Assembly: GCA_943735955.1 (NCBI GenBank)
Contig: OX030967.1
Location: forward strand, 1,541,681 to 1,605,680
Length of the DNA: 64,000 nucleotides
From: Piscicola geometra
Taxonomy: Eukaryota; Annelida; Clitellata; Hirudinida; Piscicolidae
Direction of reading: 5' to 3'
Under the pieces are notes generated by a model. The model was not told where the DNA came from. It made no database searches and was given only the letters and a program-made list of their open reading frames with translations. This document shows positions 1-64,000 of this stretch, in pieces. The translations under genes and the position numbers were made by a program. The first letter of the stretch is position 1; each line of letters starts with the position of its first letter.

Positions 1-3000
1 ACACTCACCCACCCTGGCACACTCACCCATCCTGGCACATTCACCCACCCTGGCACACTCACCCACCCTGGCACACTCACCCACCCTGGCACACTCACCC
101 ACCCTGGCACACTCACCCATCCTGGCACACTCACCCACCCTGGCACACTCACCCACCCTGGCACACTCACCCACCCTGGCACACTTACCCACCCTGGCAC
201 ATTCACCCACCCTGGCACACTCACCCACCCTGGCACACTCACCCACCCTGGCACACTTACCCACCCTGGCACATTCACCCACCCTGGCACACTCACCCAC
301 CCTGGCACACTCACCCACCCTGGCACACTCACCCACCCTGGCACACTCACCCACCCTGGCACACTCACCCACCCTGGCACACTCACCCACCCTGGCACAC
401 TCACCCACCCTGGCACATTCACCCACCCTGGCACATTCACCCACCCTGGCACACTCACCCACCCTGACACACTCACCCACCCTGGCACACTCACCCACCC
501 TGGCCCACTCACCCACCCTGGCACACTCACCCACCCTGGCACAACTACCCACCCTGGCACACTCATCCACCCTGGCACACTCATCCACCCTGGCACACTC
601 ACCCACCCTGGCACACTCACCCACCCTGGCACACTCACCCACCCTGGCACACTCACCCAACCTGGCACACTCACCCACCTTGGCAGACTCACCCACCATG
701 GCACACTCACCCACCCTGGCACACTCACCCACCCTGGCACACTCACCCACCCTGGCACACTCACCCATCCTGGCACATTCACCCACCCTGGCACACTCAC
801 CCACCCTGGCACACTCACCCACCCTGGCACACTCACCCACCCTGGCACACTCACCCATCCTGGCACACTCACCCACCCTGGCACACTCACCCACCCTGGC
901 ACACTCACCCACCCTGGCACACTTACCCACCCTGGCACATTCACCCACCCTGGCACACTCACTCACCCTGGCACACTCACCCACCCTGGCACACTTACCC
1001 ACCCTGGCACATTCACCCACCCTGGCACACTCACCCACCCTGGCACACTCACCCACCCTGGCACACTCACCCACCCTGGCACACTCACCCACCCTGGCAC
1101 ACTCACCCACCCTGGCACACTCACCCACCCTGGCACACTCACCCACCCTGGCACACTCACCCACCCTGGCCCACTCACCCACCCTGGCACACTCATCCAC
1201 CCTGGCACACTCACCCACCCTGGCACACTTACCCACCCTGGCACACTCACCCACCCTGGCACACTCACCCACCTTGGCACACTCACCCACCCTGGCAAAC
1301 TCACCCACCCTGGCACACTCACCCACCCTGGCACACTCACCCACCCTGGCACACTCACCCACCCTGGCACACTCACCCACCTTGGCAGACTCACCCACCC
1401 TGGCACACTTACCCACCCTGGCACATTCACCCACCCTGGCACACTCACCCACCCTGGCACACTCACCCACCCTGGCACACTCACCCACCCTGGCACACTC
1501 ACCCACCCTGGCACACTCACCCACCCTGGCACACTCACCCACCCTGGCCCACTCACCCACCCTGGCACACTCATCCACCCTGGCACACTCACCCACCCTG
1601 GCACACTCACCCACCCTGGCACACTCACCCACCCTGGCACACTCACCCACCTTGGCACACTCACCCACCCTGGCAAACTCACCCACCCTGGCACACTCAC
1701 CCACCCTGGCACACTCACCCACCCTGGCACACTCACCCACCCTAGCACACTCACCCATCCTGGCACATTCACCCACCCTGGCACACTCACCCACCCTGGC
1801 ACACTCACCCACCCTGGCACACTCACCCACCCTGGCACACTCACCCACCCTGGCACACTCACCCACCCTGGCACACTCACCCACCTTGGCAGACTCACCC
1901 ACCCTGGCACACTTACCCACCCTGGCACATTCACCCACCCTGGCACACTCACCCACCCTGGCACACTCACCCACCCTGGCACACTCACCCACCCTGGCAA
2001 AACTACCCACCCTGGCACACTCACCCACCCTGGCACACTCACCCACCCTGGCACACTCACCCACCCTGGCACACTCACCCACCTTGGCAGACTCACCCAC
2101 CTTGGCAGACTCACCCACCCTGGCACACTTACCCACCCTGGCACATTCACCCACCCTGGCACACTCACCCACCCTGGCACACTCACCCACCCTGGCACAC
2201 TCACCCACCCTGGCACACTCACCCACCCTGGCACACTCACCCACCTTGGCACACTCACCCACCCTGGCAAACTCACCCACCCTGGCACACTCACCCACCC
2301 TGGCACACTCACCCACCTTGGCAGACTCACCCACCCTGGCACACTTACCCACCCTGGCACACTCACCCACCCAGGCACACTCACCCACCCTGGCAAACTC
2401 ACCCACCCTGGCACACTCACCCACCCTGGCACACTCACCCACCCTGGCACACTCACCCACCCTGGCACACTCACCCATCCTGGCACATTCACCCACCCTG
2501 GCACACTCACCCACCCTGGCACACTCACCCACCCTGGCACACTCACCCATCCTGGCACACTCACCCACCCTGGCACACTCACCCACCCTGGCACACTCAC
2601 CCATCCTGGCACATTCACCCACCCTGGCACACTCACCCACCCTGGCACACTCACCCACCTTGGCACACTCACCCACCCTGGCAAACTCACCCACCCTGGC
2701 ACATTCACCCACCCTGGCACACTCACCCACCCTGGCACATTCACCCACCCTGGCAAACTCACCCACCCTGGCAAACTCACCCACCCTGGCACACTCACCC
2801 ACCCTGGCACACTCACCCACCCTGGCACACTCACCCATCCTGGCACATTCACCCACCCTGGCACACTCACCCACCCTGGCACACTCACCCACCCTGGCAC
2901 ACTCACCCATCCTGGCACACTCACCCACCCTGGCACACTCACCCACCCTGGCACACTCACCCACCCTGGCACACTCACCCACCCTGGCACATTCACCCAC

Positions 3001-6000
3001 TCTGGCACACTCACCCACCCTGGCACATTCACCCACCCTGGCACACTCACCCACCCTGGCACACTCACCCACCCTGGCACACTCACCCACCCTGGCACAC
3101 TCACCCATCCTGGCACACTCACCCACCCTGGCACACTCACCCACCCTGGCACACTCACCCACCCTGGCACACTCACCCACCCTGGCACACTCACCCACCC
3201 TGGCACACTCACCCACCCTGGCACACTCACCCACCCTGACACACTCACCCACCCTGGCACACTCACCCACCCTGGCACACTCACCCATCCTGGCACACTC
3301 AACCACCCTGGCACACTCACCCACCCTGGCACACTCACCCACCCTGGCACACTCACCCACCCTGGCACATTCACCCACTCTGGCACACTCACCCACCCTG
3401 GCACACTCACCCACCCTGGCACACTCACCCACCCTGGCACACTCACCCACCCTGGCACATTCACCCACCCTGGCACATTCACCCACCCTGGCACACTCAC
3501 CCACCCTGGCACATTTACCCACCCTGGCACACTCACCCACTCTGGCACATTCACCCACCCTGGCACACTCACCCATCCTGGCACATTCACCCACCCTGGC
3601 ACACTCACCCACCCTGGCACACTCACCCACCCTGGCACACTCACCCACCCTGGCACATTCACCCACCCTGGCACACTCACCCACCCTGGCACACTCACCC
3701 ACCCTGGCACACTCATCCACCCTGGCACACTCACCCACCCTGGCACATTCACCCACCCTGGCACACTCACCCACCCTGGCACATTCACCCACCCTGGCAC
3801 ACTCACCCACCCTGGCACATTTACCCACCCTGGCACACTCACCCACTCTGGCACATTCACCCACCCTGGCACACTCACCCATCCTGGCACATTCACCCAC
3901 CCTGGCACACTCACCCACCCTGGCACACTCACCCACCCTGGCACACTCACCCACCCTGGCACACTCACCCACCCTGGCACACTCACCCACCCTGGCACAC
4001 TCATCCACCCTGGCACACTCACCCACCCTGGCACACTCACCCACCCTGGCACACTCACCCACCCTGGCACATTCACCCACCCTGGCACACTCACCCACCC
4101 TGGCACAACTACCCACCCTGGCACACTCATCCACCCTGGCACATTCACCCACCCTGGCACACTCACCCACCCTGGCACACTCACCCACCCTGGCACACTC
4201 ACCCACCCTGGCACACTCACCCACCCTGGCACACTCACCCACCCTGGCACACTCACCCACCCTGGCCCACTTACCCACCCTGGCACACTCACCCACCCTG
4301 GCACACTCACCCACCCTGGCACACTCACCCACCCTGGCACACTCACCCACCCTGGCACACTCACCCACCCTGGCACACTCACCCACCCTGGCACACTCAC
4401 CCACCCTGGCACACTCACCCACCCTGGCACACTCACCCACCCTGGCACACTCACCCACCCTGGCACACTCACCCACCCTGGCACACTCACCCACCCTGGC
4501 CCACTTACCCACCCTGGCACACTCACCCATCCTGGCACACTCACCCACCCTAGCACACTCACCCACCCTGGCACACTCACCCACCCTGGCACACTCACCC
4601 ATCCTGGCACATTCACCCACCCTGGCACATTCACCCACCCTGGCACACTCACCCACCCTGGCACATTCACCCACCCTGGCACAACTACCCACCCTGGCAC
4701 ACTCACCCACCCTGGCACATTCACCCACCCTGGCACACTCACCCACCCTGGCACACTCACCCACCCTGGCACATTCACCCACCCTGGCACATTCACCCAC
4801 CCTGGCACACTCACCCACCCTGGCACACTCACCCACCCTGGCACACTCACCCACCCTGGCACACTCACCCACCCTGGCACACTCACCCACCCTGGCACAC
4901 TCACCCACCCTGGCACACTCACCCACCCTGGCACACTCACCCACCCTGGCACACTCACCCATCCTGGCACACTCACCCACCCTGGCACACTCACCCACCC
5001 TGGCACACTCACCCACCCTGGCACACTCACCCACCCTGGCACATTCACCCACTCTGGCACACTCACCCACCCTGGCACATTCACCCACCCTGGCACACTC
5101 ACCCACCCTGGCACACTCACCCACCCTGGCACACTCACCCACCCTGGCACACTCACCCATCCTGGCACACTCACCCACCCTGGCACACTCACCCACCCTG
5201 GCACACTCACCCACCCTGGCACACTCACCCACCCTGGCACACTCACCCACCCTGGCACACTCACCCACCCTGGCACACTCACCCACCCTGACACACTCAC
5301 CCACCCTGGCACACTCACCCACCCTGGCACACTCACCCATCCTGGCACACTCAACCACCCTGGCACACTCACCCACCCTGGCACACTCACCCACCCTGGC
5401 ACATTCACCCACTCTGGCACACTCACCCACCCTGGCACACTCACCCACCCTGGCACACTCACCCACCCTGGCACATTCACCCACCCTGGCACATTCACCC
5501 ACCCTGGCACACTCACCCACCCTGGCACATTTACCCACCCTGGCACACTCACCCACTCTGGCACATTCACCCACCCTGGCACACTCACCCATCCTGGCAC
5601 ATTCACCCACCCTGGCACACTCACCCACCCTGGCACACTCACCCACCCTGGCACACTCACACACCCTGGCACATTCACCCACCCTGGCACACTCACCCAC
5701 CCTGGCACACTCACCCACCCTGGCACACTCATCCACCCTGGCACACTCACCCACCCTGGCACATTCACCCACCCTGGCACACTCACCCACCCTGGCACAT
5801 TCACCCACCCTGGCACACTCACCCACCCTGGCACATTTACCCACCCTGGCACACTCACCCACTCTGGCACATTCACCCACCCTGGCACACTCACCCATCC
5901 TGGCACATTCACCCACCCTGGCACACTCACCCACCCTGGCACACTCACCCACCCTGGCACACTCACCCACCCTGGCACATTTACCCACCCTGGCACACTC

Positions 6001-8815
6001 ACCCACCCTGGCACACTCACCCACCCTGGCACACTCATCCACCCTGGCACACTCACCCACCCTGGCACACTCACCCACCCTGGCACACTCACCCACCCTG
6101 GCACACTCACCCACCCTGGCACATTCACCCACCCTGGAACACTCACCCACCCTGGCACAACTACCCACCCTGGCACACTCATCCACCCTGGCACATTCAC
6201 CCACCCTGGCACACTCACCCACCCTGGCACACTCACCCACCCTGGCACACTCACCCACCCTGGCACACTCACCCACCCTGGCACACTAAACCCACCCTGG
6301 CACACTCACCCACCCTGGCACACTCACCCACCCTGGCACACTCACCCACCCTGGCACACTCACCCACCCTGGCACACTCACCCACCCTGGCACACTCACC
6401 CACCCTGGCACACTCACCCACCCTGGCCCACTTACCCACCCTGGCACACTCACCCACCCTGGCACACTCACCCACCCTGGCACACTCACCCACCCTGGCA
6501 CACTCACCCACCCTGGCACACTCACCCACCCTGGCACACTCACCCACCCTGGCACACTCACCCACCCTGGCACACTCACCCACCCTGGCACACTCACCCA
6601 CCCTGGCCCACTTACCCACCCTGGCACACTCACCCATCCTGGCACACTCACCCACCCTGGCACACTCACCCACCCTGGCACACTCACCCACCCTGGCACA
6701 CTCACCCATCCTGGCACATTCACCCACCCTGGCACATTCACCCACCCTGGCACACTCACCCACCCTGGCACATTCACCCACCCTGGCACAACTACCCACC
6801 CTGGCACACTCACCCACCCTGGCACATTCACCCACCCTGGCACACTCACCCACCCTGGCACACTCACCCACCCTGGCACATTCACCCACCCTGGCACATT
6901 CACCCACCCTGGCACACTCACCCACCCTGGCACACTCACCCACCCTGGCACACTCACCCACCCTGGCACACTCACCCACCCTGGCACATTCACCCATCCT
7001 GGCACACTCACCCACCCTGGCACACTCACCCACCCTGGCACACTCACCCACCCTGGCACACTCACCCACCCTGGCACACTCATCCATCCTGGCACACTCA
7101 CCCACCCTGGCACACTCACCCACCCTGGCACACTCACCCACCCTGGCACATTCACCCACCCTGGCACATTCACCCACCCTGGCACACTCACCCACCCTGG
7201 CACACTCACCCACCCTGGCACACTCACCCACCCTGGCACACTCACCCACCCTGGCACACTCACCCACCCTGGCACACTCACCCACCCTGGCACACTCACC
7301 CACCCTGGCACACTCACCCACCCTGGCACACTCACCCACCCTGGCACACTCACCCACCCTGGCCCACTTACCCACCCTGGCACACTCACCCACCCTGGCA
7401 CACTCACCCACCCTGGCACACTCACCCACCCTGGCACACTCACCCACCCTGGCACACTCACCCACCCTGGCACACTCACCCACCCTGGCACACTCACCCA
7501 CCCTGGCCCACTTACCCACCCTGGCACACTCACCCACCCTGGCACACTCACCCACCCTGGCACACTCACCCACCCTGGCACACTCACCCACCCTGGCACA
7601 CTCACCCACCCTGGCACACTCACCCACCCTGGCACACTCACCCACCCTGGCACACTCACCCACCCTGGCACACTCACCCACCCTGGCACACTCACCCACC
7701 CTGGCCCACTTACCCACCCTGGCACACTCACCCATCCTGGCACACTCACCCACCCTGGCACACTCACCCACCCTGGCACACTCACCCACCCTGGCACACT
7801 CACCCATCCTGGCACATTCACCCACCCTGGCACATTCACCCACCCTGGCACACTCACCCACCCTGGCACATTCACCCACCCTGGCACAACTACCCACCCT
7901 GGCACACTCACCCACCCTGGCACATTCATCCACCCTGGCACACTCACCCACCCTGGCACACTCACCCACCCTGGCACATTCACCCACCCTGGCACATTCA
8001 CCCACCCTGGCACACTCACCCACCCTGGCACACTCACCCACCCTGGCACACTCACCCACCCTGGCACACTCACCCACCCTGGCACATTCACCCATCCTGG
8101 CACACTCACCCACCCTGGCACACTCACCCACCCTGGCACACTCACCCACCCTGGCACACTCACCCACCCTGGCACACTCATCCATCCTGGCACACTCACC
8201 CACCCTGGCACACTCACCCACCCTGGCACACTCACCCACCCTGGCAAACTCACCCACCCTGGCACACTCACCCACCCTGGCACACTCACCCACCCTGGCA
8301 CATTCACCCATCCTGGCACACTCACCCACCCTGGCACACTCACCCACCCTGGCACACTCACCCACCCTGGCACACTCACCCACCCTGGCCCACTTACCCA
8401 CCCTGGCACACTCACCCACCCTGGCACACTCACCCACCCTGGCACACTCACCCACCCTGGCACACTCACCCACCCTGGCACACTCACCCACCCTGGCACA
8501 CTCACCCACCCTGGCACACTCACCCACCCTGGCACACTCACCCACCCTGGCACACTCACCCACCCTGGCACACTCACCCACCCTGGCACACTCACCCACC
8601 CTGGCCCACTTACCCACCCTGGCATATTCACCCACCCTGGCACAACTACCCACCCTGGCACACTCACCCACCCTGGCACACTCATCCACCCTGGCACACT
8701 CACCCACCCTGGCACACTCACCCACCCTGGCACACTCACCCACCCTGGCACGCTCACCCACCCTGGCACACTCACCCACCCTGGCACACTCACCCACCCT
8801 GGCACAACTACCCAC
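1..8815 (-). repeat. 18-bp minisatellite filling USP8 intron 6 (about 490 copies, continues left)
   Basis: The unit on the gene strand is GTGCCAGGGTGGGTGAGT. Common variants differ by one or two bases (plus strand: CACATTC, CCCACTTACC, CACAACTACC, CTCATCC). One 19-bp unit at about 6284-6300 breaks the frame. The unit is six codons, so both strands stay open for kilobases (AHSPTL on plus, VPGWVS or ARVGEC on minus). Every unit carries a GGTGAGT 5' splice-site-like motif on the gene strand. Variant units recur at fixed offsets (1098 and 2052 bp), showing higher-order duplication. Confidence 0.97.
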
Positions 8816-9035
8816 CCTGGCACGGCATGGCTTATGTTGATGAGATGGGACGTAATGGTGATGTGGCATTCCTCAAACTCCTCCTTCTTTCTCACGTCTA
8901 TCAATAAGATCGAGACGGGTGGTGCTGATGATGATGAAGATGGTGATGAGGAGGAGGAGGAGGAGGAGGAGGCAAGGACAGGGCTTGGTGGAGGGTTGGT
9001 GCACAGCTTGTACAACTTCTTGGCACTGATCCAGC
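8816..9035 (-). CDS. USP8: USP8 exon 6 (rhodanese domain, first half) with poly-Ser insert
   Basis: A 220-nt exon with acceptor CACCAGCAG. It encodes G-WISAKKLYKLCTN, then a Pro/Ser-rich insert (poly-Ser at 8926-8970), then SILLIDVRKKEEFEECHI and LINISHAVPG. Human USP8 has ITAKELYTMM and LIIMDARR, then ends this segment with ISPG. The proximal donor is GTGGGTAG at 8815-8808. The last eight exon bases (GTGCCAGG) are identical to part of the 18-bp unit that then repeats about 490 times, so the true 3' end of the exon is ambiguous in steps of 18 nt, and all steps keep frame. Confidence 0.85.
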
Positions 9036-10301
9036 CTGCTGGTGACTGAGGATCTGTGCCGTGAGTGGTGGTGCTGATGATGATGATCATGAGGATCATG
9101 GTGGTGGTAGGAGGTGGTATGAAAAGCTGGGAAAAAGTAGTGATGATAATGATGAATAAGGTTGGTGATTAAGTTAGTATTGATGCCACAGGGCAAAAGT
9201 AGCAGATAATCGTCATCATAACAGGGAGTGGTGGTGGAGTGGTGGTGGAGTGGTGGTGGTAAGGACGGAGTGGTGGTGGTAAGGATGGAGTGGTGGTGGT
9301 GATGGAGTAGTGGTGGTAAGGATGAAGTGGTGGTGGTGGTGTAGTGGTGGAGTGGTGGTGGAGTGGTGGTGGAGTGGTGGTGGTGGTGAGATGGTGGTGA
9401 TGGTGATGGGTTGGTGGTGATGGAGGGGTGGTGGGATGGAGTGGTGGTGGTGAGGGAGTGGTGGTGGTGAAGAAGAGGTGGTGGTGATGGAGTGGTGGTG
9501 GTGATGGAGTGGTGGTGGTGGTGGTGGTGGTGGTGGTGGTGGTGATAGTTATGGAGTGGTGGTGGTGTTGGAGTGGTGGTGATGGAGTAGTGGTGGTGGT
9601 GGTGGTGGTGATGGAGTGGTGGTGGTGGTGGTGATGGAGTGGTGGTGATGGTGGTGATAGAGTGGTGGTGGTGTTGGAGTGGTGGTGGTGGTGGTGATGT
9701 AGCGTGGTGAGGGAGTGGTGGTGGTGATAGAGTGGTGATGGAAAGCAATGGTGATAGAATGGATCTGATAACGACAGACACTCACCATACAGAATGCCAG
9801 TCATTTTACTACGGTATTGCTGCAACAAACTCTCCTTCTTCTCTCCATCCACTCCCCCATTCAGCACTACTCCCTTCCCTCCATATCTTTCCCCCCCTTT
9901 CTTTCTCTCCTCCCTTCCTTCACTCTCTGTCCGCTCCTTCCCTCTCCCACCTTCTCCAGTGTGCACTTCCAACCTCTCCAATCTCTCACTCACTTCCAAT
10001 GCCTCCTTCTCTTCGTACCTGAAGGCGGTGATGATGATAGTGGTGGTAGTAATGATAATGATGGTGGTGGTGAGATGCGGATGATGATGATGATGATGGT
10101 GGTGATGTTATAGTCAATAGGGTAGTGCGATGATGGAACAAAGTGTTTGAGGTATTCATGATAATAAGCGCGGTGGTAAATGGTGGTGATGATGATAGTA
10201 GTATTGGTTAATAACTATTAACACAAAACCACCTCAGAACCATTCTACCCCTGTTACTATTCCTTCCCCCTACCCCTATTATCATCAATCCATCCCCATC
10301 G

Positions 10302-10382
<81 letters not shown>

Positions 10383-13300
10383 CCTATTCTTTAGTTCCAT
10401 GCTCAGCTTTTCGGCCCTCTCGATCACCTTCAGGCACTTCTCCGCCCCCATCACGGCCTCAAAGTACTTCTGCCAGGTGGTGCAAGGTGGTGCCAGGTGG
10501 TGCAAGGTGGTGCAAGGTGGTGCCAGGTGGTGCAAGGTGGTGCAAGGTGGTGCCAGGTGGTGCAAGGTGGTGCAAGGTGGTGCCAAATGGTGCAAGGTGG
10601 TGCCAGGTGGTGCAAGGTGGTGCAAGGTATTGCCAGGTGGTGCCAGGTGGTGCAAGGTGGTGCAAGGTGGTGCCAAATGGTGCCAGGTGGTGCCAGGTGG
10701 TGCAAGGTGGTGCCAAATGGTGCAAGGTGGTGCCAGGTGGTGCAAGGTGGTGCAAGGTGGTGCCAGGTGGTGCAAGGTGGTGCAAGGTGGTGCAAGGTGG
10801 TGCCAAATGGTGCAAGGTGGTGCCAGGTGGTGCCAGGTGGTGCAAGGTGGTGCAAGGTATTGCCAGGTGGTGCAAGGTGGTGCCAAATGGTGCAAGGTGG
10901 TGCAAGGTGGTGCCAGGTGGTGCAAGGTGGTGCCGGGTGGTGCAAGGTGGTGCCAAATGGTGCAAGGTGGTGCAAGGTGGTGCCAGGTGGTGCAAGGTGG
11001 TGCAAGGTGGTGCAAGGTGGTGCCAGGTGGTGCAAGGTGGTGCAAGGTGGTGCTAGGTGGTGCCAAATGGTGCAAGGTGGTGCCAGGTGGTGCCAAATAG
11101 TGCAAGGTGGTGCCAGGTGGTGCCAGGTGGTGCAAGGTGGTGCAAGGTGGTGCCAAATGGTGCAAGGTGGTGCCAGGTGGTGCAAGGTGGTGCTAGGTGG
11201 TGCAAGGTGGTGCCAAATGGTGCAAGGTGGTGCCAGGTGGTGCAAGGTGGTGCCAAATGGTGCAAGGTGGTGCCAGGTGGTGCCAGGTGGTGCAAGGTGG
11301 TGCAAGGTGGTGCAAGGTGGTGCCAAATGGTGCAAGGTGGTGCCAGGTGGTGCAAGGTGGTGCCAGGTGGTGCAAGGTGGTGCAATGTGGTGCAAGGTGG
11401 TGCAATGTGGTGCAAGGTAGTGCAAGGTGGTGCCAGGTGGTGCAAGGTGGTGCAATGTGGTGCAAGGTGGTGCCAGGTGGTGCAAGGTGGTGCCAGGTGG
11501 TGCAAGGTGGTGCAAGGTGGTGCAAGGTGGTGCCAGGTGGTGCAAGGTGGTGCCAGGTGGTGCAAGGTGGTGCAAGGTGGTGCCAGGTGGTGCCAGGTGG
11601 TGCCAAGTGGTGCAAGGTGGTGCCAGGTGGTGCACATTATCAATGCAGACAACTGCACATACAACCATCAACTTTTCTTTTCTCAACCTAACCCAAAACA
11701 ATATATTGCTTTCATCACATCATCCCTTTTATCAAAAGTAATTCAACAACCACCCCTCCCTCCATCATACCCATCACTTTCTTCCACTACATCTCTCCCT
11801 CCCACCTATCTCCACATCCATATACCTCCACCTCGCACCTACCTCCACCACCAACCACCTCATCCACTACCTTCACCACTCACCACCACACTCACCAACC
11901 CACTTCCCATCCACCTTCCACCCATTACCACCTTCCACCCATCACCACCACCACTACCACCACCACCCACCCACCTCCCACATCGAACCACCTCCACCAC
12001 CTACCACCAACTACCACCACCCATCTACCACCACCTCCCACCCACCTACCACCATCCACCTACCTCCACCTCCACCACCTCCACCACCTCCACCTCCATC
12101 ACCACCTCCACCTCCACCACCACCTCCACCTCCACCACCACCTCCACCTCCACCACCACCTCCACCTCCACCACCACCTCCACCACCTCCACCTCTACCT
12201 CCACCACCTCCACCTCCACCACCTCCACCTCCACCACCTCCACCTCCACCACCTCCACCACCACCTCCACCTCCACCTTCACCACCTCCACCTCCACCAC
12301 CTCCACCATCACCTCCACCACCTCAACCACCACCTCCACCACCACCTCCACCACCTCCACCACCACCACCTCCACCACCTCCACCTCCCACCTTATCCTC
12401 CTTGTACTCCTTGCTCTTTTTGATGGACGAGACGATGGTGAAGTACCTCATATACAACACATAAGCCCTCTCCTGGTCGCCTGCGTGGTCAAGTGGTCAA
12501 GTGCTTTGTGCTCGAGACTTTAACTCAAAAGTCGTCGCTTCGATTGCTTCACATCGTTTAATAGCTAAGAGGTTTGAGATCAAATGTTCTCGTTCAAGGC
12601 AGTGGCTGTGTGTCCAAGGCAACAGTTCGTCCGTCGAGTCGACGAGGACCCCTTCAGTCAATCAGGTGTGTGTGCGCAGATGGATGATGAGGCCGATCCT
12701 GGCACGGAAGGTTCGGGAACATGAGGGACATGGGATAAGTGCGACGTCTCCAGGAGGGTTGACAGTGCGGGCTTTTCAGACTTGCCTCTTCTTTTCTGCG
12801 GCATTGATCCTGTTTGCCTCACAGGTCATGGCACCTTTGTGAATGGAAGAGCGCCAGGTGGAACGATTTGTTGAAGCTTGTTCTTAAGTTTCTACGTTGA
12901 TGGAAAACGCTTTCAGTGAGGCTTTCAGAGTGTCTTTGAAGCGTTTCTTTTGCCCACCCTGAAACCGCTGTGCATGCAGAAGTTCACCATAGAAAAGTCT
13001 TTTTGGCAGTCTCTCGTCTGGCACTCGGACAACGTGCCCTGCCCAGCGAAGCTGAGATTGCATTAGCAGGGTGAAGTTGCTGGGAAGACCTGCTGTGGAC
13101 AGTACCACTGTGTCTGGAATTTTGTCCTGCCATTTTATACCGAGGATTTTCCTGAGGCTTGTTGTGTGAAAGTGGTTCAACTTCCTAGCATGGCGTTGAT
13201 ATATAGTCCACGTTTCACATGCATATACCAGTGTCGGAAGCACCACAGCCCTGTATACTTTCAGCTTTGTCTTGGTGGTGATGCCTCTTCTGTTCCAGAC

Positions 13301-16300
13301 GTTGGGGTACAGCCTGCCAAAGGTGGAACAGGCTCTAGCAATCCTGACATTCACTTCGTCATCGATAGTGACACTTTGGGATAGTGTACTGCCTAGGTAG
13401 GTGAACCGGTCCCCTGTGTTGAGTTTTTGTCCATTAACCGTGAAGTAAGGTTCAACGTAGGACTTTCCGGGTGCTGGCTGATGAAGGACTTCAGTCTTCT
13501 TTGTGCTGATCGTCAGACCAAAGTTTGTGCAGGCGCTGGAGAACAGGTTAACGCTGCGTTGCATGTTGGCTTCTGAGACAGCGTTGAGGGCACAGTCATC
13601 AGCAAACAGCAGGTCTCTGATGATGTCTGTCGTAACTTTGGTTTTTGACTGGAGCCTCCGAAGGTTGAACCGTTTGCCATCTGAGCGGTACTTTAGATTG
13701 ACACCAACCACCTGATCTCTGAAGGCATCGGTCAGCATGGCTGAAAACATAAGGCTAAATAGAATGCAGCCTTGCTTGACCCCGTTCGTGACTGGGAAAG
13801 GGTCAGATGATTCTCTTCTGTCTTGGACTCTGGCTTGCATGCCATCGTGGAATTTTTTCACCAAGACAATGAATTTCCTTGGACAACCGTACTTGGCCAT
13901 GATCTTCCATAGACCCTTTCTACTGACGGTGTCGAAAGCCTTGGTGAGGTCCAAATATGTAGAAAACAGGTCAGAGTTTTGTTCCTGACACTTTTCTTGC
14001 AGCTGCCTGGCAGCAAAAACCATGTCGATGGTTTCACGTTTTTTACGGAAACCACACTGACTTTCAGGCAGGAGACCTTGGTCAAGGTGGGCTGTGAGGC
14101 GGTTGAGCAGGATTCTGGCGAAAATCTTTCCTGCAATGGAAAGCAGTGATATGCCTCTGTGGTTGTCGCAGGCTTGTCTACTTCCTTTCTGCTTGTAGAG
14201 ATGTATAATGGAAGCATCTCTAAATTTCTGCGAAATCGTCTCTTTCTCCCACATCAATAGGTACAACTGGTGGAGCCTTTTAGTCAGGGCTGGTCCCTCC
14301 TCCTTGTAGACCTCAGCTGGTATAGCGTCTGAACCAGGTGCTTTGCCACTGGAAAGAAGACGTATTGCTTCCTGGGTCTCGTGCAAGGTTGGAGGATCAT
14401 CCAGTGCTTCGTTGGTGGGCACTTGGGGAAGACGATTGATGGCTTCGACGTTGATGTTGGAAGGGCAATTGAGGAGGTTGTCAAAGTGTTCGGCCCTTCT
14501 CTCCAAGATCTTCTCTTTGTCAGTAATGAGAGTGTAACCATCTGCGCTGAGGAGGGGATATGAGCCAGAAGACGTGGGGCCATAAACTTCTTTCAAGGAG
14601 TTATAAAAAATTTTGCGGTCCTTCTTGTCTGCATAAGCCTGGATCTCGTCGGCTTTGTTACTCAGCCAATCGTCCTGCATCTTACGAAGTTTGAGCTGCA
14701 CTGTTTTGCGTATGTTGATGTATGCATCTCTCCTTGTCGTGGACTTGGGGTTGGCGAGATAAGCTTGGTGAAGATGGTGTTGTTATCCAATAACTGCTTG
14801 ATGACTTCGCAGTTCTCGTCAAACCAGTCCTTGTGCTTCTTGATCTGGGGTCCCAGAGTCTCTGAAGCTGCGGTGGAACTTAGCTCTCTAAGTGACGCCC
14901 AACCTTCCTCCACATTCTGGTTATTCGGAAAGGTGGATTCCAAACGATCTTCCAAAGCGTCCACAAAATACTGCTTGCAGCTGGCACAATTGAGCTTGGC
15001 GATATTCAGCCGTTTGGGAACCTTTTTGCCTTGCGAGCGTCGTTTCGGCTGAATGCGGATGTTGAACTTGGTGATAATGAGACGGTGATGTGTCCAGCAT
15101 TCAGCACCTCAAACTGACTTGGTCACTCGTAAATCTTGCCTGTCCTTCTTCCTCACGATGACGTAGTCGATAAGATGCCAGTGCTTTGAGCGAGGGGGTA
15201 TCCATGACGTCCGATTACGAGAAGGAAGGCGGAAGATCGTGTTTGTGATCACAAGATCATGTTCAGCACACGTCTGGAGCAAGAGAAGGCCGTTGCTGTT
15301 GCAGTGGCCCACTCCATGATGTCCGAGAACTCCTTCCCAGGCAGCGTTGTCCTTGCCAACTCTTGCCTTGAAGTCACCAAGCAAGACGAGTTTGTCCACC
15401 TTTGGAACGTCGGCAATGACAGTGTGAAGTTCTTCGTAGAACTTTGCTTTTACTTCATCTGGGTTGATCATGGTTGGAGCGTAGGCGCTGATGATGGTGA
15501 GATGCTTCCTTCCAACCATGAGTGGGAGTTTCATGGTCATGAGCCTGTCGTTCACTCCTTTGGGAAGTCCTGCCAGCTTTTCAACAAGAGTTGTCTTAAC
15601 TGCAAAGCCAACACCTGTTTCACGTCGTTCTTCGCTGGGTCTGTCACTCCAGAAAAATGTGTAGCCAGAGCCTCTTTCGCAGAGCTCTCCTTCTTCCGCA
15701 AGCCTGGTCTCGCTCAAGGCTGCGATGTCAATGGCTTATCTGGCGAGTTCTTGACCTATCAGGTCTGTTCTTCTCTGGGGTTGTCCCCATCGACTCTGTC
15801 CAAGAGTTTCCGAACATGTCCAAGGCAACTATAATAAGACTGTTTCAACATTAAATTATCAAACTCTTCTTAGTTTTATTATCATTATTATTATTAGTAT
15901 TATTATTACATTCAGCACCTGCCAAGTGACTCGACTCTGCTTCCTTCAAGAGCTTGCCACTCGAGGTGAGCAGCCTGTCGAGTGGTTGTTGCTTGTTGGT
16001 TGCTTGATGGGATTGGTTGGTTGGTTGGTTGGTTGGGATTGGTTGGTTGGTTGGTTGGTTGGTTGGTTGGTTGGGATTGGTTGGATGGGATTGGTTGGTT
16101 GGTTGGTTGGTTGGTAGAGATTGGTTGGTTGGTTGGGATTGGTTGGTTGGTTGGGATTGGTTGGTTGGTTGGTTGGTTGGTTGGTTGGTTGGGAATGGTT
16201 GGTGGGTTGGTTGGTTGGTTGGGATTGGTTGGATGGGATTGGTTGGTTGATTGGATGGGATTGGTTGGTTGGGATTGGTTGGTTGGGATTGGTTGGTTGG

Positions 16301-17655
16301 GATTGGTTGGTTGGTTGGTTGGTTGGGATTGGTTGGTTAGTTGGTTGGTTGGATGATGGAGTGGTTGGTGGGTTGGTTGGTTGGTTGGTGGGTTGGATGA
16401 TGCAGTGGTTGGTTGGTTAATTGGATGGGATTGATTGGTTGGTTGATGGAGTTGTTGGTTGGAAGTGGTTGCTTGTTGGTTAACTAGTTGGTTGGTGGAG
16501 TGGTTATTTGGCGGGTGGTTGGTCGGTTAAGAATAGCTGGTTGTTGCTGGTTGGGAGTGGCTGGAGGAGTGGTTGGTTAGGAGTGGTTGAAGAATGGTTG
16601 GTTGGTTAGTTGAGTGGTTAGTTGGTTGATTGAGTGGTGAATTGGATAAGTGGTTAGTTGGTTGGGATTGGTTGGTTGTTGGTTGAGAATGATTGGTTGT
16701 TGGTTGAGAATGGTTGGTTGGTTGTTGCTGGTTGGGAGTGGTTAGTTCGTTGTTGGTTGATTAGTTGGTTAGGAATGGTTGTTTGGTGGTTGAAAGTGGT
16801 TGGTTGGATGATGGAGTGGTTGTTTGGGAGTGGTTGGTTGGGAGTGGTTGGTGGAGTGGTTGGTTGGGAGTGGTTGTTTGGGAGTGGTTGTTTGGGAGTG
16901 GTTGGTTGGGAGTGGTTGGTTGGGAGTGGTTGGTGGAGTAGTTGGTTGGGAGTTGTTGGTTGGGAGTGGTTGGTTGGGAGTGGTTGGTTGGGAGTGGCTG
17001 GTTGGGAGTGGCTGGTTGGGAGTGGCTGGTTGGATGATGGAGTGGTTGATATTGTTGATTGGTTGCTGAGGAAAGTCTGAGATTGGCTAATGGAGTAGTT
17101 AATGGATTGTTTGGTTGGATGGATTGGAGGGGGTTGATGGAGAAAGAAAATTGAAGATAAAATAGAAAAAAAAAGAGCTGTGCACTTATGGATGCCATCT
17201 TGACAATATGAATGCTTTGCATGCGAACCTCTTCCATTCAAATTACAATGTGGTACAACACATTAAAACCCATTAAAATACATAATAACATGTTACACAC
17301 ACATTACAATACATTATAACATGTTACAACACATTAAAATACATTATAACATGTTACAACACATTACAATACATTATAACATGTTACAACACATTACAAT
17401 ACATTATAACATGTTACAACACATTACAATACATTATAACATGTTACAACACATTAAAATATATTACAACTTATTATAACAGTTCAACACAGTTTACAAC
17501 TTATTATAACAGATGACAACACAGTTTACAATATACTATAGAAGATAGCACATGAGAGCAGATTACATTCTGGGGCTCCTCTTCTCGTGCGACACATGTG
17601 CCTTCTGGTTGAGGTCCTTCATGTCCTTCGCCATGTACAAGGGCACGATCGACAT
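8816..17655 (-). CDS. USP8: USP8/UBPY-like ubiquitin-specific protease, N-terminal part (six exons, 3' end outside window)
   Basis: Exons at 17567-17655, 15919-15974, 12392-12480, 10384-10469, 9786-10018 and 8816-9035 join in one frame to give 773 nt (257 codons plus two bases). All introns are GT-AG and all split codons resolve sensibly. Residues about 30-107 match the USP8 N-terminal MIT/dimerisation region (QERAYVLYMRYFT, then KYFEAVMGAEK and AEKLSMELKNR). Residues 108-184 are a charged linker. Residues 186-257 begin a rhodanese domain (ISAKKLYKL, SILLIDVRKKEEFEECHI). In animals USP8 is an endosomal deubiquitinase that acts with ESCRT-0/STAM on receptors such as EGFR; its rhodanese domain binds the ligase NRDP1. 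The order MIT region then rhodanese separates it from AMSH, which lacks rhodanese. The catalytic USP domain would lie to the left of base 1. Recognition is from motif memory, not a search. The introns are unusually repeat-rich. Confidence 0.88.
9221..9740 (-). repeat. CCACCACTCCATCACC-type imperfect repeat in USP8 intron 5
   Basis: On the plus strand this reads as GTGGTGGTGGAGTGGTGGT with GATGGAG interruptions. It occupies most of the 750-bp intron between exons 5 and 6. Periodicity is irregular, with triplet and 9-12-bp units mixed. On the gene strand it supplies a very C-rich pyrimidine/adenine tract before the exon 6 acceptor. Confidence 0.85.
9786..10018 (-). CDS. USP8: USP8 exon 5 (charged linker)
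   Basis: A 233-nt exon with acceptor CGCCTTCAG and a consensus donor GTGAGT. It continues the MIT helix as R-YEEKEALEVSERLERLE and then becomes a Glu/Lys/Arg/Gly-rich linker of about 60 residues, ending SKMTGILY-G. This agrees with the human order RYEEAEVRKKLEE followed by a low-complexity linker before the rhodanese domain. There is no stop across 77 codons, although the flanking DNA is low complexity. Confidence 0.82.
10019..10383 (-). repeat. USP8 intron 4: (ATG)n at the donor and GATGGTGG-rich tract near the acceptor
   Basis: The intron starts GTGATGATGATG. A nearly pure (ATG)n tract covers 10297-10381, which is (TCA)n on plus. A second, impure GAT/GGT-rich tract lies at 10028-10107 on the plus strand, close to the exon 5 acceptor. 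The middle, about 10110-10295, holds no recognisable feature. Confidence 0.9.
10384..10469 (-). CDS. USP8: USP8 exon 4 (last MIT helix)
   Basis: An 86-nt exon encoding KYFEAVMGAEKCLKVIER then AEKLSMELKN, plus AG of a split Arg codon. It corresponds to the human USP8 segment around QQDYFHSILG and AERLSESLKLRYEE. The acceptor CTGGCAG is the last unit of a 10-bp minisatellite. The donor GTGATG is the first unit of an (ATG)n tract. Both splice sites therefore sit inside tandem repeats. Confidence 0.88.
10470..11634 (-). repeat. 10-bp minisatellite ending in the exon 4 splice acceptor
   Basis: The units on the gene strand are ACCTGGCACC and ACCTTGCACC in mixed order, with ATTTGGCACC, ACATTGCACC and ACCTAGCACC variants; there are about 116 copies. 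The last unit is ACCTGGCAG, whose AG is the exon 4 acceptor. From the acceptor back to about 11052 I see no other AG on the gene strand. Long frames here (HHLAPPCTT, GGARWCKVV) are repeat artefacts. Confidence 0.95.
11635..12391 (-). repeat. Rest of USP8 intron 3: GGTGGA-type array at the donor plus simple GGTGG/GGAGG-rich DNA
   Basis: From the donor GTGGGAGGTGGAGG at 12391, GGTGGA and GGTGGT units run to about 12055. On plus they read CCACCTCCACCACC. From 11740 to 12055 the plus strand is CCACC/CTCCC-rich without clear periodicity. From 11635 to 11740 the sequence is unique and featureless. No exon was recognised. Confidence 0.88.
12392..12480 (-). CDS. USP8: USP8 exon 3 (MIT core)
   Basis: An 89-nt exon. 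It encodes DQERAYVLYMRYFTIVSS followed by IKKSKEYKEDK, which is the clearest USP8 match in the window; the human counterpart has EERAYVLYMKYVTVYNLIKK. The acceptor is CCACGCAG. The donor GTGGGA is the first copy of a GGTGGA-type repeat that continues for more than 300 bp into intron 3. The splice to exon 4 is phase 0. Confidence 0.9.
12484..12560 (+). repeat. tRNA-like sequence abutting the USP8 exon 3 acceptor (possible SINE head)
   Basis: The plus strand shows an A-box-like GTGGTCAAGTGGTCAAG and, about 40 bp on, a B-box-like CGTCGCTTCGATTGC, spaced as in tRNA genes. It starts within 4 bp of the exon 3 acceptor and is opposite in orientation to the gene. No folded acceptor stem was verified. 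It could also be part of the LINE 3' UTR. Confidence 0.35.
12662..15838 (-). mobile_element. Decayed RTE/BovB-group LINE in USP8 intron 2 (EN, RT and C-terminal C2H2 finger)
   Basis: Reading on minus: degraded 5' coding (TDLIGQELAR then a stop, then IDIAALSETRL), endonuclease at 15717-15109 (ISAYAP, LLGDFKARVG, IDYVI), a linker with WFDEN at 14964-14780, then reverse transcriptase at about 14775-12884 (YLDLTKAFDTV, VTNGVKQGC, LLFADDCALN, YLGST). A C2H2 finger (CPSCSRTF...HLRTHT) follows, ending at 12662. Damage: a stop near 15752 and an upstream frameshift, TGA after 15109 in place of an Arg codon, a frameshift near 14775, and TAA and TGA between RT and the finger. Four residues appear missing after VKQGCIL. 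It lies in the host gene's orientation. Clade is from motif memory; non-LTR identity is certain. Confidence 0.9.
15860..15910 (+). repeat. (TTA)n / (TAA)n microsatellite just inside USP8 intron 2
   Basis: The plus strand reads TTATTATCATTATTATTATTAG and continues to about 15910. It begins about 10 nt downstream of the exon 2 donor on the gene strand and is bounded on the other side by the 5' end of the decayed LINE. Confidence 0.9.
15919..15974 (-). CDS. USP8: USP8 exon 2 (start of MIT region)
   Basis: A 56-nt exon with acceptor ...CTCGACAG and donor GTGCTG. With the flanking exons it reads M-LLTSSGKLLKEAESSHLA-G, the first helix of the USP8 MIT-like region. The human equivalent reads ALKIFKTAEECRL. 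Both neighbouring introns are repeat-rich: a TTGG-type array lies before the acceptor and a (TAA)n tract lies about 10 nt into the downstream intron. Confidence 0.82.
15990..17060 (+). repeat. TTGG / GGTTGGGA-type tandem repeat in USP8 intron 1
   Basis: The plus strand is built of GGTTGGTT tetramers mixed with GGGATTGGTT up to about 16490. It then passes into GGTTGGGAGTGGTTG-type units to about 17060. Several frames stay open (GWLVGW, SQPATPNQPLPTN), which is a repeat effect. It occupies most of the intron between exons 1 and 2. Confidence 0.92.
17240..17480 (+). repeat. 30-bp tandem repeat in USP8 intron 1
   Basis: The unit is about CATGTTACAACACATTACAA followed by TACATTATAA, repeated roughly six to seven times with few substitutions. 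It is AT-rich, unlike the TTGG array next to it. The interval 17480-17566 before exon 1 is a degenerate continuation. Confidence 0.88.
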
Positions 17656-17662
17656 GATCCAG
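17567..17662 (-). CDS. USP8: USP8 exon 1, first coding exon with start codon
   Basis: The ATG is at 17655-17653. Twenty-nine codons plus AT follow, and then a GTAATC donor at 17566-17561. The encoded start (MSIVPLYMAKDMKDLNQKAH) parallels the USP8 N-terminus, where a Leu-Tyr motif precedes a Lys-Asp-Leu-Asn motif. Upstream of the ATG the sequence reads ...GACTACAG then CTGGATC, so this exon could have an acceptor at 17663-17664 with its 5' UTR on a further upstream exon. No core promoter was recognised. The exon lies where GC-richer repeat DNA gives way to AT-rich DNA. Confidence 0.8.
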
Positions 17663-18540
17663 CTGTAGTCAAGTGTTTGTGTTGATGAGGCAATAGTGAC
17701 GGCATTGTATTTGTTATGAAGTCACTTCAAAGGAAAAGTTATAAGTTTAGAGAATTTAAATTAAATGAAAATCAGGGTCAGAAAAGCTTAATAAAAACAA
17801 CAACAAGACTTATGAAAATTACAGTAGTCACTATAGTAATGCTCATCATCATAATATACTGGCATGTATCCCAAACTGTCTTCTAGGTCACTCATGCTGC
17901 AAATTTTCCTTCGCCCCATGGCTACTAGTTGTGCTCGAACCTTAGACTATTAACCATTGGTCAAATTAGAAGTCAATACACACTGGGCTACCAGTTCACC
18001 TTTAGAGTCCTTAAACTTAAAGTCTTAAAGAAGTTGAAAAGTAGCTACAGAGTTGAAACAGAACATTTATTTTGTCAAAAAATATAGCAGTTTTAGATAC
18101 ATGATTGGCAAGGCTTAAAATAATGATTTATAGTATACATTATTTATAAATGTAATACTTAGTTTTCTTTAGATGAGGGAAGTGCACCTTTGGAAAATAG
18201 TTAATTAGTGTTTAAATATTTCTAACAAGATGTTTTATTCCGTAAAACTGTTCAAATAGAGAACTATGATTGATGATAGTTTTCTTCTTACCAATCTAAA
18301 ATTAATATATTATCCGTAAAAAAGTATTCCAAAAATATCTAGAGTATAAATAGGACGCGTTTATTTTTTATAAATACTTCAAACACATATGTAAAAAAAA
18401 TTATAATTTTAACTTAAATTTAAATGTATAAATAAAATGAGCAAAAAAGTTTATTCATAAATTAATACATTAAATAATTACACTAGCCGACAATATTTTT
18501 ATAAATCGTATGCCAGTACTGGCATTGCCAGTTTGCTCAC
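17663..18540. other. AT-rich interval upstream of USP8 exon 1
   Basis: I see no gene here. An upstream 5' UTR exon or promoter of USP8 may lie here but none can be pointed to. A short stretch near 17830-17860 (CACTATAGTAATGCTCATCATCATAATA) resembles one at 23675-23702, suggesting a shared dispersed repeat tail. Confidence 0.6.
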
Positions 18541-18544
18541 ATAA

Positions 18545-18770
18545 TGAAAGATTACAACTTTGATGAAAGGCTACATATAATCGAAGACCTCTATAAAAAT
18601 GCTAACATTCCAGTACTTCTCAATGGGCAGTAAGAAGAATTTTTCAAAAATCAGTGGGAGTTCGCCAAGGGGTCTGCTTTCTTCTGTTCTTTTCAACATT
18701 TACCTAGAAAAAATAATGCAAGAAACTCTCCAAGATCACCATTCTCTATTGGTGGCAAGCCTCCACTTAA
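18545..18770 (+). mobile_element. LINE reverse-transcriptase fragment (RT block around the RQG motif)
   Basis: Translated in two frames this gives YNFDERLHIIEDLYKNAN, then SVGVRQG, and after a +/-1 shift SSVLFNIYLEKIMQETLQDHH. That is a familiar RT segment just before the catalytic ADD box of RTE-like LINEs. It is truncated before the ADD motif, frameshifted and has an internal stop, so it is dead. It belongs to a different family from the CR1/jockey-group copies in this window. Confidence 0.7.
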
Positions 18771-19100
18771 AACATGATTTACACCATATATATGTTCCAT
18801 CCATATTAGGTCTCCCGTCCAAACTTTGTTCGCGCATGCGTAATAGGACTATTTTTAAGCTCTTTGTACCAAACTAGAATTTGCGTTTCTATTTGATAAA
18901 TAAGTAGATGAAAGTATTTGTATTAGTATTAGTATTTATATTGTCTTTGTCTCGACACAATATATTATTATCTTCATCTCCCCCTTTCTCTTTTCTCCCT
19001 CTGTCTCCAGATCGTTCCCACAATTCTCAGCACCACTTCTTCCACCCTCCGATCTTGCTCCCGGTATCCAAGGAACCCTTCCCATCGGGTCCTGTTTTCC
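18771..19100. other. AT-rich interval with no recognised feature
   Basis: I see a GTATTA-type short tract near 18915 and a C/T-rich stretch at 18975-19080. No coding signal is convincing. Confidence 0.5.
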
Positions 19101-19530
19101 ACGTTCTATAGACCGACTGAAACATATATTTTTAATTCGGCTGAAACCGAAATTAGAACGAAATTAAAATTCCATTTTTGGCCGAAACCAAAATTAAACC
19201 GAAGTTGTAATCAGATTTTCGGCCGAAACCGAAATTTTTGCCAACTTTTATTAAAAACAAAAAAATAGTATTTAACGATGACAATGCCAGTTTAATAAGT
19301 AAATCCAAAAAAACGTATGTTTTAAGCCAAAAAATAAAAGTTTTTCCTCAACAAAAATGGTCTACATAAGTATCAATCAATCAATCACTAATGATTTGTA
19401 TAGCGCCCTTTACTTTAAGTAAGTGTTTATTAAAATGAAAAATAGTATTGGATGATGATAATTTCTTTTTAATAATTAAATCCAAAAAAACGAATATTGA
19501 AAGCCAGAAATTATGTTTTTTTTAACATTT
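19101..19530 (+). repeat. Iterated TTTCGGCCGAAACCGAAA motif and a diverged ~100-bp direct repeat
   Basis: Between 19118 and 19240 the sequence carries several TCGG(C)CGAAACCGAAA palindromic blocks, the style of hAT-family subterminal repeats. Immediately after, 19247-19350 and 19428-19525 are diverged direct repeats (TAGTATT.GATGAYRA...AATCCAAAAAAACG then AAGCCA). It is probably a non-autonomous transposon remnant; no complete terminal inverted repeats were found. Confidence 0.45.
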
Positions 19531-19578
19531 TCACTAAGAAGGTTGCTCTGACGATCGCTTGCAACAATTGTTGGGGGT

Positions 19579-19725
19579 TGTAGCGGCCCACATATAGGCA
19601 CGCACATGAACATGCACACGTACTCACCAGACAGGAAGTCCTGGACATGCCTTTATTAACGAACTATTTATATAACGTTGTTTTGTAAATAAATATCTCT
19701 CTCTTGTGTCTCTGAACTCTTAACA
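19579..19725 (+). repeat. Possible short solo LTR
   Basis: The segment runs from TGTAGCGGCCCACATATAGG to TAACA. It contains an internal AATAAA followed by a TCTCTCTCTTGTGTCTC tract, as in the R/U5 part of an LTR. It has TG...CA ends. No target-site duplication is visible, because the right end runs directly into the LINE copy. Confidence 0.3.
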
Positions 19726-21225
19726 ATGCAATAATTACGGACAAATCTTCCATCGCAACTATTTTTAATAGTCAGTTTGCTGCTTCTTCTGAAAAAAAAA
19801 TAATAATGTTACAAAATCATACCTGAATAAAAGTCTACAAAATTCTTTTTTTCTCTTAGAAACAGATTTCATTGAAGTAAGCCTCTATCATTAAAACCAT
19901 TTCAAATACATCAATCTGGGGCGATGACCAAATTTCCAACAAACTTTTAAAGAAAATTTCACCAAATATATTAATTCCACTTACACATCTAATTAACGTA
20001 TCTCTTAAAGCAGGTTCTTTATTTTTCTCTTTTTAAATTATCCAAAATTATTCCAATACATAAAAATAGTTTAGCAAATGATTCGAACAGTTATAGACCC
20101 ATATCACTATTATCTTCTATATCAAAATTTTATAAAAAATTGTTTTTAATCGACTTAATAATTTCATAGAAAACGAAAATATTCTATCACCTAGCCAATA
20201 CGGTTTCACAAAAGGCAGTTCCACGGAACTAGCCATTTTGGATGTTGTACAGCATGTTGCTACTGGTATTGATTCTCGCTTACACACATTAGGTATTTTC
20301 ATTGATTTTTCAAAGGCATTTGATACCATTAACCATTCTATCCTTCTTGATAAATTGTTTCATTATGGAATACGTGGAACATGTAACAATTCTTAAAATT
20401 TGAAATTTTTTTTACAAAATATGTGAAAATACTCAGTATAAAAACAGCAAAAATATATATAAAATGGTGTTGCAAAAACGCAACAGCAGCGGTAAACAAT
20501 AAAAATTTTTTTTACTAAAGTTGAGCCCCCCCCAGCATTTTTTGCTGGTTGCGCCTCTGCTTAAGATTAACACTGGTGTACCGCAAGGATCTATTTTAGG
20601 ATCTTTGTTATCTAAAATTTATGTTAATGATTTAATTAATCTTTCTGAAATTGCCAACTTTGTCCTTTATGCTGACGACATTACAGTATTGTTCCAAGAC
20701 ACAAATGTTAATAATCCTATTTTAAAAACAAATACTTTTCTTAATTTGTTACATCAATGGACAATTGACAGCCAACTCAAAATCAACTATGCAAAAACAT
20801 GCAGCATTCTTTTTGGCCCTAAAATAAAAACAAACATTATTAATTATATACTTACAATTGATTCTATTATTATAGAGAGAGTCAATTATACAAAATTCTT
20901 AGGTATTTATATAACCAGTAATCTTTCTTGGAATGAACATATAACGTATATATCAAAAAACATTCAAAAAATATTGGTATTTTACATAAAATTAAACACA
21001 ATTAACCATCTCATATAATTAATTTACTCTATTCTACTTTAATTCTACCTTACTTGACCTATTGTCTCCCTATATGGTGGCTTGCTTGCAAAACTCATTT
21101 ACATCCTCTAAATGTTATACAAAATAATTTTCTTAGAGTCCTCTTTAAATTACACTCTCATGACCACATATCTCATCTGTATCTTCCAGCTCAAATTTTA
21201 ATAATCAATCAGTTATACATCTTTA
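19720..21225 (+). mobile_element. 5'-truncated, interrupted copy of the CR1/jockey-group LINE
   Basis: This copy is colinear with residues about 424-915 of the intact ORF2 encoded at 40921-37976. Matching blocks include the IITDKSSIATIFNSQFAA stretch, SPSQYGFTKGSSTELAI, GIFIDFSKAFDTINHSIL, then after an interruption INTGVPQGSIL and FVLYADDITVLF. Several frameshifts and stops are present. The first residues after its left end are nearly identical to the intact copy, so it is relatively young. Its right end stops at a CAGGGGTGGCG hAT-like terminus. Confidence 0.9.
20387..20568. mobile_element. ~180-bp insertion inside the LINE copy, hAT-like end
   Basis: The LINE copy is intact to AACATGT at about 20382 and resumes at AAGATTAACACTGG at about 20569; roughly 85 bp of LINE sequence is missing. 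The insert ends ...TTGCTGGTTGCGCCTCTG, whose reverse complement CAGAGGCGCAACC resembles a hAT terminus. Flanks CTTAAAAT and CTTAAGAT could be a diverged 8-bp target-site duplication. The left terminus is not recognisable. Confidence 0.4.
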
Positions 21226-21440
21226 ACAGGGGTGGCGATCTGCAGAAAATCTTGGGGGGGGGTCCTACCCAGGGTTGGAATCAAAGAACCGATATCGGCC
21301 AATACAGTACCAGCGATATTATTAAATATTGTTTGCTGTAGTGTAAATTCTTTTTGTATCAACTTTTAATATTTGTATCACCAAACATTAAAAAAAAGTT
21401 TGATACTCAATAAAAATACTTTTCTATTACCACTAGAGGA
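21226..21440. other. AT-rich interval beginning with a hAT-like terminus
   Basis: It begins CAGGGGTGGCGATCTGCAG, followed by a G-run, directly at the LINE break. This looks like the end of a hAT element, but its partner end is not identified. Nothing else is recognised up to the tRNA-like block. Confidence 0.35.
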
Positions 21441-21660
21441 GCGGGGATGGCTTAGATGGTAGACGTCGGACTTGCCACTTAAAGGTTGCCTGTTCGAATC
21501 CCTGATAGGCAACCGTGAACTATCATATACCTAGTGTATATGATGCGGTGTTTGCAACGTATGCATTGAGAGATGTGTACGTCGGCGCATAAGACCATGG
21601 TTCTCAGAACCATTGTAACATGGCATGCGTCTGTCAGGCTGTGAACAGTATAAACAAAAA
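21441..21660 (+). repeat. tRNA-derived SINE candidate
   Basis: The head contains an A box (TGGCTTAGATGG) and a B box (GTTCGAATCCC) about 37 bp apart, in a tRNA-like stretch GGGGATGGCTTAGATGGTAG through CCTGATAGG. A unique body of about 120 bp follows, then an A-rich tail CAGTATAAACAAAAAAAAC. This head-body-A-tail order is typical of tRNA SINEs. The tRNA part lacks a convincing acceptor stem, so it is unlikely to be a functional tRNA gene. Confidence 0.5.
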
Positions 21661-21852
21661 AAACTATGAGCGATTTGAAGAAAAACATTAGCGATTTTAG
21701 TACCTTTCATTATTTGCCATCAAATAAATTTGATAAATAGATTTAACTTTGCCAAAGTTATAAACAAATATACAATGGTAATTTTTTTTTGGCCTACAGT
21801 GTATATTTAGATAACATAAAATACCCTCTCTGTCTGTCCTCCTGCCCTCTCC

Positions 21853-22450
21853 CTACAGCTCGCTCACTCCAATTTCCAAAAGACCCCTTCGAATGTCTGA
21901 CCGACTAGCAAATTCTTCTACTAGCCTTTTTAAATCCAAACTGTCAAGTATATCCTGATGTGTATGACAAACGGCCAGTGAATTCAAGCGAGGCTGTGTC
22001 ATAGGTGCACACAACCAAGTCTTAAGACGCCGCAAAGGACTAAAAGATCTTTCTGCAGTACATGACGTTATTGGACACACAAGCATCAACCTGATCAATC
22101 TTTCAACCTAAGGAAACAGATGTCTGACTTCGTGATCATAGCTTGCATTCTTTTTTGCGTTTGTGCTAAAGTTTATTCTGGTCTTTAAACAAAGTTAACT
22201 GTGAACAAAGACCAGTTTCATTTAAGTCACGATATTGGTTGCAAATATCATGGTTCACTTCACCAGTTAGCAACATTGTCTCCAGCTGCAAGTATGAACG
22301 CAAACCAGGAGAATCTCGATTGAACCTTTCTGTGAGTTGCATGATTGCAATGTCTATGACAGCGTAATATGCTGCTCGATAATGTTCCTCTGGTGTTGTT
22401 GCTACATAAGCTGGGCCCAACCCACAATACTTTTGTGGCAGCTTTCGCAC
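21853..22450 (-). pseudogene. hAT transposase remnant, ZMYM1-like C-terminal part
   Basis: Reading on minus: HYRAAYYAVIDIAIMQLTER and LQLETMLLTGEVN, then after a frame break LIRLMLVCPITSCTAERSFS, PLRRLKTWL, MTQPRLNSLAVCHTHQDIL. CTAERSFSxLRRLKTWL is the hAT C-terminal dimerisation signature of domesticated/ZMYM1-like hAT proteins. The N-terminal zinc finger and catalytic core are missing, and the two parts are out of frame, so it is a fossil. The 5' end is cut where a plus-strand hAT of another family begins. Confidence 0.8.
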
Positions 22451-22452
22451 CC

Positions 22453-23495
22453 GAGGTACAGTAATCGTCAGTTTAATGAAGAGTGGGAAAAAAAATATTT
22501 TATGCAGCATTTCAACGGAACAGCTTTTTGCCTAATTTGTCGTGAGTCCGTAACTGTAATGAAGGACTACAATTGCAAAAGACATTATGAAACCAAACAC
22601 GCTGCTACGTTTGATGATGTGAAAGGCGAAGCTAGAAAAAATAAAATTGATCAATATGTAAAAAGATTGTCATCTGAGCAAGATTTTTATTTTAAAAAAA
22701 GTTAATAAAAATAAGACTTTTGTTCGTGCCGGTTGTGCCGTAGCACAGATTATTGCGCGATCGTCTCGACCATTTACTGATGGTGATTTCGTCAAAAACT
22801 GCGTGCAAGCCATTTGCAAAAAGGTCTGTCCTGAGAAAACAGACCTGTTCAACAAAGTGCCATTGTCACGGATGACTATCCAGCGCTGGGTGGTTGATTT
22901 ATCCAACGACGTTTGCAAAGATCACTACATCTTTGATATGTACCAAGAGCTGCTGTCATTCACGTAGGGCTGTTTTGTTCGAATCTTCAATCTGGTAATT
23001 TATGTCATTTTCCTATTTGTTCAGCTTTTCAGAAAGAATAATAGTGTGACTTCAAAAAATACCACGACAATTGTGAAGCGTTACTAAAGGAATTTAATGA
23101 ACGTTTTGATGCATTCAGGGAGCATAAGGATTTATTCAACTTCATCCGTGACCCTTTCTTTTGTGCTGTAGAATCCGTACCTGAGCAATGTCAGTTAGAA
23201 GTCATTGATCTTCAATGTTCACCAGAATTAAATTTCAGCATAACTCCATTTAACTTTTTATGGAAGTCTTAGTTAAATATGGAGCGGTCAAAGATTTGGC
23301 TTGCCGAATCTTGTCTGAATTTGGCAGCACATACGTGTGTGAATAAACGTTTTCAGTCATGAACACAAATAAAAATAAACTCATATCATCCTTGACTGAT
23401 GATATTCTTTGTTCGATTTTGAGGCTTGCATCAACAGAACTCGAACCCAATATTGACAATGTTGTTGCAACTATTCAGGCTCAACTTTCTCATTA
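22453..23495 (+). pseudogene. hAT transposase remnant, BED-finger (GTF2IRD2/Charlie-like) family
   Basis: It starts RYSNRQFNEEWEKKYF and FCLICRESVTVMKDYNCKRH (a C2-x-H2 BED-type finger). It continues after a frameshift near 22700 with TFVRAGCAVAQIIARSSRPF, TDGDFVKNC and CPEKTDLFNKVPLSRMTIQR. The centre is deleted at about 22966-23045. It resumes with EFNERFDAFREHKDLFNFI, and the C-terminus reads FGSTYVCE-stop-TFSVMNTNKNKL, SSLTDDILCSILRLAST. Frameshifts, a stop inside the dimerisation motif and the central deletion make it inactive. Confidence 0.82.
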
Positions 23496-23886
23496 AATAC
23501 TAACATTTAGTTATTCATACAATTTTTTTATTTTTTAATAATAATTATTCTTACTCGGCTTGACCAATAATGAAAGGTCCTAGGTTCAAGTGTTACCAAT
23601 GCCCTAGTAATTCTAAGGCGCAAATGAAAATATGCAGCCTAAGTGGCCTGGAAGCCCGTTTGGGTTATACGCCACTATAATAATGCTCGTCATTATTATT
23701 ATTATACATTTTTAAATAAAATTATTTTTGTTGCTCTGACATTTGTTAAAAACTTTCATTCTTTGAGTTTTTTTATTGTTGTGCACGCTGATGCGGCCCT
23801 TGGCGTCCAGGGACTAAGTAATTTTGGCCCTCAGGCTGAAAAAGATTGTGCACTCCTGCAGTAAACGGTAGACGCTTTCGGCCATA
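23496..23886. other. AT-rich interval with a possible SINE tail
   Basis: A B-box-like GGTTCAAGTGTTACC near 23584 and the tail CGCCACTATAATAATGCTCG at 23672-23692 hint at a dispersed repeat. No A box was seen. The end near 23875 has CTTTCGGCCATAATGG, similar to the hAT-like blocks at 19.1 kb. Confidence 0.3.
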
Positions 23887-24144
23887 ATGGAAATTTTAAA
23901 TTTAGAATTTCAAAATTCGTATATTTCTGCCTATCCTGATTAGAAAAAAGAATTAGCGTATCAGAATTTTCAAAATATTTGGAATGAATGTAAACGTAAT
24001 AATGATGATATCAAGCGTAACATTTTCAAATTCAAGGCCATTGCTGCCAGAAGACGTAGCAAACTAATATCTATGTGGAGCAATGTCACAACTTCTAAGA
24101 GTTCTAGCAATTCAGCCACTGTATCTGGTAACTCAAAATCTTGA
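23887..24144 (+). pseudogene. Short coding relic of a probable transposase N-terminal region
   Basis: From the ATG at 23887 the frame reads MEILNLEFQNSYISAYPD, a stop, then KKELAYQNFQNIWNECKRNN, DDIKRNIFKFKAIAARRRSK and LISMWSNVTTSKSSSNS. The Lys/Leu/Trp spacing resembles linker segments seen N-terminal to hAT-type cores. I do not recognise the family with certainty. One stop interrupts it. Confidence 0.3.
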
Positions 24145-24155
24145 ATCTGTTTTAC

Positions 24156-24409
24156 AATTCCGCCACCAACAAAGGTTTATGTTGAACTCGGTAATTGTTA
24201 ACAACAACAGCTAATGGCAGTTTTTTTTATTTGTTGGAATCAGCTTATGTTTGGTTTCTAACAATTACAAAAAGCGGAAATTTTTTGTTGAAATTTCGGC
24301 AAACTATTTGAAATTACGCTTGCAAAATAAATAAGAAGTGCCTTCAGCTGTTGTTGTTTACGTTTACAATTACCGAGTTCAACGTAAACATTTGTTTGTG
24401 GCGGAAGTA
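24156..24409. mobile_element. Hairpin MITE-like element with ~70-bp inverted repeats
   Basis: The left arm 24156-24222 (TTCCGCCACCAACAAAGGTT, then TTGAACTCGGTAATTGTTAA and CAACAACAGCTAATGGCA) pairs with the right arm 24338-24409 (TGCCTTCAGCTGTTGTTG, then CAATTACCGAGTTCAACG and TTGTGGCGGAA). Pairing has a few mismatches and one small bulge, with a loop of about 115 bp. There is no coding capacity. The long arms relative to total length fit a foldback or MITE element. Confidence 0.75.
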
Positions 24410-24666
24410 TTAAAATGATTCCTAATAAAAAAAATTTAATGCTGTTTAAAATTTATTTAAAATATTTTTTAAAATTAGTATTTAAAGTGTATAAAAACTA
24501 TTTATAAAATATATAATACTTTTTTGAATATTTTAGTGCTTTTACATCTATGCAATTGCCTCCTCCAATAATTTTTTTTCTTGCGATTTATTAACTAATT
24601 GTTAGCTATTTGGTACAATTAATTGTTTAAAAAAAGATAATAAAAAATTAATATTAATAACTCATA

Positions 24667-24725
24667 ATGCCTCATCAATGTGTGGTTCCAGGTTGCAGTA
24701 ATGACAAAAAACAGTATTTTCACAG
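24667..24725 (+). CDS. Possible first exon of a THAP-domain gene or P-element-like transposase
   Basis: ATG opens MPHQCVVPGCSNDKKQYFH, then CAG and a GTATTT donor-like sequence. THAP domains start this way: Met, a few residues, Cys-x4-Cys-Ser/Gly-Asn and then an exon boundary. The remaining zinc ligands are not found downstream in this window, so it is either a gene fragment or a relic. THAP domains also occur in P-element transposases. Confidence 0.4.
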
Positions 24726-25634
24726 GTATTTCATTAGCAATAAATTACGACAATGCTTGTATCATTGTCTAAGTAGTATTTTATTTTATTTTTAAACTTA
24801 TTGAATATTAATTTATGCCACAATTTCCCCTACTCAATCAATTAATCTATTACATAAGTTTTTTTCTCACATCTTTCTAAATTCACATATTATAATTGGT
24901 TACTAATTATTAGTATAATTGAGCTTTTTTACAATTTAAATTTAATGATTTCCAAAAGGCTTTTGGAGGGCTTCACTAACTAAGATTGAATAGGGGGAAG
25001 GCGTACACAGTCAATCAGCGTGCACAGTCGATCATTGCGTTTTTTATCGAAGGCATTTATACTTTTTCAAATATGATGTGTCACCTGGACGACAATATAG
25101 GTGACCTCATTATATATCGTATTTTTGACATAATCTTTTTGCGGATAAAAAAATAAGGGTATTTATCAATTTCAAGGGCTAAAAAGTAAATATTTTACAT
25201 CATCTAACGAACCACCCTGTGCATAAAGTAAGCACAATTGAATAGTCATATTTTGCATTATTGATATATTATTCTATATTTCATCGTGTGTATTTATTAT
25301 ATTTCTTGTTAAAAAATAATCATGAAAGTTATAGCCATTATACCAATCATTGGCATAGGCGCACACAATCGATCATCGTATGTTCGTACAAAGTGGATCA
25401 TTGATAGCTTTCTTATCAAATAATTTTTTTTAATTATATAAAAACTAGTTTTTCAAGTTTTTCGCAGTTGTTATTTGTTAAATAAAAATCTTATGTGAAA
25501 AGTTTTAATTTACTCTTGCAGTGCTTCTTAATAAAATATTTGTTTAATATCGTTTTTGAATAGTTCTCGTAGTTGGTTTTTACAAATTTCTAGTTAATGT
25601 TATGAGTTACATCATTCATTTTCATTCATTTAAA
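24726..25634. other. AT-rich interval with iterated ACARTCRATCAT motifs
   Basis: Related blocks occur at 25005-25018 (ACACAGTCAATCAG), 25022-25037 (GCACAGTCGATCATTG), 25363-25378 (ACACAATCGATCATCG) and 25391-25403 (AAGTGGATCATTG). They precede the transposase-like frame and could be subterminal binding sites of its element. Otherwise the interval is AT-rich with no coding signal. Confidence 0.4.
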
Positions 25635-25966
25635 ATGGGTAGAAAAGTAGCTGTTGAAAGAAAAAAAGGGAAAGTCTTATCAGAATCTATGAAACAGGCT
25701 GTCGCAACTGTTCTGAACAATATAAACACAATTAGAGGAGCATCTAAACTTCATAATATACCATATGCTACTTTTTATTCTTATGTAAAAAAAAAGCCAA
25801 AGATGTTGGGTTGGAAAACATGGAGTTTGAGGCCAACTACAGTGTAAGAAAAATTTTCTCTGTTGATCAAGAGACTTTAATCCGTAATTATTTAGTAAAA
25901 GCTAGTGAATATCATTATGGGTTATCAAGAAAAGATGAAGACGGTGAAGACGATGAAGACGAATGA
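25635..25966 (+). pseudogene. Truncated pogo/Tigger/jerky-like transposase N-terminus (Psq-type HTH)
   Basis: ATG at 25635 gives MGRKVAVERKKGKVLSESMK, then QAVATVLNNINTIRGASKLH and NIPYATFYSYVKK, a Pipsqueak-type helix-turn-helix as in Tigger/jerky proteins. A one-base slip in the A-run near 25787-25795 shifts frame. Correct continuation reads AKDVGLENMEFEANYSVRKI, FSVDQETLIRNYL and VKASEYHYGLSRKD. At GLSRKD the frame runs straight into the GAAGACGGT repeat and stops at 25964-25966. The DNA-binding CENPB-type second half and the DDE core are missing. Confidence 0.72.
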
Positions 25967-26133
25967 TGAAGACGGAGAAGACGGTGAAGACGGTGAAGAC
26001 GGTGAAGACGGTGAAGACGGTGAAGACGATGAAGACGGTGAAGACGATGAAGACGGTGAAGACGATGAAGACGGTGAAGACGGTGAAGACGAACGATGAA
26101 GACGATGAAGACGGTGAAGACGATGAAGACGAT
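25936..26133 (+). repeat. Short inverted stub of the 9-bp GAAGACGRT satellite
   Basis: About 21 units of GAAGACGGT/GAAGACGAT lie on the plus strand, whereas every other array in the window has GAAGAC on the minus strand. It joins the transposase relic on the left and the rDNA-spacer sequence GATGCGACGGCGG on the right. Two hinge-type breaks (GACGAATGATGAAGAC and GACGAACGATGAAGAC) are present. Confidence 0.93.
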
Positions 26134-26356
26134 GATGCGACGGCGGATGCCGTTGAAAAACTTGAAAGTCTTAGAAAATTAAGAGTAAATTTACAGATTA
26201 TAATCGCGTTTCAATGGGACCCAAGCCGATTGAAGCATGTTTTCTCGCGCATTCGACCGGAGCGGCGAGGATCTCGGCCTAGCGTGGAGTTTCATTGCCA
26301 GTGAAAAATTTTTACAAATGAAGTTTTTAAAAAATCTTTCGTTCAATCATGAGACA
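26134..26356 (-). other. rDNA-spacer segment, unit 1, with first 166-bp direct repeat
   Basis: It begins GATGCGACGGCGGATGCCG, as in units 2 (28411) and 3 (30773). The direct repeat ACAGATTATAATCGCG...CATGAGACAAAT starts at 26193 and ends at 26359. Seven copies of this repeat start at 26193, 26939, 28470, 29216, 30832, 31578 and 32325. On the minus strand it follows the truncated 18S fragment. Confidence 0.85.
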
Positions 26357-26616
26357 AATTTGCGCGCCTGATGCCTTCCTTGGATGTGGTAGCCGTTTCT
26401 CATGCTCCCTCTCCGGAATCGAACCCTGATTCCCCGTTACCCGTTACAACCGTGGTAAGCATATCACATACCATCGAAAGTTGATAGGGCACACAATTGA
26501 AAAATCTGTCGCCGACGCTAGGTCGTGCGATCAGCCGTAATTTATTCAGAGTCACCAAAATTTACGAGCCGAATCTTTGAGACAAGCATATAACTACTGG
26601 CAGGATCAACCAGGTA
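26357..26616 (-). pseudogene. 18S rRNA 5' fragment, internally deleted (copy 1)
   Basis: The minus strand starts TACCTGGTTGATCCTGCCAG and TAGTTATATGCTTGTCTCAA, the universal 18S 5' end. After AAAGATT it jumps to CGGCTCGTAAATTTTGGTGA, CTCTGAATAA, dropping roughly 150 nt including AAGCCATGCATGTC. It then follows 18S through the GTTGTAACGGGTAACGGGGA and CGGCTACCACATCCAAGGAA segments, ending GGCGCGCAAATT. The deletion and 3' truncation exclude function. It carries GGCATCAGG where functional 18S has GGCAGCAGG. Confidence 0.92.
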
Positions 26617-27310
26617 ATACACGAGCAAGAAGACTAGCGTCGCTGGCCTAAAGTCGACGAGTCTTCTAGTCGCCTTCGATAGTCGTCGCCGCTCGTAAAA
26701 GCGGCTATATCGAAGATAATTTATCAGCTTCGCATCTCTGCTTTACCGAGATCGAGTGATGATGATAGGAGATCACGCGCTTATTGCCGCTAATAGACGT
26801 CCCCTTGAACGGTTAGCCTATCTTAAGCGAATAAGCAGCGCATCAGGCCAGTGGGGAATAACAAACGTTCAAGGTGCTTTTTGAGAAACTCGTTTCGAGC
26901 TCAAAATATTTGATCGGTCAGTCTTTTTATAATCGTTTACAGATTATAATCGCGTTTCAATGGGACCCAAGCCGGTGAAGGCATGTTTTCTCGCGCATTC
27001 GACCGGAGCGGTGAGGATCTCGGCCTAGCGTGGAATTTCATTGCCGGTGAAAAATTTTTAAAATAAAAGTTTTAAAAAATCTTTCGTTCAATCATGAGAC
27101 AAATCTCAAAATAAGTTCATTTGACAAGAGTTGCCATTTGAAACTTTATTATCTTGAGTTTCGAAGCATGCCTATACCTATAGAATATACAAGAGTTAAC
27201 TAGCGTGAGACATCGAGTTTCAATTTTTGTGAAACGAAAATAAGGCCGTATAAGAGACGATAAGATTGAAACAATTTTATTTTAACTGCTGTCTATATCA
27301 ACCAACACCT
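26617..27310 (-). other. 5' ETS-like spacer and intergenic-spacer segment, unit 1
   Basis: On minus, 26617-26938 lies directly upstream of the 18S 5' end and so is in the position of 5' ETS; it includes a possible stem at 26634-26665 (AAGAAGACTAGCG / CGACGAGTCTTCT). 26939-27104 is the second 166-bp direct repeat. 27105-27310 (CTCAAAATAAGTTC through AACCAACACC) leads to the satellite. The same blocks recur in units 2 and 3. Confidence 0.7.
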
Positions 27311-28220
27311 TTCATCGTCTTCATCGTCTTCATCGTCTTCACCGTCTTCATCGTCTTCATCGTCTTCATCGTCTTCACCGTCTTCACCGTCTTCATCATT
27401 TTCATCGTCTTCACCGTCTTCACCGTCTTCACCGTCTTCACCGTCTTCACCGTCTTCATCGTCTTCACCGTCTTCATCGTCTTCATCGTTCGTCTTCACC
27501 GTCTTCACCGTCTTCATCGTCTTCACCGTCTTCATCGTCTTCACCTTCTTCATCGTCTTCATCGTTCGTCTTCACCGTCTTCATCGTCTTCACCGTCTTC
27601 ATCGTCTTCACCGTCTTCATCGTCTTCACCGTCTTCATCGTCTTCACCGTCTTCATCGTCTTCACCGTCTTCATCGTCTCCATCGTTCGTCTTCACCGTC
27701 TTCACCGTCTTCATCGTCTTCACCGTCTTCATCGTCTTCACCGTTTTCATCGTCTTCATCGTCTTCACCGTCTTCATCGTCTTCATCGTTCGTCTTCACC
27801 GTCTTCACCGTCTTCATCGTCTTCACCGTCTTCATCGTCTTCACCGTCTTCATCGTCTTCACCGTCTTCACCGTCTTCATCGTCTTCATCGTTCGTCTTC
27901 ACCGTCTTCACCGTCTTCATCGTCTTCACCGTCTTCATCGTCTTCACCGTTTTCATCGTCTTCATCGTCTTCACCGTCTTCATCGTTTTCATCGTTCGTC
28001 TTCACCGTCTTCACCGTCTTCATCGTCTTCACCGTCTTCATCGTCTTCACCGTCTTCATGGTCTTCACCGTCTTCACCGTCTTCACCGTCTTCACCGTCT
28101 TCACCGTCTTCTCCGTCTTCATCGTTCGTCTTCATCGTCTTCACCGTCTTCACCGTCTTCATCGTCTTCATCGTCTTCACCGTCTTCATCGTCTTCATCG
28201 TCTTCATCGTCTTCATCGTC
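27311..28220 (-). repeat. 9-bp GAAGACGRT satellite, unit 1 array (0.9 kb)
   Basis: About 100 units of GTCTTCATC or GTCTTCACC (plus) are interrupted by hinges (TCATCGTTCGTCTTC) at 27483, 27559, 27671, 27783, 27886 and 27989. It is bounded by unique spacer CAACCAACACC on the left and a 65-bp 18S piece on the right. Open frames (KTMKTV, EDGEDD, VFTVFI, LHRLHR, SSSPSS) are unit translations only. Confidence 0.95.
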
Positions 28221-28285
28221 TTGCAACCATACTTCCCCCGGAATCAAAAATCTTTGGTTTCCCGGAGACTGCCCGCGGGGTCATA
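28221..28285 (-). pseudogene. 18S rRNA central fragment fused to the satellite (copy 1)
   Basis: The minus strand reads TATGACCCCGCGGGCAGTCT, CCGGGAAACCAAAGATTTTT, GATTCCGGGGGAAGTATGGT, TGCAA. This is the conserved 18S segment just before the GCTGAAACTTAAAGG block. Exactly after TTGCAA the sequence becomes GACGATGAAGACGAT repeat. Only about 65 bp is retained. Confidence 0.88.
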
Positions 28286-28633
28286 TCTACCCTTTTTTCT
28301 TAACTAAGGGGGGTGAATGAAGCAAAAAAAAATTTAATTACGATAAATAGACGATAAGATCGAAACGAGTTGTTAATACACTAAGTGAGCAGTCATCGAG
28401 GGAGATAGGAGATGCGACGGCGGATGCCGTTGAAAAACTTGAAAGTCTTAGAAAATTAAGAGTAAATTTACAGATTATAATCGCGTTTCAATGGGACCCA
28501 AGCCGATTAAAGCATGTTTTCTCGCGCATTCGACCGGAGCGGCGAGGATCTCGGCCTAGCGTGGAGTTTCATTGCCAGTGAAAATTTTTTACAAATGAAG
28601 TTTTTAAAAAATCTTTCGTTTAATCATGAGACA
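28286..28633 (-). other. rDNA-spacer segment between units 1 and 2
   Basis: It contains CCCTTTTTTCTTAACTAAGG, an A-run and GATAAGATCGAAACGAG. It then repeats the block beginning GATGCGACGGCGG at 28411 and the 166-bp direct repeat at 28470. The piece 28286-28410 recurs at 30648-30772 but is absent from unit 1's left side, where the inverted satellite stub replaces it. Confidence 0.8.
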
Positions 28634-28893
28634 AATTTGCGCGCCTGATGCCTTCCTTGGATGTGGTAGCCGTTTCTCATGCTCCCTCTCCGGAATCGAA
28701 CCCTGATTCCCCGTTACCCGTTACAACCGTGGTAAGCATATCACATACCATCGAAAGTTGATAGGGCACACACTTGAAAAATCTGTCGCCGACGCTAGGT
28801 CGTGCGATCAGCCGTAATTTATTCAGAGTCACCAAAATTTACGAGCCGAATCTTTGAGACAAGCATATAACTACTGGCAGGATCAACCAGGTA
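28634..28893 (-). pseudogene. 18S rRNA 5' fragment, internally deleted (copy 2)
   Basis: It has the same 260-bp structure, internal deletion and 3' truncation as copy 1, with only isolated substitutions (for example CACACTTG instead of CACAATTG on plus). Confidence 0.92.
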
Positions 28894-29587
28894 ATACACG
28901 AGCAAGAAGACTAGCGTCGCTGGCCTAAAGTCGACGAGTCTTCTAGTCGCCTTCGATAGTCGTCGCCGCTCGTAAAAGCGGCTATATCGAAGATAATTTA
29001 TCAGCTTCGCATCTCTGCTTTACCGAGATCGAGTGATGATGATAGGAGATCACGCGCTTATTGCCGCTAATAGACGTCCCCTTGAACGGTTAGCCTATCT
29101 TAAGCGAATAAGCAGCGCATCAGGCCAGTGGGGAATAACAAACGTTCAAGGTGCTTTTTGAGAAACTCGTTTCGAGCTCAAAATATTTGATCGGTCAGTC
29201 TTTTTATAATCGTTTACAGATTATAATCGCGTTTCAATGGGACCCAAGCCGGTGAAGGCATGTTTTCTCGCGCATTCGACCGGAGCGGTGAGGATCTCGG
29301 CCTAGCGTGGAATTTCATTGCCGGTGAAAAATTTTTAAAATAAAAATTTTAAAAAATCTTTCGTTCAATCATGAGACAAATCTCAAAATAAGTTCATTTG
29401 ACAAGAGTTGCCATTTGAAACTTTATTATCTTGAGTTTCGAAGCATGCCTATACCTATAGAATATACAAGAGTTAACTAGCGTGAGACATCGAGTTTCAA
29501 TTTTTGTGAAACGAAAATAAGGCCGTATAAGAGACGATAAGATTGAAACAATTTTATTTTAACTGCTGTCTATATCAACCAACACCT
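28894..29587 (-). other. 5' ETS-like spacer and intergenic-spacer segment, unit 2
   Basis: This is near-identical to 26617-27310. The second 166-bp direct repeat of the unit starts at 29216. Confidence 0.7.
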
Positions 29588-30582
29588 TTCATCGTCTTCA
29601 TCGTCTTCATCGTCTTCACCGTCTTCATCGTCTTCATCGTCTTCATCGTCTTCACCGTCTTCACCGTCTTCATCATTTTCATCGTCTTCACCGTCTTCAC
29701 CGTCTTCACCGTCTTCACCGTCTTCACCGTCTTCATCGTCTTCACCGTCTTCATCGTCTTCATCGTTCGTCTTCACCGTCTTCACCGTCTTCATCGTCTT
29801 CACCGTCTTCATCGTCTTCACCTTCTTCATCGTCTTCATCGTTCGTCTTCACCGTCTTCATCGTCTTCACCGTCTTCATCGTCTTCACCGTCTTCATCGT
29901 CTTCACCGTCTTCATCGTCTCCATCGTTCGTCTTCACCGTCTTCACCGTCTTCATCGTCTTCACCGTCTTCATCGTCTTCACCGTTTTCATCGTCTTCAT
30001 CGTCTTCACCGTCTTCATCGTCTTCATCGTTCGTCTTCACCGTCTTCACCGTCTTCATCGTCTTCACCGTCTTCATCGTCTTCACCGTCTTCATCGTCTT
30101 CATCGTCTTCACCGTCTTCATCGTCTTCACCGTCTTCATCGTCTTCATCGTTCGTCTTCACCGTCTTCACCGTCTTCATCGTCTTCACCGTCTTCATCGT
30201 CTTCACCGTTTTCATCGTCTTCATCGTCTTCACCGTCTTCATCGTCTTCATCGTTCGTCTTCACCGTCTTCACCGTCTTCATCGTCTTCACCGTCTTCAT
30301 CGTCTTCACCGTCTTCATCGTCTTCATCGTCTTCACCGTCTTCATCGTCTTCACCGTCTTCATCGTCTTCATCGTTCGTCTTCACCGTCTTCACCGTCTT
30401 CATCGTCTTCACCGTCTTCATGGTCTTCACCGTCTTCACCGTCTTCACCGTCTTCACCGTCTTCACCGTCTTCTCCGTCTTCATCGTTCGTCTTCATCGT
30501 CTTCACCGTCTTCACCGTCTTCATCGTCTTCATCGTCTTCACCGTCTTCATCGTCTTCATCGTCTTCATCGTCTTCATCGTC
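29588..30582 (-). repeat. 9-bp GAAGACGRT satellite, unit 2 array (1.0 kb)
   Basis: It is clearly the same array as unit 1: the first about 250 bp is base-for-base alike, including the CATCATTTTCATC and CACCTTCTTCATC variants. Internal block gains and losses change the hinge spacing (29760, 29836, 29912, 30024, 30145, 30248, 30369, 30481). Confidence 0.95.
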
Positions 30583-30647
30583 TTGCAACCATACTTCCCC
30601 CGGAATCAAAAATCTTTGGTTTCCCGGAGACTGCCCGCGGGGTCATA
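30583..30647 (-). pseudogene. 18S rRNA central fragment fused to the satellite (copy 2)
   Basis: It is identical in extent and junction to the fragment at 28221-28285, showing that the fusion predates duplication of the unit. Confidence 0.88.
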
Positions 30648-30995
30648 TCTACCCTTTTTTCTTAACTAAGGGGGGTGAATGAAGCAAAAAAAAATTTAAT
30701 TACGATAAATAGACGATAAGATCGAAACGAGTTGTTAATACACTAAGTGAGCAGTCATCGAGGGAGATAGGAGATGCGACGGCGGATGCCGTTGAAAAAC
30801 TTGAAAGTCTTAGAAAATTAAGAGTAAATTTACAGATTATAATCGCGTTTCAATGGGACCCAAGCCGATTAAAGCATGTTTTCTCGCGCATTCGACCGGA
30901 GCGGCGAGGATCTCGGCCTAGCGTGGAGTTTCATTGCCAGTGAAAATTTTTTACAAATGAAGTTTTTAAAAAATCTTTCGTTTAATCATGAGACA
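30648..30995 (-). other. rDNA-spacer segment between units 2 and 3
   Basis: It matches 28286-28633. The GATGCGACGGCGG block starts at 30773 and the direct repeat at 30832. Confidence 0.8.
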
Positions 30996-31255
30996 AATTT
31001 GCGCGCCTGATGCCTTCCTTGGATGTGGTAGCCGTTTCTCATGCTCCCTCTCCGGAATCAAACCCTGATTCCCCGTTACCCGTTACAACCATGGTAAGCA
31101 TATCACATACCATCGAAAGTTGATAGGGCACACACTTGAAAGATCTGTCGCCGACGCTAGGTCGTGCGATCAGCCGTTATTTATTCAGAGTCACCAAAAT
31201 TTACGAGCCGAATCTTTGAGACAAGCATATAACTACTGGCAGGATCAACCAGGTA
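30996..31255 (-). pseudogene. 18S rRNA 5' fragment, internally deleted (copy 3)
   Basis: It has the same 260-bp structure as copies 1 and 2, with private changes (CCGTTATTTATT, GGAATCAAACC and AACCATGG on plus). Confidence 0.92.
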
Positions 31256-31742
31256 ATACACGAGCAAGAAGACTAGCGTCGCTGGCCTAAAGTCGACGAG
31301 TCTTCTAGTCGCCTTCGATAGTCGTCGCCGCTCGTAAAAGCGGCTATATCGAAGATAATTTATCAGCTTCGAATCTCTGCTTTACCGAGATCGAGTGATG
31401 ATGATAGGAGATCACGCGCTTATTGCCGCTAATAGACGTCCCCTTGAACGGTTAGCCTATCTTAAGCAAATAAGCAGCGCATCAGGCCAGTGGGGAATAA
31501 CAAACGTTCAAGGTGCTTTTTGAGAAACTCGTTTCGACCTCAAAATATTTGATCGGTCAGTCTTTTTATAATCGTTTACAGATTATAATCGCGTTTCAAT
31601 GGGACCCAAGCCGGTGAAGGCATGTTTTCTCGCGCATTCGACCGGAGCGGCGAGGATCTCGGCCTAGCGTGGAATTTCATTGCCAGTGAAAAAAAATTTT
31701 AAAATGAAATTTTTTAAAAATCTTTCGTTCAATCATGAGACA
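31256..31742 (-). other. ETS-like spacer between 18S fragments 3 and 4
   Basis: This is the 5' ETS-like segment followed by the 166-bp direct repeat at 31578, leading straight into a further 18S fragment instead of intergenic spacer. It is the extra 747 bp that makes unit 3 longer than units 1 and 2. Confidence 0.75.
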
Positions 31743-41977: not shown

Positions 41978-44900
41978 GTCTTCATCGTCTTCATCGTCTT
42001 CACCGTCTTCACCGTCTTCACCGTCTTCACCGTCTTCATCGTCTTCACCGTCTTCATCGTCTTCATCGTCTTCACCGTCTTCATCGTCTTCACCGTCTTC
42101 ATCGTCTTCATCGTTCGTCTTCACCGTCTTCACCGTCTTCACCGTCTTCACCGTCTTCATCGTCTTCATCGTCTTCATCGTCTTCACCGTCTTCATCGTT
42201 CGTCTTCACCGTCTTCACCGTCTTCATCGTCTTCACCGTCTTCATCGTCTTCACCGTCTTCATCGTCTTCACCGTCTTCACCGTCTTCACCGTCTTCATC
42301 GTCTTCACCGTCTTCATCGTCTTCACCGTTTTCACCGTCTTCATCGTCTTCATCGTCTTCACCGTCTTCACCGTCTTCACCGTCTTCATCGTCTTCACCG
42401 TCTTCATCGTCTTCACCGTCTTCATCGTCTTCACCGTCTTCATCGTCTTCACCGTCTTCATCGTCTTCATCGTCTTCATCGTTCGTCTTCACCGTCTTCA
42501 TCGTCTTCACCGTCTTCATCGTCTTCACCGTTTTCATCGTCTTCATCGTCTTCACCGTCTTCATCGTCTTCATCGTCTTCATCGTTCGTCTTCACCGTCT
42601 TCACCGTCTTCATCGTCTTCACCGTCTTCACCGTCTTCATCGTCTTCACCGTCTTCATCGTCTTCACCGTCTTCATCGTCTTCACCGTCTTCACCGTCTT
42701 CACCGTCTTCACCGTCTTCACCGTCTTCATCGTCTTCATCGTCTTCACCGTCTTCACCGTCTTCACCGTCTTCACCGTCTTCATCGTCTTCACCGTCTTC
42801 ATCGTCTTCATCGTCTTCACCGTCTTCATCGTCTTCACCGTCTTCATCGTCTTCATCGTTCGTCTTCATCGTTCGTCTTCACCGTTCGTCTTCACCGTCT
42901 TCACCGTCTTCACCATCTTCATCGTCTTCATCGTCTTCATCGTCTTCACCGTCTTCATCGTCTTCATCGTTCGTCTTCACCGTCTTCACCGTCTTCATCG
43001 TCTTCACCGTCTTCATCGTCTTCACCGTCTTCATCGTCTTCACCGTCTTCACCGTCTTCACCGTCTTCATCGTCTTCACCGTCTTCATCGTCTTCACCGT
43101 CTTCATCGTCTTCACCGTTTTCATCGTCTTCATCGTTCGTCTTCACCGTCTTCACCGTCTTCATCGTCTTCACCGTCTTCATCGTCTTCACCGTCTTCAT
43201 CGTCTTCACCGTCTTCATCGTCTTCATCGTCTTCATCGTTCGTCTTCACCGTCTTCATCGTCTTCACCGTCTTCATCGTCTTCACCGTTTTCATCGTCTT
43301 CATCGTCTTCACCGTCTTCATCGTCTTCATCGTCTTCATCGTTCGTCTTCACCGTCTTCACCGTCTTCATCGTCTTCACCGTCTTCATCGTCTTCACCGT
43401 CTTCATCGTCTTCACCGTCTTCACCGTCTTCACCGTCTTCACCGTCTTCACCGTCTTCACCGTCTTCACCGTCTTCTCCGTCTTCATCGTTCGTCTTCAT
43501 CGTCTTCACCGTCTTCACCGTCTTCATCGTCTTCACCGTCTTCATCGTCTTCACCGTCTTCATCGTCTTCATCGTTCGTCTTCACCGTCTTCACCGTCTT
43601 CATCGTCTTCACCGTCTTCATCGTCTTCACCGTTTTCATCGTCTTCATCGTCTTCACCGTCTTCATCGTCTTCATCGTTCGTCTTCACCGTCTTCACCGT
43701 CTTCATCGTCTTCACCGTCTTCATCGTCTTCACCGTCTTCATCGTCTTCACCGTCTTCACCGTCTTCACCGTCTTCACCGTCTTCACCGTCTTCTCCGTC
43801 TTCATCGTTCGTCTTCATCGTCTTCACCGTCTTCACCGTCTTCATCGTCTTCATCGTCTTCACCGTCTTCATCGTCTTCATCGTCTTCATCGTCTTCACC
43901 GTCTTCATCGTCTTCATCGTTCGTCTTCACCGTCTTCACCGTCTTCATCGACTTCACCGTCTTCATCGTCTTCACCGTCTTCATCGTCTTCACCGTCTTC
44001 ACAGTCTTCACCGTCTTCATCGTCTTCATGGTCTTCACCGTCTTCATCGTCTTCACCGTCTTCACCGTCTTCATCGTCTTCACCGTCTTCATCGTCTTCA
44101 CCGTCTTCACCGTCTTCACCGTCTTCACCGTCTTCATCGTCTTCACCGTCTTCATCGTCTTCACCGTCTTCATCGTCTTCATCGTTCGTCTTCACCGTCT
44201 TCATCGTCTTCACCGTCTTCATCGTCTTCACTGTCTTCATCGTCTTCACCGTCTTCATCGTCTTCATCGTTCGTCTTCACCGTCTTCATCGTCTTCATCG
44301 TCTTCATCGTTCGTCTTCACCGTCTTCACCGTCTTCATCGTCTTCACCGTCTTCATCGTCTTCACCGTCTTCATCGTCTTCACCGTCTTCACCGTCTTCA
44401 CCGTCTTCACCGTCTTAACCGTCTTCACCGTCTTCTCCGTCTTCATCGTTCGTCTTCATCGTCTTCACCGTCTTCACCGTCTTCATCGTCTTCACCGTCT
44501 TCATCGTCTTCACCGTCTTCATCGTCTTCATCGTTCGTCTTCACCGTCTTCACCGTCTTCATCGTCTTCACCGTCTTCATCGTCTTCACCGTTTTCATCG
44601 TCTTCATCGTCTTCACCGTCTTCATCGTCTTCATCGTTCGTCTTCACCGTCTTCACCGTCTTCATCGTCTTCACCGTCTTCATCGTCTTCACCGTCTTCA
44701 TCGTCTTCACCGTCTTCACCGTCTTCACCGTCTTCACCGTCTTCACCGTCTTCTCCGTCTTCATCGTTCGTCTTCATCGTCTTCACCGTCTTCACCGTCT
44801 TCATCGTCTTCATCGTCTTCACCGTCTTCATCGTCTTCATCGTCTTCATCGTCTTCACCGTCTTCATCGTCTTCATCGTTCGTCTTCACCGTCTTCACCG

Positions 44901-47900
44901 TCTTCATCGACTTCACCGTCTTCATCGTCTTCACCGTCTTCATCGTCTTCACCGTCTTCACAGTCTTCACCGTCTTCATCGTCTTCATGGTCTTCACCGT
45001 CTTCATCGTCTTCACCGTCTTCACCGTCTTCATCGTCTTCACCGTCTTCATCGTCTTCACCGTCTTCACCGTCTTCACCGTCTTCACCGTCTTCATCGTC
45101 TTCACCGTCTTCATCGTCTTCACCGTCTTCATCGTCTTCATCGTTCGTCTTCACCGTCTTCATCGTCTTCACCGTCTTCATCGTCTTCACTGTCTTCATC
45201 GTCTTCACCGTCTTCATCGTCTTCATCGTTCGTCTTCACCGTCTTCACCGTCTTCATCGTCTTCACCGTCTTCATCGTCTTCACCGTTTTCATCGTCTTC
45301 ATCGTCTTCACCGTCTTCATCGTCTTCATCGTTCGTCTTCACCGTCTTCACCGTCTTCATCGTCTTCACCGTCTTCATCGTCTTCACCGTCTTCATCGTC
45401 TTCACCGTCTTCACCGTCGTCACCGTCTTCACCGTCTTCTCCGTCTTCATCGTTCGTCTTCATCGTCTTCACCGTCTTCACCGTCTTCATCGTCTTCATC
45501 GTCTTCACCGTCTTCATCGTCTTCATCGTCTTCATCGTCTTCATCGTCTTCATCGTCTTCATCGTCTTCATCGTCTTCATCGTCTTCACCGTCTTCACCG
45601 TCTTCACCGTCTTCATCGTCTTCACCGTCTTCACCGTCTTCATCGTCTTCATCGTCTTCACCGTCTTCACCGTCTTCACCGTCTTCACCGTCTTCACCGT
45701 CTTCATCGTCTTCACCGTCTTCACCGTCTTCATCGTCTTCATCGTCTTCATCGTCTTCACCGTCTTCACCGTCTTCACCGTCTTCATCGTCTTCACCGTC
45801 TTCATCGTCTTCATCGTCTTCACCGTCTTCATCGTCTTCACCGTCTTCACCGTCTTCACCGTCTTCACCGTCTTCTCCGTCTTCATCGTTCGTCTTCATC
45901 GTCTTCACCGTCTTCACCGTCTTCATCGTCTTCATCGTCTTCACCGACTTCATCGTCTTCATCGTCTTCATCGTCTTCACCGTCTTCATCGTCTTCATCG
46001 TTCGTCTTCACCGTCTTCACCGTCTTCACCGTCTTCACCGTCTTCATCGTCTTCATCGTCTTCATCGTCTTCACCGTCTTCATCGTCTTCATCGTTCGTC
46101 TTCATCGTCTTCACCGTCTTCATCGTCTTCATCGTCTTCACCGTCTTCATCGTCTTCACCGTCTTCACCGTCTTCACCGTCTTCTCCGTCTTCATCGTTC
46201 GTCTTCATCGTTCGTCTTCATCGTCTTCACCGTCTTCACCGTCTTCATCGTCTTCATCGTCTTCACCGTCTTCATCGTCTTCATCGTCTTCATCGTCTTC
46301 ACCGTCTTCATCGTCTTCATCGTTCGTCTTCACCGTCTTCACCGTCTTCATCGTCTTCATCGTCTTCATCGTCTTCACCGTCTTCATCGTCTTCATCGTT
46401 CGTCTTCATCGTCTTCACCGTCTTCACCGTCTTCATCGTCTTCACCGTCTTCATCGTCTTCACCGTCTTCATCGTCTTCATCGTTCGTCTTCACCGTCTT
46501 CATCGTCTTCACCGTCTTCATCATCTTCACTGTCTTCATCGTCTTCACCGTCTTCATCGTCTTCATCGTTCGTCTTCACCGTCTTCACCGTCTTCATCGT
46601 CTTCACCGTCTTCATCGTCTTCACCGTTTTCATCGTCTTCATCGTCTTCACCGTCTTCATCGTCTTCATCGTTCGTCTTCACCGTCTTCACCGTCTTCAT
46701 CGTCTTCACCGTCTTCATCGTCTTCACCGTCTCCATCGTCTTCACCGTCTTCACCGTCTTCACCGTCTTCACCGTCTTCTCCGTCTTCATCGTTCGTCTT
46801 CATCGTCTTCACCGTCTTCACCGTCTTCATCGTCTTCATCGTCTTCACCGTCTTCATCGTCTTCATCGTCTTCATCGTCTTCATCGTCTTCATCGTCTTC
46901 ATCGTCTTCATCGTCTTCATCGTCTTCACCGTCTTCACCGTCTTCACCGTCTTCATCGTCTTCACCGTCTTCACCGTCTTCATCGTCTTCATCGTCTTCA
47001 CCGTCTTCACCGTCTTCACCGTCTTCACCGTCTTCACCGTCTTCACCGTCTTCATCGTCTTCACCGTCTTCACCGTCTTCATCGTCTTCATCGTCTTCAT
47101 CGTCTTCATCGTTCGTCTTCACCGTCTTCACCGTCTTCATCGTCTTCACCGTCTTCATCGTCTTCATCGTCTTCACCGTCTTCATCGTCTTCACCGTCTT
47201 CACCGTCTTCACCGTCTTCTCCGTCTTCATCGTTCGTCTTCATCGTCTTCACCGTCTTCACCGTCTTCATCGTCTTCACCGTCTTCACCGTCTTCATCGT
47301 CTTCACCGTCTTCATCGTCTTCACCGTCTTCATCGTCTTCATCGTTCGTCTTCACCGTCTTCACCGTCTTCATCGTCTTCACCGTCTTCATCGTCTTCAC
47401 TGTTTTCATCGTCTTCATCGTCTTCACCGTCTTCATCGTCTTCATCGTTCGTCTTCACCGTCTTCACCGTCTTCATCGTCTTCACCGTCTTCATCGTCTT
47501 CACCGTCTTCATCGTCTTCACCGTCTTCACCGTCTTCACCGTCTTCACCGTCTTCACCGTCTTCTCCGTCTTCATCGTTCGTCTTCATCGTCTTCACCGT
47601 CTTCACCGTCTTCATCGTCTTCATCGTCTTCACCGTCTTCATCGTCTTCATCGTCTTCATCGTCTTCACCGTCTTCATCGTCTTCATCGTTCGTCTTCAC
47701 CGTCTTCACCGTCTTCATCGACCTCACCGTCTTCATCGTCTTCACCGTCTTCATCGTCTTCACCGTCTTCACAGTCTTCACCGTCTTCATCGTCTTCATG
47801 GTCTTCACCGTCTTCATCGTCTTCACCGTCTTCACCGTCTTCATCGTCTTCACCGTCTTCATCGTCTTCACCGTCTTCACCGTCTTCACCGTCTTCACCG

Positions 47901-50900
47901 TCTTCATCGTCTTCACCGTCTTCATCGTCTTCACCGTCTTCATCGTCTTCATCGTTCGTCTTCACCGTCTTCATCGTCTTCACCGTCTTCATCGTCTTCA
48001 CTGTCTTCATCGTCTTCACCGTCTTCATCGTCTTCATCGTTCGTCTTCACCGTCTTCACCGTCTTCATCGTCTTCACCGTCTTCATCGTCTTCACCGTTT
48101 TCATCGTCTTCATCGTCTTCACCGTCTTCATCGTCTTCATCGTTCGTCTTCACCGTCTTCACCGTCTTCATCGTCTTCACCGTCTTCATCGTCTTCACCG
48201 TCTTCATCGTCTTCACCGTCTTCACCGTCTTCACCGTCTTCACCGTCTTCTCCGTCTTCATCGTTCGTCTTCATCGTCTTCACCGTCTTCACCGTCTTCA
48301 TCGTCTTCATCGTCTTCACCGTCTTCATCGTCTTCATCGTCTTCATCGTCTTCATCGTCTTCATCGTCTTCATCGTCTTCATCGTCTTCATCGTCTTCAC
48401 CGTCTTCACCGTCTTCACCGTCTTCACCGTCTTCACCGTCTTCACCGTCTTCATCGTCTTCACCGTCTTCACCGTCTTCATCGTCTTCACCGTCTTCATC
48501 GTCTTCATCGTTCGTCTTCACCGTCTTCACCGTCTTCACCGTCTTCACCGTCTTCATCGTCTTCATCGTCTTCATCGTCTTCACCGTCTTCACCGTCTTC
48601 ACTGTCTTCACCGTCTTCACCGTCTTCATCGTCTTCACCGTCTTCATCGTCTTCATCGTCTTCACCGTCTTCATCGTCTTCACCGTCTTCACCGTCTTCA
48701 CCGTCTTCACCGTCTTCTCCGTCTTCATCGTTCGTCTTCATCGTCTTCACCGTCTTCACCGTCTTCATCGTCTTCATCGTCTTCACCGTCTTCATCGTCT
48801 TCATCGTCTTCATCGTCTTCACCGTCTTCATCGTCTTCATCGTTCGTCTTCACCGTCTTCACCGTCTTCACCGTCTTCACCGTCTTCATCGTCTTCATCG
48901 TCTTCATCGTCTTCACCGTCTTCATCGTCTTCATCGTTCGTCTTCATCGTCTTCACCGTCTTCATCGTCTTCATCGTCTTCATCGTCTTCACCGTCTTCA
49001 TCGTCTTCACCGTCTTCACCGTCTTCACCGTCTTCTCCGTCTTCATCGTTCGTCTTCATCGTCTTCACCGTCTTCATCGTCTTCATCGTCTTCACCGTCT
49101 TCATCGTCTTCATCGTCTTCATCGTCTTCACCGTCTTCATCGTCTTCATCGTTCGTCTTCACCGTCTTCACCGTCTTCACCGTCTTCACCGTCTTCATCG
49201 TCTTCATCGTCTTCATCGTCTTCACCGTCTTCATCGTCTTCATCGTTCGTCTTCATCGTCTTCACCGTCTTCACCGTCTTCATCGTCTTCACCGTCTTCA
49301 TCGTCTTCACCGTCTTCATCGTCTTCATCGTTCGTCTTCACCGTCTTCATCGTCTTCACCGTCTTCATCGTCTTCACTGTCTTCATCGTCTTCACCGTCT
49401 TCATCGTCTTCATCGTTCGTCTTCACCGTCTTCACCGTCTTCATCGTCTTCACCGTCTTCATCGTCTTCACCGTTTTCATCGTCTTCATCGTCTTCACCG
49501 TCTTCATCGTCTTCATCGTTCGTCTTCACCGTCTTCACCGTCTTCATCGTCTTCACCGTCTTCATCGTCTTCACCGTCTCCATCGTCTTCACCGTCTTCA
49601 CCGTCTTCACCGTCTTCTCCGTCTTCATCGTTCGTCTTCATCGTCTTCACCGTCTTCACCGTCTTCATCGTCTTCATCGTCTTCACCGTCTTCATCGTCT
49701 TCATCGTCTTCATCGTCTTCATCGTCTTCATCGTCTTCATCGTCTTCATCGTCTTCATCGTCTTCACCGTCTTCACCGTCTTCACCGTCTTCATCGTCTT
49801 CACCGTCTTCACCGTCTTCATCGTCTTCATCGTCTTCACCGTCTTCACCGTCTTCACCGTCTTCACCGTCTTCACCGTCTTCACCGTCTTCATCGTCTTC
49901 ACCGTCTTCACCGTCTTCATCGTCTTCATCGTCTTCACCGTCTTCACCGTCTTCACCGTCTTCACCGTCTTCATCGTCTTCACCGTCTTCATCGTCTTCA
50001 TCGTCTTCACCGTCTTCATCGTCTTCACCGTCTTCACCGTCTTCACCGTCTTCTCCGTCTTCATCGTTCGTCTTCATCGTCTTCACCGTCTTCACCGTCT
50101 TCATCGTCTTCATCGTCTTCACCGTCTTCATCGTCTTCATCGTCTTCATCGTCTTCACCGTCTTCATCGTCTTCATCGTTCGTCTTCACCGTCTTCACCG
50201 TCTTCACCGTCTTCACCGTCTTCATCGTCTTCATCGTCTTCATCGTCTTCACCGTCTTCATCGTCTTCATCGTTCGTCTTCATCGTCTTCACCGTCTTCA
50301 TCGTCTTCATCGTCTTCATCGTCTTCACCGTCTTCATCGTCTTCACCGTCTTCATCGTCTTCACCGTTTTCATCGTCTTCATCGTTCGTCTTCACCGTCT
50401 TCACCGTCTTCATCGTCTTCACCGTCTTCATCGTCTTCATCGTCTTCACCGTCTTCATCGTCTTCATCGTTCGTCTTCACCGTCTTCACCGTCTTCATCG
50501 TCTTCACCGTCTTCATCGTCTTCACCGTTTTCATCGTCTTCATCGTCTTCACCGTCTTCATCGTCTTCACCGTCTTCACCGTCTTCATCGTCTTCACCGT
50601 CTTCATCGTCTTCACCGTCTTCATCGTCTTCATCGTCTTCATCGTCTTCATCGTTCGTCTTCACCGTCTTCACCGTCTTCATCGTCTTCACCGTCTTCAT
50701 CGTCTTCACCGTCTTCATCGTCTTCACCGTCTTCACCGTCTTCACCGTCTTCACCGTCTTCACCGTCTTCTCCGTCTTCATCGTTCGTCTTCATCGTCTT
50801 CACCGTCTTCACCGTCTTCATCGTCTTCATCGTCTTCACCGTCTTCATCGTCTTCATCGTCTTCATCGTCTTCATCGTCTTCATCGTCTTCATCGTCTTC

Positions 50901-53900
50901 ATCGTCTTCATCGTCTTCACCGTCTTCACCGTCTTCACCGTCTTCATCGTCTTCACCGTCTTCACCGTCTTCATCGTCTTCATCGTCTTCACCGTCTTCA
51001 CCGTCTTCACCGTCTTCACCGTCTTCACCGTCTTCATCGTCTTCACCGTCTTCACCGTCTTCATCGTCTTCACCGTCTTCATCGTCTTCATCGATCGTCT
51101 TCACCGTCTTCACCGTCTTCACCGTCTTCACCGTCTTCATCGTCTTCATCGTCTTCATCGTCTTCACCGTCTTCACCGTCTTCACTGTCTTCACCGTCTT
51201 CACCGTCTTCATCGTCTTCACCGTCTTCATCGTCTTCATCGTCTTCACCGTCTTCATCGTCTTCACCGTCTTCACCGTCTTCACCGTCTTCACCGTCTTC
51301 TCCGTCTTCATCGTCTTCATCGTCTTCACCGTCTTCATCGTCTTCATCGTCTTCATCGTCTTCATCGTCTTCACCGTCTTCATCGTCTTCATCGTTCGTC
51401 TTCACCGTCTTCACCGTCTTCACCGTCTTCACCGTCTTCACCGTCTTCATCGTCTTCATCGTCTTCATCGTCTTCACCGTCTTCATCGTCTTCATCGTTC
51501 GTCTTCATCGTCTTCACCGTCTTCATCGTCTTCATCGTCTTCATCGTCTTCACCGTCTTCATCGTCTTCACCGTCTTCATCGTCTTCACCGTTTTCATCG
51601 TCTTCATCGTTCGTCTTCACCGTCTTCACCGTCTTCATCGTCTTCATCGTCTTCACCGTCTTCATCGTCTTCATCGTCTTCATCGTTCGTCTTCACCGTC
51701 TTCATCGTCTTCACCGTCTTCATCGTCTTCACCGTTTTCATCGTCTTCATCGTCTTCACCGTCTTCATCGTCTTCACCGTCTTCACCGTCTTCATCGTCT
51801 TCACCGTCTTCATCGTCTTCACCGTCTTCATCGTCTTCACCGTCTTCATCGTCTTCATCGTTCGTCTTCACCGTCTTCACCGTCTTCATCGTCTTCATCG
51901 TCTTCACCGTCTTCATCGTCTTCACCGTCTTCATCGTCTTCACCGTCTTCACCGTCTTCACCGTCTTCACCGTCTTCTCCGTCTTCATCGTTCGTCTTCA
52001 TCGTCTTCACCGTCTTCACCGTCTTCATCGTCTTCATCGTCTTCACCGTCTTCATCGTCTTCATCGTCTTCATCGTCTTCATCGTCTTCATCGTCTTCAT
52101 CGTCTTCATCGTCTTCATCGTCTTCACCGTCTTCACCGTCTTCACCGTCTTCATCGTCTTCACCGTCTTCACCGTCTTCATCGTCTTCATCGTCTTCACC
52201 GTCTTCACCGTCTTCACCGTCTTCACCGTCTTCACCGTCTTCATCGTCTTCACCGTCTTCACCGTCTTCATCGTCTTCACCGTCTTCATCGTCTTCATCG
52301 TTCGTCTTCACCGTCTTCACCGTCTTCACCGTCTTCACCGTCTTCATCGTCTTCATCGTCTTCATCGTCTTCACCGTCTTCACCGTCTTCACTGTCTTCA
52401 CCGTCTTCACCGTCTTCATCGTCTTCACCGTCTTCATCGTCTTCATCGTCTTCACCGTCTTCATCGTCTTCACCGTCTTCACCGTCTTCACCGTCTTCAC
52501 CGTCTTCTCCGTCTTCATCGTTCGTCTTCATCGTCTTCACCGTCTTCACCGTCTTCATCGTCTTCATCGTCTTCACCGTCTTCATCGTCTTCATCGTCTT
52601 CATCGTCTTCACCGTCTTCATCGTCTTCATCGTTCGTCTTCACCGTCTTCACCGTCTTCACCGTCTTCACCGTCTTCATCGTCTTCATCGTCTTCATCGT
52701 CTTCACCGTCTTCATCGTCTTCATCGTTCGTCTTCATCGTCTTCACCGTCTTCATCGTCTTCATCGTCTTCATCGTCTTCACCGTCTTCATCGTCTTCAC
52801 CGTCTTCACCGTCTTCACCGTCTTCTCCGTCTTCATCGTTCGTCTTCATCGTCTTCACCGTCTTCACCGTCTTCATCGTCTTCATCGTCTTCACCGTCTT
52901 CATCGTCTTCATCGTCTTTATCGTCTTCACCGTCTTCATCGTCTTCATCGTTCGTCTTCACCGTCTTCACCGTCTTCACCGTCTTCACCGTCTTCATCGT
53001 CTTCATCGTCTTCATCAGCTTCACCGTCTTCATCGTCTTCATCGTTCGTCTTCATCGTCTTCACCGTCTTCACCGTCTTCATCGTCTTCACCGTCTTCAT
53101 CGTCTTCACCGTCTTCATCGTCTTCATCGTTCGTCTTCACCGTCTTCATCGTCTTCACCGTCTTCATCGTCTTCACTGTCTTCATCGTCTTCACCGTCTT
53201 CATCGTCTTCATCGTTCGTCTTCACCGTCTTCACCGTCTTCATCGTCTTCACCGTCTTCATCGTCTTCACCGTTTTCATCGTCTTCATCGTCTTCACCGT
53301 CTTCATCGTCTTCATCGTTCGTCTTCACCGTCTTCACCGTCTTCATCGTCTTCACCGTCTTCATCGTCTTCACCGTCTCCATCGTCTTCACCGTCTTCAC
53401 CGTCTTCACCGTCTTCTCCGTCTTCATCGTTCGTCTTCATCGTCTTCACCGTCTTCACCGTCTTCATCGTCTTCATCGTCTTCACCGTCTTCATCGTCTT
53501 CATCGTCTTCATCGTCTTCATCGTCTTCATCGTCTTCATCGTCTTCATCGTCTTCACCGTCTTCACCGTCTTCACCGTCTTCATCGTCTTCACCGTCTTC
53601 ACCGTCTTCATCGTCTTCATCGTCTTCACCGTCTTCACCGTCTTCACCGTCTTCACCGTCTTCACCGTCTTCACCGTCTTCATCGTCTTCACCGTCTTCA
53701 CCGTCTTCATCGTCTTCATCGTCTTCACCGTCTTCACCGTCTTCACCGTCTTCACCGTCTTCATCGTCTTCACCGTCTTCATCGTCTTCATCGTCTTCAC
53801 CGTCTTCATCGTCTTCACCGTCTTCACCGTCTTCACCGTCTTCTCCGTCTTCATCGTTCGTCTTCATCGTCTTCACCGTCTTCACCGTCTTCATCGTCTT

Positions 53901-56900
53901 CATCGTCTTCACCGTCTTCATCGTCTTCATCGTCTTCATCGTCTTCACCGTCTTCATCGTCTTCATCGTTCGTCTTCACCGTCTTCACCGTCTTCACCGT
54001 CTTCACCGTCTTCATCGTCTTCATCGTCTTCATCGTCTTCACCGTCTTCATCGTCTTCATCGTTCGTCTTCATCGTCTTCACCGTCTTCATCGTCTTCAT
54101 CGTCTTCATCGTCTTCACCGTCTTCATCGTCTTCACCGTCTTCATCGTCTTCACCGTTTTCATCGTCTTCATCGTTCGTCTTCACCGTCTTCACCGTCTT
54201 CATCGTCTTCACCGTCTTCATCGTCTTCATCGTCTTCACCGTCTTCATCGTCTTCATCGTCTTCATCGTTCGTCTTCACCGTCTTCATCGTCTTCACCGT
54301 CTTCATCGTCTTCACCGTTTTCATCGTCTTCATCGTCTTCACCGTCTTCATCGTCTTCACCGTCTTCACCGTCTTCATCGTCTTCACCGTCTTCATCGTC
54401 TTCACCGTCTTCATCGTCTTCACCGTTTTCATCGTCTTCATCGTTCGTCTTCATCGTCTTCACCGTCTTCATCGTCTTCACCGTCTTCTTCGTCTTCACC
54501 GTCTTCACCGTCTTCACCGTCTTCATCGTCTTCACCGTCTTCATCGTCTTCACCGTCTTCATCGTCTTCACCGTTTTCATCGTCTTCATCGTTCGTCTTC
54601 ACCGTCTTCACCGTCTTCATCGTCTTCACCGTCTTCATCGTCTTCACCGTCTTCATCGTCTTCACCGTCTTCATCGTCTTCACCGTCTTCATCGTCTTCA
54701 CCGTCTTCATCGTCTTCACCGTCTTCATCGTCTTCACCGTCTTCATCGTCTTCACCGTCTTCACCGTCTTCACCGTCTTCTCCGTCTTCATCGTTCGTCT
54801 TCATCGTCTTCACCGTCTTCACCGTCTTCATCGTCTTCACCGTCTTCATCGTCTTCACCGTCTTCATCGTCTTCATCGTTCGTCTTCACCGTCTTCACCG
54901 TCTTCATCGTCTTCACCGTCTTCATCGTCTTCACCGTTTTCATCGTCTTCATCGTCTTCACCGTCTTCATCGTCTTCATCGTTCGTCTTCACCGTCTTCA
55001 CCGTCTTCATCGTCTTCACCGTCTTCATCGTCTTCACCGTCTTCATCGTCTTCACCGTCTTCACCGTCTTCACCGTCTTCACCGTCTTCATCGTCTTCAC
55101 CGTCTTCTCCGTCTTCATCGTTCGTCTTCATCGTCTTCACCGTCTTCACCGTCTTCATCGTCTTCATCGTCTTCACCGTCTTCATCGTCTTCATCGTCTT
55201 CATCGTCTTCACCGTCTTCATCGTCTTCATCGTTCGTCTTCACCGTCTTCACCGTCTTCACCGTCTTCACCGTCTTCATCGTCTTCACCGTCTTCATCGT
55301 CTTCACCATCTTCACAGTCTTCACCGTCTTCATCGTCTTCACCGTCTTCACCGTCTTCATCGTCTTCACCGTCTTCATCGTCTTCATGGTCTTCACCGTC
55401 TTCATCGTCTTCACCGTCTTCACCGTCTTCATCGTCTTCACCGTCTTCATCGTCTTCACCGTCTTCACCGTCTTCACCGTCTTCACCGTCTTCATCGTCT
55501 TCACCGACTTCATCGTCTTCACCGTCTTCATCGTCTTCACCGTCTTCACCGTCTTCACCGTCTTCACCGTCTTCACCGTCTTCTCCGTCTTCATCGTTCG
55601 TCTTCATCGTCTTCACCGTCTTCACCGTCTTCATCGTCTTCATCGTCTTCACCGTCTTCATCGTCTTCATCGTCTTCATCGTCTTCACCGTCTTCATCGT
55701 CTTCATCGTCTTCATCGTTCGTCTTCATCGTCTTCACCGTCTTCATCGTCTTCACCGTCTTCATCGTCTTCACCGTCTTCATCGTCTTCATCGTTCGTCT
55801 TCACCGTCTTCATCGTCTTCACCGTCTTCATCGTCTTCACTGTCTTCATCGTCTTCACCGTCTTCATCGTCTTCATCGTTCGTCTTCACCGTCTTCACCG
55901 TCTTCATCGTCTTCACCGTCTTCATCGTCTTCACCGTTTTCATCGTCTTCATCGTCTTCACCGTCTTCATCGTCTTCATCGTTCGTCTTCACCGTCTTCA
56001 CCGTCTTCATCGTCTTCACCGTCTTCATCGTCTTCACCGTCTTCATCGTCTTCATCGTCTTCACCGTCTTCATCGTCTTCATCGTCTTCATCGTCTTCAT
56101 CGTCTTCATCGTCTTCATCGTCTTCATCGTCTTCATCGTCTTCACCGTCTTCACCGTCTTCACCGTCTTCATCGTCTTCACCGTCTTCACCGTCTTCATC
56201 GTCTTCATCGTCTTCACCGTCTTCACCGTCTTCACCGTCTTCACCGTCTTCACCGTCTTCACCGTCTTCATCGTCTTCACCGTCTTCACCGTCTTCATCG
56301 TCTTCATCGTCTTCACCGTCTTCACCGTCTTCACCGTCTTCACCGTCTTCATCGTCTTCACCGTCTTCATCGTCTTCATCGTCTTCACCGTCTTCATCGT
56401 CTTCACCGTCTTCATCGTCTTCATCGTCTTCACCGTCTTCATCGTCTTCATCGTCTTCATCGTCTTCACCGTCTTCATCGTCTTCATCGTTCGTCTTCAC
56501 CGTCTTCACCGTCTTCACCGTCTTCACCGTCTTCATCGTCTTCATCGTCTTCATCGTCTTCACCGTCTTCATCGTCTTCATCGTTCGTCTTCATCGTCTT
56601 CACCGTCTTCATCGTCTTCATCGTCTTCATCGTCTTCACCGTCTTCATCGTCTTCACCGTCTTCATCGTCTTCACCGTTTTCATCGTCTTCATCGTTCGT
56701 CTTCACCGTCTTCACCGTCTTCATCGTCTTCACCGTCTTCATCGTCTTCATCGTCTTCACCGTCTTCATCGTCTTCATCGTCTTCATCGTTCGTCTTCAC
56801 CGTCTTCATCGTCTTCACCGTCTTCATCGTCTTCACCGTTTTCATCGTCTTCATCGTCTTCACCGTCTTCATCGTCTTCACCGTCTTCACCGTCTTCATC

Positions 56901-59900
56901 GTCTTCACCGTCTTCATCGTCTTCACCGTCTTCATCGTCTTCACCGTCTTCATCGTCTTCATCGTTCGTCTTCACCGTCTTCACCGTCTTCATCGTCTTC
57001 ACCGTCTTCATCGTCTTCACCGTCTTCATCGTCTTCACCGTCTTCACCGTCTTCACCGTCTTCACCGTCTTCTCCGTCTTCATCGTTCGTCTTCATCGTC
57101 TTCACCGTCTTCACCGTCTTCATCGTCTTCATCGTCTTCACCGTCTTCATCGTCTTCATCGTCTTCATCGTCTTCATCGTCTTCATCGTCTTCATCGTCT
57201 TCATCGTCTTCATCGTCTTCACCGTCTTCACCGTCTTCACCGTCTTCATCGTCTTCACCGTCTTCACCGTCTTCATCGTCTTCATCGTCTTCACCGTCTT
57301 CACCGTCTTCACCGTCTTCACCGTCTTCACCGTCTTCATCGTCTTCACCGTCTTCACCGTCTTCATCGTCTTCACCGTCTTCATCGTCTTCATCGTTCGT
57401 CTTCACCGTCTTCACCGTCTTCACCGTCTTCACCGTCTTCATCGTCTTCATCGTCTTCATCGTCTTCACCGTCTTCACCGTCTTCACTGTCTTCACCGTC
57501 TTCACCGTCTTCATCGTCTTCACCGTCTTCATCGTCTTCATCGTCTTCACCGTCTTCATCGTCTTCACCGTCTTCACCGTCTTCACCGTCTTCACCGTCT
57601 TCTCCGTCTTCATCGTTCGTCTTCATCGTCTTCACCGTCTTCACCGTCTTCATCGTCTTCATCGTCTTCACCGTCTTCATCGTCTTCATCGTCTTCATCG
57701 TCTTCACCGTCTTCATCGTCTTCATCGTTCGTCTTCACCGTCTTCACCGTCTTCACCGTCTTCACCGTCTTCATCGTCTTCATCGTCTTCATCGTCTTCA
57801 CCGTCTTCATCGTCTTCATCGTTCGTCTTCATCGTCTTCACCGTCTTCATCGTCTTCATCGTCTTCATCGTCTTCACCGTCTTCATCGTCTTCACCGTCT
57901 TCACCGTCTTCACCGTCTTCTCCGTCTTCATCGTTCGTCTTCATCGTCTTCACCGTCTTCACCGTCTTCATCGTCTTCATCGTCTTCACCGTCTTCATCG
58001 TCTTCATCGTCTTTATCGTCTTCACCGTCTTCATCGTCTTCATCGTTCGTCTTCACCGTCTTCACCGTCTTCACCGTCTTCACCGTCTTCATCGTCTTCA
58101 TCGTCTTCATCAGCTTCACCGTCTTCATCGTCTTCATCGTTCGTCTTCATCGTCTTCACCGTCTTCACCGTCTTCATCGTCTTCACCGTCTTCATCGTCT
58201 TCACCGTCTTCATCGTCTTCATCGTTCGTCTTCACCGTCTTCATCGTCTTCACCGTCTTCATCGTCTTCACTGTCTTCATCGTCTTCACCGTCTTCATCG
58301 TCTTCATCGTTCGTCTTCACCGTCTTCACCGTCTTCATCGTCTTCACCGTCTTCATCGTCTTCACCGTTTTCATCGTCTTCATCGTCTTCACCGTCTTCA
58401 TCGTCTTCATCGTTCGTCTTCACCGTCTTCACCGTCTTCATCGTCTTCACCGTCTTCATCGTCTTCACCGTCTCCATCGTCTTCACCGTCTTCACCGTCT
58501 TCACCGTCTTCTCCGTCTTCATCGTTCGTCTTCATCGTCTTCACCGTCTTCACCGTCTTCATCGTCTTCATCGTCTTCACCGTCTTCATCGTCTTCATCG
58601 TCTTCATCGTCTTCATCGTCTTCATCGTCTTCATCGTCTTCATCGTCTTCATCGTCTTCACCGTCTTCACCGTCTTCACCGTCTTCATCGTCTTCACCGT
58701 CTTCACCGTCTTCATCGTCTTCATCGTCTTCACCGTCTTCACCGTCTTCACCGTCTTCACCGTCTTCACCGTCTTCACCGTCTTCATCGTCTTCACCGTC
58801 TTCACCGTCTTCATCGTCTTCATCGTCTTCACCGTCTTCACCGTCTTCACCGTCTTCACCGTCTTCATCGTCTTCACCGTCTTCATCGTCTTCATCGTCT
58901 TCACCGTCTTCATCGTCTTCACCGTCTTCACCGTCTTCACCGTCTTCTCCGTCTTCATCGTTCGTCTTCATCGTCTTCACCGTCTTCACCGTCTTCATCG
59001 TCTTCATCGTCTTCACCGTCTTCATCGTCTTCATCGTCTTCATCGTCTTCACCGTCTTCATCGTCTTCATCGTTCGTCTTCACCGTCTTCACCGTCTTCA
59101 CCGTCTTCACCGTCTTCATCGTCTTCATCGTCTTCATCGTCTTCACCGTCTTCATCGTCTTCATCGTTCGTCTTCATCGTCTTCACCGTCTTCATCGTCT
59201 TCATCGTCTTCATCGTCTTCACCGTCTTCATCGTCTTCACCGTCTTCATCGTCTTCACCGTTTTCATCGTCTTCATCGTTCGTCTTCACCGTCTTCACCG
59301 TCTTCATCGTCTTCACCGTCTTCATCGTCTTCATCGTCTTCACCGTCTTCATCGTCTTCATCGTCTTCATCGTTCGTCTTCACCGTCTTCATCGTCTTCA
59401 CCGTCTTCATCGTCTTCACCGTTTTCATCGTCTTCATCGTCTTCACCGTCTTCATCGTCTTCACCGTCTTCACCGTCTTCATCGTCTTCACCGTCTTCAT
59501 CGTCTTCACCGTCTTCATCGTCTTCACCGTTTTCATCGTCTTCATCGTTCGTCTTCATCGTCTTCACCGTCTTCATCGTCTTCACCGTCTTCTTCGTCTT
59601 CACCGTCTTCACCGTCTTCACCGTCTTCATCGTCTTCACCGTCTTCATCGTCTTCACCGTCTTCATCGTCTTCACCGTTTTCATCGTCTTCATCGTTCGT
59701 CTTCACCGTCTTCACCGTCTTCATCGTCTTCACCGTCTTCATCGTCTTCACCGTCTTCATCGTCTTCACCGTCTTCATCGTCTTCACCGTCTTCATCGTC
59801 TTCACCGTCTTCATCGTCTTCACCGTCTTCATCGTCTTCACCGTCTTCTCCGTCTTCATCGTTCGTCTTCATCGTCTTCACCGTCTTCACCGTCTTCATC

Positions 59901-62900
59901 GTCTTCACCGTCTTCATCGTCTTCACCGTCTTCATCGTCTTCATCGTTCGTCTTCACCGTCTTCACCGTCTTCATCGTCTTCACCGTCTTCATCGTCTTC
60001 ACCGTTTTCATCGTCTTCATCGTCTTCACCGTCTTCATCGTCTTCATCGTTCGTCTTCACCGTCTTCACCGTCTTCATCGTCTTCACCGTCTTCATCGTC
60101 TTCACCGTCTTCATCGTCTTCACCGTCTTCACCGTCTTCACCGTCTTCTCCGTCTTCATCGTTCGTCTTCATCGTCTTCACCGTCTTCACCGTCTTCATC
60201 GTTCGTCTTCATCGTCTTCACCGTCTTCATCGTCTTCATCGTCTTCATCGTCTTCACCGTCTTCATCGTCTTCACCGTCTTCATCGTCTTCACCGTTTTC
60301 ATCGTCTTCATCGTTCGTCTTCACCGTCTTCACCGTCTTCATCGTCTTCATCGTCTTCATCGTCTTCACCGTCTTCATCGTCTTCATCGTCTTCATCGTT
60401 CGTCTTCACCGTCTTCACCGTCTTCATCGTTCGTCTTCATCGTCTTCACCGTCTTCATCGTCTTCATCGTCTTCATCGTCTTCACCGTCTTCATCGTCTT
60501 CACCGTCTTCATCGTCTTCACCGTTTTCATCGTCTTCATCGTTCGTCTTCACCGTCTTCACCGTCTTCATCGTCTTCACCGTCTTCATCGTCTTCATCGT
60601 CTTCACCGTCTTCATCGTCTTCATCGTCTTCATCGTTCGTCTTCACCGTCTTCATCGTCTTCACCGTCTTCATCGTCTTCACCGTTTTCATCGTCTTCAT
60701 CGTCTTCACCGTCTTCATCGTCTTCACCGTCTTCACCGTCTTCATCGTCTTCACCGTCTTCATCGTCTTCACCGTCTTCATCGTCTTCACCGTTTTCATC
60801 GTCTTCATCGTTCGTCTTCATCGTCTTCACCGTCTTCATCGTCTTCACCGTCTTCTTCGTCTTCACCGTCTTCACCGTCTTCACCGTCTTCATCGTCTTC
60901 ACCGTCTTCATCGTCTTCACCGTCTTCATCGTCTTCACCGTTTTCATCGTCTTCATCGTTCGTCTTCACCGTCTTCACCGTCTTCATCGTCTTCACCGTC
61001 TTCATCGTCTTCACCGTCTTCATCGTCTTCACCGTCTTCATCGTCTTCACCGTCTTCATCGTCTTCACCGTCTTCATCGTCTTCACCGTCTTCACCGTCT
61101 TCACCGTCTTCACCGTCTTCTCCGTCTTCATCGTTCGTCTTCATCGTCTTCACCGTCTTCACCGTCTTCATCGTCTTCACCGTCTTCATCGTCTTCACCG
61201 TCTTCATCGTCTTCATCGTTCGTCTTCACCGTCTTCACCGTCTTCATCGTCTTCACCGTCTTCATCGTCTTCACCGTTTTCATCGTCTTCATCGTCTTCA
61301 CCGTCTTCATCGTCTTCATCGTTCGTCTTCACCGTCTTCACCGTCTTCATCGTCTTCACCGTCTTCATCGTCTTCACCGTCTTCATCGTCTTCACCGTCT
61401 TCACCGTCTTCACCGTCTTCACCGTCTTCATCGTCTTCACCGTCTTCTCCGTCTTCATCGTTCGTCTTCATCGTCTTCACCGTCTTCACCGTCTTCATCG
61501 TCTTCATCGTCTTCACCGTCTTCATCGTCTTCATCGTCTTCATCGTCTTCACCGTCTTCATCGTCTTCATCGTTCGTCTTCACCGTCTTCACCGTCTTCA
61601 CCGTCTTCACCGTCTTCATCGTCTTCACCGTCTTCATCGTCTTCACCATCTTCACAGTCTTCACCGTCTTCATCGTCTTCACCGTCTTCACCGTCTTCAT
61701 CGTCTTCACCGTCTTCATCGTCTTCATGGTCTTCACCGTCTTCATCGTCTTCACCGTCTTCACCGTCTTCATCGTCTTCACCGTCTTCATCGTCTTCACC
61801 GTCTTCACCGTCTTCACCGTCTTCACCGTCTTCATCGTCTTCACCGACTTCATCGTCTTCACCGTCTTCATCGTCTTCACCGTCTTCACCGTCTTCACCG
61901 TCTTCACCGTCTTCACCGTCTTCTCCGTCTTCATCGTTCGTCTTCATCGTCTTCACCGTCTTCACCGTCTTCATCGTCTTCATCGTCTTCACCGTCTTCA
62001 TCGTCTTCATCGTCTTCATCGTCTTCACCGTCTTCATCGTCTTCATCGTCTTCATCGTTCGTCTTCATCGTCTTCACCGTCTTCATCGTCTTCACCGTCT
62101 TCATCGTCTTCACCGTCTTCATCGTCTTCATCGTTCGTCTTCACCGTCTTCATCGTCTTCACCGTCTTCATCGTCTTCACTGTCTTCATCGTCTTCACCG
62201 TCTTCATCGTCTTCATCGTTCGTCTTCACCGTCTTCACCGTCTTCATCGTCTTCACCGTCTTCATCGTCTTCACCGTTTTCATCGTCTTCATCGTCTTCA
62301 CCGTCTTCATCGTCTTCATCGTTCGTCTTCACCGTCTTCACCGTCTTCATCGTCTTCACCGTCTTCATCGTCTTCACCGTCTCCATCGTCTTCACCGTCT
62401 TCACCGTCTTCACCGTCTTCTCCGTCTTCATCGTTCGTCTTCATCGTCTTCACCGTCTTCACCGTCTTCATCGTCTTCATCGTCTTCACCGTCTTCATCG
62501 TCTTCATCGTCTTCATCGTCTTCATCGTCTTCATCGTCTTCATCGTCTTCATCGTCTTCATCGTCTTCACCGTCTTCACCGTCTTCACCGTCTTCATCGT
62601 CTTCACCGTCTTCACCGTCTTCATCGTCTTCATCGTCTTCACCGTCTTCACCGTCTTCACCGTCTTCACCGTCTTCACCGTCTTCACCGTCTTCATCGTC
62701 TTCACCGTCTTCACCGTCTTCATCGTCTTCATCGTCTTCACCGTCTTCACCGTCTTCACCGTCTTCACCGTCTTCATCGTCTTCACCGTCTTCATCGTCT
62801 TCATCGTCTTCACCGTCTTCATCGTCTTCACCGTCTTCATCGTCTTCATCGTCTTCACCGTCTTCATCGTCTTCATCGTCTTCATCGTCTTCACCGTCTT

Positions 62901-64000
62901 CATCGTCTTCATCGTTCGTCTTCACCGTCTTCACCGTCTTCACCGTCTTCACCGTCTTCATCGTCTTCATCGTCTTCATCGTCTTCACCGTCTTCATCGT
63001 CTTCATCGTTCGTCTTCATCGTCTTCACCGTCTTCATCGTCTTCATCGTCTTCATCGTCTTCACCGTCTTCATCGTCTTCACCGTCTTCATCGTCTTCAC
63101 CGTTTTCATCGTCTTCATCGTTCGTCTTCACCGTCTTCACCGTCTTCATCGTCTTCACCGTCTTCATCGTCTTGATCGTCTTCACCGTCTTCATCGTCTT
63201 CATCGTCTTCATCGTTCGTCTTCACCGTCTTCATCGTCTTCACCGTCTTCATCGTCTTCACCGTTTTCATCGTCTTCATCGTCTTCACCGTCTTCATCGT
63301 CTTCACCGTCTTCACCGTCTTCATCGTCTTCACCGTCTTCATCGTCTTCACCGTCTTCATCGTCTTCACCGTTTTCATCGTCTTCATCGTTCGTCTTCAT
63401 CGTCTTCACCGTCTTCATCGTCTTCACCGTCTTCTTCGTCTTCACCGTCTTCACCGTCTTCACCGTCTTCATCGTCTTCACCGTCTTCATCGTCTTCACC
63501 GTCTTCATCGTCTTCACCGTTTTCATCGTCTTCATCGTTCGTCTTCACCGTCTTCACCGTCTTCATCGTCTTCACCGTCTTCATCGTCTTCACCGTCTTC
63601 ATCGTCTTCACCGTCTTCTCCGTCTTCATCGTTCGTCTTCATCGTCTTCACCGTCTTCATCGTCTTCACCGTCTTCTCCGTCTTCATCGTTCGTCTTCAT
63701 CGTCTTCACCGTCTTCACCGTCTTCATCGTCTTCATCGTCTTCACCGTCTTCATCGTCTTCATCGTCTTCATCGTCTTCACCGTCTTCATCGTCTTCATC
63801 GTTCGTCTTCACCGTCTTCACCGTCTTCACCGTCTTCACCGTCTTCATCGTCTTCACCGTCTTCATCGTCTTCACCATCTTCACAGTCTTCACCGTCTTC
63901 ATCGTCTTCACCGTCTTCACCGTCTTCATCGTCTTCACCGTCTTCATCGTCTTCATGGTCTTCACCGTCTTCATCGTCTTCACCGTCTTCACCGTCTTCA
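41978..64000 (-). repeat. 9-bp GAAGACGRT satellite, unit 3 array, part after the LINE (runs off window)
   Basis: At least 22 kb of GTCTTCATC/GTCTTCACC units on plus, broken by TCATCGTTCGTC hinges roughly every 76-148 bp (always 9k+4). Hinge order repeats at offsets of 959, 2811, 3790, 5095-5104, 6340 and 1263-1272 bp, showing nested duplications. A frame of 6062 codons on plus is open only because no forward frame of either unit contains a stop. Confidence 0.97.

Follow-up and report, generated by a model that had tools for sequence, protein, structure and literature searches.

Minisatellites that repeat a 5' splice site have been described in human and amphioxus genes. The VNTR in intron 18 of human ABCA7 begins at the exon donor, carries a donor in each 25-bp unit and can extend to 10,678 bp (about 427 units). 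Transcripts that retain one unit make up 2 ± 1%, whatever the length of the array, whereas next-exon skipping goes up in longer arrays (PMC5954066). The "mirages" of amphioxus, found in Adh3 and globin genes, are minisatellite-like copies of exon-intron boundaries, many of them with AG/GT signals. Globin mirage units measure 150–160 bp and those of Adh3 10–72 bp, haplotypes of BflGb6 carry 3 and 6 units, and RT-PCR suggested undisturbed splicing (PMC3087553). Intron gain by tandem duplication has also been described, for the potato RdRp gene (PMC4974935).

An 18-bp array at the exon 6/intron 6 junction of USP8 in Piscicola geometra is of the same kind as the ABCA7 VNTR and the amphioxus mirages, and the view taken in a preliminary description of the locus, that no such case had been described, therefore has to be given up. 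Like the ABCA7 array, the USP8 array starts at the donor, bears a donor in each unit and runs to hundreds of units, but retention of a 25-bp ABCA7 unit shifts the reading frame, whereas an 18-bp unit keeps it. The ABCA7 array is moreover described from the donor GT onward, whereas the USP8 unit includes 8 exon nucleotides. With the mirages, it shares tandem copies of an exon-intron boundary that contain splice signals; the globin mirages, however, have few and longer units, and the accessible text on them does not mention a frame-keeping ladder. As in intron gain of the potato RdRp type, copies bearing splice sites become intronic, although that type yields new introns, whereas in USP8 an existing intron was enlarged between conserved flanking residues. 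A 2007 paper by Zhuo is reportedly titled in terms of "introns from tandem arrays". No earlier in-frame boundary array was found in the literature searched, which is thin in subscription papers, and the accessible portions of PMC2812944 and PMC12783039 describe no such array. Within that literature, what is new here is the frame-keeping unit length, the share of the intron that is occupied and the presence of two arrays in one gene.

USP8 and the exon 6 junction

The gene was identified as USP8, in agreement with the preliminary description, by USP8_dimer, rhodanese and UCH regions that lie in order in one gene and by matches to the proteins P0121 and P0122 and to the human structures 2GWF and 1WHB. 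Positions without a contig name refer to the window, that is, the whole stretch of 64,000 nucleotides analysed. The USP8_dimer exon (12392..12490, minus strand; PF08969, 42.6 bits) has its donor after 12392, and tblastn with P0121 and P0122 located the second part of this domain at 10383..10472 (minus strand; ends approximate, scored donor after 10384). A further exon upstream of exon 6 was located with P0122 (tblastn) at 9934..10020 (minus strand; ends approximate). Exon 6 (8816..9054, minus strand, 239 nt) encodes the first half of the rhodanese domain, as indicated by homology to P0121 and to human 2GWF/1WHB, and exon 7 (C13:1538653-1538485, minus strand, 169 nt; acceptor CACACGCAG/G TCG ACA GGC) joins it in phase 2. 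The UCH match of the gene is at C13:1530641-1530739 (45.6 bits). In tblastn searches with P0121 and P0122, the exons were ordered on C13 from USP8_dimer to the catalytic domain, and P0121 was the closest protein among the matches listed (E 9e-64 against the stitched gene model). Pfam PF00581 alone scored the rhodanese region at 19.6 bits, below the cut-off of 22.2, and the rhodanese assignment is made by homology: exon 6 joined to exon 7 at CCAGG/G matched the structures 2GWF (E 0.01) and 1WHB (E 0.011) of the human USP8 rhodanese domain when the poly-Ser stretch was partly omitted from the query, and both alignments are gapless at the exon 6/7 junction. With exon 6 alone as the PDB query, no USP8 structure was among the matches. 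The poly-serine stretch within the rhodanese domain is encoded by (CTC)n at 8948-8972 in exon 6, and its length differs in a partial gene copy on contig C36 (see below). Upstream of the USP8_dimer exon, open frames at 12887-15735 (minus strand) resemble a non-LTR retrotransposon, judging by endonuclease and reverse transcriptase motifs spotted by eye.

Exon 6 ends in ...GTG CCA GG. As had been described, its tail on the minus strand reads GTGCCAGG to position 8816, followed by the intron start GTGGGTAG. The junction (8815..8816, minus strand) is a phase 2 donor, AGG/GTGGGT, with the phase assigned from exon 7 and from the conserved P-G-x-T. The exon-intron boundary does lie within the repeat, since the 18-bp array delimited by TRF and unit segmentation (1..8823 in the window, minus strand) takes in the last 8 bases of exon 6. 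Unit 1 (8806..8823, minus strand), GTGCCAGG/GTGGGTAGTT, accordingly consists of 8 exon nucleotides (8823-8816) and 10 intron nucleotides (8815-8806). Beyond the left edge of the window, the array runs on to C13:1538821, and segmentation divides it into 649 units; 648 measure 18 nt and a single one 19 nt. There are 33 unit types, the consensus GTGCCAGGGTGGGTGAGT accounting for 401 units, and variant types come back in ordered blocks along the array. Intron 6, counted from 8815 up to but not including the first base of exon 7, measures 11,842 nt, and the array takes up 11,675 nt of it (98.6%, by arithmetic). A 14-nt boundary word (8 exon and 6 intron nucleotides, ≤2 mismatches) recurs 166 times over the following 3 kb, compared with at most twice in 20 base shuffles, so chance does not explain the array. 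The unit thus crosses the exon-intron boundary and retains splice signals, as in mirages (598 of the 648 18-nt units have an intact in-register GT), and, as in ABCA7, the array holds the authentic donor and then repeats it downstream.

We consider it quite probable that a boundary minisatellite grew from the exon 6 junction, that splicing proceeds mostly from the first donor and that the array is near-neutral. A stretch of 18 nt across the junction, 8 from the end of exon 6 and 10 from the start of intron 6, would have been tandemly duplicated, and the resulting minisatellite would have grown, by slippage or unequal exchange, until its units filled nearly the whole intron.

Donors, reading frame and predicted splicing

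The consensus unit holds four GTs, of which the only one that fits exon 7 is the phase 2 donor CCAGG/GTGGGT. A GTGAGT donor, present in 502 units, lies 4 nt downstream of it in phase 0, and joining TGG/GTGAGT to exon 7 shifts the frame and leads to a stop within exon 7. Both donors had been named in the preliminary description, which took any downstream donor to be frame-neutral; CCAGG/GTGGGT is indeed in phase, whereas TGG/GTGAGT belongs to another register, and frame neutrality is confined to the former. From exon 6, the sense frame stays open until a TAG codon at 6288-6286, which the single 19-nt unit (6285..6303, minus strand) puts into the VPGWVS frame. Instead of the hundreds of in-frame donors first suggested, an intact in-register GT is found in 131 of the 140 units ahead of this TAG. 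A stop occurs in just 1 of 648 units in the VPGWVS register. Over 3,894 codons, the three sense frames of the array contain 1 (the frame continuing exon 6), 141 and 509 stops and the antisense frames 0, 1 and 7. With four of six frames at ≤7 stops, an open frame in this array is uninformative; the openness over about 140 units that had been pointed out is real, but it is expected without selection and lends no support to a coding role.

Donor strength was compared by U1 pairing and by a small matrix built from 27 hand-assigned donors of the same genome. In unit 1, the in-frame donor exceeds its competitor by both measures (−10.9 vs −6.0 kcal/mol; matrix 9.0 vs 4.7). From unit 2 onward, U1 pairing ranks the GTGAGT donor (−12.3 kcal/mol) above the in-frame donor (−10.1 kcal/mol), whereas the matrix places the in-frame donor (9.0) slightly above GTGAGT (8.29). 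The out-of-frame donor of unit 1 is GTAGTT. With regard to the idea that this donor was weakened by selection, we counted its unit type, which occurs in 15 of 648 units; unit 1 of the C36 copy lacks GTAGTT. Selection on the array frame was considered separately, as positions 7 and 8 of the unit do not vary over the first 140 units and show 28 changes in the later 509. This contrast was not taken as evidence because units that recur in blocks are non-independent.

Most transcripts would be predicted to run from the first, exon-proximal donor AGG/GTGGGT to exon 7 and to encode a normal rhodanese domain, while a small fraction may use a later unit; by analogy with ABCA7 and the amphioxus mirages, a few percent of USP8 transcripts are expected to come from downstream donors. 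Whether such a transcript stays in frame or is shifted would depend on which of the two donors 4 nt apart wins. A later in-register donor would add VPGWVS-type hexapeptides without a frameshift, and these would sit between the conserved P-G and T. The insert would therefore fall within the rhodanese domain, before exon 7, and would not form the tail of that domain that had been envisaged. Use of TGG/GTGAGT would reach the exon 7 stop, and the RNA would probably be degraded. Taken by itself, the array is most likely close to neutral.

Alternatively, U1 bound to decoy donors along the array might slow the splicing of intron 6 or cause exon 7 to be skipped, so that USP8 output would fall with array length. 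Both GT donors are intact in most of the 648 units (598 and 622), exon 7 has 169 nt, so that its skipping would shift the frame to an early stop, and in ABCA7 a longer array goes with more skipping of the next exon. Nonetheless, the one-unit and exon-18 events of ABCA7 are unchanged with array size and regular splicing was suggested by RT-PCR for the amphioxus mirages, and we regard an effect of this type in USP8 as unlikely. It is doubtful, too, that the array serves as a functional generator of isoforms, in which regular use of in-register downstream donors would place a variable number of VPGWVS units in the rhodanese domain. The 18-nt length is divisible by three, nearly all units ahead of the TAG (131/140) retain the in-register GT, conceptual joins to exon 7 after 1, 2 and 3 added units give products that read in frame, and ABCA7 provides a precedent for a usable next-unit donor. 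On the other hand, frame openness would be expected without selection (four of six frames with few stops; a stop in one unit of 648), the frame-shifting GTGAGT donor, with its stronger U1 pairing, follows 4 nt downstream in 502 units, and an insert would break a conserved domain. Protein searches with 556-, 752- and 254-aa queries also returned no own-species transcript or protein over exons 6–7: the first two gave distant relatives only (among the best 120 of 245 and the best 120 of 1213 matches), and the 254-aa query gave none.

Origin of the intron 6 array

The preliminary description had the array seeded by the junction, and this stands as the best reading: the P-G at the junction is conserved, the repeat is private to the locus, and a partial copy of the gene on C36 has the junction with 2.1 units. 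Among 208 relatives with a match in the junction region (from 221 listed proteins, mostly vertebrates), 192 have both P and G at the junction, 204 have the G and 199 have a T two positions further on; the exon 6/7 junction of the window gene reads P-G-S-T. This conservation makes the coding end of exon 6 look ancestral, with the exon as the most likely source of the repeat unit. A 31-nt repeat probe (≤2 mismatches) gave 624 matches genome-wide and 624 within the intron 6 array, which indicates that the repeat is private to the USP8 locus, with privacy judged by the equality of these counts and match places listed for the first matches. GT-rich arrays with other units exist elsewhere in the genome. 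The recurrence of variant units in blocks is what unequal exchange predicts. Judged on these comparisons, the array most likely grew out of the exon end.

The diverged partial duplicate of the USP8 region (C36:276239-293817; L013, L001, L014) lies on a contig with several mutually similar recurring blocks. It contains an open exon 6 and an identical junction, followed by 2.1 units and then unrelated sequence, and exon 7 was not found in this copy. C36 and C13 align in islands, and 7.3 kb beside exon 6 match the C13 region at a single 487-bp stretch only (E 1e-10). The idea that C36 represents a short ancestral allele was rejected on these grounds, namely the lack of exon 7 there, the island-like alignment and the unrelated sequence after 2.1 units. 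The shared junction with its 2.1 units suggests that units at the junction probably predate the duplication, but the copy is mute on the length of the array at that time, because exon 7 and the sequence preceding it were not found there.

Conversely, the array might have been born inside the intron and crept across the donor, overwriting the exon end, in which case the likeness of exon tail and repeat unit would reflect homogenisation. Several other USP8 splice sites adjoin arrays that have no repeated exon bases, and GT-rich arrays with differing units are common in this genome. However, CCAGG/G encodes the P-G that is conserved across USP8 proteins (192/208), which an invading repeat would have had to match by luck, and, by the counts of the 31-nt probe, the repeat occurs nowhere else in the genome, so that we find this course of events improbable. 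Although arrays this large assemble poorly, a single assembly was available and a second, partial USP8 copy lies on C36, it is very improbable that the array length is an assembly artefact or that the C13 copy is not the working USP8, given USP8-matching exons in order from USP8_dimer to the catalytic domain, an exon 7 located on C13 alone (among 40 scored of 1975 candidates) and 33 unit types that lie in ordered blocks.

A second donor-seeded array in USP8

Growth from the exon 6 junction, the reading we prefer for intron 6, has a counterpart further along the gene, where the exon 12 donor seeded a second array. The exon 12 end reads TTGAACAGG/GTGTGTGGAGGGAG, and repeats of a 29-bp unit, GTCAACAGGGTGTGTGGAGGGAGAGGAGG, come after it; within this unit the exon end AACAGG/GTGTGTGG recurs. 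This array (L010:2244-5019, corresponding to C13:1523932-1526702, left of the window) has about 93 copies according to TRF. A 23-nt exon 12 probe has 93 matches genome-wide, all within C13:1523932-1526702; the match at 1526680-1526702 is the exon 12 end itself. A 14-nt boundary word occurs 92 times in the 3 kb that follow, compared with a maximum of once in 20 shuffles. About 84% of intron 12 is taken up by the array (by arithmetic, with an approximate start of the next exon). Exact copies of the exon 12 donor are spaced at 29 nt (48 cases), 32 nt (18), 33 nt (8) and 27 nt (4), and retention of a unit would therefore usually cause a frameshift.

Boundary arrays were found at 2 of 12 USP8 donors scored (3 kb searched at each) vs 0 of 17 kinase exon ends (about 340 bp each), two samples that differ in searched length and in which donors were assigned by eye. 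Six of the 18 USP8 exons were unscored (the last exon and five for which no donor had been assigned). The kinase sample comprised 20 ends chosen by eye from 147 matches (short, stop-free open frame, with the match ending inside the domain); L050, L052 and L055 were dropped for having no donor, and L043 was scored at a non-GT point. The absence of boundary arrays from the kinase ends suggests that the process is not general at such sampling depth.

Simple arrays also adjoin USP8 splice sites at 10297-10382, 10471-11634 and 11828-12393; they include a donor of the form AATAG/G(TGA)n, a 10-bp array that runs up to an acceptor and a GTGG-rich array at the USP8_dimer donor. Left of the window, (TG)n follows the exon 7 donor and (AC)n precedes exon 8. 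Very large arrays with 9-bp units of the TTCATCGTC type (41977-64000, 32697-37794, 29588-30584 and 27311-28222) occupy a large part of the window's right half. As for telomere-type repeats, a run of six TTAGG units had 0 matches.

ABCA7, as far as the accessible account goes, illustrates that such arrays can be relevant to disease. If in-register downstream donors are used in USP8, the peptide to expect is HAVPGWVVVPGSTGK, and the products would form a ladder of USP8 proteins whose rhodanese domain holds 0, 1, 2 or more copies of VPGWVS and whose amounts depend on where the donor lies and how long the array is. We would entertain only tentatively, as an unlikely generalisation, that 5' splice sites of this lineage repeatedly seed minisatellites that fill introns and that, if the unit length is divisible by three, create an in-frame ladder of exon extensions. 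With two arrays in one gene, tandem growth from donors suggests itself as a way in which introns enlarge. The intron 6 array also offers a natural experiment in donor choice, with hundreds of nearly identical tandem sites facing the spliceosome, and because in most units the in-frame donor lies 4 nt from a frame-shifting one, effects of donor position would be readable from cDNA.
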